A stretch of 64,000 nt of DNA from NCBI GenBank assembly GCA_019636385.1, contig JAHBXT010000001.1, positions 1-64,000 on the forward strand, read 5' to 3'. Each line of letters starts with the position of its first letter. Within the stretch, counting starts at the first letter, position 1. The stretch comes from Pirellulaceae bacterium (GTDB taxonomy: Bacteria > Planctomycetota > Planctomycetia > Pirellulales > Pirellulaceae). Made by a program: the position numbers and the translations under genes. The notes beneath the pieces were generated by a model. That model saw nothing but the letters and a program-made list of their open reading frames with translations. It was not told the DNA's origin and searched no databases. Positions 1-64,000 of this stretch are shown piece by piece.

Positions 1-31
1 GCGCAACTGCACTACTGCTAGCAACCGGCAT
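1..31 (-). CDS. Possible start of a gene running out of the window
   Basis: On the minus strand an ATG at 31 follows a purine-rich stretch (AAGGAAAGAGG) about 6-10 bases upstream that could serve as a ribosome binding site. The frame stays open to the window edge, giving only ten residues (MPVASSSAVA). It would be cargo of the element carrying the integrase at 285-1322. Nothing can be said about its product. Confidence 0.3.
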   Translation of the reverse strand, partial: MPVASSSAVA

Positions 32-76
32 ACACTAACCTCTTTCCTTGGTTAATGTCAAATCAAGTTTTAACTA

Positions 77-214
77 TTACACATCAACAAAGTCGCGCGG
101 CACACCGAAGAACCTCGCGTGCCCAGATTGAAAGGTGTAAGCCACACCGTACGAAAGAACTGTTCCGACGGGAATCAGAAGCAGCTTTGCGATGTCTCGG
201 TTGCTGTCAGCCAT
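77..214 (-). CDS. Small hypothetical membrane peptide (45 aa)
   Basis: A 45-codon ATG frame lies just downstream of the integrase on the same strand. It starts MADSNRDIAKLLLIPVG, has one hydrophobic segment at about residues 10-25, and ends FFGVPRDFVDV. That layout (a helix, then an aromatic-rich F-G-x-P-x-x-F/V-I/V stretch) resembles the first segment of larger bacterial membrane proteins, so it may be a truncated remnant rather than a complete gene. No clear ribosome binding site is seen. No function is assigned. Confidence 0.35.
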   Translation of the reverse strand: MADSNRDIAKLLLIPVGTVLSYGVAYTFQSGHARFFGVPRDFVDV

Positions 215-284
215 TGGCGATATCTGCTTATTACACTGCACAGCGCAGCTTTAACGCCGCCCAGTTCACACAAACAGCCAACCA

Positions 285-1322
285 CTAGCCATCGCTGTAC
301 AGTTTCGCGGCTGCTGAAATCATGTGGTCCCGATGCTTATCCAAATGCCCGTATACGCGGCTCACCATCGTCACATCTGAATGGCCAAGCAGCTCTGCAA
401 CCTCGGCGATCGACAATCCTTTCAACAGCCCATTCGTCGCAAACGTATGCCGATACGAATAGGCAACTACTGTCGACGGCAAGCCCAGATTTGTTCGCAG
501 TCTCCTAATTTGACCAGACACGGAATCTTTTGTCCACGCACCGCCACGGGTATTTCGGAACAGCGGCCCTTTCGCATGCCTCGCAATCATCATCTTTGTT
601 AAAGATTGTAGGCAGGGCGACAAATACACCACCAAGGGGCGGTTCGTCTTGGCTTTGGTCTTATGATCCTTGAAAATCCAGCAGCGACCATCAGCCGACA
701 CCTCCCTGGCGGTGACCTCTCGAATCTGCCTTGGCCGAGCCCCGCAGCGAGACGCGATCAAATACATCCGCAGCGCTGGACTGGCCGCCTGAACTAACAT
801 CTTGTGCTGTTCATCCGAAATCGTTTCGGTGCGAACATTAGCCGCCGGGCACTTCAGGTCATCCAATGGATTCGTTGCGATCTTCCCGCGTTTCTTTGCC
901 CAATTGAACACAGTCTTAACCGCACGAATAGCATCCTTGCGAGTCGTTGGAGACCACTGCTTGACCTTCGTTTTTTCCTCTTCTGACCACTTCACCACGT
1001 CGACCGGCAACAAATGCTGAACCTGCTTACCCCCTAGCGCTGCCGAGAACTGATTCAAATACGACCAGTTGATCTTAAACTTAGCCTCAGCCTTTCGATG
1101 TTCATGTGACTGCAAGTACACCCTGACCAGCGTCCGTACATTTACCATTGGGCCTTCAGCAAACTTGCCGCCAAGCATTTGTCGCCAAATCTCAAATGCC
1201 GTTTTCTTGACTGAATCGAGGCGAATGAATTGCCCGTGATCGCCCTTCACATACCAGCACTTGCACGACTTTCTGTAGAACGGTTGGCGCATGAATCGAC
1301 TCACCGAGACACTCTTGGGCAA
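285..1322 (-). CDS. Tyrosine recombinase / integrase of a tRNA-Pro-integrated element
   Basis: A site-specific recombinase of the phage-integrase family, about 345 residues, expected to cut and rejoin DNA at the att site of its element. The N-terminal part (to about 160) carries the core-binding SAM-like region. The catalytic domain shows the box I Arg at about 196 (SRCGARPRQIRE), box II as YSYRHTFAT (Arg present, the usual first His replaced by Tyr), GHSD, and the nucleophilic Tyr in SRVYGHL near the C-terminus. The longest frame starts at a TTG; an ATG at 1292 is an equally possible start. The gene begins 177 bases from the 3' end of the tRNA-Pro gene, the usual place for an integrase next to attL or attR, so the element extends leftwards out of the window. 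Confidence 0.9.
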   Translation of the reverse strand: MPKSVSVSRFMRQPFYRKSCKCWYVKGDHGQFIRLDSVKKTAFEIWRQMLGGKFAEGPMVNVRTLVRVYLQSHEHRKAEAKFKINWSYLNQFSAALGGKQVQHLLPVDVVKWSEEEKTKVKQWSPTTRKDAIRAVKTVFNWAKKRGKIATNPLDDLKCPAANVRTETISDEQHKMLVQAASPALRMYLIASRCGARPRQIREVTAREVSADGRCWIFKDHKTKAKTNRPLVVYLSPCLQSLTKMMIARHAKGPLFRNTRGGAWTKDSVSGQIRRLRTNLGLPSTVVAYSYRHTFATNGLLKGLSIAEVAELLGHSDVTMVSRVYGHLDKHRDHMISAAAKLYSDG

Positions 1323-1408
1323 CGTGAGCCAGTGACTAAACCAGCTCGAATTGCCAGACTGTATTGAGTCCGATTCAGGTATTCAACGGAGTCGACTTCC
1401 GAAGAAAC

Positions 1409-1426
1409 GGTGCAATTTTGGTGCAA
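1409..1426. repeat. Tandem GGTGCAA repeat near the attachment site
   Basis: Two copies of GGTGCAA lie at 1409-1415 and 1420-1426, one helical turn apart (11-base period, TTTT between them), between the integrase start and the tRNA. Direct repeats of this size near an att core are typical arm-type sites for integrase or excisionase, but that role is inferred from position alone. Confidence 0.35.
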
Positions 1427-1448
1427 ACAACCCGCCAGGGGTGTTTTT
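1425..1448. terminator. Possible terminator after tRNA-Pro
   Basis: AAACAACCC and GGGGTGTTT can pair around a four-base loop (one A-G mismatch) and are followed on the plus strand by further T residues. Read on the minus strand the hairpin lies about 50 bases beyond the tRNA-Pro 3' end, where a terminator would be expected. The U-tract is better on the plus strand, so it may act in both directions. Confidence 0.4.
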
Positions 1449-1498
1449 CTCAAAACGCGATGTCGCCCTAACTCCTTACCTCCAAAAGAATTAGAAAA

Positions 1499-1573
1499 TC
1501 GGGCCGGCGGGATTCGAACCCACGACCTCTACCACCCCAAGGTAGCGCGCTAGCCAGGCTGCGCTACGGCCCG
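1499..1573 (-). tRNA. tRNA-Pro (anticodon GGG)
   Basis: The minus strand folds as a tRNA: acceptor arms CGGGCCG (1573-1567) and CGGCCCG (1506-1500) pair perfectly, the D arm reads GCGCAGCCTGGCTAGCGC, the anticodon stem is CTACC/GGTAG with loop TTGGGGT, and the T loop is TTCGAAT in a GTGGG/CCCGC stem. The anticodon GGG (1538-1536) reads proline codon CCC. No CCA is encoded. Its 3' end faces the integrase gene, so it is the likely integration target. Confidence 0.95.
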
Positions 1574-1930
1574 ATTTTTTATTCGTTCGAGGTTAATTCT
1601 CAAACGACGATACAAACGGTAGACAAATTGTGTGGCCTCGGACGACTAGCTGGAACACTCAGTTTTGCTGACGCAGTAGATGTGACTACACTACGGGCGA
1701 CAGCCTGTCATACCAACCAAAATCGCTTCCGTTGCCGAAGAGCCTGTATTTTACTGGCAATAATTACCCTGGATAGTGCCCTGGCGATGGCCGACCGCGA
1801 TCTTGGATAGCGATGGACGGCATAGTAGAATGCTTCTGAATAATCGACCGCGCTCGGCCGTAGCGTTAATTCTCGGTTGTTCTCACTTGTTTGTCCTGCT
1901 ACTTGGCCGTCCCATTTGAGGTACTTCGTT
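1574..1930. other. Intergenic region upstream of msrA
   Basis: About 357 bases between the tRNA-Pro 5' end and msrA. A run of T's (1575-1580) lies directly before the tRNA on the plus strand. No convincing gene, repeat or promoter is seen; the promoters of the tRNA and of msrA must both lie here. Confidence 0.5.
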
Positions 1931-2632
1931 ATGCTTGCGTCAGGCTTTAAGCTACTGGCTGCGTTTGTCGGCGCAACCTGCTTTTCGTGCTTTGCCGTTG
2001 CTCAGGAGAGACAAGTGGACAACTTTAGCGATTCATCAACTCGCTCGGCCGAAGATGGCACCGCCGCTGACAGCCAGGGCGAGTTGGCTCGGGCTACCTT
2101 TGGCAATGGATGTTTCTGGTGCACGGAGGCCGTCTTCCAGAGAGTCAAAGGCGTTTCCGAGGTCGTCAGCGGATATATGGGTGGCAAGGTACCCAACCCT
2201 ACCTATGAGCAGGTATCCACTAAAAAGACAGGCCATGCCGAGGTGCTTCACTTGCGCTATGACCCTAAAGTTGTGTCCTACGAAAAGCTGCTGGAGATTT
2301 TCTGGAAGACGCACGACCCGACGACTCCCAATCGCCAGGGGAACGACGTGGGGCCGCAATACCGAAGCGTCATTTTTTACCACGACGACAGTCAGCGCGA
2401 ATTGGCCGAAAAATACAAAAAGCTACTGGACCAATCCAAGGCGTTTTCAAAACCGATCGTTACCGAAATCTCCCCTGCAGCGACCTTTTATCCTGCCGAA
2501 GACTATCACCAGAACTACTACAACTTGAACAAGAACGCCAATCCGTATTGCCGTATGATCCAGTACAAGCTGGAAAAGTTTCGCGAAGTCTTTCCAGATC
2601 AGGTAGATCCGGAAAAGGATCGCGTCAAATAG
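1931..2632 (+). CDS. msrA: Peptide methionine-S-sulfoxide reductase, exported
   Basis: MsrA repairs methionine-(S)-sulfoxide in proteins. The family signature GCFWCTEAVFQRVKGV contains the catalytic Cys, followed by the usual SGYMGG, GHAEV, FWKTHDPT and EDYHQNY motifs, so the whole catalytic domain is present. I start it at the ATG at 1931 rather than an upstream in-frame codon at 1877, because the product then begins with a clean signal peptide (MLASGFKLLAAFVGATCF... AVAQ) and has a GAGG 11-14 bases upstream. The signal peptide implies a periplasmic or otherwise exported role. The gene stands alone, converging on the minus-strand gene at 2658. Confidence 0.93.
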   Translation: MLASGFKLLAAFVGATCFSCFAVAQERQVDNFSDSSTRSAEDGTAADSQGELARATFGNGCFWCTEAVFQRVKGVSEVVSGYMGGKVPNPTYEQVSTKKTGHAEVLHLRYDPKVVSYEKLLEIFWKTHDPTTPNRQGNDVGPQYRSVIFYHDDSQRELAEKYKKLLDQSKAFSKPIVTEISPAATFYPAEDYHQNYYNLNKNANPYCRMIQYKLEKFREVFPDQVDPEKDRVK

Positions 2633-2657
2633 TCGATTCATGGCGCTGGAGAGAGAC

Positions 2658-4193
2658 TTATTGTGGCTTGACGTCTAGCCACAAAGTGTCGTGCACCACG
2701 AATTGCCACTCGCCCTTGTAGACTTGCAACTCGCCGATAAAGTTCATAGCGTCGCCGACTTGGAACTTGCGGTACATTTTCAAGCGCAAGTCTTTGTCAT
2801 GAGACCAGACGTCATATTGGTGATCAAACAGTCTGACTCGAAACGGCTTCTCGCCCGAAACTGTCGCTTGCACCAACAAAATCTGACCTAGGTAGTCTGC
2901 TGTTTGCAAAGCTGCATCCGAGCCAAGACTGTTGGCTAATTTCAATCCGTTGACGGTAACGGCTTGGTAGTTGACAGGCAGTGGCTGCGACGGGTTACCC
3001 TCGGTGGGACTGCCAGGGTTCTCCAGCTTCATGAACTGCTCAGTTGCACCTGGGGGAACAATTCGAAACCTGGCGTAGATTGGCAAGTGATCGGAAAAAC
3101 CTCCGGCGGTACCATCCATCATCCGCCAGGGCAGGGGCGCCCGGGTGCCTGGCTGAGCATTTAAGTTCTCGAAAGCCGCGACCGTGAAGCTATTGTCGAC
3201 GTACTGTAATCCCGTCGAGTCGTACATGCCGGATGAAATAATCATCTGCATCAGGGTTCCCCAATAGCCGCGATAGACATCGCTGCCGCGCCGATCTGTG
3301 GGTAGCTCGTACCACAAATTGTATAGCTTGGGAGCCGACCGCGATTGAACGGCCAACTCATCGCCCTGGCTACCCAGAACATCGTTCATTGCGGTTTGTG
3401 GCATGTCGTGGTAGCGTTCCGATTGATTGTAGTGACTGTTAAAGTCACCGCCGATGATCACGTCAGCCAGCGGTTCAGAAACAAATACTTGATCCAATCT
3501 CCGACGCAATACTTGGGCATTGTTCACACGAATTTTCTCGGACTCGGGGTCATCGGCACCCGACTTCCAGTGGTTGTTGAAGGTGTGCAGAAGCTGTGGA
3601 CCAACCTGATGAACAGCCTCAAGAATCCCTCGAGCGCCATCGGTGTGATGCGTCTGTGAATGGACGATGGGAAATCGCGAAAAAGTCGCATTGACATGGG
3701 CGACGGTTCGTCCGGTGGGATCAGGACGATACTGGCCTACAACGACATGATACGGCCCGAGGCCAGCATCATGTAGCGTTTTAAGCAGGAAGGCCTCAAC
3801 CGGCAAATCGCGGATTTCCTTGCCGGCCGATTCAGTCAGTACTTGGCGGATATTCTGGTTGGCAAACTGCTTGAGTACTGCTTGATAATCTGTTGGTTGG
3901 GACGAAGGTGTTTGGTCCGCCTCCAGCTCTTGAAACAGAATGATATCCGGTCCGCGCCCAGCCTGCACCTTAGACAGTACCTGCGCAATGTTTTCCAGCT
4001 TCTTCAGCAGGTGCTTGGGACCGTAACTCTCAGGTTTGTAGTCATCAAATAGTGCGACGCCATCGATGTCGAATAGATTCTCCACGTTGTAGCACAGGAC
4101 CGTGAAGGTATCGTCCTGGGCTACCAGCAGACTCGTGCTGCCACCGAGTGTCACCATCGATGCTAGAAAAGCTAGCCAAGTACGTCGAATCAT
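2658..4193 (-). CDS. Exported endonuclease/exonuclease/phosphatase-family protein
   Basis: A 511-residue protein with a signal peptide (to about VAQ at 25) and an EEP (DNase I-like) fold: YNVENLF carries the metal-site Asn, FQELEAD the catalytic Glu, GGDFNSH the Asp/Asn pair, and SDHLPIYARF the C-terminal Asp-His. The last 110 residues or so (QPLPVNYQAVTVNGL to the end) form an extra all-beta region that looks like an OB fold. Members of the family hydrolyse phosphodiester or phosphomonoester bonds in nucleic acids, lipids or sugar phosphates; the substrate cannot be told here. It may be an extracellular nuclease used to scavenge phosphate. Confidence 0.85.
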   Translation of the reverse strand: MIRRTWLAFLASMVTLGGSTSLLVAQDDTFTVLCYNVENLFDIDGVALFDDYKPESYGPKHLLKKLENIAQVLSKVQAGRGPDIILFQELEADQTPSSQPTDYQAVLKQFANQNIRQVLTESAGKEIRDLPVEAFLLKTLHDAGLGPYHVVVGQYRPDPTGRTVAHVNATFSRFPIVHSQTHHTDGARGILEAVHQVGPQLLHTFNNHWKSGADDPESEKIRVNNAQVLRRRLDQVFVSEPLADVIIGGDFNSHYNQSERYHDMPQTAMNDVLGSQGDELAVQSRSAPKLYNLWYELPTDRRGSDVYRGYWGTLMQMIISSGMYDSTGLQYVDNSFTVAAFENLNAQPGTRAPLPWRMMDGTAGGFSDHLPIYARFRIVPPGATEQFMKLENPGSPTEGNPSQPLPVNYQAVTVNGLKLANSLGSDAALQTADYLGQILLVQATVSGEKPFRVRLFDHQYDVWSHDKDLRLKMYRKFQVGDAMNFIGELQVYKGEWQFVVHDTLWLDVKPQ

Positions 4194-4283
4194 TTTGTTT
4201 TGTTTCCGTAAAGCACGCCAAGAATCGATCAGCCGCTGTGCGCTCGCACGCGGCTAGTGCAAACACGATCCCAGAATCGAAGG

Positions 4284-5198
4284 CTAACGCGTACCGGCTG
4301 ATACGGCCTCCACAGCGCCTGCCGATTCCAACTTGGGATGTAGCCTATTGGACTCCAGAAATTTCAGCAGCACGGTTCTGAACTGTGGGTTGACAAAGGC
4401 ACTCATGTGATCGGCACCTTCGATGGGCACTAATTGCAGCTTAGGCAGTACACCGACTAACGGATCGACGCTGGTTTTCAGCGGGTCTTGATCGCCGATC
4501 AAGGCCAGGACCGGCAAACGGCTTTTGCGCAAATCTGTTTCCGGTACCAGCAATCCATCGCGCCCGCGCATCAAGGCCGCCAAAGCCAAGTGATCGTTGA
4601 CCATCATCGTTACGAAACTGGTCGACCGAAGTTGCTCGTCGGTAGGAACGGGTTTCCCTGGCGGCGTTAGCGCCTTGAGCAGCGGACCAACGCTGCGATC
4701 CTTTTCCAGCGCTTCCGCCAATTCATCCAAGGTAGCTTGGCGAGGATCCTCGGCACGCGGCCAGCCAGCACCACCCAGCGTTACGGAGATTAAACGCTCG
4801 GGTGCCGTGGTCAAAAGTTTGCAGGTAATAAAAGCTCCCATTGAATACCCGACGACATGAGCGCGAGCAATCTGCAAGTGATCCATCAGTCGTGTGACAT
4901 CATGAACCAGCTCGATGCCGTATTGATTGGAATCGTGAGGCTTGTCGCTGCGGCCATGTCCGCGCATATCCAGCGCGATCACGCGAAAGTTATCGTCCAA
5001 AGCGTCGACAACTCCCGGCAATACCCAATTTAGCCGAGAGTTCGCGGTAAAGCCGTGGATCAAGATCACCGGCTCACCCTGACCCTGCTCGAGGTAGCAT
5101 ATTCGAACGCCATTGGAGTCGAAAAATCTCTCCTCTGCCGCGCACGCCGCACCGGTTGCAAGAATCACAAACATCAACATCAACCAGCGCGAAAGCAT
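4284..5198 (-). CDS. Exported alpha/beta hydrolase
   Basis: The start at 5198 is chosen because AGGAG lies 5-10 bases upstream and a signal peptide follows at once (MLSRWLMLMFVILATGAACAAEE); the frame is open further upstream but without such features. The fold motifs are all there: HGFTANS (oxyanion region), DMRGHGRSDKP, the nucleophile elbow GYSMG, the acid in IGDQDPL and the base in GADHMSAF. The product is about 304 residues. Substrate unknown; it could be an esterase, lactonase or haloperoxidase-like enzyme. The gene is 295 bases downstream of the TRAP operon on the same strand, beyond a hairpin. Confidence 0.88.
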   Translation of the reverse strand: MLSRWLMLMFVILATGAACAAEERFFDSNGVRICYLEQGQGEPVILIHGFTANSRLNWVLPGVVDALDDNFRVIALDMRGHGRSDKPHDSNQYGIELVHDVTRLMDHLQIARAHVVGYSMGAFITCKLLTTAPERLISVTLGGAGWPRAEDPRQATLDELAEALEKDRSVGPLLKALTPPGKPVPTDEQLRSTSFVTMMVNDHLALAALMRGRDGLLVPETDLRKSRLPVLALIGDQDPLKTSVDPLVGVLPKLQLVPIEGADHMSAFVNPQFRTVLLKFLESNRLHPKLESAGAVEAVSAGTR

Positions 5199-5428
5199 TT
5201 TTAATTCTCCTGTTGGGTCGCAATACGACGAACGGTCCAGAGCCACTTCAAGCAAGCTGACTATCAAGGCTCGCGTACGAGAATGAGTCATGATCGTTGA
5301 CGCGACGCGCAATGTCAACAAGCGAATAAGGCGAGAGTTGTAGTCGTAGACGAAACTATCCACCGCTGAAGTTGATGACATTGGGCGGGGGAGTCGCAGG
5401 GAGTCTACCTGGATTCGTGACTCTGGAC

Positions 5429-5453
5429 GCCGACGGCTGTGACTGCCGTCGGC
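5429..5453. terminator. Hairpin between dctM and the hydrolase gene
   Basis: GCCGACGGC (5429-5437) and GCCGTCGGC (5445-5453) form a perfect nine-base stem with a seven-base loop, about 40 bases after the dctM stop. There is no U-tract on either strand, so it may be a factor-assisted terminator or a 3'-end stabilising hairpin. Confidence 0.4.
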
Positions 5454-5493
5454 TGCGCCTCTACTTGTCAGCATTTCCGGCCTCTATGGGATA

Positions 5494-6777
5494 CTACGGC
5501 TTGCCGTTCAAGAAGTTGGGGAGCCAGAGACTGATTTGAGGTAAGTATGTAATCAACAGCAGCGTGATGGTTAGCGGGATCCAAAATCTGAATGTTCCGC
5601 GAATCACCACAGCTAGTGGGGCTCCGCAGACGGAACTGAGTACATACAGTACCAGACCCACTGGCGGCGTTAGAAGTCCGATGACGAGATTCAATATCAT
5701 AATCATGCCCAGGTGCAGTGGACTGATTCCGTATTGTACGGCGGTTGGCAACAGGATGGGGACGGTAATCAGCAAGGCCGAAACGGGCTCGAGCAACATG
5801 CCGACGACTAGCAGTATCAAGTTCAGCAGTAGCAAGAAAACCCAGCGGTCGTCGGTTAGACTGGTTAAAGCAGCAGCAACCAGTTGCGGACCCTGCTCGC
5901 GTGCAATTACCCACCCGAATAATCCAGCGGCAGCGACAATCAGCATGATGGTGCCAGTGGTTTGTGTCGTGCGGTGCATGATTTCCAGTAAGCTGGCAAA
6001 TGTCAGCGTGCGGTAACATAATCCGAGCAACATCACATATAGCACGGCAGCGGCAGCTGCCTCGGTGGGCGTAAAGACTCCACCCAAGATGCCTCCAAGA
6101 ATAATCACTGGCGTCAGCAACACGGGGAGCGCTTGCAGCACCGCTGACCCGGTCGCAATCGAGTCTTCTGGTAACCGATCACATTCGGGATGTCTACGAG
6201 CGTAGCGAAAGACCGAAAGACATAATATGGCAGCTAACAACAGAGCTGGAATGATGCCGGCAACGAACAGAGCACCAACGGGGACTCCAGCCGTGACGGC
6301 GTAAATAATGGCTGGAATGCTGGGCGGCATGATTGGACCGATTAGCGACGAGGCTCCGGTTAGCCCCAGCGAGAACCCTTCGTCGTAACCGCGTTTCTTC
6401 ATGGCTGGGACCATCACGCTGCCCAGTCCAGCGGCATCCGCTACTGCAGCGCCGCTCATCCACGAGAACATCACGCTGCTGAGCACGTTGACATAGGCCA
6501 AACTACCTGGCAGCCCGCGCAATACCGCTTGCAGCAAGCGAAATAGTCGGTCGGCCAGTCCGGCTGCGTTGCTGACGTAGCCCGTCATGATAAACAACGG
6601 CACAGACAACAATGGAAAGGAATTTATAGCCGCCAACGTCCGCTGCAAGGCGACTCCCAAGGTGATGTCCGGCGAAATCACGACATACAAGAGGCAAGGC
6701 AGCAGCATGCTGATCGCCACGGGAACGCGAATCAAGAGTAGCAGCAAAACGCAGCCCACCAACAAAGTCAAAGTCAT
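5494..6777 (-). CDS. dctM: TRAP transporter large membrane subunit (DctM-like)
   Basis: The large permease of a tripartite ATP-independent periplasmic transporter, which uses an ion gradient to move the solute delivered by the binding protein. About 427 residues made of many hydrophobic helices, with family-typical stretches PLFIMTGY, DAAGLGSVMVPAMKKRGYD, GPIMPPSIPAIIYA and LTPPVGLVLYVLS. The start at 6777 overlaps the dctQ stop as ATGA, which implies translational coupling; the longer in-frame extension has no membrane character. It is the last gene of a minus-strand run that begins at 10828. Confidence 0.93.
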   Translation of the reverse strand: MTLTLLVGCVLLLLLIRVPVAISMLLPCLLYVVISPDITLGVALQRTLAAINSFPLLSVPLFIMTGYVSNAAGLADRLFRLLQAVLRGLPGSLAYVNVLSSVMFSWMSGAAVADAAGLGSVMVPAMKKRGYDEGFSLGLTGASSLIGPIMPPSIPAIIYAVTAGVPVGALFVAGIIPALLLAAILCLSVFRYARRHPECDRLPEDSIATGSAVLQALPVLLTPVIILGGILGGVFTPTEAAAAAVLYVMLLGLCYRTLTFASLLEIMHRTTQTTGTIMLIVAAAGLFGWVIAREQGPQLVAAALTSLTDDRWVFLLLLNLILLVVGMLLEPVSALLITVPILLPTAVQYGISPLHLGMIMILNLVIGLLTPPVGLVLYVLSSVCGAPLAVVIRGTFRFWIPLTITLLLITYLPQISLWLPNFLNGKP

Positions 6778-7490
6778 GTCGGCTTGGCTCCAGTCGTCCG
6801 AGTGTGGATGTCCGTCCGCGTTTGGATGTCTACTGTGGCGGAAATCTGACGGTCTCTGCTTGACCGATCCGCCGACGCGCCAAGTTGATCCAGCGGTTGG
6901 CGAACACAAGAGAGCCACACCAAATTGAGGATATTATGCAACGTCATCAATAGCAGTCCGACACTTAAGGCACCGTACCAGATGCTCTTGGGAATCCCCA
7001 GGGCTGGTGAGGCAACCGGATGCACATACCACACAAAGCGCAAGCCACCTACACATAACGCTCCGCACGTTGCAGCCACAACAATGCAGGCCAATGCGTC
7101 CCACCATTGCCGGGCGTTTTGACGTAGACGACTGGACCAAAGATCGACGGTAATATGCCGGCCCTCGGCCATGACTCTTGAGGCTGCTAAGAATGTGAGC
7201 CAAATCATGCTCAGCCGGGCAGCTTCTTCACTCCACGAAAACGGCGCACGAAACATATAGCGAGCGATCACTTGAGACCCCATCACTATGAGCAAGACTC
7301 CCAGCATGGTTGTAGCCAGCCACCTTTCGACATCCATCACAATTTGCGTTACCCGCCGCAGCTGCTTCGCCATCCCGGCTCGTTTAATCTGGTCATCAGC
7401 CACGGCCGTTCGATTTCCTGAAAGCTGACTCCCTAGCCGAGTGTCGTTGGGGTCATGAGGATTTGCGCGTGGTTCGGATGGCTGGTTCAT
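6774..7490 (-). CDS. dctQ: TRAP transporter small membrane subunit (DctQ-like)
   Basis: The small four-helix permease partner of DctM. After a polar N-terminal tail of about 45 residues come VERWLATTMLGVLLIVMGSQ, the conserved RYMFRAPFSWSEEAARL segment (the usual R-Y-x-F-x-x-P-x-x-W-x-E-E-x-x-R motif), then further membrane segments to about residue 195 and a polar tail. The ATG overlaps the dctP stop (ATGA) and its own stop overlaps the dctM start, so the three subunits are made from one message. Confidence 0.92.
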   Translation of the reverse strand: MNQPSEPRANPHDPNDTRLGSQLSGNRTAVADDQIKRAGMAKQLRRVTQIVMDVERWLATTMLGVLLIVMGSQVIARYMFRAPFSWSEEAARLSMIWLTFLAASRVMAEGRHITVDLWSSRLRQNARQWWDALACIVVAATCGALCVGGLRFVWYVHPVASPALGIPKSIWYGALSVGLLLMTLHNILNLVWLSCVRQPLDQLGASADRSSRDRQISATVDIQTRTDIHTRTTGAKPT

Positions 7491-8536
7491 CGCGGTCTCC
7501 CTTGGGCAGTTGCCGATGTTTCCTTCTTTATCGGCTCGATACCCGCAATTTGGCAGTACAGCTCACTAAATGGAAAGCCCGTGGCGAAATGTCGATGTGC
7601 AAGCTGCCGGAAAGCGTCTACATCAACATCTTCGATAATCTGCATTGTGCCTTCACGGCGCCATTGGTCCATCAGCTCCTGTTCCCGTGCCTCGGAGCCG
7701 CGATAAACATCCCGTCCCAACTGAGAAATGCTCTCCTGCAGAGTTGTCTGCTGAGCAGCCGTTAATCGCTGCCAGACACGTTCGTTGACTAGTATCTGGA
7801 TGGAGGATTGAATATGGCCGGTCAGACACAAACATTTTTGAACTTCGTGAAAGCCCATCGCCTGGATCACCGGCACCGGATTTTCTTGACCGTCGGCGAT
7901 CCCTTGCTGTAAAGCCAGATAAACTTCTGCGAAAGGAATCGGCAGCGGGCTGGCCCCGAGTGCTCGACCGGACTCTTGCCACACCCGGGCGCCTGGCAGC
8001 CGCAGTCGGAAGCCTTGCAAATCCTGTGGCGTGCGGATGGGACGATTGGCGGTAATGTGCCGAGCGCCGTAGATCCAGGTATCGAGCACACGCACGCCAT
8101 ATTTCAGCTTCAGTTGTTGCCAGTGTTGCGCCAATAGCGGACCGCGCGCCACCTCCAGCATGTGATCCAAGTCGCGAAAGACATAGGCCGCGTCAAACAC
8201 ACCTAGCGGCGGATGCCACATCGCCAAGAACGACGGCCCGGCAATGGCCAATTCCAGTTCACCGGCTACCAATTGCTCTAGCAACTCTTCTTCGTTGCCC
8301 AATTGAGCTGACGGGAATACGGCCACACGTAAATCGCTACCAGCTGTTCGCAGTCGCTGCTCTAATTGAGCGGCCCCGAAGTGATGCGTGGGCGAGAGTA
8401 CTTCGTATACATGCGCCATTTGCAATCGCGGCGGTACTTCAGACGCAACGTTCGCCCCGCACCCGCTCACATGACCTAGCAACAGGAGAAAACCCAGCAG
8501 GCGAGCTGTATCGAACACAATCGCAGATGCGCTCAT
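7487..8536 (-). CDS. dctP: TRAP transporter solute-binding lipoprotein (DctP-like)
   Basis: The periplasmic receptor of the transporter, 349 residues. A hydrophobic leader ends in a lipobox (GHVSGC), so it is likely a lipoprotein. The family core is plain: VFPSAQLGNEEELLEQL, then LQGFRLRLPGARVWQESGRALGASPLPIPFAEVYLALQQGIADGQENP, which holds the conserved Arg that normally binds a carboxylate of the substrate. This suggests an organic acid ligand, though the exact compound cannot be read from sequence. Its start codon shares a base with the stop of the MFS gene (TAATG). Confidence 0.92.
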   Translation of the reverse strand: MSASAIVFDTARLLGFLLLLGHVSGCGANVASEVPPRLQMAHVYEVLSPTHHFGAAQLEQRLRTAGSDLRVAVFPSAQLGNEEELLEQLVAGELELAIAGPSFLAMWHPPLGVFDAAYVFRDLDHMLEVARGPLLAQHWQQLKLKYGVRVLDTWIYGARHITANRPIRTPQDLQGFRLRLPGARVWQESGRALGASPLPIPFAEVYLALQQGIADGQENPVPVIQAMGFHEVQKCLCLTGHIQSSIQILVNERVWQRLTAAQQTTLQESISQLGRDVYRGSEAREQELMDQWRREGTMQIIEDVDVDAFRQLAHRHFATGFPFSELYCQIAGIEPIKKETSATAQGRPR

Positions 8537-9777
8537 TAGTTCACCGCGCCGCTGAGTTCTGAATTCTTAGTTGACGTAGTATGATGACGGTCTACGCGAC
8601 CACCAGCCAACAACAGAGCCAGAGCCAATCCGCTGGAGCACATACAGGCCACCAACATAGATGCCGCCGAGTAGTGTTCAATCAACCAACCACCAACGGC
8701 TCCACCCACGATGACCGTAAAGCTCAAGAACACCGCATCCATGACTGTCATTGCCGATGTTTGCACATGGGTATCAACAACCGTAAAGATGTAATTTCTA
8801 AGCGCGGTCAGTAGCAATCCAAAGGCCAAGCCCTCGAGAATCGCCGTTGCCATGATAATCCCTGGCGTCTGAAAATAGATGATCAGGCCGTATCGCAACA
8901 TGTATAGACAGCCGGAGATTACCATCAATTTGCGCGGGGCCATTCGCGACAGTAACCATACCGACGCAAACATCGCGGGAATTTCCGCCATCACTCCGAC
9001 AAAAAACGTCCACCCCAAATCGCGGACTCCCCCACCAGTGTCTTTGATTAGTAAGCCTTGGAAATTGAAAGTCGTCTGCACTCCCAAATACATGAAGAAG
9101 ATAACGATCAGGATATACAGGTATGCACCGTTGCCGAACAGGTATTTGATCGCCCGAATGATCGTCAAACGCGGCACTACCGCAGATGATGTGGGTGATG
9201 TTGCCTCCGGCTGAGACTCGATCGCATCGGGGATGATCAGTGACGTCAGACACAGCAGGATGGCGGCAACTTGAGCGACGATGAACATCATATTCCATGA
9301 CACAAATTCGACCAAATAGGCAGTCATGAGTGCGGTCGAGGCCCAGCCCAACGATCCAAATCCGCGAATGCGCCCAAACAACGGCTGCTGGTGGTGATGG
9401 CCTAAGTGCTTGAGCGTCCACGAATCCAGCATCGGGCCGATGGGTTGTTGCAAGAACCCGACGACAGCCATGCAGGGATAGACCCAGCGCAAACTATCGA
9501 CTAATGGAAAACTGCCCAGCACGATGACCAGCAAGCCCGCAGCGATAGCTACAGGAATGCGTAGGCTGGTGAGCTTGTCCGACAGGTATCCAAATACGTT
9601 CTGACCAATCAGAGCTGACAGCGTGTAGACCGACATCATCAGACCGATATTCGATTCCGAGATAGCGCGCTGGTCCTGAAAATAGAGAGTCCAGTACCCT
9701 AAAAAGGCCGCAGACATCGCCCAGTACAGGTAGATCGCCAAGCGAAATCGCCAAAATATCTGCGACAGACTCAGCAT
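8536..9777 (-). CDS. MFS transporter
   Basis: A twelve-helix major facilitator carrier of about 413 residues, most like the MFS_1_like/HcaT-NupG branch: the N-terminal YLYWAMSAAFLGYWTLYFQ and the loop FGRIRGFGSLGWAS (R-x-x-G-S-x-G) are typical. The ATG at 9777 is one base past the stop of the upstream dehydrogenase gene; a start 39 bases earlier would overlap it. The carrier sits between a dehydrogenase and a TRAP system in one coupled operon, so it may export or import a related compound such as a nucleoside, sugar or organic acid. Substrate unknown. Confidence 0.88.
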   Translation of the reverse strand: MLSLSQIFWRFRLAIYLYWAMSAAFLGYWTLYFQDQRAISESNIGLMMSVYTLSALIGQNVFGYLSDKLTSLRIPVAIAAGLLVIVLGSFPLVDSLRWVYPCMAVVGFLQQPIGPMLDSWTLKHLGHHHQQPLFGRIRGFGSLGWASTALMTAYLVEFVSWNMMFIVAQVAAILLCLTSLIIPDAIESQPEATSPTSSAVVPRLTIIRAIKYLFGNGAYLYILIVIFFMYLGVQTTFNFQGLLIKDTGGGVRDLGWTFFVGVMAEIPAMFASVWLLSRMAPRKLMVISGCLYMLRYGLIIYFQTPGIIMATAILEGLAFGLLLTALRNYIFTVVDTHVQTSAMTVMDAVFLSFTVIVGGAVGGWLIEHYSAASMLVACMCSSGLALALLLAGGRVDRHHTTSTKNSELSGAVN

Positions 9778-9778
9778 A

Positions 9779-10828
9779 TTATGCAGCTTGATGCGAGTAG
9801 TCAGGGTCGAATTCACTACGCAGCGTCTCGATTGCCTGTTGAATGAAATCCTCTGTAATCGGACGCTCGTTCAAAATGGAATAGCTGTACCCTTTTTCTT
9901 CGACGTAGGCATTGCAGGCCCGCAACGCCCGGCAAACATCATCGTAGCTGATATCCATCGAGGCGGGATGGATGGGGACACCAGCTTGTTTAATCAGCGA
10001 TTTTATGGCGGCGACATCGTTGTCTTGCAGGAGGCTCATCAGCAAAATCCCGAGGTTAATCACCTTGCCGTGCAGAAAGTGTTTGCGCGTGAGTGCCTCC
10101 AGGCAATAGTAGAAGAAGTGCTCAGACCCTTCTTCGTATTGACAGTGACCGACGCGATAATTTTCGACGGCTACGAAACGAAAACCCTCCATCAACATGC
10201 GGATGCCGCGCTGGCTGACAGCGTAGACTTCTGGCATGTTATTTTTGACATCCTGTAGGATGCCGGCTGTCTGCTGATACAACGTTTCGTCCATTTGGCT
10301 GCGCCCCTGGGCTACCGCCAATCGCCAATCAAATAACGCGGTATGGCAACTAAGTAGATCGCATACTCCAGAGCGATTCATGACAGGTGGGGCTGACTGA
10401 AGGATGTCAAAGTCACAGTAAATCTTGTGCGGAAACATCTGACCCACATACTGCACTTTGCCGTCGATGCGCAACGCGATGGGATACGAGAACATTGCAT
10501 CTACCGAAATCGCCGTGGGAACTTGGAAAAGCGGGCGCTGCGATTTCCAGGCATGGTACTTGGCAATGTCCATGGCCATGCCACCCCCCAGGCCGATAGC
10601 CACGTCAAAAGGTTCTAACGCAGCGTGCTCGTTCTCCAGTTTGCTGGCTTCCATCGTTTGAGCCATAACTAACTGAGGCTGCAAGGGTTCCATACGGCTG
10701 CCGTACAGTTCCCACAATCTTGGGTCGGTAACCAACAATACACGCTTACCCCGGGCAAGTTCGAGCAGCTCACCTGAGCAGTTTTGCCCATACACCACGT
10801 CGTACTCAATTGAGTTCTTGCTTGTCAT
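9779..10828 (-). CDS. Iron-containing alcohol dehydrogenase family, sn-glycerol-1-phosphate dehydrogenase-like
   Basis: A 349-residue NAD(P)-dependent dehydrogenase of the Fe-ADH/dehydroquinate-synthase-like fold. It shows the nucleotide-binding GLGGGMAMDIAKYHA, the substrate loop PTAISVDAMFS, and metal ligands in GVCDLLS (Asp), EGSEHFFYY (His) and HFLHGKVI (His). The pattern is nearest to glycerol-1-phosphate dehydrogenase/AraM rather than to ordinary alcohol dehydrogenases. G1P dehydrogenase makes the glycerol phosphate backbone of archaeal lipids from dihydroxyacetone phosphate, and a few bacteria have it. Here it heads a transport operon, which fits sugar- or polyol-acid catabolism at least as well, so the substrate is open. 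Confidence 0.8.
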   Translation of the reverse strand: MTSKNSIEYDVVYGQNCSGELLELARGKRVLLVTDPRLWELYGSRMEPLQPQLVMAQTMEASKLENEHAALEPFDVAIGLGGGMAMDIAKYHAWKSQRPLFQVPTAISVDAMFSYPIALRIDGKVQYVGQMFPHKIYCDFDILQSAPPVMNRSGVCDLLSCHTALFDWRLAVAQGRSQMDETLYQQTAGILQDVKNNMPEVYAVSQRGIRMLMEGFRFVAVENYRVGHCQYEEGSEHFFYYCLEALTRKHFLHGKVINLGILLMSLLQDNDVAAIKSLIKQAGVPIHPASMDISYDDVCRALRACNAYVEEKGYSYSILNERPITEDFIQQAIETLRSEFDPDYSHQAA

Positions 10829-10968
10829 CTGTGAGCCTGTACGGTAATTCTTGGGGGGCTAGTCGCCAGTCGCCTGCCGCCAGTGGCGTGCTCTGCTATG
10901 ATTGAGCAAGTTACTCAGGCACGCAACCGTCCGCGAATGAAATCCGCCTGATTTTTCGAGAGGTCTCT

Positions 10969-11847
10969 ATGGAAATCAGCTCATCTTTCGTTGGAACCCA
11001 GCTTCGACCGCTGTCGATCGAAATCACTTCGCGCCAAGCCATGAATTATGCGGCCAGCGTTTTCGACGATAATCGAGTCTATTTTGATGATGTTCATGCC
11101 AGTGGAATTGTGGCGCATCCCATGATCGCCTGCGCGATCACCTGGGCTATCTCGCGCGACTTCGAGCAGTTTCTAACGTCGGGCAGCTTTCCGCACCACG
11201 TTCGCCGCCAACAAGTTCATTACAGTGAGAGCTTGACTTGGCATCGCCCGCTGCGTCCAGGAGATCGCCTGGAGGTGACAGGAGATATTGTAGCCATCGT
11301 ACCGCACCGCGCGGGAACGCATTTTGTCGTGCGCTATCGGGCGGTAGACCAGCAGGGGCAACCGGTATTTACCGAGTACGCCGGAGCAATCTTGCGCGGC
11401 GTGCAGTGCTGTGATGAAGGTCGTGGAGAGGAAAATTTGCCGGCAGTTCCCCGATTTGCCAAGTCTCCAGAGATGTGGTCGGCTGAACTGAAGATTCACC
11501 CTCTGGCTGCGCATATCTACGATGGCTGTGCCGACATGCACTTTCCTATCCACAGTTCCCAGGCGTTTGCATTGTCGGTCGGTTTGCCAGGTATCATCCT
11601 GCACGGGACCGCCACATTGTCCTATGCCGTTAGCGAGTTGCTGCGACGTGAAGTTGGCAATGACCCAACACGGCTGCAACAACTGGATTGTCGATTTACA
11701 GGCATGGTAGCGCCCGGCTCAAGCGTATATTTGCAGTTGCTAGGCAACGAACCGAATCAGAAACACGCCGATTTGTTTTGGCAGGTTGTAGGAACTGATG
11801 GTCGACCGGTGATTAGCAACGGCAGATTGCGTGTTCAAATCGACTAG
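10969..11847 (+). CDS. MaoC-like double-hotdog dehydratase
   Basis: A 292-residue protein with two hotdog repeats. The N-terminal half has the substrate-side motif VYFDDVHASGIVAHPMIAC and the C-terminal half the hydratase-type FPIHSSQAFALSVGLPGIILHGTATLSYAV, where Asp/His of a hydratase 2 motif would be expected; IHSS replaces the usual D-x-N-P-I-H order. Members hydrate 2-enoyl-CoA or act on acyl-ACP. It is followed 48 bases later by an acyl ligase gene and then by an oxidoreductase, so the three probably act on one acyl substrate. An AGAGG lies nine bases before the ATG. Confidence 0.85.
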   Translation: MEISSSFVGTQLRPLSIEITSRQAMNYAASVFDDNRVYFDDVHASGIVAHPMIACAITWAISRDFEQFLTSGSFPHHVRRQQVHYSESLTWHRPLRPGDRLEVTGDIVAIVPHRAGTHFVVRYRAVDQQGQPVFTEYAGAILRGVQCCDEGRGEENLPAVPRFAKSPEMWSAELKIHPLAAHIYDGCADMHFPIHSSQAFALSVGLPGIILHGTATLSYAVSELLRREVGNDPTRLQQLDCRFTGMVAPGSSVYLQLLGNEPNQKHADLFWQVVGTDGRPVISNGRLRVQID

Positions 11848-11895
11848 TTGGCGAACACTCACTATTGACAACCAAAGCAAAAGAATGGGGGCTCA

Positions 11896-13502
11896 ATGAT
11901 TGATCAGTCGACCGCTGTACTGCCGTCGGTAACCCGGATTTTTGAGTGTGTCCAGCATTGGGCGCGCGTTACACCGGATTCGGAAGCTATTGTTTTCCAA
12001 GACCGGCGGCTGACCTATGCCGAACTGCAAGCAGCCATCGATAGAGCAGCTCGAGCGTTGCTGGCCGCCGGCACTCGGCCTGGCGATCGGGTGGCCATGC
12101 TGGCAATGGCATGTCCAGAATTCATGATTACGTTTTTGGCCGCCAGTCAAGTCGGTGCGATGTGGTTGGGATTGAATCCCAAGCTGAGCGCTCGCGAGTT
12201 GAGTTACATCCTGAACGATTGTCGCCCCAAGCTGTTGTTCACAGTGGATAGCTATGGCGGCAAGTCCATGGCGGAGGAGTTGGCGCGAGTCGATTTGAAA
12301 GGCGCTGGCGTCGACGCGACAGTTGTCATGGGCCAGCCGTGGGCAGGTGTTCGGTCGTATCATGAATTCACAGCCGCAAGTGTCCACGACCTGACGTCTG
12401 AACTGGCAGCACGTGCTGCCCAGGTACAACCAGACGATGATGTGTTACTGATGTATACGTCGGGCTCGACGGGACAACCCAAAGGTGTAATTCAGACGCA
12501 TCACAGTATTTTGGTTAATGTTCAACAACAGGCGCGCTGCTTTTACATGGATCGCTCCACGCGGTCTCTGCTGCACTTTCCCATCAATCACGTGGCCGCC
12601 GATGTTGAAATTGGCTATGCGACGATGTTCATCGGCGAGCGCTGGTCATGATGGATCGCTTTGATCCGGCGGCGACCTGAAATACTGGGCCGTGAAAGAC
12701 ACGATGCTGGGCAGATTCCGGCCATGTTCTTGATGCAGCCACTTTTGCCCCAGTTTCGCGAACACGGACTTCAGTGGCCTGAAAGGCAATTATGTGGGGA
12801 GGTGCGCAGCCCCCATGAAACTGTTGCCCGGACTCAAGCAAATCAGTCAAGCGACGGTGCTATGCTGATGACTGGGTATGGTTCGACTGAGGCGTGCGGT
12901 TTCATTACCTATACAACCAACTGACGATTTGGAGCAGTTGGCTACCAGCGTGGGCCGCGCCTGAAGTTTGAGCTGGCAGTTGACGACCAGCGACAGCCAC
13001 TGCCAACCGGACACTGGAGCTCGCGATTCGCGGACCGTTTCTGTTTAGGAGTATCTCAATAAACCCGAAGCGACAGCTCAGGGCCAAAAAGATGCCGATG
13101 GCTGGTTTTTACACTGGCGACCTGGGCTATCTGGACGGCGCGGTGCTGTATCTAAACGGCCGCAAATCAGAGATGTATAAGACAGGTGGCGAGAATGTCT
13201 TTCCGCGCGAGATCGAAGATGTATTGTGTGAACATCCAGCGGTGGCATTGGCAGCCGTGATCGGCGTGTCCGACCCGTTGTATCAGGAGGTTGGTTATGC
13301 ACTGGTTATGCTGCGTCCTGGCGCGTCCATTACGCCTGACCAGCTCAAAGAGCATTGCCAGTCGCACCTAGTGAACTTCAAAGTCCCCAAGACGATTGAA
13401 ATCCGCCCGATGTTGCCGCTGCTGGCCAATGGCAAAGTGAACAAGTTAGAACTCAAACGCGAAATTGCAGCCACGACTACGAGCCATGGTGCTACGCCGT
13501 AG
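11896..13502 (+). pseudogene. AMP-dependent acyl-CoA/acyl ligase, left copy with many frameshifts
   Basis: An ANL-superfamily adenylating enzyme. The first 246 residues read cleanly and include the P-loop MYTSGSTGQPKGV (about 12454-12492). From about 12632 to 13145 the sequence matches the intact copy at 18365-19387 but with about 25 single-base gains or losses, so no frame survives; the last 115 codons (13150-13502) are in frame again and hold GRKSEMYKTGGENVFPREIE and the catalytic Lys region NGKVNK. The differences cluster in short homopolymers and hardly include substitutions, so they may be sequencing errors rather than decay. If corrected, the gene would encode a full ligase of about 535 residues. 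Confidence 0.85.
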
Positions 13503-13662
13503 GGGTGGGACGCGCCACGCTGCTGCACTGTATAATATTTGAATCACAACAGTTATCAAGACAGGACAGCACGATGACACCCATGTTAATTTATGGTGCC
13601 AATGGTTACACCGGTGAACTCATTACGCGACTGTCCGTCGAGCGCGGCATGCGTCCGCTGCT
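12499..13662. repeat. Direct repeat, left copy (ligase 3' part and reductase 5' end)
   Basis: This stretch is repeated at 18365-19547 in the same orientation. Homology begins just after the ligase P-loop (CATCACAG at 12499 and 18365) and ends at the TA next to the left inverted repeat of the IS630-type element. The outer parts are nearly identical; the middle carries many one-base indels. Together with the right copy it brackets the IS, the integron and the gene at 17910. Confidence 0.93.
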
Positions 13663-13681
13663 AGAGCAGACCTCGAATTGA
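13574..13681 (+). pseudogene. 5' fragment of the saccharopine-dehydrogenase-like gene
   Basis: The first 30 codons (MTPMLIYGANGYTGELITRL...) are identical to the start of the full gene at 19459. The frame then runs into the inverted repeat of the insertion sequence and stops at 13681. It keeps only the nucleotide-binding turn GANGYTG and cannot be functional. Its upstream region, including a TATAAT hexamer, is duplicated with it. Confidence 0.9.
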
Positions 13682-14701
13682 TGTAGCGTCGGATGTAGCG
13701 GATTTGCTTTAATACATTTTGCCCAAGGAGGTGGCCAAATGCGTGCTTATTCGATGGATTTGAGAATTCGTGTACTCAAGGCCTGTGATTCAGGGTTGGG
13801 AACGACGGAAGTTGCCGAATTGTTTGACGTGTCGACCGCTTGGATTCGAAGGCTCAAGCAACGCCGTCGTGAAACAGGTCAAATCGGTGCTCGTGAGCAA
13901 AGACACGGCCCGCTTCCCAAACTACACGGACACGAAGAGGAGCTCGTGAGAATTGTCGAGGAACAGCCGGATCGAACGGCCAAAGGAAATCGCGGCATTA
14001 CTTCCGCTTTGCATCGCATCAAACCGTCGACCGCTTTGTTCGTCGTTTGAACTATCGATTTAAAAAAAGACATTGACGGCGGCCGAGCAGCAGCGGCCTG
14101 ATGTAGCAGAGAAGCGGCTGCGATGGCGTCGTTGGTGCCACACCTGGACGCAAGGCGATTTGTCTTTCTCGATGAGATCTTGGCAAAAACAAATATGTCA
14201 CGCTTAGAGGTAGAGCCCTCCCGGGCAAGCGAATCATCGGAAATGATCCCCCACGGCCATTGGAAAACCACGACTGTATTGATGGGACTACGATCCGAAG
14301 GAATCGTATCTCCATTGGTCATTGATGGGCCGGTGAACGGTTTCGGTCTTTCTAGCTTGGATAAAACAGCAGTTCTGCAAAGAGCTTCGCTATAAAGACA
14401 TTGTCGTCATGGACAATCTCTCGGGCACTTTCAAAGTCGCCGGAGTCGTCGAAAGCCTTATCGAGTCGGTTGGCGTTCGCTACCTTCCCTGCCCGCCCGA
14501 CCCTGGGAACCCGATCGAAAATCTCTGCAGTAAACTAAAGTGGCTGATTCGAAGCGAGGCGACCCGGACCGTCCAAGCCCTCTGGAACGCAGTTGGCAAA
14601 CTGGTCGACCGATTCCATCCGAAGGAATGCCTCAACTACATTATCCATGCCGGATATCGCCTGAAGAATACAGCCGCTACAACTACTTGAGGTCTGCTCT
14701 A
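13662..14701 (+). mobile_element. IS630-family insertion sequence, degenerate
   Basis: About 1.04 kb bounded by matching inverted ends: left CTAGAGCAGACCTCGA, right (reversed) CTAGAGCAGACCTCAA. A TA dinucleotide stands at each outer edge (13662-13663 and 14700-14701), as expected for the TA target duplication of IS630/Tc1-type elements. Inside is a broken transposase. The left edge touches the end of the duplicated ligase/reductase segment and the right edge touches a truncated integron cassette, so the two flanks do not rejoin into one target gene; a deletion or rearrangement followed insertion. Confidence 0.85.
13739..14690 (+). pseudogene. IS630-family transposase, several frameshifts
   Basis: The first part (13739 to about 13985, MRAYSMDLRIRVLKACDSG...) is the helix-turn-helix domain of IS630 transposases. 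Later pieces lie in different frames: RRLNYRFKK and TLTAAEQQRPDVAEKRLRWRR around 14040-14120, RFVFLDEILAKTNM with the first catalytic Asp at about 14156-14197, PHGHWKTTTVLMGLRSEGIV at 14250-14308, VVMDN with the second Asp near 14405, and NPIEN with the Glu near 14510. All three acidic residues survive but at least four frameshifts separate them. Either the element is dead or this stretch is of low sequence quality. Confidence 0.88.
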
Positions 14702-14859
14702 GGTTGGTATTGAAGAGGTGGCGGAACGAACGCCGGTATCTCAATGGCCTCGTTGCAGGTTGGGCAGTTGCCTGACATGCCCGAATGAGACTGCTCTACA
14801 AGTATGTGTTGCCCACAGTGGGCGCACTCAAGTTTAAGAGTTTGATTGGTAGCTTCCAT
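14683..14859 (-). CDS. Zinc-ribbon-like small protein, third integron cassette, truncated
   Basis: A 58-codon frame from the ATG at 14859: MEATNQTLKLECAHCGQHILVEQ followed by NCPTCNEAIEIP, two CxxC pairs about 21 residues apart that would bind one zinc. It starts 29 bases into cassette 3, after attC of the preceding cassette. The insertion sequence begins at 14701, so the last residues (RADLK) are encoded by the IS end and the true C-terminus and the cassette's own attC are gone. Such ribbons occur in many small DNA-, RNA- or protein-binding proteins; no function is assigned. Confidence 0.55.
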   Translation of the reverse strand: MEATNQTLKLECAHCGQHILVEQSHSGMSGNCPTCNEAIEIPAFVPPPLQYQPRADLK

Positions 14860-14882
14860 TTTTAGTGTGCGCGTGAAATGTC

Positions 14883-14968
14883 GCCGAACGACCCGGATCA
14901 CCGGGCCGGGAGTTATCTATCCATTGTCAACTCGGCTTTTCCGGCTCCGGTGCATCCGTTGGTTAGGA
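14883..14968 (-). other. attC site of cassette 2
   Basis: On the minus strand the site starts with R'' GTCCTAAC and ends with R' GTTCGGC. The arms AACCAACGGATGCACCGG and CCGGTGATCCGGGTCGTT pair with an extrahelical base and a few mismatches, the folded form that integron integrases use. R'' is exactly complementary to the first bases of this cassette (GTTAGGAC at 16033-16026), which proves that this attC and the gene at 14917-16014 travelled together as one cassette. The site overlaps the 3' end of the gene. Confidence 0.85.
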
Positions 14969-16014
14969 CTTCTTTCTGCGGATCCGTTGGATTTGGTTCC
15001 GGCGTGAAATTCATCCGCACCTTCCTTGACCGAATCATGACCTTCTTTACCGGTCTCGATTTTGTCGGCGCGTCGATTTTGATCGGTGTGAGCTTTTGGA
15101 TCGTGGTTTTCATTTGGGGGCTCAGTTTTTGGTTTGGGTAGGGCGAACTTGATTTTAACGAGCAAATCAGTCTGCGTGAAGTCTCTCAAAAAATCTCCAC
15201 CGAGCGTTTTGGCGTTACCGGATAGTAGGTTCTCAAAGAGTTTTTCTTCGATTGGATGTGGTCTGCGTACGCATTTGAACAGCTTATCCGCCTCACGGTA
15301 ATCGATTACGAAGGAGTGTGACGGATACTCTTCAATTAATGATCGCAAAGACGATTCCGACATTCCTAGTCGAATTCCGTATTGCATTGCAATATCTATC
15401 GACCGTTGAAGCTCGCCGATCCAAATCGGGTCGATTTTCTCAGTAATGGGTGCAAATAGTCCAATTGCTAGCTGATTCGCGATCTCAGACGCGGTTTTTG
15501 TCGTGATGATACCACCACTGCTAGTTCGCACTCTCAAAAAGTTCTCTTCCCACGCTTCAAATGCTTGCTTTGATACAAACTTGATGGCCTGAGAAATCGA
15601 TAGTCCTGAACTTCGGCGAACAAATTCATCTGGGCTAAATACTTGAACATCCAGAGGCCCTAATTCACCGCATGGAGCTATCACCAATTCGGTGGCTCCA
15701 ATTGCCATAAGAGTCCCAGCGCTCTTGCAAGCTCCCCACACGCCAACGACGAAGTCGTCATACGATACTTGAAAATGTCTCGCGACCCGATACGCAGCAT
15801 CGGCGTCGCCACCGGGAGTCGTGAGCAGCAGGAAAGCGCGTTTATTTCCAGAAACGCCGATATGTGGTCGCAGAAGTTTGTGCAGTACGGGGTGTATGTC
15901 ACCGTTGTAGATGAACACGTCGCTATTGAGCAATTTGGCATCTGCCAACTGGTCTAGTTCGTCTTGGTCGTCGTCGGCAAAGGCTACTTCGACTTCGGCG
16001 AAATTCATGTTCAT
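14917..16014 (-). CDS. SDH-family serine protease (ClpP/crotonase fold), integron cassette 2
   Basis: A 365-residue protein of the serine dehydrogenase proteinase family (ClpP/SppA-like fold). Key stretches are LLTTPGGDADAAYRVARHF, the nucleophile region GACKSAGTLMAIGATELVIAP (Ser in KSAGT) and GELGPLDVQV. It lacks a signal peptide or clear membrane helix, so a cytoplasmic place is likely. After about residue 295 comes a polar, Lys/Glu/Pro-rich tail; the last 15 residues (NQRMHRSRKSRVDNG) are encoded by the attC site, as is common in cassette genes. The start follows the cassette boundary by only 18 bases. Its benefit to the host is unknown. Confidence 0.85.
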   Translation of the reverse strand: MNMNFAEVEVAFADDDQDELDQLADAKLLNSDVFIYNGDIHPVLHKLLRPHIGVSGNKRAFLLLTTPGGDADAAYRVARHFQVSYDDFVVGVWGACKSAGTLMAIGATELVIAPCGELGPLDVQVFSPDEFVRRSSGLSISQAIKFVSKQAFEAWEENFLRVRTSSGGIITTKTASEIANQLAIGLFAPITEKIDPIWIGELQRSIDIAMQYGIRLGMSESSLRSLIEEYPSHSFVIDYREADKLFKCVRRPHPIEEKLFENLLSGNAKTLGGDFLRDFTQTDLLVKIKFALPKPKTEPPNENHDPKAHTDQNRRADKIETGKEGHDSVKEGADEFHAGTKSNGSAERSPNQRMHRSRKSRVDNG

Positions 16015-16026
16015 GGTCTTTCAATG

Positions 16027-16086
16027 TCCTAACACCTGAATTAAGCCGCGCCGCGAAGCGGCGTCGGCTTGAATGAATTGTTAGAT
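16027..16086 (-). other. attC site of cassette 1
   Basis: A textbook 60-base attC on the minus strand: R'' ATCTAAC, an arm ending AAGCCGACGCCGC, a TTC turn, the second arm GCGGCGCGGCTT, and R' GTTAGGA. Its layout is that of the short sites of class 1 integron cassettes. R'' extended (TGGCATCTAAC) is the exact complement of the start of cassette 1 (GTTAGATGCCA, 16544-16534), which fixes cassette 1 as 16033-16543. Confidence 0.95.
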
Positions 16087-16096
16087 GCCAGCCCGA

Positions 16097-16429
16097 TCAA
16101 TGTGCGCTGACCTTGGATAGCAGATTTAGAACGGCGACGCCACTAACGATAAGTCCCATGCCAACGAACGCCCACAAGTCTAGTTTCTGGCCATGGAAGA
16201 TCCAAGCGATAGCTGCCACAAGTACGATGCCGAGGCCAGCCCAAACAGCATAAGCAATGCCGACCGGGATGGACTTGAGTGCGAGAGAGAGGAAATAGAA
16301 CGCAAGCCCGTAGCCAGCCACAACTACAACAGAAGGAACTAACTTGGTGAATCCATGGCTGGACTTCAGTGCGGAAGTTGCGACGACCTCACCAAATATT
16401 GCAATAGCCAGAAAGAGCCAGTTCTTCAC
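16097..16429 (-). CDS. Small multidrug resistance (Qac-type) efflux protein, integron cassette 1
   Basis: A 110-residue, four-helix SMR transporter that works as a dimer and exchanges protons for lipophilic cations such as quaternary ammonium compounds. The essential Glu lies in helix 1 ([17 protein letters not shown]), and [23 protein letters not shown] is the family signature. The sequence is very close in pattern to the QacE/QacF/QacH proteins of class 1 integrons, including the ending [16 protein letters not shown] use the GTG at 16429 (giving MKNWLFL) because GGAG lies seven bases upstream and the family starts there. The gene fills a 511-base cassette with its own attC. Confidence 0.93.
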
Positions 16430-16537
16430 GTGCAATCTCCTCTACGGTATGAAGGAGAAATAGTGGTGGCTATGAGTTGCCAAAAACAGTCTTGCGGCTG
16501 TCGATTTTCTGTGAGCATACGCAACGCCAAATCTGGC

Positions 16538-16544
16538 ATCTAAC
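16538..16544 (-). other. attI x attC crossover point
   Basis: The minus strand reads GTTAGAT here, a perfect GTTRRRY core. The bases that follow are complementary to R'' of the attC at 16027-16086, so this is where cassette 1 was inserted. The integron's attI site therefore lies between here and the intI stop at 16686. No further simple GTT-type integrase sites are obvious in it, but the stretch holds the promoter and palindromes listed separately. Confidence 0.85.
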
Positions 16545-16551
16545 TTATTAT

Positions 16552-16597
16552 TAGGCTGATCAGCCTACTACCTGTAGGCCGCAAATTTGCAGCCTAC
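16552..16597. repeat. Two adjacent palindromes in the attI region
   Basis: TAGGCTGATCAGCCTA (16552-16567) is a perfect 16-base palindrome. Six bases on, GTAGGC (16574-16579) and GCCTAC (16592-16597) flank the inner palindrome GCAAATTTGC, giving a second one broken by a single C/A mismatch. Both share the AGGC/GCCT core. They lie between the candidate promoter and cassette 1, so they could be operators, leader hairpins or integrase contact sites. Confidence 0.7.
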
Positions 16598-16626
16598 CAC
16601 ACAGGCGTTGTTGTTTTGTAAGTCAT

Positions 16627-16655
16627 ATTGTAACAATCACTTAAGTATTTGTCAC
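16627..16655 (-). promoter_or_regulatory. Candidate cassette promoter (Pc)
   Basis: On the minus strand GTGACA (16655-16650) and TACAAT (16632-16627) are separated by exactly 17 bases, each one base off the sigma-70 consensus hexamer. Transcription would start near 16620 and run through the attI junction into the SMR and protease cassettes. Having it between intI and the first cassette fits an integron whose integrase gene is not divergent from its cassettes. Confidence 0.6.
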
Positions 16656-16671
16656 GCTAGTCTGTGCGTGA

Positions 16672-16688
16672 TAGGCTGTTTCAGCCTA
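16672..16688. repeat. Third AGGCTG/CAGCCT inverted repeat, at the intI stop
   Basis: TAGGCTG and CAGCCTA with a three-base loop; the right arm contains the last bases of intI. It repeats the motif of the palindrome at 16552. It could end the intI message, but has no U-tract. Confidence 0.6.
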
Positions 16689-17720
16689 GCGCTCAGCGGG
16701 CCGGCGAACCAGAACGTCGGCGGGGCTACGAACGCCTCGCCCACCTCGGTTCAAGACATGGGTGTAAATCATGGTCGTACGAACGTCGCTATGGCCAAGC
16801 AACTCCTGCACGGTGCGAATGTCATAGCCGTCTGCGAGCAGGTGTGTGGCGAATGAATGCCGGAATGTGTGGCTGGTGACCCGCTTGGTGAGTCCCGCCT
16901 GTCGGACAGCGGACGCCACCGCCCTCTGAACCAGAGACTCATCGACGTGATGACGGCCCTGTTCGCCAGTCTGACGATTGCGCCAGCGATGCTCCTGCGG
17001 GAACACGAACTGCCAGCGCCACTCGCGATTGGCGTTCGGGTACTTGCGAGCGAGGGCATGCGGCAACTCCACACGACCGAATCCATCGGCCGCGTCCTGC
17101 CGGTGAACCGCCTCGACGCGCCGGAGATGCTCCTGCAAGGGGTGGATGATCGCATGCGGCAACATCGTGATACGATCTTTATCGCCTTTTCCCTCGCGAA
17201 CGGTGATTTCACCGCGTTCAAAATCCAGATCCTTTACTCGCAAGCGGAGTGCTTCAAGCAGTCGCAGCCCGCCGCCATACAGCAGCATCGCGATCAACCA
17301 TTTGTCTCCTCTAAAGTACATCATCACCCGCGACACTTCGTCCACCGTCAGCACGACCGGTAGTCGCCTCGGCCGACGGGCTCGAACGACGCCTTCGATG
17401 CGGTCGAGCGGCTTTTCCAGGGCATGCTGGTAGAGAAACAAAACGGCGGACAGAGCTTGGTTCTGCGTCGAGGCGGCAACGTGTTCCTTGACGGCCAGAT
17501 GGGTCAGGAAGCGGTTGACATCACCCTCCGCCAGTAGTCGGGGATGATTGTGATCATGGAACTCGATGTAGCGGCGAATCCAGTGGAGGTAGGCCTCTTC
17601 AGTGCGGCGGCTGTAATGGCGAACTCGCAAAACTTCGACGATGCGGTCGTAGAGACGAGGCACGGGCTTATCGGCATACAAACCCAAGGGCGTTCGGTGT
17701 TGCTCCGTTGCTGTCGTCAT
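16686..17720 (-). CDS. intI: Integron integrase
   Basis: A 344-residue tyrosine recombinase of the IntI class. Catalytic residues are Arg153 ([13 protein letters not shown]), His284 and Arg287 ([13 protein letters not shown]), His310 (LLGHSDVRT) and Tyr319 ([11 protein letters not shown]). The insertion that sets IntI apart from other integrases is present at about 222-242 ([21 protein letters not shown]), and the ends [27 protein letters not shown] and [12 protein letters not shown] are also typical. The cassettes lie beyond its 3' end on the same strand, the reverse of the common class 1 layout. A gene of unknown function diverges from it 189 bases upstream. Confidence 0.95.
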
Positions 17721-17909
17721 GGTTCAATCCTCGCCAGAAAGCCAGTACTCACCAATAATTAGAGCGGCCACGAGACGTGAAAACAATCCTCGGATTCCGT
17801 CTGAGACACTTTTTTCAGGAAGTTCTTACGAATCGTCCCTGCCGCAGGATATAAGGGGTAAGACGGGCATGATACTTTCCAATGGATTCAAGATACGAGG
17901 GAGAAACGA

Positions 17910-18364
17910 ATGGCGATTGGACTGACTTTCGAAGAGTACGTTGAACTCAAACTGATGCCGCCTAAGTATGCGGATCGGGCGTTTGTAACGGCTGCCGAGC
18001 ACATGCGGGATGAAGCGTTCCCAATGTCGCTCTCCCAGGCGGCTTGGCATGTGCGGACGCGTGGCTACGACTGCCGACCGGAAAGCCTCGAACTGCTGGT
18101 CAACCAGCAAACGGTTGAACCAGTGGATGTGGACGCCTGGACGCGAACCGATGTCGATGCCGTCTGCGACTACTTCGAACAGCACGGCTTCTACGTGCCC
18201 TACGCCGAAGAGTGTCGCGTTCTTGGATGCAGCTATGCATCTTTCCTGCGAGCGTTGAAGGACGCCGCAGAACGCGAGACTGCGAAGTATGGCATCCAAG
18301 TACGGGCAGACGACCAACAGTTTGTGATGCATCGTGTTCCGCCTCGCGACGACAAGGAAGCAGT
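17910..18364 (+). pseudogene. Unknown gene, 3' end replaced by ligase sequence
   Basis: From an ATG with GAGGGAG eight bases upstream, about 152 codons read MAIGLTFEEYVELKLMPPKYADRAF... with a Cys-poor, acidic-aromatic composition and a predicted helical pattern (AEHMRDEAFPMSLSQAAWHVRTRGYDCRPE, DVDAVCDYFEQHGFYVPYAEECRVLGCSYASFLRALKDA). At 18365 the sequence switches to the duplicated ligase fragment; the frame continues by chance to 18518 in a non-native frame. So this gene is probably cut. I do not recognise the family. It diverges from intI and may be part of the integron backbone or of the vehicle that brought it. Confidence 0.6.
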
Positions 18365-18412
18365 CATCACAGCATTTTGGTTAATGTTCAACAACAGGCG
18401 CGCTGCTTTTAC

Positions 18413-19387
18413 ATGGATCGCTCCACGCGGTCTCTGCTGCACTTTCCCATCAATCACGTGGCCGCCGATGTTGAAATTGGCTATGCGACGATGTTCATCG
18501 GCGGTGCGCTGGTTATGATGGATCGCTTTGATCCGGCGGCGACCCTGGAAATACTGGGCCGTGAAAAGATCACGATGCTGGGCCAGATTCCGGCCATGTT
18601 CTTGATGCAAGCCACTTTGCCCAGTTTCGCGAACACGGACTTCAGTGGCCTGAAGGCAATTATGTGGGGAGGTGCAGCAGCCCCCATGAAACTGTTGCGC
18701 GGACTCAAGCAAATCAGTCAAGCGACCGGTGCTATGCTGATGACTGGGTATGGTTCGACTGAGGCGTGCGGTTTCATTACCTATACACAACCGACTGACG
18801 ATTTGGAGCAGTTGGCTACCAGCGTGGGCCGTGCGCCTGAAGGATTTGAGCTGCGCATAGTTGACGACCAGCGACAGCCACTGCCAACCGGACAATTGGG
18901 CGAGCTCGCGATTCGCGGACCGTTTCTGTTTAAGGAGTATCTCAATAAACCCGAAGCGACAGCTCAGGCCAAAGATGCCGATGGCTGGTTTTACACTGGC
19001 GACCTGGGCTATCTCGACGAGCGCGGGGTGCTGTATCTAAACGGCCGCAAATCAGAGATGTATAAGACAGGTGGCGAGAATGTCTTTCCGCGCGAGATCG
19101 AAGATGTATTGTGTGAACATCCAGCGGTGGCATTGGCAGCCGTGATCGGCGTGTCCGACCCGTTGTATCAGGAGGTTGGTTATGCACTGGTTATGCTGCG
19201 TCCTGGCGCGTCCATTACGCCTGACCAGCTCAAAGAGCATTGCCAGTCGCACCTAGTGAACTTCAAAGTCCCCAAGACGATTGAAATCCGCCCGATGTTG
19301 CCGCTGCTAGCCAATGGCAAAGTGAACAAGTTAGAACTCAAACGCGAAATTGCAGCCACGACGACGAGCCATGGTGCTGCGCCGTAG
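18413..19387 (+). pseudogene. Acyl ligase, 5'-truncated right copy
   Basis: The frame from HHSILVNVQQQ onward is open to the stop and carries the later ANL motifs: TGYGSTEACG, GWFYTGDLGYLD, GRKSEMYKTGGENVFPREIE and the catalytic-Lys region PLLANGKVNKLEL. It lacks the first 200 or so residues, including the ATP P-loop TSGSTGQPKG, which exists only in the left copy. The first internal ATG is at 18413. A protein from here could not adenylate a substrate. Joined to the first 730 bases of the left copy it would make a complete ligase of about 535 residues. Confidence 0.88.
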
Positions 19388-19415
19388 GGGTGGGACGTCC
19401 CAGCCTGCTGCACTG

Positions 19416-19421
19416 TATAAT
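19416..19421 (+). promoter_or_regulatory. Possible -10 hexamer of the reductase gene
   Basis: A perfect TATAAT, 38 bases before the ATG at 19459 and 28 bases after the ligase stop. No good -35 hexamer is seen at 16-18 bases. The same element is present in the left copy near 13531. Confidence 0.3.
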
Positions 19422-19458
19422 ATTTGAATCACAACAGTTATCAAGACAGGACAGCACG

Positions 19459-20505
19459 ATGACACCCATGTTAATTTATGGTGCCAATGGTTACACCGGT
19501 GAACTCATTACGCGACTGTCCGTCGAGCGCGGCATGCGTCCGCTGCTCGCGGGCCGCAATGAAGCGGCGGTTGGAGCTTTGGCGAAGCGATTCGACCTGC
19601 CGTATCGCGTTTGCGGCTTGGACATACCACAGAAGCTGGACGCGGTCCTGAACGAAGTTGCCATGGTCATACACTGTGCCGGTCCATTTAGTGTGACCTG
19701 GAAGTCTATGGTCGATGCCTGCCTGAGGACGCGCAAGCACTATACTGATATTACCGGAGAGATCGCTGTGTTCGAGTCCTGTGCGCAGACCGATGCCAAG
19801 GCGTGCCAGGCCGGAATCATGGTCATGCCAGGCGTTGGCTTTGACGTGGTGCCCAGCGACTGTTTAGCCTTGCATCTGAAAAACCGCTTGCCGTCGGCTA
19901 CCGAACTGTGGCTGGCGTTTCATGGCATCGGACGACTTTCGCACGGAACACAAGCCACGATGACCAAGAATATTGGGCACGGGGGAGCCGTTCGTCGAGA
20001 CGGAAAAATCACCCCGGTGCCTGCCGCCTGGAAGTTTCGAAATATCGACTTTGGCACTGGTAGCCAGTCAGCGGTCACAATTCCTTGGGGGGACGTTTCT
20101 ACCGCCTATTATTCGACAGGCATTCCAAACATCGAAGTCTATTCAGTAATGCCCAGGTCGGTCGTCCAGGGCATGAAACTGACACGTTACCTGGGATGGC
20201 TGCTGGCCAGCGGCCCGGTGCAAAAGTACTTGCAGAAGCAGATCCCGGCCGGAGGACCTTCAGACAAGCAGCGTAGCGAAGGAAAATCGCTTCTCTGGGG
20301 CTTGGCTCGTGATGCGAGTGGCCGCGAGGTAGAATCGCGACTTCAAGGACCGGAAGGATATACTCTGACTGCGCTGACGGCGTTGCTGGTTGCCGAAAAA
20401 ATTCTAGCCGGGCAATTTCAAGCTGGTTTTCGCACACCAGCACAGGCTTACGGTGCCGACTTGATTATGGAGATTGATTCTGTGCAACGCCAGGATGTAC
20501 GCTAG
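19459..20505 (+). CDS. Saccharopine-dehydrogenase-like NAD(P)-dependent oxidoreductase
   Basis: A 348-residue protein with an N-terminal Rossmann turn (MLIYGANGYTGELITRL), HCAGPFSVTWKSMVDACLRTRKHYTDITGE and GVGFDVVPSDCLALHL, the pattern of the Sacchrp_dh_NADP family that includes the trans-acting enoyl reductases of mycobacterial lipid synthesis. It is downstream of a MaoC-like protein and an acyl ligase, so an acyl or polyketide-like substrate is more likely than lysine metabolism. The ATG at 19459 is chosen because the fold starts there. This is the only gene of the three that is clearly intact beside the mobile insertion. Confidence 0.85.
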   Translation: MTPMLIYGANGYTGELITRLSVERGMRPLLAGRNEAAVGALAKRFDLPYRVCGLDIPQKLDAVLNEVAMVIHCAGPFSVTWKSMVDACLRTRKHYTDITGEIAVFESCAQTDAKACQAGIMVMPGVGFDVVPSDCLALHLKNRLPSATELWLAFHGIGRLSHGTQATMTKNIGHGGAVRRDGKITPVPAAWKFRNIDFGTGSQSAVTIPWGDVSTAYYSTGIPNIEVYSVMPRSVVQGMKLTRYLGWLLASGPVQKYLQKQIPAGGPSDKQRSEGKSLLWGLARDASGREVESRLQGPEGYTLTALTALLVAEKILAGQFQAGFRTPAQAYGADLIMEIDSVQRQDVR

Positions 20506-20544
20506 TGGCAGGCAGGACGAGTGACTCAGTGGAACAAGCCCATT

Positions 20545-20573
20545 GCCGCCGACTGGCGGCGGCAGCTACCCAA
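20545..20573. repeat. Short palindromic intergenic motif, copy 1
   Basis: GCCGCC-GACT-GGCGGC forms a six-base stem with a GACT loop, followed by AGCTACCC. A related copy (GCCATCGACTGGCGACGG then TAGTTACCC) lies at 60662-60691; about 22 of 29 positions agree. It sits between two gene ends and may serve as a terminator or be a dispersed element. Confidence 0.4.
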
Positions 20574-20585
20574 GCGCAGCTTGAC

Positions 20586-23336
20586 TTAGTGAATGGTGGG
20601 CTTCAGCAGTTGTGACCGGGCGGCAACCTCTGCCGCCAGCGGACTATCTGCCGAAGACACCGCGATAGAAAACCAGCCGTCACGCAATTCCAACTGCGAA
20701 ACAGCCAGTCCCGCGGCGCGTGGATCATCACTCCATTGCTGGGCGATCAGCGACATCTCTGGATTGGAAACGAAGACCTTGGCGAAGATCACTCGCAGTG
20801 CCAAACGGTCGCGCATCGGCAAGTGCTTGCCTTGAATCTCGATCGCTGCTTCTGGATGGCGCACAAAACCGGCGCTCAAACCATCGGCGATTGGAACATA
20901 GGTTGATGTGACTGCAAAGTTCTTGATATGCATACCTTCAGTCCGGCGAAATTCAGCGAACCTCAGGTGAAGCCGCAACTGTCCATCTCTCAGTTCCACC
21001 GTGATCGGGTTACGGGCTGCAAAGCGCAGGCTGATATCATTGGGCACATCCTCGGGTGGCGTCAGCGATGTCTGAAAAATGTCGCCTAGGCGCTGATACA
21101 GTTCAGCTAACGTCCAGCTTCGCTCGCTCAAGCCCGTTTTTTCGATAGTATTGTTGATGACCGATTGGTGGACTTGGAAACTAGTCAGGCATTCAGTCGG
21201 TGCGCGCGGCCGGGGAGTGTGAGCAGTTAGCTGCGACTGTGCCGCCAGGCGATAGCGAATGGTCAGGCGATCCTGCGTCGTGCTCATCGATACCACCATT
21301 GGCTCGAGTGTTAACCGCTCCAACGGACCCAAAATCCGCTGGCGCAAATCGCGTTCTAAACTGGTAAGACTGTCTTCAATTCTCTTGTCGATCCCCTGGT
21401 CGACTTCCTGCGCGATTTTGCGCTGGGTAATGCGTTTCGCCAAGCCGCGCTTTTGATTGAATTGTTCACGAACGATTAAGCGCGCGAAATCGCCGATTAC
21501 GGGCAGCCCATCAAAGTCGGTACTCATTTTGTGCAAATAGTCCTGCGAGGCGACTTGAGTGGGTTGCTTGGTTGAGACGTCATAACCGGTTGGCCCCATG
21601 CGCAGATACCGCTGGCTGTGTATCTGTGCCGTACTTGTATTGTGAAATACCGCCGGACCTTTGCTGCTCTGCGTTTTGCTGGCCATATCGCCATCGACAC
21701 CCAGTTCGATATTCCAAGCCTGAGGATCAGGCTGCAGCCGCACTGACAAGCGCGTCTGAATGGCGCTGTCACCTGAGGTCTGGGCTCCCAGGATATTCTG
21801 GCGAACGGGACGAACTTCGTGCTGGTCTTCAGGCAAAAACCGCTGGATCATGTCTTGTGAAATCGTTAGTCGTAAATTGGCGTTGCGATAGTGGGTGTTA
21901 AGTGTATCTGCCAATTGTCGTTGATTGATGCTGGGTGAGTTTCTCAATATTTGAATGGTCTCCGCCACATTTGCAGCCAACCGTGAGTTTTCATCGATCT
22001 CCGATTGTTCGACCGAAGTTAGCAGATGTCGGTAATCCACGGGACTGCGGCTCCACGAGGTCAGGCTATCGGCAACTTCGCGCACGGCGTCTTGCTCCAG
22101 GAATTTACTTTGACGGCTGTCCAATCGCACCCAGCTGATGCGCGACAGAAAATTCTTGGCAATTCGATGGCCGTCGCGCCAGTCGTCACTGCTTTCGTTT
22201 GTCCAAGCCGTCAATTCATCCAGCAGCAAATAGCGACGCCAAGCATCTCGGTCGGTAGTTTCAGAAAGCAGCGCTTCGAGTTTCGCCACGCTCAGGGCAA
22301 TTTGACTCCTGGCGACTTGAGACGCTTGTGGGCTGGAAAGCTGGATTGAAGTTTCGTCAAGGCAACTACGAATGGCGCTCCACGTGTCGACTCGTCGCTT
22401 GAGCGAATAGCCGGTGCGAATTAGCATTTGAGCCAAGTTGTAGTCTGTGCACTGTTGTCCAAGCTGTTCGCCGGCAAGACTGAGTTCTGTCAGTTCGTCC
22501 AAGATGGGACGACACTCGGGATGTTCCAGTCCGCGCTGCGAAATGAGCAGACGCACTTGAGTCTGCACGGCATCAGACCACTGTGACATCACAGCCATTC
22601 CGACGGATTCAGCCCCAGAGTTTGTCGAGACGTATTTTTGTCCGGTCGGTGGAAAAGCTGCTCCAGATTGCTCAGTGGATACGGCATCTGATCTTTGATT
22701 GGAACCGCGTGCAGCGAAATCCAGGGGCGCGCCATCGCCATTTTCAGCCAGATATTTGTTCAGTTCAGCAAGCTCGCCTAGCAGACTGGTGGGCTCCGGA
22801 ATCATGTTGGCGGTTGCCGCTGGCGATCGCGAAGCTTCCAGGCGTTGACTGTCGTTGCTATCCAATGACTCGTACACGGGCGCCGAGGCCAATGACACGG
22901 TTTGAATCGGGGCCTGCAGCGCTCGATCCATACTGTGCATCAATAGTTCAGCACTTGAGTGTCCACGTGTTAGCGGAAGACTCACAAAATCATCAGACGT
23001 CAGCGGTTCTCGCAACACAGCATTGGCTGCCGGATCGGGTGGGCGGCGCAGTAGACTAGCCGGTCCAGCGCTGATCTGTTGGCGGCGATGCAGGCCTGCG
23101 CTGCGATTGGGAGTCCAGCGTTGGCTTGACTCCAGATTCGTGTCTACTCGCAGAACGATGCTAGAACCTCCCAAGGATTCGGGTTCAACCGACCGACTGG
23201 CAAACCGCCATAGCTTGGAACTGGTCAGTTGCAAATGTTTTTCGACTACCAAGCAAGTGACGGTCAGCATGACGGCCAAGGTGCCAGCAGCTAGCCAACC
23301 TCGGGTATTGATTACACGATTCATTTTGCGGTTCAT
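20586..23336 (-). CDS. Large hypothetical protein with one N-terminal membrane helix
   Basis: About 916 residues from the ATG at 23336 (MNRKMNRVINTRGWLAAGTL...), with one membrane segment at about residues 11-35 and the rest apparently on the outer side. The mature part is mostly helical and polar, with no recognisable catalytic motif, Cys pair or repeat; the C-terminal third has beta-like stretches (RLTIRYRLAAQSQL, GQLRLHLRFAEFR, LALRVIFAKVF). I do not recognise a family. It is single, with a non-coding gap on each side. An anchored periplasmic or paryphoplasmic structural protein is possible. Confidence 0.75.
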   Translation of the reverse strand: MNRKMNRVINTRGWLAAGTLAVMLTVTCLVVEKHLQLTSSKLWRFASRSVEPESLGGSSIVLRVDTNLESSQRWTPNRSAGLHRRQQISAGPASLLRRPPDPAANAVLREPLTSDDFVSLPLTRGHSSAELLMHSMDRALQAPIQTVSLASAPVYESLDSNDSQRLEASRSPAATANMIPEPTSLLGELAELNKYLAENGDGAPLDFAARGSNQRSDAVSTEQSGAAFPPTGQKYVSTNSGAESVGMAVMSQWSDAVQTQVRLLISQRGLEHPECRPILDELTELSLAGEQLGQQCTDYNLAQMLIRTGYSLKRRVDTWSAIRSCLDETSIQLSSPQASQVARSQIALSVAKLEALLSETTDRDAWRRYLLLDELTAWTNESSDDWRDGHRIAKNFLSRISWVRLDSRQSKFLEQDAVREVADSLTSWSRSPVDYRHLLTSVEQSEIDENSRLAANVAETIQILRNSPSINQRQLADTLNTHYRNANLRLTISQDMIQRFLPEDQHEVRPVRQNILGAQTSGDSAIQTRLSVRLQPDPQAWNIELGVDGDMASKTQSSKGPAVFHNTSTAQIHSQRYLRMGPTGYDVSTKQPTQVASQDYLHKMSTDFDGLPVIGDFARLIVREQFNQKRGLAKRITQRKIAQEVDQGIDKRIEDSLTSLERDLRQRILGPLERLTLEPMVVSMSTTQDRLTIRYRLAAQSQLTAHTPRPRAPTECLTSFQVHQSVINNTIEKTGLSERSWTLAELYQRLGDIFQTSLTPPEDVPNDISLRFAARNPITVELRDGQLRLHLRFAEFRRTEGMHIKNFAVTSTYVPIADGLSAGFVRHPEAAIEIQGKHLPMRDRLALRVIFAKVFVSNPEMSLIAQQWSDDPRAAGLAVSQLELRDGWFSIAVSSADSPLAAEVAARSQLLKPTIH

Positions 23337-23500
23337 TCCAATGCCTTGCCCGACGCCTACGACTTCTGCCAATGAGATTTCGTCGCCCGATGTACCTTGC
23401 GTTGCGACACCCTCACAGATGTCAATCGGTTGAATTACGCTGCCACCGGCAGATACTTTGTGGCGAACGACTGCAATAGAACTGTCGGCGATTGGAAAGT

Positions 23501-24721
23501 TTAGTCTACGCTGACTCTAGGGCCGCAGCTTTGCCAGCATTGAGGCGGCAGTTGACCATCTGCGGGGAGCCTAAACGTACGTTTTAATTCAGTGGGTTGA
23601 CAGCGAAACCAACTGGCAATCAGCGCTAGCGTTTCCGGGCGAGCGGAAAAGACCGAACCCACTAAATTGGGCTCGGTCCACCATCGCTGTAGCAGGGGAG
23701 CCAACTGGCTGGCCTCGGCCTCGCTTCTGGGAGCTGTGACGGCGCCCTCGATCATGCCGCGACGAATCAAATACCAGATTCCGTGCGCCCCTTTTACTGA
23801 TGGCGGCAGGGCATACACAAACGTATATCGCTGGCTCGCTCGAGCGATTTCCGCAGCTCGATGCGACAACCACTTGACAGCCCGCAGGTCCTCTCGAATT
23901 CTGGCAGCTTGTTCAAACTGATGGTTTTGGGCAGCTCGCAGCATCTGCGTTTCCATTTCCGCCAGAACCGAATCATCTCGACCAGCCAAGAACTGGCTGG
24001 CAGCGGAGACTTGTTTGCTGTATTGACCTCGCGAGCAGGCCGAGATGCATGGACCGAGGCACGAACCAATCTCCAGCCGAATACATCCTGGCCGCAATTC
24101 GATGTCAAACAGTTGCATCTGTTCGCTGAAGCTGCATGGCTGCGATGTCGAGCAGTCGCGCAATCGGAAATGGCGGTTCAGCACTTCGACCGCGCGAGCG
24201 GCTCGTTGCGCACCGAACAGAGGCCCCAACTGCACAACTGCGGAACTCTCTGAGCGGCGTGACACAAACAGCTGTTCTGCTGGCGGACGCCCCAAGCCAA
24301 CGAACACCGGTTGTTGACGGCGAGGCATGCCCTGCACGTTCAGCCGTGGTTGGAATTGGCGAATCAGGGCCTGCTCGCGAATGAGCGCCGCGAATTCGCT
24401 GGGCTGCGTCTCCCAGACGATTGCCCGAGTCGATTGAACGATTCGCCCCGATTTATCCTCTTCGTTGCCTGGCAGAAAATAGCTCAGCAGGCGATTGCGA
24501 AGTGCCTTGGATTTCCCGACATAGATCAGTCGTCCCAAAACATCGACCATGCCGTAGACACCCGGCAGACGCGGCACCAGTCGGCGTACTTGGTCACGCA
24601 GTTCCGGTGCATGCTCGGCTTCAATCCGGCGCAGCACCACAGGCTGAAGCGGATTCAGCGCGTCGGCACCAAAATCGGCAAAGCAATGCTCAATCATACC
24701 TTGCGGTCGTGTTTTCCGCAT
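23501..24721 (-). CDS. UvrC-like GIY-YIG protein without the C-terminal nuclease
   Basis: A 406-residue relative of UvrC, the excision-repair nuclease subunit. The N-terminal GIY-YIG domain is present (LPGVYGMVDVLGRLIYVGKSKALRNRLLSYF), followed by the linker with IGSCLGPCISACSRGQYSKQV and a UVR motif (NHQFEQAARIREDLRAVKWL). UvrC normally runs to about 600 residues with an RNase H-like domain that makes the 5' cut and two helix-hairpin-helix motifs; these are absent. It could make only the 3' incision, like the E. coli Cho protein, or have another role. Stand-alone gene. Confidence 0.85.
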   Translation of the reverse strand: MRKTRPQGMIEHCFADFGADALNPLQPVVLRRIEAEHAPELRDQVRRLVPRLPGVYGMVDVLGRLIYVGKSKALRNRLLSYFLPGNEEDKSGRIVQSTRAIVWETQPSEFAALIREQALIRQFQPRLNVQGMPRRQQPVFVGLGRPPAEQLFVSRRSESSAVVQLGPLFGAQRAARAVEVLNRHFRLRDCSTSQPCSFSEQMQLFDIELRPGCIRLEIGSCLGPCISACSRGQYSKQVSAASQFLAGRDDSVLAEMETQMLRAAQNHQFEQAARIREDLRAVKWLSHRAAEIARASQRYTFVYALPPSVKGAHGIWYLIRRGMIEGAVTAPRSEAEASQLAPLLQRWWTEPNLVGSVFSARPETLALIASWFRCQPTELKRTFRLPADGQLPPQCWQSCGPRVSVD

Positions 24722-24850
24722 TGAGTGAACTCAGGGCAGGAATGGTCGAGGCCACACTATGCGCTGAACTGCTTCAAGCTACTGGACATCATGTTACCCA
24801 ACTCCGCCGACCGGCGGCCCACTAGCATCCATCGAGCTGCGTTCGAGCGC

Positions 24851-27172
24851 TCACTTCGCAACTTCGTGGATGAATCCGTGATATCGCCCCATATAGTAAG
24901 GTAACAAAAAGACCGTACCGCTGGCTAACTGTCGCCCATCGCCGGAATAGTCCAGCCGCCATGGGTCGGTGTTCCAATGATTGAAGTGGCGATTCTCCAC
25001 CGGCAGCACTTTGCCATCAACCAAGTAACCGCGGCCACGGCGAGGCCGCTCACCAGGTTCAACGCGACTTTGGATGGGCAGATCGACCAAATCCAGTCGA
25101 TGGCTGTTGCGGTGCGACCAATTCAATCGATCCAGCGAGAACCCGGTCAACGTTTGCATTGAATCCTCCAGCCAACCACCCCACGGATTCAAGTCAAGCC
25201 GGCCGTGGGTGCCTTGAAACGACTGCCCCAATCCGTGGGCCGCGTACGCAAAGTTAAAAAACGGATTGCGCTCGGGTTGCATTAGCCGCCAGTAGGTGTA
25301 CATCGACAGCAACATCGTCTGGCGCAGTTGTGGATTGGGCGTGTACTTGATCAACGAGTAAAAGCTCATGAAGGCCATCTCATCGTCCGACTGGTTCCCG
25401 GAACCGATACCATATTGGACCTTGGCATTCATAGCGTTGGCATCGTAGCTGTGCTTCTTGCATAATTCCTCCAGCGCCTGGCCGTACTTTTTATCGCCGG
25501 TGACGTGCTGAGCTACGGTCAAATAGGCCAGCATGCTCAAGCTATTCAGGCCGCGACCAATCCACCAATCGGGGTTTTGATTTAAGTTTTCTGGATTAAA
25601 AATGGCCCAGCGCGTGGCGGTCCCGTCGACGTCGATCATTTGATAGTTGTGGTGCATTAGGTGGTCAGTCATGTCGCGCACCACCTCACGCACGCGCTCG
25701 CGTTCAGCGTCCGTATCGGCCACTAGGTCATAATACAACGGCAGGAAAAAATAGTGGCCATCAAGTTCGTCGGAGCTGGTATCGCTCTTCCAATACCACT
25801 TGCCGTCGGCGCTGGTGGGCCAGCGCGGCTCGTAGACTTTCCACAGCCGATCATTTCGGGCTTGAAACCGTCGATCACTTTCCAAACGGCCAACGTTCGG
25901 ATCGTGACCCGAAGTTGGCAGGATCGTGCGCGCGATGTAGCCAACAGGTGGTGAAGGCGACCCACCTTGGGTGACCTTTTGCAAGAACCGAATAGCCTCA
26001 AAAGCCTGTCGGGCAGCGGCCTTATGCTGATCGGAACCAGTGACTGCCACTGCGAAACATTGCGAGGCACCGTACATGGCCGTCCACAGACCGTCGTTGT
26101 CGCTATCGCTGTAAATGATATGCGAAAAATCACCAGGTGCCTTTAATGTTACTTCGGACGTGTATCCATATTCGGTGCGTTTAATGTATTGGTCAATCTG
26201 CTGTTCATAAAATCGTGCCTTGTCCGACAATGTCATCGGCTGGCTGCCCAGTCCGGCGACACCGCCGTCGGTAGCCATCCACACCGTGCCATCTGCTGTA
26301 ACAGCGATGCTTCGTACGTGGTCACCAGGAATGTACCTTGGACCTTGGCGGTACAGCCACTGATTGTCGCGATATCCCACGCAGCCAAGCTTGGTGCCGA
26401 ACCAGACGCTGCCATCTGAACCTGCAGCGGCACAGGTAAAGTCGGCGTACGGCACGCCATCGCGACCTTCGTAAAATCGCCAGCCATCGAGTTCGCGACA
26501 GGCAATGCCGGCGGGTTGACCTACCCACAATCGTCCACGCGTATCGTACACTGCGGCGCGCACGTCGCGAGCAGCCCACTGACGGCCGCCGGGATCATGA
26601 ACGTCCACTTTGTTCCATTGCATCAAATCATGCGACTCGAACAGCCCTTCAGCTGAGGCCGCGACCCAAACACCAGTGGAGGAACGGCACAGACTGTTGA
26701 CTTTGATGCCCTCGAGTCCCAGCGGCTGAGTCTGGCCGAACTGAAATCCTGCAACTCCAGCATCCGTGGCCAAGACTTTCCGGTCGCCATCCTGGAGCAT
26801 TTGATTGGCCAGAGGGAATTGATTCACACTTGCGACTTGCCAACTGCCATTCGCATCCATGACCAGATGATTTTCGGCAGTACGCACATGCAAGGCCCCC
26901 TTGTCATCAACCAACAGGCCGCGAGCATCAACCAGCGAAATACCGGCGGCCTCAGTTAGTTGCCGGGAGACCTCTTGCGGATATCGCCCGATTTCTATGC
27001 TAGACACTTCTGCCCAACATGTACTGGTTAGCACACCGCTGAACCACAATGCAGTGCTCATAAGAGTCACATTCGTCCGCCCCGTCACATTACCCGCCAG
27101 CGCGCACCAAATGGCATAAAGTATCGAAATCGGGCGTCTTGAACCCTCAATTTGTAGTGTCGGTGTTGTCAT
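24851..27172 (-). CDS. Exported beta-propeller plus helical-barrel protein
   Basis: About 773 residues from the ATG at 27172; a codon 72 bases upstream extends the frame but adds no signal. A hydrophobic leader ends near STCWA. Residues to about 330 contain regulator-propeller repeats (RRLWVGQPAGIACRELDGW-like blades: GRLWVGQPAG, GSVWFGTKLG, GTVWMATDGG). From about 340 a mostly helical region with many Trp/Tyr/His residues (DELDGHYFFLPLYYDLVAD, SDDEMAFMSFYSLIKYT, NPFFNFAYAAHGLG) looks like an alpha/alpha toroid of the kind found in glycosidases and lyases. It may bind or cleave a polysaccharide. No operon partner. Confidence 0.7.
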   Translation of the reverse strand: MTTPTLQIEGSRRPISILYAIWCALAGNVTGRTNVTLMSTALWFSGVLTSTCWAEVSSIEIGRYPQEVSRQLTEAAGISLVDARGLLVDDKGALHVRTAENHLVMDANGSWQVASVNQFPLANQMLQDGDRKVLATDAGVAGFQFGQTQPLGLEGIKVNSLCRSSTGVWVAASAEGLFESHDLMQWNKVDVHDPGGRQWAARDVRAAVYDTRGRLWVGQPAGIACRELDGWRFYEGRDGVPYADFTCAAAGSDGSVWFGTKLGCVGYRDNQWLYRQGPRYIPGDHVRSIAVTADGTVWMATDGGVAGLGSQPMTLSDKARFYEQQIDQYIKRTEYGYTSEVTLKAPGDFSHIIYSDSDNDGLWTAMYGASQCFAVAVTGSDQHKAAARQAFEAIRFLQKVTQGGSPSPPVGYIARTILPTSGHDPNVGRLESDRRFQARNDRLWKVYEPRWPTSADGKWYWKSDTSSDELDGHYFFLPLYYDLVADTDAERERVREVVRDMTDHLMHHNYQMIDVDGTATRWAIFNPENLNQNPDWWIGRGLNSLSMLAYLTVAQHVTGDKKYGQALEELCKKHSYDANAMNAKVQYGIGSGNQSDDEMAFMSFYSLIKYTPNPQLRQTMLLSMYTYWRLMQPERNPFFNFAYAAHGLGQSFQGTHGRLDLNPWGGWLEDSMQTLTGFSLDRLNWSHRNSHRLDLVDLPIQSRVEPGERPRRGRGYLVDGKVLPVENRHFNHWNTDPWRLDYSGDGRQLASGTVFLLPYYMGRYHGFIHEVAK

Positions 27173-27466
27173 CGGTGTATTCCGCAAGAATTGATCGTGC
27201 CAGACATTGGGCCGTCCCCAAAAATCGTGCGTCACTGTGCGCACTAGGCAATGGTTACCTTACCATAGAATTGTCGAAGTACCACCGGACGTCAGGTAAT
27301 TCAAGAATACGTACTCACAGTGCTGTCGTCCCCAAAAGATGACCGCAGGCTTTCGCAATACCCTAAGACATGCGGTCCAATTTGATCATTCCGATAAAAC
27401 TTGCGACACTGACTAGCATCGCAGGCCCCCGAACGATGCGTAATCGCGCCGACTTCGTCAAGCCAA

Positions 27467-29392
27467 TTACGGACTGGTTGTTGGAGGCAATGCCTTTTCC
27501 GCTTCAATGCGTTGGATGGCCACTTGTTGCTCTTGCGCTTGAATCTCGTTACCTAATGCACGGTGCAAATGCATCAGCTTCTGTCGACCGCTGACACGCG
27601 CGGGATCAACGCTCAACAGCCGGTTTAGCACCTCCACCGCTTTCGTCTGGCGATTCGTTTGTTCGTAGATTTCAGCCAGCAATTCCAGCAAGTCGCCGCA
27701 ATAACGTTCTGTGAGTAGTTTTTTGGCTTCCAGCAGATCGAGTGTCACGGTGGCAACTTGTTCGGCCTCCTCCCAGCGGAACTCTTTAGCGTATGATCGT
27801 GTCAGCAACCAAGCGTATTTAATGGCCGAGGGAAATAGCGCATGTACTTGCTCCAAATGCACCGTGGCATCTTTTTCGCGATCCAGAAACAGATGCAGTT
27901 CTGCCATCAGTGTATGTGTGACCATCGTCGCCTCGCCAGATATCAATATGCGGTCGAGGGAGGACTTGAATTGAGGCGAGGACTTGTTGGCTTTGACGAC
28001 GAGATCACTCATCACGTCTGCCACAAGTGGATTGGTTGGATCAGCCGCAAACGCCTTGTCTAGAATCTTGAGGTTGATGACCTTGGTTTGTGGATTGGTC
28101 ATCTGTTGCAAGAAGTCAATACGGTGAACCTCTGACAGTGCCCGAGAAAGAATTCTGCTAGGGCCAATTTTGAGGCCTTCGCGCAATAATTGTTCAGCTC
28201 GCTTGAGCTCCTCTGGATCGGTCCCCATCAACATGGCTGCCTCGGCGCGCAGCAGCGCGTTTTTAGGATTGTCGGCTAGCAATCTGAGTAGCGTTTGTAG
28301 TGCCGTATTGCGAGCTGTGGACACCAATCGAGGATCGCCGATGTCAGCGGCTCGCTTTACCAAGCGGAGACTGGCCGCTGCAGACTTCTGAGAGGCAACT
28401 TCCAGGAGTTCCATGGCCGTCTGCCGACGCCCGGCCTTCCAGTGCAATTCACTGGCGATCAACATCACTTCGGCAGGCGTGTTTGGCATCAGCGCCGAAA
28501 TATTGGCGTGATGTTCAAACAGCGGCAGCAGTCTCTGATCATACGTCACCAAGTACTCCTCCAAATAACTGGCGGCCAGCATCGCGTGCCCTTTGTCCAT
28601 TCCAACCGCATTGTCCGGCGAAACCCGGCGCAACATTCGGCGACCAGCATCAACAGATCCATTCTGAATCAGCGCCGCGCCGATAATGTAGGTGCTTTGT
28701 TTTTGAGGCATCAACAATTGTGCTCGACGAAAAAGCAATTCAGCGTACGGCGAAATCTTTCTGTTCTGCGTGCTTCGAATCGCCGGATGATCGACTGACG
28801 CTAAGTTCTCCCCGCCTATCTCAAACGCATTTGGAGGGGACGATGAGCCTGCAGAGCTATTGGAGTTGCTGATGCCAACCGCTATTTGCCGGGCCTGAGG
28901 CGATAGTTCAAATGCCTGCTCCCAGTCGGCCAGCTCACTCAATCCCAAATCAATGTAGCGGCGAGCTAGCCGGGTGCGATCGGCATCACCGGCAAACGCA
29001 ATAATCATCGCAGCCAAGGCTACAATGAATGAGGGTACTGCCCACGCAGAAAGCCGTAACCAAGGCCGCGACACGAACCAGATGTGAATCGCCCCAGCCA
29101 ACTCCAATGTCAGTCGAATCGGCTCAAACCAGGAGGGATCCTCGCTGGCTTTCTCCGTCACGCCGGTAGCGTCCTGGGAACTTGTCGCTGGCACCGGCGG
29201 GTGTAGTTCATCCTCGGTTGGAACCGACTCCTCGATCGTTGGCACTAGCCCGGTGAAAAATTCGTACACCCATTCCCATACCGCATCGATAGCTCCAATT
29301 GTTACCCAGAATGGCACTTTTACAGCCCAGCCCAGCCAATGCAGGCCGTCGACCAGACGATTCCATAGTTTCTGGAGTTCAAAATCGCGCAT
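27467..29392 (-). CDS. Membrane-anchored tetratricopeptide-repeat protein
   Basis: About 641 residues starting at the ATG at 29392, which has AGGA eight bases upstream; frames further 5' lack this. A membrane segment at about 115-140 (LSAWAVPSFIVALAAMIIAFAG) separates a short N-terminal part from a long helical region. Repeated TPR-like pairs run through the rest (ERYIDLGLSELADWEQAFELSP, HWKAGRRQTAMELLEVASQ, KSYAKEFRWEEAEQVA, IYEQTNRQTKAVEVLNRLL). TPR arrays hold protein complexes together; the partner is unknown. Confidence 0.78.
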   Translation of the reverse strand: MRDFELQKLWNRLVDGLHWLGWAVKVPFWVTIGAIDAVWEWVYEFFTGLVPTIEESVPTEDELHPPVPATSSQDATGVTEKASEDPSWFEPIRLTLELAGAIHIWFVSRPWLRLSAWAVPSFIVALAAMIIAFAGDADRTRLARRYIDLGLSELADWEQAFELSPQARQIAVGISNSNSSAGSSSPPNAFEIGGENLASVDHPAIRSTQNRKISPYAELLFRRAQLLMPQKQSTYIIGAALIQNGSVDAGRRMLRRVSPDNAVGMDKGHAMLAASYLEEYLVTYDQRLLPLFEHHANISALMPNTPAEVMLIASELHWKAGRRQTAMELLEVASQKSAAASLRLVKRAADIGDPRLVSTARNTALQTLLRLLADNPKNALLRAEAAMLMGTDPEELKRAEQLLREGLKIGPSRILSRALSEVHRIDFLQQMTNPQTKVINLKILDKAFAADPTNPLVADVMSDLVVKANKSSPQFKSSLDRILISGEATMVTHTLMAELHLFLDREKDATVHLEQVHALFPSAIKYAWLLTRSYAKEFRWEEAEQVATVTLDLLEAKKLLTERYCGDLLELLAEIYEQTNRQTKAVEVLNRLLSVDPARVSGRQKLMHLHRALGNEIQAQEQQVAIQRIEAEKALPPTTSP

Positions 29393-29619
29393 GTCAGTCC
29401 TGGAGGCGTGTCGTTGAAGCTCAAGTGGCATTAGCGTCGGCGCATCAAATAGTACCAATTCATGTTAGCCGAGTCATGCTGTTCTTGTGTAGATTTCCAT
29501 CGATTGCAGGTTGGAAAGTCATATTCGCTTGGGTCGATAAGCGTAAAATGTAGTTTTATTGAGTTTGTAACAAGCCGGTATTGTGCTGTGTCCCCGTTGC
29601 CCCTTTGGATATTTTCTCG

Positions 29620-30651
29620 ATGACACATCTTCCAGCCATCGCATTAACTATGGGGGATCCCGCTGGCGTCGGGCCTGAATTGGTTCTACGAGCCCTGGCG
29701 GAGGAGCAGATTGGGCGGTGCTGTAGATTGATTGTGTTTGGCGACAGGGCTGTATTGCGACGCTGTTGTGAGATTACGGGACTACCCCTGCCGAATTGCC
29801 TGGTAATTCCCCTGCGGCAGTTCCGCCAATCGGGACCAGGTGCGCCATCAAGTCCAGTGACCATCGTAGACGATCCTCACATCGACCTAAGCAGCTTTCA
29901 GCCAGGACGACTTGATCGCACATGTGGTCAGGCTGCTTTTGAGTTCATCCAGACTTCGATCGATGCGGCACTGGCGGGTCAAGTCGATGCGGTGGTGACG
30001 CTGCCGATCAACAAGGAGGCTTTGCAATTGGCCGGGCACAATTATCCGGGACATACCGAGATGTTTGCCGAGCGGTCGGCGGCCAGCGATCGTTGGTGCA
30101 TGATGCAGTATTCAGAAAAGATCACCTGCACCTTTGTGACCGTGCATTGCGGATACAGCCAAGTCCCCCAGCTACTGTCGGTACAGCGGATACTGGACAC
30201 GATCATGCTGACCGACCAGGCGCTGCGGCAGATTCGCAATAGGCCACCGCGTCTGTTGGTCTGTGGTTTGAATCCACACGCTGGCGAACATGGACTATTC
30301 GGCAATGGCGAAGAAGAACAGTTGATTGTGCCCGCCATTGAGCTGGCTCGACAACAGGGCGTAATCCTGGAAGGTCCCTTGCCGCCCGATACTGCGTTCT
30401 TGCCTAACAAACTGGCTGGCTGCGATGCGGTGGTCTGCATGTATCACGATCAAGGACACATACCGGTCAAGGCTCTGGCCTTCGATTCTGCCGTCAATAC
30501 TACCCTCGGACTGTCAATTGTCCGAACATCGGTCGATCATGGAACCGCCTTCGATATCGCTTGGCAGGGACAGGCGCAGCCCAACAGCCTGTTTGCAGCG
30601 ATACGACTGGCCGCACAATTGTCAAAGCCGGCAGTGGAGAGTGAAATATGA
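29620..30651 (+). CDS. pdxA: 4-hydroxythreonine-4-phosphate dehydrogenase
   Basis: PdxA oxidises 4-phosphohydroxy-L-threonine in the DXP-dependent route to pyridoxal phosphate. The protein begins MTHLPAIALTMGDPAGVGPEL, the family start, so I use the ATG at 29620. Metal-binding His residues lie in NYPGHTEMFAE, TFVTVHCGY and CMYHDQGHIPVKAL; LGLSIVRTSVDHGTAFDIAWQG is the C-terminal signature. It is 343 residues, the normal size. Its stop overlaps the start of a sulfatase gene (ATGA), an unexpected partner for a vitamin enzyme. PdxA-like paralogues also act in aromatic-acid and sugar-acid catabolism. Confidence 0.92.
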   Translation: MTHLPAIALTMGDPAGVGPELVLRALAEEQIGRCCRLIVFGDRAVLRRCCEITGLPLPNCLVIPLRQFRQSGPGAPSSPVTIVDDPHIDLSSFQPGRLDRTCGQAAFEFIQTSIDAALAGQVDAVVTLPINKEALQLAGHNYPGHTEMFAERSAASDRWCMMQYSEKITCTFVTVHCGYSQVPQLLSVQRILDTIMLTDQALRQIRNRPPRLLVCGLNPHAGEHGLFGNGEEEQLIVPAIELARQQGVILEGPLPPDTAFLPNKLAGCDAVVCMYHDQGHIPVKALAFDSAVNTTLGLSIVRTSVDHGTAFDIAWQGQAQPNSLFAAIRLAAQLSKPAVESEI

Positions 30652-32147
30652 CAGTTCGCCAACATGCACCGTTAGTTGTGTTATGGATCGGAATCATGGT
30701 CTCACAGGCGATGACCTTTGGGGCTTACGAGCAGGGTGAAACCGGCGAACGTCGTCCGCACTTTCTGATCATTGTTGCCGACGATCAGTCGCCGCTGGAC
30801 CTGAAGGTTTATGATCCCAAGTCGCAGCTAGATACACCACACATCGATCGCATCGCCACAACTGGCATGGTGATCGACGCTGCTTATCACCTGGGTTCAT
30901 ATAGCGGTGCCGTGTGCTTGCCATCGCGGTACATGATTATGAGTGGTCGTAGCCTCTGGCGACTGCCGGGCGCGCCTGGAGGTAAAGACCGCTGCCCGCC
31001 AGACCTTCATGAGCATACGCTACCCGCTGTATTGAATCGTGCCGGCTACATCACCATGCGGACCTGTAAGCAGGGCAACAGTTACGAAGCGGCCAACCGG
31101 CAGTTTGCGGTGCGGCATGATCAAACCAAACGCGGCAGCACACACTCAACGGGCAGCCCCTGGCACGTTGATCGCGTGATTGAGTTCTTACAGTCGCGAG
31201 CCGCCGAGGCGGATATGCGCCCATTTTTGATCTACTTGGGGTTTTCGCATCCGCACGACCCTCGCGACGGGCCGAAGGATCTGCTGAACAAGTACGGTGC
31301 GATCAATCATACCGATCCCCATCATCCACCGGCCGCCAATACACAGGCTCCGCGATTGCCCGTGAATTATCTTCCCGCACATCCGTTCAGCACCACCCAC
31401 GACGATGTGCGCGATGAAATCGACGTGAGCGGTGTCTGGCGTCGGCGAGACCAGGCCACGGTTCGTAACGAGATTGGCCGTCAGTTCGCTTGCTGCGAGT
31501 ATCTCGACCAGCAAGTGGGGCGCGTGCTTGACCATTTGGAGTCCATGGGCGAATTGGACAATACCTACGTGGTTTATACGGCTGACCACGGCATCGCCAT
31601 TGGCCGGCACGGCCTGATGGGCAAGCAGAATCTGTACCAACACACCTGGCGGGTGCCAATGATCGTATCGGGTCCGGGCATTGCCCCTGGCAGTCGCGCG
31701 ACGGGCAATGTCTATCTCATGGACCTGCTGGCCACGGTTTGCGACTGGGCCGGCATCGCCGCGCCAGAGTCCAACGAAGGGCAGAGCTTTCGCGCTGTCG
31801 TCGAGGGCCAAGCACCACAGTTGCGCGACGTCATGTATGGTGCCTACAGCGGTGGCGCCAAGCCTGGCATTCGCTGTGTTCAACACGGAGATTGGAAGTT
31901 GATCCAGTACGCCGCAAGCGACCACAACCAGCATCAGCTACAACTGTTCAATTTAGCAGAAAATCCCTATGAATTGCTCGTCGAACATCACGACTCGCAA
32001 TTCGCCAAGTTGCTCGACTCAGCTGTCGATTCACAACACCGCAATTTGGCCAATGATCCGCAGTATGCCAGGCAGCTTGAAGCCATGCGGCAGTTGTTAG
32101 ACGCACAGATGCAAACTTGGGACGATCCTTACCGTACACAGTATTAA
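30648..32147 (+). CDS. Exported sulfatase (type I, formylglycine)
   Basis: A 499-residue arylsulfatase-family enzyme. A signal peptide (to about TFGA) is followed by the metal-binding DDQSPLDLKVYD, and the modification site GAVCLPSRYMIMSGR has the C-x-P-S-R core in which Cys becomes formylglycine. Later ligands are in YTADHGIAIGRHGLMGKQNLY. Such enzymes remove sulfate from algal polysaccharides and are numerous in marine planctomycetes. Translation is coupled to pdxA. A formylglycine-generating enzyme must be encoded elsewhere. Confidence 0.92.
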   Translation: MTVRQHAPLVVLWIGIMVSQAMTFGAYEQGETGERRPHFLIIVADDQSPLDLKVYDPKSQLDTPHIDRIATTGMVIDAAYHLGSYSGAVCLPSRYMIMSGRSLWRLPGAPGGKDRCPPDLHEHTLPAVLNRAGYITMRTCKQGNSYEAANRQFAVRHDQTKRGSTHSTGSPWHVDRVIEFLQSRAAEADMRPFLIYLGFSHPHDPRDGPKDLLNKYGAINHTDPHHPPAANTQAPRLPVNYLPAHPFSTTHDDVRDEIDVSGVWRRRDQATVRNEIGRQFACCEYLDQQVGRVLDHLESMGELDNTYVVYTADHGIAIGRHGLMGKQNLYQHTWRVPMIVSGPGIAPGSRATGNVYLMDLLATVCDWAGIAAPESNEGQSFRAVVEGQAPQLRDVMYGAYSGGAKPGIRCVQHGDWKLIQYAASDHNQHQLQLFNLAENPYELLVEHHDSQFAKLLDSAVDSQHRNLANDPQYARQLEAMRQLLDAQMQTWDDPYRTQY

Positions 32148-32223
32148 AGTTCCGTGAGGGGCTTGAGCAGTGCGCGGACACTGCCGCTGGATCGTTTTTT
32201 CCAAGGCAGGACCATCCACAGGG

Positions 32224-33897
32224 TTACGTTGCCAGTTTCTTGTACCGAAACTTTTGCACTTCGCCTTCGGATAGTCCCAAGCGTTCGCGGCGCTGTTGTT
32301 CGTAGGTATCGAAATTGCCTTCGCACCAATGCACGTAACCATCGCCTTCAAAGGCCAAGATGTGCGTGGCGATTCGATCCAGGAACCAGCGATCGTGCGT
32401 AATGACCACGACGCAGCCAGCGTAATTGAGTATGGCCTCCTCCAGCGCGCGCAACGTGTCAACATCCAAATCATTGGTGGGCTCGTCCAGCAGCAAGACA
32501 TTCGAGCCCCGTCGCAGCAATTTGGCTAGGTGCACACGATTTCGCTCACCGCCTGACAACACTCCGACTTTCTTTTCCTGGTCGGTTCCGCGAAAATTGA
32601 ACTTGGAAACGTAAGCCCGAGAATTCATTTTTCGCTTGCCCATTTCCAAGATTTCATGGCCACCACTGATCTCTTGATACACAGTATTGTCTGCATTCAG
32701 AGCATCGCGATTCTGGTCGACGTAGCCAAGTTCAACTGTCGGACCGACTCGTAAACTGCCGCCATCGGGTTGTTCTTGTCCGGTCAACATGCGAAACAGG
32801 GTGGTCTTACCGGCACCGTTAGGGCCGATCACTCCTACAATGCCACCTGGCGGCAGGCTAAAGTTCAGTTTGTCGATCAACAGGCGATCCCCGTAGGCTT
32901 TGGAAAGGTTCTTGGCTTCGATAACCAATTCGCCCAGATGCTTACCCGGTGGAATCTGAATTTCCAATTCGTCTGGCCGATCTTCAAAGTCTTCTGCGGC
33001 CAGCTTTTCGTATGCCGCAATGCGTGCCTTGCTCTTGGTTTGACGAGCGCGCGGTGAGGATCGAATCCATTCTAACTCGCGAGCCAACGTTTTTTGACGG
33101 CTGAGCTGTTGTCGCTGTTCGCGTTCCAGCCGGGCCTGCTTTTGCTCCAACCAGGCGGTATAATTGCCCTCGAAGGGGTGCCCTTCACCGCGATCCAATT
33201 CCAGTATCCATTTGGCGACGTTGTCCAAAAAATAGCGATCGTGCGTTACCGCCACGACCGTGCCTGGATATTGATCCAAGTGGTGTTCCAACCAGTGAAT
33301 GGACTCGGCGTCTAAGTGGTTGGTCGGCTCATCCAGTAGCAGCAAATCGGGCTGTTCAATCAACAGTTTGCACAGGGCCACGCGCCGTCGCTCGCCACCG
33401 GACAATTTGGTAACGTCGGCATCGCCGGGCGGCAGATTCATCACGGTCATCGACAGTTCCACTTGGCGATCCAATTCCCACAGGTTGTTCGCATCGATCA
33501 CATCCTGCAAACGCTCCATTTCGTCGTACAGCTTTTGCAGCTTGTCGTCATCGGTCACTTCGCCCAACATTCCGGTGATCTCGTTGTAGCGATCGAGAAT
33601 CGCTCGCCGTTTGGCAACCGCTTCTTCGACGTTGCCCTGTACGTCCTTGTTCGGGTTGAGTTGCGGTTCTTGAGGCAAGTATCCAGCCGTGAATCCATCG
33701 GTCAGCCGGGCCTCGCCATCGATTTCTCGATCAACACCCGCCATGATTTTCAGCAGCGTGCTCTTGCCTGCGCCGTTGGAGCCCAACACCCCAATTTTGG
33801 CACCCGGATAGAAAGACAGCCAAATGTCCTTCAGAACCTCCTTAGTCCCGTGCTTCTTGGTCATCGACTTCATGGTGAAAATGTACTGGCGACCCAT
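32224..33897 (-). CDS. ettA: ABC-F ribosome-associated ATPase (energy-dependent translational throttle)
   Basis: A 557-residue ABC-F protein of EttA length. Both ATPase cassettes are complete: Walker [10 protein letters not shown] and GPNGAGKTT, signatures LSGGERRRV and LSGGERNRV, Walker [12 protein letters not shown] and [11 protein letters not shown]. The arm region ([30 protein letters not shown]) and the interdomain linker ([19 protein letters not shown]) are as in EttA. It binds the ribosomal E site and gates the first elongation step according to the ATP/ADP level. No membrane segments, so not a transporter. Confidence 0.95.
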
Positions 33898-34124
33898 GGC
33901 TAACTAAACGACTTCATTCTCGAGTAATAGAATACGACCAGCCTGGACTTGGCAGGCAGAATTCTAACGCTGGTCACGACTAGCGACCAGCCACAGTTTG
34001 GCGCAGAATTTGACGGACGAGCGGAACAGATTGAAGTACCAGCTGTGATATGATGGCGTTTTGGGGTTTCAATCCGACACCCTGCCGGATTGTGAGAGCC
34101 GAAGAACATGGAGACAGATAGACC

Positions 34125-34607
34125 ATGAGCGATGCGGTGGTCATGCGCGTCATCGAGCTTCTAACAGCGTCCAATATCCAATTCAAGCACCTTCAGCACG
34201 AGCCAACTTTGACGTCGGAAGATTCGGCGCGCGAGCGCGGTGAGTCTCTGGAAGTGGGGGCCAAAGCATTGCTATTGAAGGCGGAGACCGATTATCTGAT
34301 CGCAGTTCTTCCCGCGCATCGCAAGTTGGATTCGGGCCTGTTCAAACGGTGGCTGGGGATTAAGAATCTACGGTTTGCATCGGCGGAGGAACTGTGGCAA
34401 TTGGCAGGTGTGCTGCCGGGGGCGCTGCCACCATTTGGCGAACCCATTTTCCCGGTCCCCTTATATGCAGATTCAACCGTGGGAGCTGTGGAAAATCGTG
34501 TTGCCTTTAACGCAGGCTGCCGTACGCAGTCGATCATCATGGCACTGGGCGATTGGCTAAGCGTCGCCAAGCCTATCGTGTCTAATATTTGTGCGGAAGG
34601 CCAATAG
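34125..34607 (+). CDS. YbaK-type aminoacyl-tRNA deacylase
   Basis: A 160-residue single-domain member of the YbaK/ProX/INS family, which hydrolyses mischarged tRNAs such as Ala- or Cys-tRNA(Pro). Family pattern includes FKHLQHEPTLTSEDSARERG, GAKALLLKAE, the Lys-bearing HRKLDSGLFKRWLGIKNLRFAS and LPGALPPFGEPIFPVPLYAD, with NAGCRTQSIIMALGDWL at the end. Start: ATG at 34125, with GGAG 12-15 bases before it. It is three bases from the next gene, so both may be cotranscribed. Confidence 0.88.
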   Translation: MSDAVVMRVIELLTASNIQFKHLQHEPTLTSEDSARERGESLEVGAKALLLKAETDYLIAVLPAHRKLDSGLFKRWLGIKNLRFASAEELWQLAGVLPGALPPFGEPIFPVPLYADSTVGAVENRVAFNAGCRTQSIIMALGDWLSVAKPIVSNICAEGQ

Positions 34608-34610
34608 TGC

Positions 34611-35885
34611 ATGGGCAGACTGGTGTGGTTCCTGAACATCTTGTTAACACTGTCAATCGGCGCAGCGGCATGGGCCGGCGAGCCATTGCCCGAAGGATTA
34701 ACGTTGATTCCCGGCGGACAACATGCCAGAATCATTACCGATTTGCCACTGGACAACGAACTGCGACAATTGCCCGAACTGTTTGATCAGGCAATGCCGC
34801 AGTGGTGTCAGGCTTTCGATGTCAAATCCGAACAGGCACGCCACTGGCAAGTGACGGTCTACATCATGCTGGATCGCGGGCGTTTTCGGCAAGCGGGGCT
34901 GATTGCAGATGACTTGCCACAGTTCAATCACGGTTGGCAAGCGGGAGATAAGATATGGGTCGTCGATCAACCCAGCCCGTACTACCGGCGGCATTTGTTA
35001 TTGCATGAGGGAACTCACTGGTTCATGTTTCGGCGCTACGGCCAGTACCACGCTCCGTGGCTGATGGAGGGGCTAGCCGAATTCCACGGTACTCACCGAA
35101 TTGTCGATGCAAGACTAACTCTAGGCATCATTCCCCAAACGCGCGATGAGGTACCATTTTGGGGGCGCGTCAAACTAATTCGCCAACAGTCTGAGCAATA
35201 CCCTGCGCCGTCGCTGGATGCAATTCTGCGTTACAGTTCCTCGGCGCATCAACAGGTCGAAGCCTATGCTTGGAGCTGGGCGCTGGTTTTGTTCTTGAAG
35301 CAGCACCCTGAAACAAGCCAGCTATTTGCCACCATGCTCAAACAACCGGCCATGGATAGTACCCAGCTTCAACGTTGGCTGCGCTCTCGCTTGGCCGCTA
35401 AATTGCCTCGCTTGCGCGCGGAGTGGATCGCCTTCATCGATGAACTCGACTACGGTTTTACAGACTCCAATGGATGGCTAACCCTTTCGGAGCAGACGCG
35501 ACAGGTCAGCGCTCCGGAACAGATACTGGTGCGGGCCGATCGTAACTGGCAGGCAACAGGCTTAAGCGTCGAGGCCGGCCAGCAATTGACGTTTTCGGCC
35601 ACCGGAGAATTCGTCGTGGGACAGCAGCCCGGACCATGGATCTGCCAGCCACAAGGCGTCACGCTGGAATATCATCGTGGTCAGCCACTAGGCACGCTAA
35701 TGCTGGCCGTGGCTGGGCCGATCGACTCTGAACCGGAACACACGGATGGGTTGGCGCAATGGCCAGTTGGCAGACAGGCAACGATCACCGTCCCGCATTC
35801 CGGCGAGTTGTTCTTGCGAATCAACGAAGCCGTAGCGGGACTGGGTGATAATTCTGGATCGTTGCAGGTAACAATTATTCCGTAA
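34611..35885 (+). CDS. Exported HEGTH metallopeptidase with LecA-like C-terminal domain
   Basis: A 424-residue protein with a signal peptide (to about AAWAG). The gluzincin-type zinc site is LLLHEGTHWFM at about 127-137 followed by WLMEGLAEFHGTH with the third ligand Glu, the arrangement of DUF1570-type peptidases. From about residue 305 a second, all-beta domain follows: LSVEAGQQLTFSATGEF, QPLGTLMLAVAG and ELFLRINEAVAGLGDNSGSLQVTI, which is the pattern of the PA-IL (LecA) galactose lectin fold. This would place a peptidase on a sugar-coated target. The gene ends by overlapping the convergent protease gene by 11 bases. Confidence 0.72.
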   Translation: MGRLVWFLNILLTLSIGAAAWAGEPLPEGLTLIPGGQHARIITDLPLDNELRQLPELFDQAMPQWCQAFDVKSEQARHWQVTVYIMLDRGRFRQAGLIADDLPQFNHGWQAGDKIWVVDQPSPYYRRHLLLHEGTHWFMFRRYGQYHAPWLMEGLAEFHGTHRIVDARLTLGIIPQTRDEVPFWGRVKLIRQQSEQYPAPSLDAILRYSSSAHQQVEAYAWSWALVLFLKQHPETSQLFATMLKQPAMDSTQLQRWLRSRLAAKLPRLRAEWIAFIDELDYGFTDSNGWLTLSEQTRQVSAPEQILVRADRNWQATGLSVEAGQQLTFSATGEFVVGQQPGPWICQPQGVTLEYHRGQPLGTLMLAVAGPIDSEPEHTDGLAQWPVGRQATITVPHSGELFLRINEAVAGLGDNSGSLQVTIIP

Positions 35886-38800
35886 TGGGAGCTTGAGTTA
35901 CAGGGGTCGCGGCCGACTCCACAGCATCTTGCGGTGAGTTCCCCAAGAAGAAGATGCTAGCTGGATTAAAGGCTGCTTGAGGCTGGTTGTAGATATATTG
36001 AGCCTCCAATGCCTTGCCCATGCGCTTGCTGGACTCCAACAAGTGAGCCTTAGAATAGGTATCCAGGTTGTCACCGGCCACCAAGAGCTGCTTCTCGATC
36101 CTGCCCTTCAGTTCTTGCAACTGCAGCACCGCCAAATTGGTAATTGCTTTGGCAGCCGCCGACTTGCTTGAACTTGGCAATATCAGGTCGATTAAGCGTT
36201 CCATGTGTTCGTGCTGTAAATTGCGGCGCAGGCTACTGATCTTAGGTGCACGATCTGAAGCTTTTTCACCCGCTTCGCCACTTAATTCGCTCCAGATTTC
36301 AGTGCTCACTGAGCCCAACAGTTCAGGCAGCGTCAATGCATCTTGGTCGGCTGGCACGCGGAATTCATTGTCGTAAACCCTGCGCAGCGTAGTTGGATTC
36401 ATCAATTGCGTCAATGCAGACGATTGCATTGACAGGATGCGATCGTGCACGGGCCAGGTAGGATCGGTGCCAAAGTTGACATCCATAAAATCTTTAGTCA
36501 GCCGCGAAAGCAGATCGGGAGATAGCGCGTACGCCGAGTCGCGGAAAGTCGATTCCAAGACGAATTTCAGCGCGTCACGTTGATCTTGAGCGGGAACAAC
36601 GGTGATAGGCAAGCGTTCGTTGGGATCGCCCTTCTTGTCGCGATTGACAAAGGCACCGCCCAGCCAATTACTCATCATGCTGGTGTTGCGAATCTGCAAG
36701 CCTAGCGTCAGCTCGTAGCCTTCGCGAGCCTTAGTCCAACTGTCGCCCTTTTTAACATAGTTCTCCATCAGTCGCTTGCGGAAACGCTCAATCAGCAGCG
36801 CTTGCTCCTTGGCATATTCCAGCGGATTACGACTAAAGTCGTATCGTCGCGCCAGTGGGTCTGGTCCAAGGGTGTCTTCGTCGGTCGCATACTGCAATTC
36901 AGGCTCAATCGAACGCGCCAGGATCGGCTCTAAGTTCTTCTCGAAGGTATAGCCATATTCAATTGCCCAGAAATCGTATGGTCCGATACCGATCATGCCG
37001 TAATCACCCTGTAGCTCGCCAGATTCCATCCGCAGGTTGATCGGCAGATAGTCCATCACCGAGCTAGCTAGCGACTTTTTGTTTTTGATCGCATCGCTGT
37101 TGATTTCGCTGAGCGTATATAAGCTACTGGCTTTGAAATTGTGGCGCAATCCAAGCGTATGGCCAACTTCGTGCGCAACTAAGTCAGACAGCAAGGGACC
37201 GACGAAGCTCTCAGGCATGCCATCCAACAATGATTCTTCAGATTGCTTGGGTTCGTCCTTCTTGGGTTCATCCGACTTTGGCTCGCCAGACTTCGGATCT
37301 TTCGGTTCTTCTGTGGCCTCAGGTTTTTCGGATGGCTTGCCAGAGTCAACTGCCGGTTGATCGCTCTTGGAAGTTGGCTTGCTGGTTCGAGTTCCTGAGA
37401 AGGTCCCCGACATTTGAGCGCTGTCGACTGAAATGGCCCATTGTCCACTAATCGACTCTCCATCAACCACGCCTGCTAGAGTGCCCTTGCTGCCAGGGGG
37501 AGCCGTGGGCGGCGCGAATTCCAGTTCTAGCTTGCGGTTCTTTGCATCCCAGGTACCCGATCGTATGTCTACGTCTTGTCCGACGACAGTCAGTTTGCCG
37601 GACACGCTGCCGTTGGATTCTGCTTGAATATTCATGGTTCCATCGGCATCGCCAAGTTCCGGAACGCCTGAAATCTTCAGATCCCAAGCGCCGCTCACGC
37701 CATCGTCTGCATCAGCAGCACCCTCCTGTAGTTCAGCCTGCATCGCATGTTGGCCGATTTCCAGATACATCTGCATCAGGGCCGTGTCGATTCGTTTACC
37801 TTCAGGGGCCATGCAAAACCCATTGACCTGACTGGTTCGACCCACTAGGCCATCCAGCACGTCAGCTCCCATCAGTCGCGATCGCATTTGATTGGGATCC
37901 TGGGCAGACTTGGATTGAATTTCGGCCACCAACTGCTTACGACGATTGGCCTCCGCGAATCGAACGCGCGGGTCCCAGCGCGGATTATCGGCCAGCCAAG
38001 CCAGCGTCTCACTGTCCATACCTTCCATGGCCAACAGTGGAATGAAATTGTCAAAGCTACTGTGGTAGTGCCGTATCCAACCGTCGGTCAAGATGATGTC
38101 GGCGTCCAAAATCTGTCCGGTCTCGGGATGTACGCGACTAGGTCCAATCGCCGTACCGACGTTATTGTTCAGCCAGCGAACGAAATTGTAACGTACATCT
38201 TCGGGGTCTTTCTCCATGTGCGCACCGGTGGATTTATCCTGATAATGAACCACGATGGCATCCGACAAGCCAATCTTCTCAAAGGCCTTATTCCAATTCT
38301 CGATGCCCTGTTTGACCCACCGCCGATATCGTACCGGCGTAGTGTGCTCGATGTAGAACGTAATTGGCTCAACAGGCGGTGACACCTTCAGCGACGAATC
38401 GCGCTTCTTCAAGTGCCAGCGATTGACGTAATTCACGACAATTTCATCACGTTTGTACTTGCCATAGTCCGAATACCGCGTGGTAAAGTAACCGACGCGC
38501 TGGTCGGCGACGCGCGGATGATAATCGCTGGCTTCTGGAATTTCACTTATCGAGTAATACAGCGTTTGCAAATTGCCGAAGGAGTTGGGCAGCTCGAACG
38601 CTAGTTCAATGTTCTTGGGGAAGACTTTGGTCTTAACAATCTTGGCTAGTGCCGGATTTTTGCTGCGCCCTGAGGAACCAAAAAAGACGCTGGCGTTGTT
38701 GACCAGCAAGGCTCGACCATCAATCACTGGGCCACCTGAAGGCGACAGCGTGATAATCGGCAAATCCAAGAGCACGCTGCCGGTAAACAAACGATTAACC

Positions 38801-39180
38801 GAGTCCTTAGACTCGTTGTCACCGCCGGAGCGAATGGTAACATTCGGTTCGATCAGCGCTAGTCGCTTGTTATACTCGCGCCACTGAACGTAGAAATCTC
38901 CAGCCTGCAAGCCGGCAAAAATCTGTCCGCTGGCTACCGTTAGCCCGATAAAGTACTTCTTGGTTGCAAAGTTCTTAGGCAACTCCAACAACAGTTCACT
39001 CGTATCCGCTTTGACATGGACGGTGTACATCGATCCGGGTTCGCTCGAGGGTGGTTCGATCTTCTTGAACCCTTCAGTGACCTTGTCGTACGGCGGATAT
39101 TCGGCTGCCAACAGTCCACCGGAGAAAAATCCGCTCAGGAAGAGAACTAGAAGGTGCCACCTAGTTTGAGACAATTTCAT
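35875..39180 (-). CDS. Large exported zinc metalloprotease with an inserted domain
   Basis: An 1101-residue protein with a signal peptide and the DUF5117/DUF4953 layout. The zinc site is HEVGHTLGLRHNF at about 668 (HExxHxxGxxH, metzincin type). Earlier conserved stretches are TPVRYRRWVKQGIENWNKAFEKIG and GTAIGPSRVHPETGQILDADIILTDGW. Unusually, about 160 residues (494-655) are inserted just before the zinc site: a beta-rich part with repeated GxW/GxLxG strands (SGAWDLKISGVPELG, SGTWDAKNRKLELEF, SGQWAISVDSAQMSG) and a Lys/Glu/Pro/Ser linker. Probably a periplasmic or surface protease. Confidence 0.88.
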   Translation of the reverse strand: MKLSQTRWHLLVLFLSGFFSGGLLAAEYPPYDKVTEGFKKIEPPSSEPGSMYTVHVKADTSELLLELPKNFATKKYFIGLTVASGQIFAGLQAGDFYVQWREYNKRLALIEPNVTIRSGGDNESKDSVNRLFTGSVLLDLPIITLSPSGGPVIDGRALLVNNASVFFGSSGRSKNPALAKIVKTKVFPKNIELAFELPNSFGNLQTLYYSISEIPEASDYHPRVADQRVGYFTTRYSDYGKYKRDEIVVNYVNRWHLKKRDSSLKVSPPVEPITFYIEHTTPVRYRRWVKQGIENWNKAFEKIGLSDAIVVHYQDKSTGAHMEKDPEDVRYNFVRWLNNNVGTAIGPSRVHPETGQILDADIILTDGWIRHYHSSFDNFIPLLAMEGMDSETLAWLADNPRWDPRVRFAEANRRKQLVAEIQSKSAQDPNQMRSRLMGADVLDGLVGRTSQVNGFCMAPEGKRIDTALMQMYLEIGQHAMQAELQEGAADADDGVSGAWDLKISGVPELGDADGTMNIQAESNGSVSGKLTVVGQDVDIRSGTWDAKNRKLELEFAPPTAPPGSKGTLAGVVDGESISGQWAISVDSAQMSGTFSGTRTSKPTSKSDQPAVDSGKPSEKPEATEEPKDPKSGEPKSDEPKKDEPKQSEESLLDGMPESFVGPLLSDLVAHEVGHTLGLRHNFKASSLYTLSEINSDAIKNKKSLASSVMDYLPINLRMESGELQGDYGMIGIGPYDFWAIEYGYTFEKNLEPILARSIEPELQYATDEDTLGPDPLARRYDFSRNPLEYAKEQALLIERFRKRLMENYVKKGDSWTKAREGYELTLGLQIRNTSMMSNWLGGAFVNRDKKGDPNERLPITVVPAQDQRDALKFVLESTFRDSAYALSPDLLSRLTKDFMDVNFGTDPTWPVHDRILSMQSSALTQLMNPTTLRRVYDNEFRVPADQDALTLPELLGSVSTEIWSELSGEAGEKASDRAPKISSLRRNLQHEHMERLIDLILPSSSKSAAAKAITNLAVLQLQELKGRIEKQLLVAGDNLDTYSKAHLLESSKRMGKALEAQYIYNQPQAAFNPASIFFLGNSPQDAVESAATPVTQAPITE

Positions 39181-39666
39181 TGCGCAACCCGTTTTCTGTG
39201 ATGGTTTCTGGATAGTCTTCGCATGGCCTGAAGTTCAAACGCTGGCTGCCGACGTCGTTCCAACGGCGCTCGATGTCTGAACCACTCGTCGTGTAAAAGC
39301 TACCGCTTGCTTATGGAGTGTGACGCGCCAATGAGCGCCCGCAATCCATAGCCTAAATCTGACAGCCCAATTATCTTAACCAAATCCCCAGAATGGAAGG
39401 ATGGGTGAGTCGGGCAGACTTATCTGATTTTGACGACCAGTTAGGATTATAACATTTGAGCGGTTGGCGTGTGTGCGACAGGGAGTCGGCGTTCACTCAC
39501 TCACTCATCAACCCAGTCCACTTCAATATCCGCTATTAGCTGCCAGCGACCAGGCGGTTTTCTGAGTGGTGGGGACTTGGGCTCAAGCGCGGCCCAAAAT
39601 GCCTGGCGATGGTCGGCAATTGGCCAAAGGGCTAGTTTTCTAAGCGGTCTTGCCGAACGCTCGGGA
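39181..39666. other. Intergenic region, nothing recognised
   Basis: About 486 bases between a minus-strand gene start (39180) and the end of another minus-strand gene. It must hold the promoter of the metalloprotease gene. Codon-like frames here have no start signals or recognisable products, and no repeat or RNA fold is evident. Confidence 0.5.
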
Positions 39667-40692
39667 TTAGTCGCCGATGTCGTGCTGCAACTGTTTACCC
39701 AGGACGTTGTCAATCAGCACCCTGTAGTTCGGACAGCGGCGGTAATCCTTTTCGGCGTGAGTCTTGCCGATCGCGCGACAGTCAACTTGCAGCCAGTGGC
39801 AGCTTTCCTGGCATCGACCATCCAGTCCCTTTAGCCCAGCGTAGCCTGCAGCCACAGGATGCACTTGGTCGAATAGTCGAAAGTGTTTTAGAATGGGATC
39901 TTGCGAGTTGTACAGATTAACCAGGTATTCGATCGCTACCGGCGCCGCCTCGTATCGACCTCCTGAGCAGTAGGCGTTGCAATCGAAGGCCGGCACAACA
40001 AACCCTAGACGCACCGCCGAGGGCGGGCGGAGAGCGGCAGCTAACTGGCATCCATCCAGGGAGCCACCGGCTAGCAAATGCAGGGCACCGCTAATGACGG
40101 AACATCCAAAGCTAAAGCCGATTATGCCGCGTACTTCATCGCTGGGCAGCCGGCGCAGAAAATTGGCTAAATGGAAACTCGTAGCCGTAATAGTCGATTG
40201 CTTCTGAGACACCAATTGTTTGGGCAACACAGCAGGCGGTCGTTCACTAGGCCAGTTCAGGCTGATTACGCGGATAGGACCGTCTGCCCGCGACACCAAT
40301 AACTGATACACCACACCTGCGCGGACTCGAGCATCTGCCCAGTCGGTCCGATTGCCGTGAACGTAGATTATGGTCCTGGCTGGATTGGCAGCTATGTCGG
40401 CTAAGAGTTCAAGGTGAGCTGAATTCTGCCAGTGTCCTGCGTTACAGCGTGCCACTGGAAGGCTGTCTGAACAGGCAGCGTTTCGCACATCGGTGGCTGA
40501 GTTTCGCGAATTGATTTCCCACAATGAGTGCTGGCTGGTGCTCTCCGATTCGAGAGCCGCTCTTGGTGTGCTGACCTGAGATAACTCTACTAATTCGCCC
40601 CGATCCTGACCGGTTGCCAGCGACGACGGGCCAGCTGCTGCCAGCAGGCAAGCCAGGGAATATGCCATTAATGAAGTAAACGCGAGTCTCAC
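39667..40692 (-). CDS. Exported alpha/beta hydrolase-fold protein
   Basis: A 341-residue protein starting at a GTG (40692) with a signal-like leader (RLAFTSLMAYSLACLLAAAGPSSLA). The fold is shown by TIIYVHGNRTDWADARVRAG and the nucleophile elbow IIGFSFGCSVISGAL; the region HPVAAGYAGLKG could hold the catalytic His. Two CxxxC-type pairs near the end (DGRCQESCHWLQVDCRAIG) may form disulfides, fitting export. Substrate unknown. The start is uncertain, because about 180 bases upstream are also free of stops in another frame. Confidence 0.7.
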   Translation of the reverse strand: MRLAFTSLMAYSLACLLAAAGPSSLATGQDRGELVELSQVSTPRAALESESTSQHSLWEINSRNSATDVRNAACSDSLPVARCNAGHWQNSAHLELLADIAANPARTIIYVHGNRTDWADARVRAGVVYQLLVSRADGPIRVISLNWPSERPPAVLPKQLVSQKQSTITATSFHLANFLRRLPSDEVRGIIGFSFGCSVISGALHLLAGGSLDGCQLAAALRPPSAVRLGFVVPAFDCNAYCSGGRYEAAPVAIEYLVNLYNSQDPILKHFRLFDQVHPVAAGYAGLKGLDGRCQESCHWLQVDCRAIGKTHAEKDYRRCPNYRVLIDNVLGKQLQHDIGD

Positions 40693-40946
40693 GTGGTTCT
40701 ACTTGAGCTATCTGGCCGCCATCGAATTGCACGCCAGAATTCGTTTGTGCTACCTGTATGGAATGTGCGGCTTCAGTACCAGTGGTCGAGTGAGATGTTG
40801 AATCTTTCCATCGGTTAGATTCCACTGAATTCCGCTGAATGTTGCTAAATTTCATCATGTTTCGTTTGCACACCGTGTAACAAGAGGTAAGTTTCTCCGG
40901 GTCAACATCAAGTCTACCGATTGTCGAAAATGTGCCTGAGGAGCAG

Positions 40947-41270
40947 ATGATGAAAAAGCTAATATTGCTAGGGATCGTATTTACGACAACTTCAGGTTGC
41001 GGTCATGGCTGGCTGCCATTTCGACCGTTCCGCGGCGCAATGTGCCGTTCTAGTGGCTGTCAGACCGGAACGCCCGACGCTTATGCAGCACCGGGTTGCG
41101 GTGACTGCGGCAATGCCGCAGGATATCCAGGTTACGAGGGCGCGGCCATAGGTGACTCTGGTTACTACGGAGGAGAAGTCGTTGGCGGGAACTACTCCTA
41201 TGGTGGAACTGTTGTACCGCCCATGAGCAATACTTTGCCCCCACCAGTGGCAAACCCATCGCGGCAGTAA
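40947..41270 (+). CDS. Small Gly/Tyr-rich lipoprotein
   Basis: About 107 residues. MMKKLILLGIVFTTTSGC is a lipoprotein signal with a cleavage site before Cys18. The mature part is rich in Gly, Tyr, Cys and Pro (GYPGYEGAAIGDSGYYGGEVVGG, two CG pairs) and has no domain. GAGGAG stands 4-9 bases before the double ATG at 40947/40950. It precedes a transglutaminase-like gene by 55 bases on the same strand. Such small Gly/Tyr-rich lipoproteins are frequent in planctomycetes; role unknown. Confidence 0.75.
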   Translation: MMKKLILLGIVFTTTSGCGHGWLPFRPFRGAMCRSSGCQTGTPDAYAAPGCGDCGNAAGYPGYEGAAIGDSGYYGGEVVGGNYSYGGTVVPPMSNTLPPPVANPSRQ

Positions 41271-41325
41271 TTAAAATGGACGAGTCCGCGTCCGTTGTCT
41301 CCCGCACCAATCATTGACATTGACT

Positions 41326-42360
41326 ATGTCTCCCATTCGCCAAGCGCTGGCCGTTCATCTACTGCTGTGGCTAGGCGCTGGAGGCCTAAACCCGATCGCG
41401 GCCCAGCAAATCGCGGCTATTGAGTCACCGCTCAAGTATGTTGCGCCCAAGACCTTCGAGATGGTGATTGGCGTGCGCATCACGGCCAGCGAAGGCAGTC
41501 TCTTTGAAACATCAGCCCAGACTGTCTTTCCGACTGATTGGCCCGAGCAGACCGTCGAGGTTCTGGATATTCACGTCCCGCGCGGCATGCAGCATTCGTT
41601 CCGCGATCTACCCGGCGGCAATCGACAATGGCTATTGGTCGCTCCGCTGATTCAAGCTCCACAGCCCGTTGAAGCCACCATCAAGGTTCGCTTTACCAAG
41701 AGCCAAATTGCAGGTCCCGAGGAGACCGCAGAGCTGGTCGCACCGAAACGACCTGACAAGACAATCCGCCAATTCTTATTGCCGAGCCCGCAGATCGATC
41801 CCAACTTAGGCGAGATCAAGAAGATCGTCAAACAGATCGACTCGCAGCAGCCCTCCACGGATTGGCGGCGCGTTGAACAACTGTACGACTGGGTTCGCGA
41901 CAATATTGTTTACACCGAAGGGGATCTCAAGACATTAGCCAAAGCGCTTCGTGAACGCAAAGGTGACTGCGAGGAGATGACTGGAATTTTTGTAGCGCTG
42001 TGCCGCGCAGCGCGAGTACCGGCGCGCTGCGTTTGGATTCCCAACCATTGTTACCCGGAGTTCTACCTGGAAGCCTCGGATGGGCGGGGTTACTGGTTCC
42101 CATGTCAAGTCGCTGGCACGCGTGCCTTTGGCAGTATGCCCGACTATCTTCCGATCCTGCAAAAGGGCGATCGCTTCAAAATCCCTGAACGCCCGGAGAC
42201 GCTGCGATATTTGTCCGACTACTTGACGTCCAAGAAGGTTACTAGCAAGCGTGATCCCAAAGTCGAGTTCATTCGGCAGCTGTTGGGGGACGCCGCCAAT
42301 CTGCCTGCACCCGATCAGGCTGGGCAGGCAAATCTACAACCTCAGTTTTCCACGCCCTAA
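41326..42360 (+). CDS. Exported transglutaminase-like protein
   Basis: A 344-residue protein with a signal peptide (MSPIRQALAVHLLLWLGAGGLNPIAA). The transglutaminase-core triad is visible: Cys in RKGDCEEMTGIFVALCRAARVPAR, His in IPNHCYPEFYLE and Asp in ASDGRGYWFPC. The N-terminal 150 residues form a beta region (VRITASEGSLFETSAQTVFPTDWP). Bacterial members are mostly proteases or amidases of the cell surface. The ATG at 41326 is preferred over an upstream TTG because it gives the clean leader. Confidence 0.88.
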   Translation: MSPIRQALAVHLLLWLGAGGLNPIAAQQIAAIESPLKYVAPKTFEMVIGVRITASEGSLFETSAQTVFPTDWPEQTVEVLDIHVPRGMQHSFRDLPGGNRQWLLVAPLIQAPQPVEATIKVRFTKSQIAGPEETAELVAPKRPDKTIRQFLLPSPQIDPNLGEIKKIVKQIDSQQPSTDWRRVEQLYDWVRDNIVYTEGDLKTLAKALRERKGDCEEMTGIFVALCRAARVPARCVWIPNHCYPEFYLEASDGRGYWFPCQVAGTRAFGSMPDYLPILQKGDRFKIPERPETLRYLSDYLTSKKVTSKRDPKVEFIRQLLGDAANLPAPDQAGQANLQPQFSTP

Positions 42361-42413
42361 CACGTATGCCTGCAACGCCTCACTAGCACACCAGGCGCAT
42401 GGCAAACTGCCGA

Positions 42414-43352
42414 TCAAAGTGCCACGGGTTCCGAATTGGCAAATTCATCGTTGATCTTCTGCAAAACCTGCTGGTCTGAAATACCTCGGTGCAGCAAGAC
42501 TCGGTAGCGCAGCTTGAGTGCTTCAGAGTCTTTGAGTACTACGCCCGAACCCGATTCGGAGCCGCCCACAAACTGCTGCTCACCAAACGGATTGGCGGCG
42601 AACAGCCCATACGTACGCACGTGCCAGCGATGCGGGAAGTTGAACGAGCTGGGGTGGCAAAACATGGCCACGCCGTAGGTCTTCTCGCCGACGGGGCCGG
42701 TGTAATTGACCCAGGCCGCCCGCTGTCCCCAGGCCAGCAGATTGCTTTTACCTTCGCTATTGACGATTCGGCCGCCCTTACCTGCATCGACCTTCATCGT
42801 CTCCGCCACCCGTACTGCAAAGGAGCCCTCTTTGGTATCGCCAAAGTGCACCTCCCCAAACTCAGCGTCCAATACGATATCGAAGTCGATCCAGCGCATG
42901 TCCTCGTCGGCATGGAAGGTCATCCTGCGTCGTTCCGTGAGTACCTTTTCGCCATCATTCTTGATCCACAAGTTCACGCTGCCGATTACCGCCTGCGGGC
43001 CGGATTCGAGAGTGGTAAACTCCTGATGGACAACTGTACCTCCTTTGTGCCAAAAATCGCTGCCATTGACGGCACCGTGCGTGAACCACAGCGAGCGATG
43101 GTGGGGATGATCCCGCTTTTCCCCGGCAGTGTCGGGAAGCATTGGATAGTCTCGTGTCAGCTTTACATTATCTGGCCCCAACAATGGCCACAGAATGGGG
43201 CTAGGGCGGGCGGTCAAGTATTGAGTGATGAGTTGACCATTCCACAGCACGCGAACTCCAGCGTCCTCTTTCTCCAATTGAAACTGTGCCCTGGCTGCTG
43301 GCATCCAAGTCAACAACCACATCAGCGACGCCAAGCACAACGGAAGTCTCAT
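42414..43352 (-). CDS. PmoA-like protein (DUF6807), exported
   Basis: About 312 residues from the ATG at 43352 (GGAG ten bases upstream), with a signal peptide MRLPLCLASLMWLLTWMPAARA. The family pattern is clear: GPDNVKLTRDYPM, the HPHHRSLWFTHGAVNGSDFW segment, TEGSFAVRVAETM-like FGDTKEGSFAVRVAE, and HPSSFNFPHRWHVRTYGLFAANPFG. Despite the PmoA label this family is unrelated to methane monooxygenase subunits; it is often found in sugar-degradation loci of planctomycetes and Bacteroidetes. Function unproven. Confidence 0.85.
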   Translation of the reverse strand: MRLPLCLASLMWLLTWMPAARAQFQLEKEDAGVRVLWNGQLITQYLTARPSPILWPLLGPDNVKLTRDYPMLPDTAGEKRDHPHHRSLWFTHGAVNGSDFWHKGGTVVHQEFTTLESGPQAVIGSVNLWIKNDGEKVLTERRRMTFHADEDMRWIDFDIVLDAEFGEVHFGDTKEGSFAVRVAETMKVDAGKGGRIVNSEGKSNLLAWGQRAAWVNYTGPVGEKTYGVAMFCHPSSFNFPHRWHVRTYGLFAANPFGEQQFVGGSESGSGVVLKDSEALKLRYRVLLHRGISDQQVLQKINDEFANSEPVAL

Positions 43353-43589
43353 CACATTACTCCAGCAACAACACAACACTATAGGTATCTTTTTCGAATT
43401 CCCCGACGATGACGCATTATAATCCAGTCCACTTTGAAAACCCAGTGCAGACCAACCCGCAATTAATTTCGCTGATTACTGGCCTAGCCATACCAAGAGC
43501 CCTTAGAATAGTGTAGAACCGAAGCCTAGCAGGTGAAGCAATCGCTGGCAGGCTGACAAGTAGGAAGTGGCCGTCAGCGAGGAGCATTT

Positions 43590-44489
43590 ATGGCTCGACT
43601 GTTCAACAAACTGCGTCCATCGTTCGCTCGCCGCCGTGCGAACGCCGAGGTTAGGTACCGAACGGCAGTGCCTTGTGGCAGCGCTGCATTGTCGGACGAC
43701 AAGCTGCAATTCCATCAACAACAGTTATTGCATTTGGTTACGCACCGCCAACTGAGTGACCATCAGCGCCGCGGCTTGAGCTTTCTGGTCGGCCATCAAA
43801 CCATCGCCTGCTCGCGGCTGATGAAAGGCGTCAATTTCGTGCGCTCATCAGCGGCTGACTTGCAGACCATGGCCGAGTTGTACGACCAGCATTTCTTAGG
43901 CGGCCATTGCTTGGCGCTAGCCCGGAATTGCGGATTGCATTTTCGCTGGTCCTCGCGAATGACGAGCAATGGCGGCAAGACGGTGCGGACCGTTCGCATG
44001 GATCATCGACTAGGACGGCGCGTCATCAACTACGAAATCGTTCTGTCTGGTCCGCTGTTGTTTCAGACGTTTAGCGATTTAGAACGGCCAATCCGGGTCA
44101 CTGGCGCTTTATGCAGCAATCGCCTTCAAGCCATGCAACGAATCATGGAACACGAGTTGGTCCATCTGATCGAAATGCTATTATGGAACGAGAGTTGTTG
44201 CGCTGCACCCAGATTCCAAGCAATCGCTGGCCGGCTATTCGGACACTCGGAACACAAGCACGATTTAATCACCCAACAAGAGCGGGCAGATCGCAAGTTT
44301 AACGTGCGAGTGGGTACCCGAGTCTGCTTTCAATTCGATGGTCGGCTGCATACCGGCACGGTCAATCGTATTACTCGCCGCGCCACAGTCCTGGTGGTCG
44401 ATCCTGCGGGACAGCTTTACGAAGATGGACAGCGATATAGCAAGTACTATGTGCCACTTGCTCAGTTGGCGCCAGCGGTAACGCGGTGA
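43590..44489 (+). CDS. SprT-like zinc metallopeptidase-type protein
   Basis: A 299-residue protein with a GAGGAG seven bases before its ATG. The zinc motif MEHELVHLIEMLLWN (HExxH) is followed about 20 residues on by RFQAIAGRLFGHSEHKHDL, the SprT/Spartan order. A small beta domain of about 50 residues ends it (GTRVCFQFDGRLHTGTVNRITRRATVLVVDP), similar to a chromatin-type or KOW-like barrel that could bind nucleic acid. No signal peptide, so cytoplasmic. By analogy with SprT proteins it may cut DNA-protein crosslinks, but this is inference. Confidence 0.72.
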   Translation: MARLFNKLRPSFARRRANAEVRYRTAVPCGSAALSDDKLQFHQQQLLHLVTHRQLSDHQRRGLSFLVGHQTIACSRLMKGVNFVRSSAADLQTMAELYDQHFLGGHCLALARNCGLHFRWSSRMTSNGGKTVRTVRMDHRLGRRVINYEIVLSGPLLFQTFSDLERPIRVTGALCSNRLQAMQRIMEHELVHLIEMLLWNESCCAAPRFQAIAGRLFGHSEHKHDLITQQERADRKFNVRVGTRVCFQFDGRLHTGTVNRITRRATVLVVDPAGQLYEDGQRYSKYYVPLAQLAPAVTR

Positions 44490-44600
44490 GCTGTGAGATG
44501 GCTTTCGTAGCGCTGCGGGCTAGACTGTTAGATCTCGGGGCTGTCCAGGCTCTGGCGCGCGTCGCTGCCTGCATATCTGCCCATGCTCTGGCGCGTGTCG

Positions 44601-45830
44601 CTAGTCGGATTCTTGGTCGCTGACCACGCATACGCGGGCGTGTGGCAAGCTAAGCGTGCGCTGGGCGATGCTGCGGATGTCATCGAGGGTTACAGCGGCG
44701 TAACGTGCCAAGACAACATCCAACGGTTCGTAGCCCCGATGGTTAAGCCAGCTTTGGCCCACAGCGAATAGGCGATTGCCCGGCCGTTCATCGGCTAAAA
44801 TCAGGCTACTGGAAATCTTGCTGCGAGCCAACTCCAGCTCGCGCTCGCTGACACCATCGAGCGCTACCTTCTGCAGAACATTAGCAAAGATTGCTTGGTT
44901 AGCAGCCATATCATCCGGTGCACAGCACAGGTAGCTCAACACACAGCCGCATTCGTCGAAGAAGTGCGGCCAAAGCGCGGCCGATTCTGCCCGACCAGTG
45001 TCAATCAATTCCCAAAACAGGCGACTGCCGGATTCATCGCCGATTATCGAACACAACAGCCGCAGGGCATATCGTTGAGAATCGTTGCTGTCCAATCCCG
45101 GCCAGCCGCAGATGCTATACTGCTGATGCGCAGCTTGGCGACGAATGGTCACCTGATTGGGTTGATAACGCGGCTTGCCATGTTTGCGCATTACCGGCCT
45201 GTTGGGCCAGTGGGCGGTGGCTCGCAGGGTATATTCAATCAGCGCATCGCAATCGACTTGGCCACTGGCCACCAGGAACATATTGTCAGCCGAATAGTGT
45301 TGCGCATGGTATTCCCGCATCTGATCGGCCGTCAGATCCGAGACCGATTCGGTTGTTCCCAAAACGCGAGTCGCCAGCGGATGCAAGCCGAACAGTTGTT
45401 CCAACACAACTTCAAACGCTCCGTAAGGTGGCTGATCGTCATACATGGCGATCTCTTCTAAGATGACCTGTTTTTCCGTCTCGAATTCCGCAGCGTCCAG
45501 CGCGGGCTGCATCAGGTCGGTCAGTAAATCCAAACAAGGCTGTTGGCACTCGGGCAGCACACTGGCGTAATACACTGTCGATTCTTCAGATGTAAAGGCG
45601 TTAGACTGCGCGCCCATGTCGTCCAATTCACGATTGACGTCCTCGGCAGACCGCCGGGCTGTCCCTTTGAACACCATGTGCTCCAGGAAGTGGCTTACGC
45701 CTGCCAATTCCGCCGTCTCATCGCGGGCGCCGGTGCGAACGAACCAACCCAGCGAGGTTGTCAGGGCCGTGGGATCGCGCAGGATCACGATTTGCGGCGC
45801 ACCGTCAGTCTTATGAGTGATCAATTCCAT
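44601..45830 (-). CDS. M16 zinc peptidase, catalytic partner
   Basis: A 409-residue M16B peptidase. The inverted zinc motif HFLEH (AGVSHFLEHMVFKGTARRS) is intact, and VILEEIAMYDDQP supplies the distal Glu. SEESTVYYASVLPE and AFTSEE are family-typical. The gene starts 20 bases before the end of the neighbouring M16 gene, so both are translated together. M16B enzymes often work as pairs of one active and one inactive subunit, closing around short peptides. No signal peptide is seen. Confidence 0.92.
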   Translation of the reverse strand: MELITHKTDGAPQIVILRDPTALTTSLGWFVRTGARDETAELAGVSHFLEHMVFKGTARRSAEDVNRELDDMGAQSNAFTSEESTVYYASVLPECQQPCLDLLTDLMQPALDAAEFETEKQVILEEIAMYDDQPPYGAFEVVLEQLFGLHPLATRVLGTTESVSDLTADQMREYHAQHYSADNMFLVASGQVDCDALIEYTLRATAHWPNRPVMRKHGKPRYQPNQVTIRRQAAHQQYSICGWPGLDSNDSQRYALRLLCSIIGDESGSRLFWELIDTGRAESAALWPHFFDECGCVLSYLCCAPDDMAANQAIFANVLQKVALDGVSERELELARSKISSSLILADERPGNRLFAVGQSWLNHRGYEPLDVVLARYAAVTLDDIRSIAQRTLSLPHARVCVVSDQESD

Positions 45831-47055
45831 TGGGCAAATCCAAAGGTTGCGAACCGACGGTGACTAGCGAGAAATTCTGCGGTATGTGTTGATGGAAGTA
45901 TTGCACCAGACCATCGGTCGTCAACGCGTCGATGCGGTCGCAAACTTCCTGACGATCGGGCACGCGGCCCAGATAGTACCAATCGCTGGCGATTTGGCTG
46001 CTGCGTGCCACCGACGACTCCTGCTCGAATACCAGCGAACTCTTGATGCGTGTCTTCAATCTTAGCAGTTCGTCGTGGCCGATGCCGGATCCCAACGAAT
46101 GAATGCAGTCTAGCAACACCTGCAATGTCTCCTCGGCGCGGCTGGTGGTGGTACCCGCATAGCACAACACGCTGCCTTGACCTGCCAATGAAAAGCAGCT
46201 TGCAAATACGGAATACACCAACCCGCGTTTGTCTCGCAGTTGAGTAAACAGACGGCAACTCATGCCATCACTCAGAATGCCCACCAGCGCGCGAGCGTCG
46301 TAGTACTGGGGATCGTCGTAGGCTGCGCATTGGTACGCTAAGGCAATGTGCGTCTGACTGGAACCATGATCAACATGTCGGCTGCCAAATTTGGGCTGAA
46401 GGCCCGGAAGCTGAGGCGGTTCAGGACCTCGCCAGGCCGCCAACTCACGCTCCACGTTATCACACAGTTCGTGCCAATCGAAGCGTCCAGCCACCGCCAA
46501 TATACTGCCGGACGGAGTATAGTGCGAACGAACGTAGGCCTGGACGGCAGCTTGATCGGCGGCTGCCAATCCCGCATGTGTCCCCTGAGCAATCCGCCCA
46601 TAGGGCACAGGAAATCGAAAACGCTTTAGTTCGCTAAAACATCGATGCGATGGCTCATCTTCCAATGCCCGTAGGTCTTGCAGACACAGGCTGCGCGCGT
46701 CCTCCAACTGTGGTTCTGGCAAGTGAGGCTGCTGAACCAACTGGCCATACAGCTGAAGCACCTGCGGCAGCACTTGGCTAGGCATGGCGCAGCTGAAGCT
46801 GGTATGCGAGCTAGTGATGGCGCTCGACCGCTCGGTGCCCAATGCATCCAACTGCTCCATGAACTGGCGACTATTCCAGGGACCACAACCGCGCTGCGCC
46901 ATTTCGGCGGTCAATGCCGCCAGACCTTCGCAATGATTCGGCTCGAAGCACGTTCCGGCTGGCACCATGAATGTAAATGCCGCCGAACGCAGCCATGGCA
47001 TCGGCTCAGCCAGCAGAATCAAGCCGTTGTCAAATTGTCGATGCAAGAGTGCCAT
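45811..47055 (-). CDS. M16 peptidase-like protein, non-catalytic partner
   Basis: A 414-residue M16 fold protein without the zinc motif: where HxxEH should be it has EPNHCEGLAALTAE. It does keep the R/Y pair (LRDKRGLVYSVFAS) that in M16B heterodimers lies on the inactive subunit and binds the substrate's C-terminus. The neighbour at 44601 has the zinc site but lacks this pair, so together they make one complete enzyme. The ATG at 47055 starts directly at the fold (MALLHRQFDNGLILLAEP). Confidence 0.9.
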   Translation of the reverse strand: MALLHRQFDNGLILLAEPMPWLRSAAFTFMVPAGTCFEPNHCEGLAALTAEMAQRGCGPWNSRQFMEQLDALGTERSSAITSSHTSFSCAMPSQVLPQVLQLYGQLVQQPHLPEPQLEDARSLCLQDLRALEDEPSHRCFSELKRFRFPVPYGRIAQGTHAGLAAADQAAVQAYVRSHYTPSGSILAVAGRFDWHELCDNVERELAAWRGPEPPQLPGLQPKFGSRHVDHGSSQTHIALAYQCAAYDDPQYYDARALVGILSDGMSCRLFTQLRDKRGLVYSVFASCFSLAGQGSVLCYAGTTTSRAEETLQVLLDCIHSLGSGIGHDELLRLKTRIKSSLVFEQESSVARSSQIASDWYYLGRVPDRQEVCDRIDALTTDGLVQYFHQHIPQNFSLVTVGSQPLDLPNGIDHS

Positions 47056-47217
47056 TAAACATTTAATCTGTAGCTGTGTGTGCGAATCGTGGGGTGGGTG
47101 CAGCGAGGCTTGCGTGAACGGTGCGGCTAGAAGCCATGTACTTCAGGGGCAATAAAGATCGTTCAAATGCAAATCACCTCGTCCCCCAAGCAGCCGACCG
47201 GTCACGTGAAAGACCAC

Positions 47218-47628
47218 CTATTTTTGGGCTGAACTTCCGCCGTCGCTTCCGCGCCGCTTGGATTTTCCTTCCTTGGAAGCCGCACTGTTACCAGACGAGC
47301 TTGCGATTGCTTGGCCGCTGGACGGACTCGATTTCGCAGTGTCGCCGGCGGTGGACTTGTCGCCGGACTTTGCTGAATCGCCGGATTTTCCGGCGGAAGT
47401 TTCAGAACTGGACTGCTCGGCAGCGGCCGCTTTCTTGTAGCCTTCGCTGCGATAGTCGGTTTGGTAAAAACCTGATCCCTTGAAGACGATGGCTGCGCCT
47501 GTCCCCAACAAGCGCCGCAGCTTGAGCTGCCCGCACTGTGGACATTTTTTTTTCTTGGGATCATTGATGCCTTGGTACAGTTCGAACTTATGATCGCAAG
47601 CGTCACATTGATAATCGTAAGTTGGCAT
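47218..47628 (-). CDS. FmdB-family zinc-ribbon protein
   Basis: A 136-residue protein. The first 60 residues are the FmdB-type ribbon (MPTYDYQCDACDHKFELYQ then KKKKCPQCGQLKLRRLLG), which binds one zinc through two CxxC pairs, and GSGFYQTDYRSEGY is the usual end of the domain. The rest is a low-complexity Ser/Ala/Gly/Lys tail. It was first described as a possible regulator of formamidase genes, but the function of the family is not settled. It follows grpE on the same strand after 96 bases. Confidence 0.9.
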   Translation of the reverse strand: MPTYDYQCDACDHKFELYQGINDPKKKKCPQCGQLKLRRLLGTGAAIVFKGSGFYQTDYRSEGYKKAAAAEQSSSETSAGKSGDSAKSGDKSTAGDTAKSSPSSGQAIASSSGNSAASKEGKSKRRGSDGGSSAQK

Positions 47629-47724
47629 TACAGCTACTCTGAGATAGGCCGGTATAAGTTGTTCTTGAGCAATCCGAGTTGGCTTAAGCTCTCTGTGAAG
47701 TCTAGGGCAAAATCTGCATGAGCA

Positions 47725-48342
47725 TTAGCCGGGGCCAGGGCCAGTACTAACGATGACGCTACTGGGGCGCACAACGCGGTCATGCAGTATGTAACCTACG
47801 GCCACTTCATGAGCTACCACACCTGAGGCGTGCTCTTGACTGGGCATCTGAGAAATGGCCTCATGATAGTTGGGATCAAAGTCTCGACCGAGCGATCGGA
47901 TGGGTTGGCAGCCATACTTGGCCAGGACGCTTTCAAACTGCCGCAGCACTAACTGCACGCCTTCTAACAGTGCCTGCCCGCCGGCGGCATTGGATTGCGC
48001 ATCTTGACCAGCTGCCTGTGTCGCGCGATTGAGGTTATCAATTACATCCAACAGATCGCGAACCAGCGGCAGGTTGGCATATTTGAGCTGTTGATCTGAC
48101 TCACGCCGCATCCGCTGTCGAAAATTTTCCAATTCGGCTTGGGCCAGCAAGACTTGATGCTCGGCGTCGGCCAACCGGGTTTCCAACGACAGTTTGCCGT
48201 CACTCAATTCTTCGATGACGCTCTCCACACCATCGTGGAGGGCTTGATCGATCGACGCAGATTCTACGTCGCTACCGCGTGGCTGGTGCTTGCTGTCCTC
48301 AGGTACAACCTCATGGGACTGTGATTGTTTGTGATGAGACAT
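47725..48342 (-). CDS. grpE: Nucleotide exchange factor of DnaK
   Basis: GrpE, 205 residues. A polar N-terminal tail is followed by the long coiled helix (LETRLADAEHQVLLAQAELENFRQRMRRE) and the beta-wing region (FDPNYHEAISQMPSQEHASGVVAHEVAVGYILHDRVVRPSSVIVS), which ejects ADP from DnaK. It lies nine bases after dnaJ, so both belong to the heat-shock message. No dnaK is in this window. Confidence 0.93.
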   Translation of the reverse strand: MSHHKQSQSHEVVPEDSKHQPRGSDVESASIDQALHDGVESVIEELSDGKLSLETRLADAEHQVLLAQAELENFRQRMRRESDQQLKYANLPLVRDLLDVIDNLNRATQAAGQDAQSNAAGGQALLEGVQLVLRQFESVLAKYGCQPIRSLGRDFDPNYHEAISQMPSQEHASGVVAHEVAVGYILHDRVVRPSSVIVSTGPGPG

Positions 48343-48351
48343 ACGATGCTC

Positions 48352-49509
48352 CTAGGTCGACTGTGCGGACTGGCCTTCTTCGTCAGTCCGGAAATATTGC
48401 ATCACGCGATCGAAAAACGATCGACGCTGAGGTGTTACATGCTCTTCGTCCAGCGAAGCCAATTTGCGAAGCAGTTCTTCCTGCTGCGGGCTTACCTTCT
48501 TGGGAATCTCCACAAAGGTATGCACCAACAAGTCGCCACGCATTCTGGAACGTGGATCGGGCATCCCCAAACCGCGCAGCCGAAAGACTTCGCCACTCTG
48601 CGTACCAGCCGGGATGTCAATCGCCCTTGGACCACTCAACGAGGGTATCTCGATGACCGTCCCCAGCACGGCCTGACTGTAGCTGAGCGGCAACTGGACG
48701 ATCAGATCGTGGCCTTCGCGCTTGAAAATACGATGTGGTCGAATTTGAATAAAACAGTAAGCATCACCTGCTGGTCCGCCGTTCGGGCTTGGCTGCCCCT
48801 CGCCGTTGAGGCGGACACGCATTCCATCATCGACTCCAGCAGGTATCTGCACTTCCAACGCAACTTCGTCGGGTAGCGCGCCATCGCCGCCGCACTCCTG
48901 GCAGGGCGTGGTGATAACTCGACCGTTGCCGTGACATTGTGGGCAAGTGGTCTGCACACGCAGAATCCCTGTGGCCTGAACGATCTGCCCCGCCCCTTTA
49001 CAGCGGGCGCACGTCTGAGGCTGAGAACCGGGGGCCGCCCCGGAACCGCTGCAAGTTGCACACTTGGTATGCCGAGTCAACTTGATCTGCTTACTGCAAC
49101 CAGTCGCGGCCTCTTCCAATTCCAAGGTCACATCACACCGCAAATCGGCACCGCGTCGTGGCCTACTCCGCGAGCGGCCGCCACCGCCGCCAAACAGATC
49201 TTCAAAGATCGTGCCCCCGAACATGTCGCCGAAAGCTTCGAAGATGTCGCCTACATCGCGAAAGCCTCGGGCCTGGCCATCCACGCCCGAATGTCCATAC
49301 TGGTCGTAGGCCGCTCGCTTCTGAGCATCCGACAGCACTTCGTAGGCTTCAGCGCATTCTTTGAATTTGTCGATGGCATCTTGATCATCGGGATTGCTAT
49401 CCGGATGATACTTGATGGCCAATCGTCGATACGATTTGGATATTTCAGCCGCCGTGGCGGTGCGGCTGACTTGCAGCACTTCGTAATAATCGCGTTTGGT
49501 GCTGGTCAT
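48352..49509 (-). CDS. dnaJ: Chaperone DnaJ (Hsp40)
   Basis: A full type I DnaJ of 385 residues: J domain with YHPDSNPDD (HPD triad), a Gly/Phe-rich stretch (FGDMFGGTIFEDLFGGGGG), four zinc repeats (CATCSGSG, CARCKGAG, CPQCHGNG, CQECGGDG) and the C-terminal substrate-binding domains. It delivers unfolded proteins to DnaK and starts its ATPase. It is placed between groEL and grpE on the minus strand. Confidence 0.95.
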   Translation of the reverse strand: MTSTKRDYYEVLQVSRTATAAEISKSYRRLAIKYHPDSNPDDQDAIDKFKECAEAYEVLSDAQKRAAYDQYGHSGVDGQARGFRDVGDIFEAFGDMFGGTIFEDLFGGGGGRSRSRPRRGADLRCDVTLELEEAATGCSKQIKLTRHTKCATCSGSGAAPGSQPQTCARCKGAGQIVQATGILRVQTTCPQCHGNGRVITTPCQECGGDGALPDEVALEVQIPAGVDDGMRVRLNGEGQPSPNGGPAGDAYCFIQIRPHRIFKREGHDLIVQLPLSYSQAVLGTVIEIPSLSGPRAIDIPAGTQSGEVFRLRGLGMPDPRSRMRGDLLVHTFVEIPKKVSPQQEELLRKLASLDEEHVTPQRRSFFDRVMQYFRTDEEGQSAQST

Positions 49510-49559
49510 AACAGTGCCGACTGAGTTTCAGAACTGCAGAGGTATCGTTGTTAACTCAA

Positions 49560-49586
49560 GAGGCCACTCCTTGGGGAAGTGGCCTC
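49560..49586. terminator. Hairpin between groEL and dnaJ
   Basis: GAGGCCACT (49560-49568) and AGTGGCCTC (49578-49586) form a perfect nine-base stem with a nine-base loop, 35 bases after the groEL stop. Only a weak T-rich stretch follows on the minus strand, so partial termination or mRNA processing that lowers dnaJ-grpE output relative to groEL is likely. Confidence 0.5.
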
Positions 49587-49621
49587 ATGGAATTGCGGCA
49601 AGGAAACTGAGACTGCTAAGA

Positions 49622-51238
49622 TTAAGCAATCGCGCCCTCAACTCGCTTGCCCTTATCTTCTTTGTCAAAGTTGGTCACGAGTGCCTCGGTTGTCAACAGC
49701 AGTCCAGCGATGCTGGCTGCGTTGGCGAGAGCTGTGCGTGTTACCTTGACGGGATCGATGATGCCCGACTTCAGCATATCAACGTACTCGCCCCGGTTGG
49801 CATCGTAGCCAATGTTCAGCGCCTTTTGGCTAACTTCGTCAACCACCACAGAGCCATCAATGCCCGCGTTGTCGGCGATTTGCCGCATGGGGGCAGACAG
49901 GCTTCGCAGCACGATATCGGCACCGATTTTTTCATCACCCTTGCACTTGCCAATCGCTGCTTGGACAGCTTCCAGACAGCGCACCAGCGCTACGCCACCA
50001 CCGGGTACAATCCCCTCTTCCATGGCAGCTCGCGTGGCATGCAGAGCGTCTTCGACACGTGCCTTTTTCTGCTTCATGTCAGCTTCTGTCTCGGCACCGA
50101 CACTGATGACCGCAACGCCTCCGGCTAACTTAGCCAGCCGCTCTTGCAGCTTCTCCCGATCGTACTCGCTGTCGGTTTGCTCGATCTGCGCACGAATCTG
50201 AGCGACGCGCTGGTCAATAGTGGCCCGCGTTCCGCCACCTTCCACAATGGTGGTATTGCTCTTATCCACCGTCACCTTCTTAGCACGTCCAAGCTGCTCC
50301 AGCGTCACGTTCTCAAGCTGAATACCCAGGTCTTGACTGATGAACGTACCGCCGGTTAGTGTAGCGATGTCGCCCATCATCGCCTTGCGACGATCTCCAA
50401 AACCTGGTGCCTTGACCGCACAGACCTTCAGCGTGCCACGCAGCTTGTTGACAACCAGCAGGGTCAACGCTTCAGCATCGACATCTTCGGCAATAATTAA
50501 CAGCGGACGTCCGCTCTGGCTGACCTTCTCCAGGATCGGTACCAGTTCACGAATGTTGCTGATCTTCTTTTCATACAGCAAAATCAATGCGTTATCAAAG
50601 GTGCAGGTCATCGTACTAGGCTCGTTGATGAAGTACGGCGACGTGAAGCCCTTATCGAACTGCATCCCGTCTACGTACTGGACGGTCGTTTCTGCAGTCT
50701 TGCCTTCTTCAACGGTGATAACGCCATCTTTACCAACCCGCTCCAGCGCATCGGCAATCAACTCGCCGATTTGCATGTCGTTGTTGGCGCTGATTGCACC
50801 CACATGAGCCACCTGTTTGTGGTCTGCAACTGGCTTGCCCAGCTCATGCAGTCTTTCGACTGCTGCTTCTACGGCTTTCTCAATGCCGCGACGAATAGCC
50901 GTCGGATTGCTGCCGGCCACAATGTTTCTCAAGCCCTCCTTGAAAATCGCTCGGGCCAGAATCGTAGCCGTGGTGGTTCCATCGCCGGCCAGATCACTGG
51001 TCTTCTGGGCGACCTCGACCACCAACTTGGCCCCCATATTTTCAAAACGATCCTCCAATTCGATCTCCTTGGCCACGGTGACCCCGTCTTTGGTAACCGA
51101 GGGACCGCCAAAGCTCTTATCGATAATTACGTTGCGTCCAGTCGGCCCCATCGTGACCGCGACTGCGTCCGCCAACTTCTCCACGCCCCGCAGCATCCGG
51201 GCGCGAGCGTGATCTTCAAACATAAGCTGCTTAGCCAC
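49622..51238 (-). CDS. groL: Chaperonin GroEL, second copy (no GGM tail)
   Basis: A 538-residue Hsp60 starting at GTG ([16 protein letters not shown]). ATP-site motifs are present ([58 protein letters not shown]). The C-terminus stops at [12 protein letters not shown] without the Gly-Gly-Met repeats normal in folding cages. It sits between groES and dnaJ. Several planctomycetes carry more than one groEL; tailless ones may handle different clients. Confidence 0.95.
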
Positions 51239-51397
51239 GCGTTTGATCCTTATCTGAAATTGTTTCGAAATTCTATTTTTTGTTCACTGCAGCTACTGCC
51301 GATTGGCTGTCAGCCGCCTACCCTAAGTTCACAGCTGAACATTCTTAATCGTCGAGACCGGAGTCGCCAGCGATCAGAACCTTCAGCGATCGCAGCA

Positions 51398-51697
51398 CTA
51401 GGCCAGAACCTTGGCCAAAATATCGCTTTCCCGCAATATCTTGACTTCTTGGCCATCGATCTCGATATCGCTTCCACCATACTTACCGTAAATCACGACA
51501 TCACCAACCGCTACCGATAACGTACCGCGATTGCCGTTATCCAGCAGCTTGCCAGGACCAACCGCCACGACTTCGCCGCGCTGCGGCTTTTCCTTGGCAG
51601 AATCAGGCAGCACAATGCCACCGGCAGTGGTCTCTTCGGCGTCCTGAGGGCGCACAACAACACGATCATCTAGCGGACGAAGCTTGATTTTAGACAT
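51398..51697 (-). CDS. groS: Co-chaperonin GroES
   Basis: A 99-residue Hsp10, the lid of the GroEL cage. It has [44 protein letters not shown]; the mobile loop [11 protein letters not shown] binds GroEL. It lies between the two groEL genes on the same strand, 121 bases after the first and 159 before the second, so one lid may serve both cages. Confidence 0.95.
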
Positions 51698-51767
51698 AGT
51701 CAGGAGTTCCCCTAAAAGTTGAGTTTGTTTAGTTAGTTGTCTTCAGTGATTGACTCGCTTGAAAATC

Positions 51768-51797
51768 CGCTGTCGCCAACGATGGCCGACGACAGCG
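51768..51797. terminator. Hairpin between groEL (first copy) and groES
   Basis: CGCTGTCG (51768-51775) and CGACAGCG (51790-51797) form an eight-base stem with a 14-base loop. On the minus strand GGATTTTC follows, a short U-run. It could be a leaky terminator that sets the groEL:groES ratio. Confidence 0.4.
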
Positions 51798-51818
51798 ACC
51801 GACTTGACCCCAGGCGGC

Positions 51819-53501
51819 CTACATCATGCCGCCCATGTCCATGCCGCCCATGCCGCCCATACCACCCATGCCACCACCCATACCATGGTCGTGGTGACCT
51901 CCCGCTTCAGGCTCTTCTTCCTTAGGAATTTCGGTGATCAGCGATTCGGTGGTCAGCAATAGCGAAGCCACGCTGGCAGCGTTTTGAAGCGCGGTGCGAA
52001 CAACCTTAGCGGGGTCAATCACGCCAGCCGCAACCAGATCGGTATAGCAGTCGGAGTTGGCGTCATAGCCTTCGGTCTTGGTCTTTTGCTGACGAACTCG
52101 ATTAACAACAACCGCACCATCAGCGCCAGCATTGTTCGCAATGGCTCGCAGCGGGCAATCCAGCACGTTCTGAATGATGGTGGCCCCCATCTTTTCGTCG
52201 CCCTCCAGGGCCAGCTTCTTGAGCGTCGCCTCACAGCGAATCAATGCCACACCACCTCCGGGCACGATACCTTCTTGCAATGCCGCCTGCGTGGCAGACT
52301 TGGCATCGTCCAATAGCGCCTTACGCTCCTTCATCTCGGTTTCGGTTGCGGCACCGACCGAAATCTGAGCCACCCCTCCAGCCAGCTTAGCCAAACGCTC
52401 TTGCAATTTCTCGCGATCGTAGTCGCTATCAGTCAGCTCAATCTCGCGCCGAATTTGCGCCGCACGACCTTCGATAGCATCTTTCTTACCAGCACCACCG
52501 ACCAAGACGGTCTCTTCGCTAGTAATACGCACCTTCTTAGCACGCCCCAGATCGCTCAGCTTGACACTCTCCAAGTCGATGCCCAAGTCCTTGAAAATTA
52601 CCTGACCACCGGTCAACACGCCCAAGTCGCCCAGGATTGCCTTGCGACGATCGCCGTAACCAGGGGCCTTAACGGCACACACGCTCAGAATTCCGCGCAT
52701 CTTATTGACCACCAACGTAGCCAGCGCTTCACCGTCAACGTCTTCGGCAATGATCAGCAACGGCTTTTTGGACTTACTGATAGCTTCGAGCAGCGGAATC
52801 AATTTCTTATTAGCACTGATCTTTTCCTCAAACAACAGAACATAGCAATCCTCCAACTCGACCGCCACCTGATCTGCGTTGGTCACAAAGTGCGGAGACA
52901 GAAAACCACGATCGAACTGCATGCCCTCAACGACCTCGACGGTCGTTTCACTGCCGCGGCCCTCCTCAACGGTGATGACCCCATCCTTACCAACCTTCAG
53001 GAAGGCATCGGCCAACACATCCCCAATGGTTGGATCGTTGTTACCAGCGATCGTAGCGACCTGCTTGATCTCCTTCTTACTCTTCTCGTCGATCTTCTGG
53101 GACATTTTGGTGAGCGCTTCAGACACTTCAGCCACGGCCTTGCTCATACCGCGCGACAGCGCCATCGGGTCGGCACCAGCTGCGATCATCTTCAGGCCCT
53201 CACGAAAGATGGCCTCTGCTAACACCGTAGCGGTGGTAGTGCCGTCGCCGGCCACATCGTTCGTCTTACTGGCCGCTTCCTTGACTAGTTGCGCACCCAG
53301 ATTCTCATAGGGGTCATCCAAGTCGATATCTTCAGCAACGGTCACACCATCTTTAGTGACCTTCGGGGACCCCCAACCCTTATCCAAAACCGCGTTTCGG
53401 CCCCTCGGACCGAGAGTGCTACGCACTGCCCGCGCTAGCTTCGACACACCGGCCAACAGCGATTGCCGGGCCTCATCGTCAAACACCATTTGCTTTGCCA
53501 C
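51819..53501 (-). CDS. groL: Chaperonin GroEL, first copy (GGM tail)
   Basis: About 560 residues. I start it at the GTG at 53501 ([16 protein letters not shown]), because GroEL proteins begin there and GGAGG lies nine bases upstream; a TTG two codons earlier would be too near the ribosome site. Motifs [49 protein letters not shown] and [12 protein letters not shown] are intact. The tail is His/Gly/Met rich ([14 protein letters not shown] and further GGM repeats), as in cage-forming GroELs. First gene of the minus-strand chaperone cluster. Confidence 0.95.
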
Positions 53502-54001
53502 GTTCAATTTCCTCCAACAGTGAATCTCAATCTCGCCAGCGCACGACTCTCTGTAGGCGCAGCGCCAGACTGGCAGTTACCCAAGAACTTCCGCCTCTAA
53601 TGCAAAGCCCGTGCCAAGACTGGCCTGAAGCAACATCATCCTGTACCCACCAAGCATTTCTCGACCAAAATCGCTTGCTACCCCAAGCCAGATCAGTTGC
53701 TTGCCAAATTGACAGGCTGAATTGATGTGCGAATAGGCTTTCAGCTTTTCGGCCGAAGCAGATCGCGAGAAATACTGCGCAACGCTGCGGCCTGGCCAAG
53801 CAGACAGACACTCATTCTGGGTGGCACGCTTCGACTCCACGTTGATATGAGGCGAATGCCAACCCTAGGAAACTTTCCAAGGCAAGAATTTGGCAGAGCT
53901 GCAGGCTTCGGCGCTCCCTGAGAGTCTAGGCCAAGTCATTTTCCGAGATTTCTCGTGTACCCTGACGTTGGGTTATTTGACGGCTGACGAGCTACAACTT
54001 G
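53502..54001. other. Intergenic region upstream of the chaperone cluster
   Basis: About 500 bases between the groEL start and the end of the kinase gene. It must contain the heat-shock promoter. I looked for a CIRCE element (TTAGCACTC-N9-GAGTGCTAA) and found none. Two minus-strand frames of 87 and 94 codons are open here but have no start signals or recognisable product. Confidence 0.5.
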
Positions 54002-56209
54002 CTAAACCAGGGGCCGTCCAGATGGGGTCGAATCAGGCGACTCGGGATCAAATACACTTGCATATTGATTGAGGGCTCGCAGCAGCCACTGATGAGCCTT
54101 GAATGACACGACCAGTCCAACCAGGGTCAGCACCACCAACAGCAATTGCAATCCGCGAGTTGCGACTGAACCCACCATGGTCAACAGCCCCAAAGCAATT
54201 AACGGCACAACAGCCGAAAGCACCAGATAGACGCTCGCCCGACGGCGCAACCATTCGGCTCGAATTTCAAACGACGCATCGCGCATCGTCGGCGAGATAA
54301 TCTGGGGGTAGTAGACCAGCGTAGTGAGTAGTGAAACTCCAAAAAACGGATAGATCAGGGCCATGCCTCCACAAACCGCTAGGCTCATAAAAAAGTGCAT
54401 GAAATCGCCCCAACCGAAGTCTGGCTGGTAGAGCTGCATGGTGATCGGAAAGATCAGCCCGAACACGAGCCACATGCCACCACTGATGACCGCCGCGCGA
54501 TGACCAAATTTCCACACCCAGTCAATATCCGAGTCACGCGCAGCCAGGTTCTGCGACGCGCGTTGGAGAGCCTGTCGTACTTTCCAGCAAAAACAAACTA
54601 ACAGGATGCCACCGGTAGAAAAGGCGATGATGTTCAGCAGTGTTGAACTAGCCGCAAAGAAAGGCAGCAGGCGTTCGAACTTGCTTATAATCGCCTGCTC
54701 ATTGTAACTGTAGTTCAATGCACCGGCCGGGCCATTGGTTGCAAAAATGATTACCGCCGTTACCAGTAAAACCGGCAGTTGCAACAATCGCTTCTGAAGG
54801 GTTCCGTCTTCTGGCGCAAATCGTCCGACCAATTCAGGATGCTGCGCAAGTTGCAGACGAGTCGAAAATTCGCGGCAGTTGACCGGACGCTGCTGAGGAT
54901 CTTGATGGAGCGCATGTCGCAGGACGCGCTCGAGCCACTGGCCTGCCGCGCTGTTGTCGGCGCGGTACGAGGAGAGTGGCTGCATTCGCGCCTCGACCTG
55001 CTGCTGGACTGCAGACCGTCGCGTATCCGAACCCTCTACAGACCAAGGACGTGTCCCCTGCCAAAATTCCCAAAGCACGATGGCCAAGGAATAAAGATCG
55101 GAACGTTGATCGAGCTTGGGCCCGGGCGATTCCAGGCTGGCTGCCAGCAACTGTTCCGGCGACATATAGGCTAGCGTGCCGCCAACGCGTGTATCAATCT
55201 CATCGCCGACTCGTAGCACGCTTACATTGAAGTCGGCTAACTTGGGCTGACCTTCTGGCGAAAGCAGAATGTTGGCCGGTTTGACATCGTAATGATAGAC
55301 TCCCCGATCATGCGCAGCCTGTAATCCATTGGCCAGTTGAGCCCCTAACCAAGCTGTGGTGGCTGCCCAATTCATTTGTTTCAAGGGTGACTTGCCACGC
55401 TCGGGTGGAATTTGCTGGACTTCCACCAATGCTTCATCGATGACTCTCAGTAGTTCCGCGCCGTTTAATTGTTGGATCGGACATGCGCGCGTTTCCCGGA
55501 TGACTCGAGCCAACGTGCCACCCAGAATGACCTGCATATACAACAGGTGAATATCTAGTTCCGCGATGCGCCGCTGATCGTACACCCGCACGATGTTTGG
55601 ATGGTCCAGCTGCGACAACAATTGCGACTCATCGGTAACTCGCGAAGAAACTTTGAGCGCTACCAGACGTTGCATCGACTCTTGGCGCGCCAAATAGACC
55701 TGCGCAAAGGCACCCCGACCCAGCGTGCGAATAATATGGAAATCGTCCAACGTCTGTCCGGCTTCCAACCCGGGTATGTATGATCCAACGCTCCAGTGCC
55801 GCGTACTCTGCTGTTCCCAGCGAAAGTCAGCCAGTGCATCAGCCCACCGTGGAAACCTGTGTTGATACTCCATCAGCGTTGGCGACTGGCCACTGTCGCG
55901 ACGCACTTGCAGCTCCTCCAGGACCAAGTCGATTGGAATTCTGTCTGGCCCCAGCCATTTGCCGCAGCTCGGCAAATAAAAATCCAACAAGCGAACTTGG
56001 CCATTTTCAGCGGCCGAATTCATATCCCGCTTGACCAGCTCAATCAGCACAAATCGCTGCACCTCAATGCCGCCGGTGGGTAGCAAATCCAGAAGCTGCT
56101 CAGCCTGAGCTACCGGGAGAATGGCTTGCGCTCGTCCTACACACGTCTCAAGCTGCTGAAACGTGGTTAATAGCGTGTGTTCAAGCGACAGCAGCTCGGT
56201 GCGATCCAT
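54002..56209 (-). CDS. Membrane-bound serine/threonine protein kinase
   Basis: A 735-residue Hanks-type kinase. After about 150 residues of unique sequence the kinase domain has the Gly loop LGRGAFAQVYLAR, the ATP-binding Lys in VALKVS, the catalytic loop YHYDVKPANILLS and the Mg loop LADFNVSVL. The usual HRD is HYD and DFG is DFN; the Asp residues are kept, so it may still be active, probably without needing activation-loop phosphorylation (no HRD Arg). The last 230 residues hold several membrane helices (LLVTAVIIFATNG, MWLVFGLIFPITMQL, VYLVLSAVVPLIALGLLTMVG). Its target is unknown. Confidence 0.92.
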   Translation of the reverse strand: MDRTELLSLEHTLLTTFQQLETCVGRAQAILPVAQAEQLLDLLPTGGIEVQRFVLIELVKRDMNSAAENGQVRLLDFYLPSCGKWLGPDRIPIDLVLEELQVRRDSGQSPTLMEYQHRFPRWADALADFRWEQQSTRHWSVGSYIPGLEAGQTLDDFHIIRTLGRGAFAQVYLARQESMQRLVALKVSSRVTDESQLLSQLDHPNIVRVYDQRRIAELDIHLLYMQVILGGTLARVIRETRACPIQQLNGAELLRVIDEALVEVQQIPPERGKSPLKQMNWAATTAWLGAQLANGLQAAHDRGVYHYDVKPANILLSPEGQPKLADFNVSVLRVGDEIDTRVGGTLAYMSPEQLLAASLESPGPKLDQRSDLYSLAIVLWEFWQGTRPWSVEGSDTRRSAVQQQVEARMQPLSSYRADNSAAGQWLERVLRHALHQDPQQRPVNCREFSTRLQLAQHPELVGRFAPEDGTLQKRLLQLPVLLVTAVIIFATNGPAGALNYSYNEQAIISKFERLLPFFAASSTLLNIIAFSTGGILLVCFCWKVRQALQRASQNLAARDSDIDWVWKFGHRAAVISGGMWLVFGLIFPITMQLYQPDFGWGDFMHFFMSLAVCGGMALIYPFFGVSLLTTLVYYPQIISPTMRDASFEIRAEWLRRRASVYLVLSAVVPLIALGLLTMVGSVATRGLQLLLVVLTLVGLVVSFKAHQWLLRALNQYASVFDPESPDSTPSGRPLV

Positions 56210-56746
56210 GACAACGCTGAAGGCCTTGAAATACTCAAATTACTACGGAACAAGCAGCCTCCGCGAGGCTGCTCGAGCGGCATCTAAAGTATACCAAATC
56301 TGCCGCTGGTGCTTAATGAATTCCCCTTGGGAATCCTGAACATTTTCGCGACTCAGTCGACATGCCAAACTCCGAGCCGACACCTGCCGCAGCGCCGTCA
56401 GCCAATCATCTATATCATGGACCCTCAGCCTGCGTGACTTGCAGCGTTGATCATGCCCCGGAGCGTCGCCTGAGCTGGCCGTAGCGTCAATGGTGACATG
56501 TGACGACGGTGATGGTCAGTCAGGAGTCTCGAATTAGCGGATTGTAGAGCACACCGAAGATGCGAGGTAGCTGCAGCTTTGCATCGCTAACTGAGCGAGA
56601 TAGGGAAAATCGCTTGTAGCCCAAGCCAACCGCCTGATCGGTCTGGTTGTGGCACGGTCAAGCCTTATAATCATCCGTTTCTGAAAACTCATACGACCAG
56701 CGTGGCGCATGAGTTGTCCCGCAATATGGAAGCGTCAGGGGAACTA
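56210..56746. other. Divergent intergenic region between kinase and trxB
   Basis: About 537 bases holding the promoters of two divergent genes. A TATAAT at 56666-56671, 75 bases before the trxB ATG, could be a -10 element, though no good -35 accompanies it. A strong hairpin at 56253-56273 is listed separately. No gene is recognised. Confidence 0.5.
56253..56273. other. Perfect hairpin in the kinase gene leader
   Basis: AGCAGCCTC and GAGGCTGCT pair over nine bases with a CGC loop. On the minus strand it lies about 45 bases before the kinase ATG and is followed by TTGTT, so it may attenuate transcription or shape the mRNA leader. Confidence 0.4.
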
Positions 56747-57811
56747 ATGAGTGACATCGAGAAGACCGTAATTATTGGCAGTGGACCAGCCGGATTTGCT
56801 GCAGCCATCTATGCGGCACGTGCGAACCTCAGGCCGCTGCTGTTCGAGGGAACGGTCAAGCCAGAAATGATTCCGCTCGGCCAACTGGCGTTCACCACCG
56901 AAGTAGAGAATTATCCAGGTTTTCCGGCCGGCAACGTCCGGGCTTATGTTGAAAGTGCGGTGGATGCGGATCGTCACTGGAATCTGCCACCGGTTCCCAC
57001 AGGTCACCAGCGCGATGGCGTGCCGCATTATGCCGTGCAAGGCGTCGAGTTGATGGAGTTGATGAAGCAGCAAGCCTTGAACTTTGGCACGCGCATCGTC
57101 GGCGACGATATCGTGGATGTCGATTTCTCTGGCCCAACGCATCAGCTCGTGCCTGCTAATGGCCCGCCGGTCTTAAGCCACACGGTGATCGTGGCTACCG
57201 GCGCTCGAGCCAATTGGCTGGGCTTGGAGTCAGAAGAAAAATACAAGAACCGTGGAGTTAGCGCTTGCGCGGTGTGCGACGGTGCGATTCCCATTTATCG
57301 CCGTAAGCCACTGGCTGTGATTGGCGGAGGCGATACAGCGGTGGAAGAAGCCAGCTACCTGGCCAATTTGGACGGTGCTGACACGATCTACTTGGTGCAT
57401 CGCCGTGACCAATTGCGTGCCTCGAAAGTCATGCAGGATCGGGCACTGAACCATCCGAAAATCAAGTTGGTGTGGAACAGTACGGTGGATGAGGTTCTGG
57501 GCGACGATAAGCAAGTTACGGGCATTCGGTTGCGCTCAACTGTTGATCATACGACCAGCATTCTGCCAGTGGCAGGAATGTTTGTGGCCATTGGCCACAC
57601 ACCCAACACCGCTTTTCTGAAAGGCAAATTGGAAATGCAACCTAACGGGTATATTAAATGGAGTCGTCCGTTTCGCACCAATACAAGCGTACCGGGTGTA
57701 TTCGCAGCCGGTGACGTGGCCGACGATTACTATCGTCAAGCCATCACCAGCGCCGGTACCGGCTGTATGGCGGCGCTCGATGCCGATCGCTACTTGGCCG
57801 AGCAGCACTAA
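56747..57811 (+). CDS. trxB: Thioredoxin reductase
   Basis: A 354-residue FAD/NADPH enzyme that keeps thioredoxin reduced. FAD-binding [25 protein letters not shown], redox-active CAVCDG (two Cys), NADPH-binding [16 protein letters not shown] and the C-terminal [32 protein letters not shown] are all present. The ATG at 56747 is used because AGGGGA precedes it; upstream codons add only a non-homologous stretch. About 30 extra residues ([21 protein letters not shown]...) make it longer than the usual 310-320. It precedes asnS by 44 bases. Confidence 0.94.
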
Positions 57812-57855
57812 GCAGCGCGGAATTTCGTACGTCTCTCCAGGAAGGTTGGCTCGTT

Positions 57856-59265
57856 ATGAATGCTGCGGCAAATATTTATCCATGGTCCAGCGTGACTTCA
57901 GTTCGTCAGACCTCGGCCATCGGTCGCCAAGTGGAAGTGCGCGGCTGGGTGCGAACGCGCCGCGATAGCAAGGCTGGTTTCAGTTTTATTGAGCTGAATG
58001 ACGGCAGTTGCTTTGGTAACCTGCAAATTGTGGCCCAGGCCGATTTGGATAACTACGATTCAGTGATTTCGAGTTTGGCCGTAGGCAGTTCGATCGTGGC
58101 CCAGGGTACTATCCAGGCAAGCCAGGGCGGTGGTCAGGCCACCGAGTTGCTGGCCAGTGCTGTGCGGCTGATCGGTGATGCACCCAGCGATTTTCCGCTG
58201 CAGAAAAAGCGGCACTCGTTTGAAAAGCTTCGCGAATGGGCGCACCTCCGCCCACGCACCAACTCGTTTGGCGCCTTAACGCGTGTCCGCAATCAATTGG
58301 CATTCAGCGTACATCAATTCTTTCAAGAAGAGGGTTTTTATTACGTCCACACGCCCATCATTACCGCCAGCGATTGCGAGGGAGCTGGGCAGATGTTCCG
58401 CGTGACGACGCTGCCGATGGATCGCCTGCCGATCAAGGATGGCAAGGTAGACTACGCCCGAGATTTCTTCGGCAAGCCAGCCTTCCTGACGGTGTCTGGA
58501 CAATTGGAAGGCGAATGCTACGCAACCTCCGTGGGACGCTGCTATACATTTGGGCCTACGTTTCGTGCCGAGAACAGCAATACTACTCGACATCTGGCCG
58601 AGTTCTGGATGGTGGAGCCCGAAGCGGCCTTCTTCGAGCTAGCCGACAACATGGCGCTGGCAGAAAGGTTTATCAAACGCTTGCTGGCCGACGTCATGCA
58701 ACATTGCTCCGAAGACATGGCGTTCTTCGAAGAACGCGTGCAGCCAGGAATTTCCCAGGCACTACAGTTGGTGATGGACAAGCCGTTTGAACATTTGACA
58801 TACACTCAGGCAATCGACATTCTTTTGAAGTCCGGTCAGCAGTTTGAGTTTCCGGTCACGTGGGGGGCCGACTTGCAAGCCGAGCATGAGCGCTATCTGA
58901 CGGAAAAACATGTCCAAGGACCGCTGATCCTGCACGATTACCCCAAAACCATCAAACCGTTTTACATGCGTTGTAACGCGGATGACAAGACCGTGGCGGC
59001 CATGGATGTGTTGGTGCCGCACGTGGGAGAGATCATCGGCGGCAGTCAGCGCGAAGAACGTTTAGATGTTTTACTGCAGCGTATGGACCAGATGAATTTG
59101 CGTCCCGAAGACTATTGGTGGTACGTCGATCTGCGCAAATACGGATCGGTGCCTCACAGCGGCTTCGGTCTTGGTTTGGAACGAGTGGTCCAGTGGGTCA
59201 CAGGTATGTCGAACATCCGCGACTGCATTCCGTTTCCGCGCACGCCTGGCTGGGCGGAGTTTTGA
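57856..59265 (+). CDS. asnS: Asparaginyl-tRNA synthetase
   Basis: A 469-residue class II synthetase that charges tRNA(Asn). The OB-fold anticodon domain ([33 protein letters not shown]) is followed by the catalytic core with motif 2 [25 protein letters not shown] and motif 3 [17 protein letters not shown]. Features that mark it as Asn rather than Asp type are the [13 protein letters not shown] sequence and the ending [17 protein letters not shown]. Its stop codon overlaps the start of the next gene (TGATG). Confidence 0.95.
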
Positions 59266-59645
59266 TGGCGATGCTCACGCATTGGCGAAAAAAGTTTCGC
59301 TGCGCCTTTCACGGTTTGTGGCTGGGAGTTTCCGGCCACAGCAGTTTTTGGGTTCACCTACCCGCCACGGCAGCGGTTGTATTGGCCGCTTGGTGGCTGG
59401 AATGCAGCGGCTGGCAATGGTCGGTCTTGGCTGTGTGCATCGGGCTGATTTGGAGCCTGGAATTGCTCAATAGCTCGATCGAGCATCTGGCTCGTGGATT
59501 GTGCACTCAGCAGAATGTCGAAGTTGGCAAAGCGCTCGACACCGCCAGCGCCGCAGTATTGATAGCATCCATGATCTCCGCCGGCATCGGCCTGAGCATC
59601 CTCGGTTCTCGGCTGGCAGAGTATTTAGGCTATTGGGGCGGGTAG
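59265..59645 (+). CDS. dgkA: DgkA-type diacylglycerol/undecaprenol kinase
   Basis: About 126 residues with three membrane helices, translated from an ATG that shares a base with the asnS stop. The family core is LIWSLELLNSSIEHLARGL (E-x-x-N-S/T-x-I-E) and VGKALDTASAAVLIAS. In the second motif the usual A-K-D-x-A-A-A-V has Leu in place of Lys, so activity or substrate may differ. Family members phosphorylate diacylglycerol or undecaprenol and feed lipid recycling. Confidence 0.82.
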   Translation: MAMLTHWRKKFRCAFHGLWLGVSGHSSFWVHLPATAAVVLAAWWLECSGWQWSVLAVCIGLIWSLELLNSSIEHLARGLCTQQNVEVGKALDTASAAVLIASMISAGIGLSILGSRLAEYLGYWGG

Positions 59646-59723
59646 CTGCGTTTTCCCAGACGCGGGTTGCCATCTTGGTCTCCACCCTCAGACGAGCCTG
59701 GCCACCGTCGAGGCTCTCGCCGG

Positions 59724-60569
59724 TCAGGCGATATCGCGACGGGGCCCAGGGAAGAATGCGTTGGTGCGACGTTGGTAGGCGGCGTACGCTGGTCGTCGAG
59801 TCGTGATGGTTCTTTCGAGCAGCGTGACGCCCGAGACCTTCAGCAGAAAGTAAGACATGAGTAGCGGACTGGCGATAGTCCAGGCAGCTCCGCCGGCAGC
59901 AGCAATCAAGTAGATTCCCCACCAGATACAGAAGTCGCCGAAGTAATTGGGATGCCGAGTGTAACGCCATAATCCGCGATCCATGACTTGTCCACGATTG
60001 GCGGGGTCTCGCTGGAATCGAGCCATCTGCCAGTCGCCTAGCGCTTCAAAGAACAGCCCGATACACCACAAACTCGCGGCAAACCAGTCAAGTCCAGAGA
60101 GGAACGATGCCTGTGAAGCGGCAACCTGTGAGGCACCTACATCTTGCGAGATGGCCGCAGCGCCGGCGACATGGATTGCAACCAGTATTGGCATGGCTAC
60201 GAACCATAGAATTACGCTCTGCAACCAAAAAACGGTCAACAAGCTCAGCCACCAGAAATGGGGTCCGTGATGCTGGCGCATGGCCTGATAGCGTCGGTCT
60301 TCGCCGTGCCCCAAATTTCGCCACAACAAGTATGCCGATAGCCGTAGTCCCCAGACTGTCGTCAGCGTCACCAACAACCAGACACGGGCCGTTGAGCTAG
60401 CTTCCGGGACAGACCACACCGCGAACCAAGCCAGAACCACGAAACCGCTTCCCCAAAAAGGATCTACGATACTCGCGTCGCGCCTCACAACGCTCAATAG
60501 CCACAGCCCAGTCATCATTGCCAGCACAACAGCCAGCGATGCCAACAACAGATGGTGCAATGGAATCAT
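59724..60569 (-). CDS. DUF1295 membrane enzyme (steroid 5-alpha-reductase-like)
   Basis: A 281-residue protein with about seven hydrophobic helices. Family signatures are SIVDPFWGSGFVVLAW at the N-terminus, RRYQAMRQHHGPHFWWLSLLTVFWLQ, the NAD(P)-site-like RGLWRYTRHPNYFGDFCIWWGIYL, and LLERTITTRRPAYAAYQRRTNAFFPG. It is the last gene of the run with two cyclopropane-synthase-like genes and DUF1365, the usual company of DUF1295 in Proteobacteria too, so it probably reduces or modifies a fatty acyl chain. Confidence 0.9.
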   Translation of the reverse strand: MIPLHHLLLASLAVVLAMMTGLWLLSVVRRDASIVDPFWGSGFVVLAWFAVWSVPEASSTARVWLLVTLTTVWGLRLSAYLLWRNLGHGEDRRYQAMRQHHGPHFWWLSLLTVFWLQSVILWFVAMPILVAIHVAGAAAISQDVGASQVAASQASFLSGLDWFAASLWCIGLFFEALGDWQMARFQRDPANRGQVMDRGLWRYTRHPNYFGDFCIWWGIYLIAAAGGAAWTIASPLLMSYFLLKVSGVTLLERTITTRRPAYAAYQRRTNAFFPGPRRDIA

Positions 60570-60661
60570 TTCAGGACTGCCTCACAATTTCTTCAGACGT
60601 TAGTCGCGCCGCCACGATGGTGTACCAGGCGCCACCATCGGCAGACGGTGGAACTCAGATC

Positions 60662-60691
60662 GCCATCGACTGGCGACGGTAGTTACCCTTG
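60662..60691. repeat. Short palindromic intergenic motif, copy 2
   Basis: Related to the motif at 20545-20573, sharing the CGACTGGCG core and the TACCC end in the same order. It lies in the 133-base gap between the second cyclopropane-synthase-like gene and the DUF1295 gene. Confidence 0.35.
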
Positions 60692-60702
60692 GACTCCACG
60701 CT

Positions 60703-61755
60703 TTACTGGGTTTGATTAGGCTGGAGTACCACTTGTGTTACGAACCATTGCGATCCATGGTCATAACCAAACAGTTCCGCGACCGACATGAAAAACATGC
60801 GCCATCGATGAAACCAACGCGCGGCGGATTGACGACCGTACGTGTTCACCAAAATTGGCCAGACCTCGCTTCGCCGAGCGTCTAGGTTAGCCAGCCAAGC
60901 GTTGGCCGTCCGTTGGTAGTGACTGCCAGGCCAATTCAATTGACTGACCACGTGCATGTGCTCACCAAAGTTCCGCAACAGATTCTCGGAGGGCATAATT
61001 CCTCCGGTAAAGAAATATCGCCCCATCCAGTTGGCTTCCCCCTCGCTCTCAAATGGATAAGCGAATTCGCGATGGCAAAAGTGATGGACGAACAACTTGC
61101 CTTCCGGCTTGAGCCACCCGCTGATGCGTTTCAGTAGAAGCTGGTAGTTACGCATGTGCTCGAACATTTCGATGGACACGACACGCTCAAACTGATTCGA
61201 TTCTGTATCGAATTCGTTCATGTCGGCTGTGATGACTTGCAAATTCTGGTATCCACGCAGGGCTGCCTGGCTTTGGATGTATTGTCGCTGCGAGGCCGAA
61301 TTGGAAACGGCCGTGATTTGACTACGTGGATGAAAATGAGCCAGCCACAATGAAAGCGAACCCCAGCCGCAGCCGAGCTCTAATACCCGCTGGCCATCTC
61401 TCAGATCAGCCAGTTGACAAGTATCCTGAATGGCTTTGGACTCGGCATCATCCAGCGACATTGTTTCGCTGGTAAACAAACAGGAGCTGTATTTTCGATG
61501 ACGACCGAGTACTGCCGCAAAAAACTCGGATGGCAATTCATAGTGTTGCTGGTTAGCCTTTTCGGGTACCGGCGCTATGGGCCCAACGCACATGGTAGCC
61601 ACAAAGTCCCGTAACGATCGCTGATTAGCCGTCGGGCTGCCATGATCACACTCCCTCAATCGCTGTCGGCATAGCCGTCGAATGGCAGCCCGAACTACTC
61701 GGTCCGGTACCACTCCACGTTCAACGGCGTCGATACTGAACGACAGAACACTCAT
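60703..61755 (-). CDS. Cyclopropane-fatty-acid-synthase-family methyltransferase, second copy
   Basis: A 350-residue SAM-dependent enzyme of the Mycolic_acid/CFA synthase family. The SAM site is RVLELGCGWGSLSLWLA, followed by VVSIEMFEHMRNYQLLLKRISGW (Glu of the bicarbonate site) and the substrate segment MGRYFFTGGIMPSENLL. The ATG at 61755 overlaps the stop of the upstream gene (ATGA), so the two are coupled. The two copies are not near-identical; this one lacks the N-terminal extension of the first. Confidence 0.92.
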   Translation of the reverse strand: MSVLSFSIDAVERGVVPDRVVRAAIRRLCRQRLRECDHGSPTANQRSLRDFVATMCVGPIAPVPEKANQQHYELPSEFFAAVLGRHRKYSSCLFTSETMSLDDAESKAIQDTCQLADLRDGQRVLELGCGWGSLSLWLAHFHPRSQITAVSNSASQRQYIQSQAALRGYQNLQVITADMNEFDTESNQFERVVSIEMFEHMRNYQLLLKRISGWLKPEGKLFVHHFCHREFAYPFESEGEANWMGRYFFTGGIMPSENLLRNFGEHMHVVSQLNWPGSHYQRTANAWLANLDARRSEVWPILVNTYGRQSAARWFHRWRMFFMSVAELFGYDHGSQWFVTQVVLQPNQTQ

Positions 61756-63038
61756 GTTTCCAGCGCTCCTATTCGGCAACTGGGTTTGTCAAATCGCACC
61801 TGTACGACTCCAATATAGCGTTCCTCAAACGCGGCTTCGCAGTAGCACAAATAATAATTCCACAGTCGAATAAAGCGTTCGGAGTAGCCCAGCCTGCGAA
61901 CTTCTTCGAGCTGTGCTTGGAACCGCTCTCGCCAGTGGCGCAACGTTCTGGCGTAATGCAGACCGAAATCTTCTGCCTGACTGAAGCGAAAGTCGGTGAC
62001 GCTGGCGACAGACTTCAGCATGGCAGCCATCGATGGTAGGCAGCCTCCAGGAAACACGTACTTTTGTATAAAGTCCACTGATTTCAAATACTGAGAGTAT
62101 CGGCGATCCGGCATCACAATTGCCTGCAAGATACACGAACCATCGGGCTTGAGCAGCTCGGCACACTTGCGAAAAAACATGTCCAAATAGCGATAGCCTA
62201 CGGCTTCGATCATTTCCACCGAAGCCAGTTTGTCGAACTTGCCTGTCAAATCGCGATAATCCTGCAATCGCACTTGAACGCGATCCCTCAGACCCGCTTG
62301 GTCGATGCGCTGACTGGCCACTTCAAACTGCTGCTGCGAAATCGTAACGGACGTCACCCGACAGCCGTACTGCGACGCAGCGTGGATTGCTAACCCCCCC
62401 CAGCCTGTACCAATCTCAAGTAGGTGATCACTCTGCCGTAGTTGAAGACTGTGACAAAGTCGGTCCATCTTCTCGATCGAGGCTTCATAAAGGGTACTGG
62501 TTGGCGTAGGAAATATACCGCTGGAATAAGACAGAGTGTCGTCCAGCATCAGCCGAAACAAATCATTACCCAAATCATAGTGTGCGTGAATATTGCGACG
62601 GCTGCCGGAGCGGCTATTGGCGTGCCACCAGTGATAAACGCGGTTGACCCACTGCGACATTCGCGAAACTCCTCGATCCAGCCGATCGGCGGCATCGATG
62701 TTTCGTACAAAAATACGAAAGAACTCAGTTAAATTGTCACAATCCCATTCACCGCACAGATAGGATTCGGCAACCGATAGACTGCCACCCAGTAGCGCAT
62801 GTTGAAAAAACTCGGGGCGGTGAACATGTACGGCCGCCGACAGGTCTCCGGGCTCTCCCAGTTGTTGTGTTTCCAGACCATCTCGAAGGTCGACAGTTCC
62901 GCCACGCAGTGCCCGCAACTTGTGACACAACAGCCGCTTGGCAACCCGCCCGGCCAGCGAAATTCGGTTGGGTTGAGTTCCGCTGCAGTCTACACCCTCG
63001 TGCGGAACTGCTATCTTTTCAATGCCAATGCTATTCAT
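61752..63038 (-). CDS. cfa: Cyclopropane-fatty-acid-synthase-family methyltransferase, first copy
   Basis: A 428-residue CFA-type enzyme that adds a methylene or methyl group from SAM across the double bond of a lipid acyl chain. The N-terminal helical domain (to about 125) precedes NIHAHYDLGNDLFRLMLDDTLSYSSGIF, the SAM site LLEIGTGWGGLAIHAASQYGC, VEMIEAVGYRYLDMFFRKC and KYVFPGGCLPSMAAM. Layout matches full-length CFA synthases. It starts 10 bases after the DUF1365 stop. Confidence 0.93.
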   Translation of the reverse strand: MNSIGIEKIAVPHEGVDCSGTQPNRISLAGRVAKRLLCHKLRALRGGTVDLRDGLETQQLGEPGDLSAAVHVHRPEFFQHALLGGSLSVAESYLCGEWDCDNLTEFFRIFVRNIDAADRLDRGVSRMSQWVNRVYHWWHANSRSGSRRNIHAHYDLGNDLFRLMLDDTLSYSSGIFPTPTSTLYEASIEKMDRLCHSLQLRQSDHLLEIGTGWGGLAIHAASQYGCRVTSVTISQQQFEVASQRIDQAGLRDRVQVRLQDYRDLTGKFDKLASVEMIEAVGYRYLDMFFRKCAELLKPDGSCILQAIVMPDRRYSQYLKSVDFIQKYVFPGGCLPSMAAMLKSVASVTDFRFSQAEDFGLHYARTLRHWRERFQAQLEEVRRLGYSERFIRLWNYYLCYCEAAFEERYIGVVQVRFDKPSCRIGALET

Positions 63039-63048
63039 AGACTGGGTT

Positions 63049-63831
63049 TCACCGATTAGAGGCTCGAAAGGAACTATTTGGGCCTGTGCCTGGATGCGGC
63101 ACGAATGGGACTCGCTTGAGCCACAGTCGCAATGCCTGCCAGTAGATGCCGACTAGTATCTGCAAGGTCATCAGCGGATATCTGAGCAGCGCTCGAGCCA
63201 AATGCCAACGTGTCAATGCAACTCGGCTCAGCATCAGTGTCGCATCAAACACTGTTGTTTGGGTGTCGCTGCTTTGCAGATTCTCAATGTGAATGCTCAG
63301 TCGCTCACCAAGCTCCGATATTCGCCAGCGGTACATCATCTCCATTGGCATGAAGGGAGAGACGTGAAATTGTTTAGGCTGCTGGAGGAAGTTGGAAGCC
63401 AGGTGATCTGAAAAATCGAGCACATAGCAATACTTTTCGTTCCAGGGCGTATTGTTCACTTCGGCGACAACCACTTCGACCTGCTGTCCGGCTTGATCGA
63501 AACAGTAGTAAAAGCTGACGGGGTTCATGGCCAAGCCGAAATAGCGAAAGCTGGTTAGCAAACTGATGGGACCACTCGGACGTCGGCCAATCCGCTGCTC
63601 GACCAGTTCACGCACAGATTCATCCAACGGCTGTCGCGGATCCCCCAAATAATCGGCTCGTCGAAATCGAGCAACTGCCGGCCAACGTGTTGACCAGATA
63701 CCGCGTCGGCCAAACAGTCCATCCAACTCAGCCAAGTCGACGCAGATCAGGAACAGCCGATAGGCAAAACTATGGTACACTGGAGCAAACCGCCGATGCC
63801 GCACTGTTCCTTCATACAGACAACTTCTCAT
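63049..63831 (-). CDS. DUF1365 protein
   Basis: A 260-residue protein of the DUF1365 family, identified by [31 protein letters not shown], the [18 protein letters not shown] segment, [15 protein letters not shown] and the K[17 protein letters not shown] motif. It is first of the four-gene lipid operon here; elsewhere a flavin amine-oxidase-like gene usually precedes it, and in this window that place (beyond 63900) runs off the edge. Function unknown, thought to help with modified fatty acids. Confidence 0.92.
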
Positions 63832-64000
63832 GGGCGCGAGCTCTTCCGCCTCAATTTGGCAGTATGAGTCAATCGTGAATCGCTAGGACGATTGTGCCTA
63901 CGGCCGACTAGCGCCGCGCCAGACGCCTGCCGCGACTGCAGTGAACCAAGGTGGTTTGAATGCAACCGGCTGGACGCGGTGATCGCTTCACAAACCCGCA
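63832..64000. other. Right window edge, no gene recognised
   Basis: 169 bases upstream of the DUF1365 gene. No frame, RNA or repeat of note. It should hold the promoter of the lipid operon unless a flavin oxidase gene lies just beyond. Confidence 0.4.

Follow-up and report, generated by a model that had tools for sequence, protein, structure and literature searches.

A conserved attI module with putative integrase contacts around the cassette promoter of an inverted planctomycete integron

Architecture of the integron and its attachment site

The window, i.e., the whole stretch of 64,000 nucleotides analyzed here, carries a chromosomal integron on its minus strand. Its integrase gene, intI, reads toward the cassettes in the same orientation as these, and the attachment site lies behind the intI stop codon, which is the arrangement of an inverted integron. 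This site has the marks of an attI: it adjoins an integron integrase gene and includes an R box of the form GTTRRRY with a G^TT junction and an inverted L box at recombinase spacing. From integrase to cassettes, the features are as follows.

16686–17720, minus strand: intI, integron integrase (TIGR02249, 467 bits vs a cut-off of 265)
16537–16697, minus strand: conserved attI–Pc module of ~161 bp, from the intI stop to the crossover plus a few bases (23-copy alignment and model matches in the order)
16688–16672, minus strand: palindrome 3, TAGGCTG-AAA-CAGCCTA, with perfect arms and a loop of 3, formed by inverted half-sites TAGGCnG; 16666–16688 with its prolonged right arm
16652–16671, minus strand: dyad TCACGC-N8-GCGTGA, seen in the sequence and overlapping the −35 box; arms common in relatives
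16627–16655, minus strand: predicted cassette promoter Pc, GTGACA-17-TACAAT
16597–16574, minus strand: palindrome 2, GTAGGCTGCAAATTTGCGGCCTAC, 11 of 12 pairs; 16574–16604 with its prolonged left box
16567–16552, minus strand: palindrome 1, TAGGCTGATCAGCCTA, perfect
16538–16544, minus strand: R box GTTAGAT, with the crossover at G16544^T16543; GTT nearly invariant in relatives
16033–16543, minus strand: cassette 1, carrying qacL (16097–16429) and identified by a 518-bp identity to plasmid qacL cassettes
16027–16086, minus strand: attC of cassette 1, canonical, 60 bp, in R''/L''/L'/R' arrangement
14917–16014, minus strand: gene of the next cassette, an SDH/ClpP-like serine protease (weak family match, under curated cut-offs)

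An initial annotation of this DNA had proposed three palindromes, one of them at the intI stop, and a promoter motif GTGACA-17-TACAAT directed toward the cassettes. On inspection of the sequence, all of these were present at the proposed positions, on the minus strand in the gap that separates the intI stop from cassette 1. That annotation did not include the crossover G^TT just past palindrome 1, the dyad on the −35 box, or the conservation of the whole stretch as one unit. The intI stop codon TAG provides the first three bases of palindrome 3, whose right arm is prolonged as GCCTATCACGC and reaches 16666, and the left box of palindrome 2 is prolonged as CTGCGYGTTAGGCYGCA in the module family. 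The right arm of palindrome 1 contains the simple site's L box, CCTA, and the palindrome is followed on the minus strand by ATAATAAG^TTAGATG. Read 5' to 3' on that strand, the half-sites come in the order left and right arm of palindrome 3 (p3-left, p3-right), Pc, p2-left, p2-right, p1-left, p1-right (which holds the L box) and finally the R box, with an orientation that alternates along the strand. Five of the nine copies of TAGGCTG in the window fall inside these 137 bp. Such clustering is above chance: two distinct perfect inverted repeats (arms ≥7, loop ≤10) within 144 bp were seen in only 4 of 2000 shuffles, and in 2 of the 887 half-overlapping tiles into which the window was divided.

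Cassette 1 encodes a QacL-type SMR efflux protein associated with disinfectant resistance. A stretch of 518 bp (16029–16546) is identical to qacL cassettes carried by plasmids of clinical bacteria, such as pWTJH36 of Pseudomonas aeruginosa, with an identity that begins at AAG^TTAG and ends at GTTAG, i.e., at the cassette borders, outside of which the two sequences differ. Because the identity stops at these borders, we place the crossover between 16544 and 16543 and conclude that the attI took up this cassette recently. The presence of an identical qacL cassette in a planctomycete chromosomal integron, on a contig of 1.56 Mb, indicates recent cross-phylum cassette exchange and shows that this integron and clinical class 1 integrons have had cassettes in common in recent time. 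For the attI region itself, a sequence search found no relative among plasmids. In addition, a ~1.2-kb direct repeat (12499–13662 and 18365–19547, 96% identical) with an acyl-CoA synthetase-like gene flanks both the integron and a transposase-like region at 13739–14690, and the whole segment may have arrived with a duplication.

Conservation of the module and its promoter

DNA comparison matched the stretch in 21 of 199 genomes belonging to its family. When 23 copies were aligned, nearly all rows measured 161–162 nt. A sequence-only model derived from this alignment matched modules in 68 of the 296 genomes sampled from the order. Of 392 genomes drawn from the phylum, 20 gave matches, and 18 of these belonged to the same class. 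Judged from these matches, the attI–Pc module is conserved across one class of Planctomycetota and can be aligned between genera and families. When the same model was run on the contigs of IntI relatives, mostly outside Planctomycetota, only marginal matches were obtained, and the attI sites of these relatives are therefore different or too diverged.

Next, we compared blocks within the module across 65 non-redundant copies. Since copies were collected by similarity, their overall likeness is partly built in, and the informative quantity is the contrast between internal blocks. Mean information per position was high in the boxes of palindromes 3, 2, and 1, in the −35 and −10 hexamers, and in the GTT of the R box, and low in the spacer behind palindrome 3, the 17-nt promoter spacer, and the leader. 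The conserved blocks thus correspond to six half-sites TAGGC[n]G, with the variable base at the same place in each, and to both promoter hexamers; the half-site includes the tail of the integrase core GTTRRRY. The initial annotation had made its reading depend on whether the palindromes are conserved in related integrons, and a lack of conservation, which would have refuted it, was not observed. What relatives keep, however, are half-sites at fixed positions and not perfect palindromes, with palindrome 1 perfect in the window and imperfect in most relatives.

The right arm of palindrome 3 is better conserved than its left arm. This asymmetry bears on the idea that palindrome 3, which overlaps the intI stop codon, merely terminates intI or forms a hairpin at its 3' end and has no relation to palindromes 1 and 2. 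Given also that no T run follows it and that it is kept in copies without a detectable upstream intI, we give this idea hardly any credence; palindrome 3 is taken as part of the module because it persists where intI has been lost.

The predicted Pc comprises the hexamers GTGACA (16655–16650) and TACAAT (16632–16627), with 10 of 12 matches to the consensus and a TG preceding the −10 box, and would start transcripts at ~16620, ~76 bp ahead of the crossover. A promoter match of this quality is by itself at chance level (4 found vs 4.1 expected in 6 kb), and Pc is credible only because its hexamers are conserved across copies: in ~39 of the 65 copies they stand at the same position, 17 nt apart. 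A best promoter score of 9/12 or more was reached by 44 of the 65 copies vs 4 of 65 shuffled ones, although shuffle controls ignore that the copies share ancestry. Located upstream of the crossover, aimed into the cassettes, and conserved, this sigma-70-type promoter has the properties of a Pc.

The attI is the least understood part of integrons and is often treated as poorly conserved. An attI that can be aligned together with its promoter across genera and families makes both its IntI contacts and a link between recombination and expression directly testable.

Solo modules in genomes without a recognizable integrase

An integron integrase scoring above the curated cut-off was found in 17 of the 68 genomes of the order with module matches, and the other 51 had no recognizable one, an absence that was judged by one family model and may partly reflect incomplete or diverged genes. 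These 51 genomes, among which G042, G059, G162, G180, and G187 are single contigs with an estimated completeness of 95% or more, harbor one to eight dispersed solo modules each, at loci such as L176, L178, L179, L182, L183, and L193–L199. Overall, modules tended to stand in front of a gene: of the 49 copies with flanks, 44 had a co-oriented open reading frame of at least 60 codons that started no more than 50 nt from the crossover, vs 15 on the divergent side. Homology to the 3' end of intI was detected upstream of 31 of the 65 non-redundant copies and, as a control, downstream of none, and a recognizable attC followed the module in 6 of 63 copies with a strict detector, vs 2 in shuffles. Some loci (L176, L178, L179, and L182) have a tandem arrangement of module, gene, and module. 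The genes behind other modules are diverse according to Pfam, and include a GDSL lipase, RibD, a glyoxalase, the N-terminus of HsdM, and unknown proteins.

Like the tandem loci, delta-attI-type cassettes and the attI1-ORF-attI1 arrangement have genes delimited by attI-type sites in place of attC (PMC12901181). Those cases, however, mostly involve short attI fragments in clinical arrays, whereas the modules described here are near-complete, include a promoter, and are dispersed in chromosomes. Recombination between two attI sites is efficient for class 1 integrons (PMC12901181, PMC4792948). Solo modules may be leftovers retained as promoters, units mobilized by attI × attI recombination, or both. 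We also considered a more far-reaching scheme, in which dispersed attI–Pc modules form a self-standing unit of Planctomycetia that collects and expresses single genes, with no attC and in many cases no resident integrase. Integrases supplied in trans would move the modules by attI × attI recombination, and the modules would be retained because a host protein reads the half-sites; this scheme is speculative and probably incorrect. The solo modules suggest that loss of the integrase need not remove the attI, which can persist as a promoter before a captured gene. None of the established integron categories (complete, In0, and CALIN) names such a state.

Two further observations concern integrase-bearing genomes. 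On contig C1 of genome G338 (loci L187 and L188 at 2.05 and 4.12 Mb), intI, the module, and the following gene occur twice and are identical in the stretch compared. The genome to which the window belongs (G000) holds more integron integrase genes of other lineages (C1:720401–721363, C1:730514–731257, and C2:794149–795180), one of them with an internal stop, and on its contig C3 (2076–2454) an intI 3' end is followed by a second, degenerate attI module.

Integrase contacts and alternative readings of the half-sites

The best-supported interpretation of the palindromes is that they are candidate IntI contacts. We estimate a probability of roughly two in three that the stretch combines the attI of an inverted chromosomal integron with its cassette promoter Pc, and that the palindrome arms are where IntI binds a multi-box attI surrounding Pc. 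This estimate draws on what can be read from the DNA, namely the G^TT cassette junction, the CCTA-N7-GTT simple site, the conserved half-sites and hexamers, and the alternating orientation. The precise junction, the conserved module, and the conserved Pc hexamers likewise bear out two earlier proposals for this DNA, i.e., an attI region with a promoter and a dedicated recombination or control site. Specifically, IntI monomers would bind the half-sites, with the R and L boxes used for strand exchange and the remaining half-sites serving as accessory contacts in a role similar to that of DR1 and DR2 in attI1. Newly inserted cassettes would be transcribed from ~16620 by Pc, which lies between the outer boxes, and occupation of all boxes by an IntI complex would mask this promoter, making recombination and cassette expression mutually exclusive. 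Such a switch is plausible because palindrome 3 lies upstream of Pc and palindromes 2 and 1 downstream, so that the complex would extend over the promoter.

However, half-sites were no less conserved in 28 solo copies whose genomes had no recognizable integron integrase, a pattern that is not easily explained by IntI alone and because of which our confidence in the integrase reading is only moderate. The same pattern is the strongest argument for an alternative in which half-sites are operators of a host transcription factor controlling Pc, the attI proper being reduced to the L–R simple site in the last ~20 bp and the factor accounting for the conservation. Boxes flanking a promoter would fit such operators, as would one genome (G048) with eight module copies up to 38% different, in which boxes and hexamers have changed less than the remainder of the module. 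Yet the window shows no regulator gene linked to the site, the motif does not recur in the genome above the control count, and the half-site resembles the integrase core; we regard host operators as unlikely. Separately, a genome-wide operator regulon was rejected, as a pattern search of the genome returned 1 exact site, and 16 sites with up to 2 mismatches vs 23 for the control.

Folding offers another explanation, i.e., palindromes 1 and 2 as hairpins in the cassette mRNA leader, or a folded single strand of DNA that would be attC-like through pairing of p3-right with p2-left. The strand does fold better than shuffled versions (z of −4.8 as RNA and −3.8 as DNA), and p3-right and p2-left are complementary in an R''/R'-like manner and co-vary somewhat. 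Yet covariation is weak overall and equally present between non-neighbor boxes: the arms of palindrome 1 and of palindrome 3 show some, and those of palindrome 2 none. As the shuffles used for these figures take no account of relatedness, the figures are weak evidence. Palindrome 3 is moreover upstream of the predicted transcript start, an unsystematic look at the interval between palindromes 3 and 2 identified no L''/L' pair, and no Rfam family was matched, leaving this explanation very improbable. Strict hairpins are disfavored by the nil covariation of palindrome 2. For the dyad on the −35 box, no covariation of the arms was detected among relatives.

Regarding the integrase-contact reading, the closest comparison is with attI1 of class 1 integrons, which has an L box CCCTAAA, an R box GTTRRRY, and the accessory repeats DR1 and DR2 (PMC12901181). 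As in attI1, the R box is at the crossover, CCTA-N7-GTT provides a 7-nt L–R spacing, and further 5' boxes lie at similar distances (PMC12901181): GTTA-type boxes of attI1 are 33, 52, and 77 nt from the crossover and p2-left is 54 nt from it, a modest likeness in both sequence and distance with a shuffle frequency of 0.01–0.05. In contrast, attI1 spans 65 bp, has direct repeats, and is at the opposite end of intI (PMC12901181), whereas the accessory boxes here form inverted pairs, extend over ~150 bp to the intI stop, and enclose Pc.

Inverted integrons are already known (PMC3607928), integron surveys have covered Rhodopirellula baltica (PMC3108266), and models exist for planctomycete attC sites (PMC8352920). 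In open-access full text, we found no earlier description of this attI architecture, of planctomycete attI sites, or of solitary or orphan attI modules. The inverted integrons of Treponema share the transcription of intI toward attI and cassettes, but their attI was located by an R-box match only, with no box array or promoter module described there (PMC3607928). A promoter in or near attI is also found in class 2 integrons and in the Vibrio cholerae superintegron, where Pc overlaps or faces the intI promoter (PMC5559693, PMC3948777); here, Pc instead lies behind the intI stop and points in the same direction as intI. The distance from transcript start to crossover is 65 bp in V. cholerae (PMC5559693, PMC3948777) and a predicted ~76 bp in the window.
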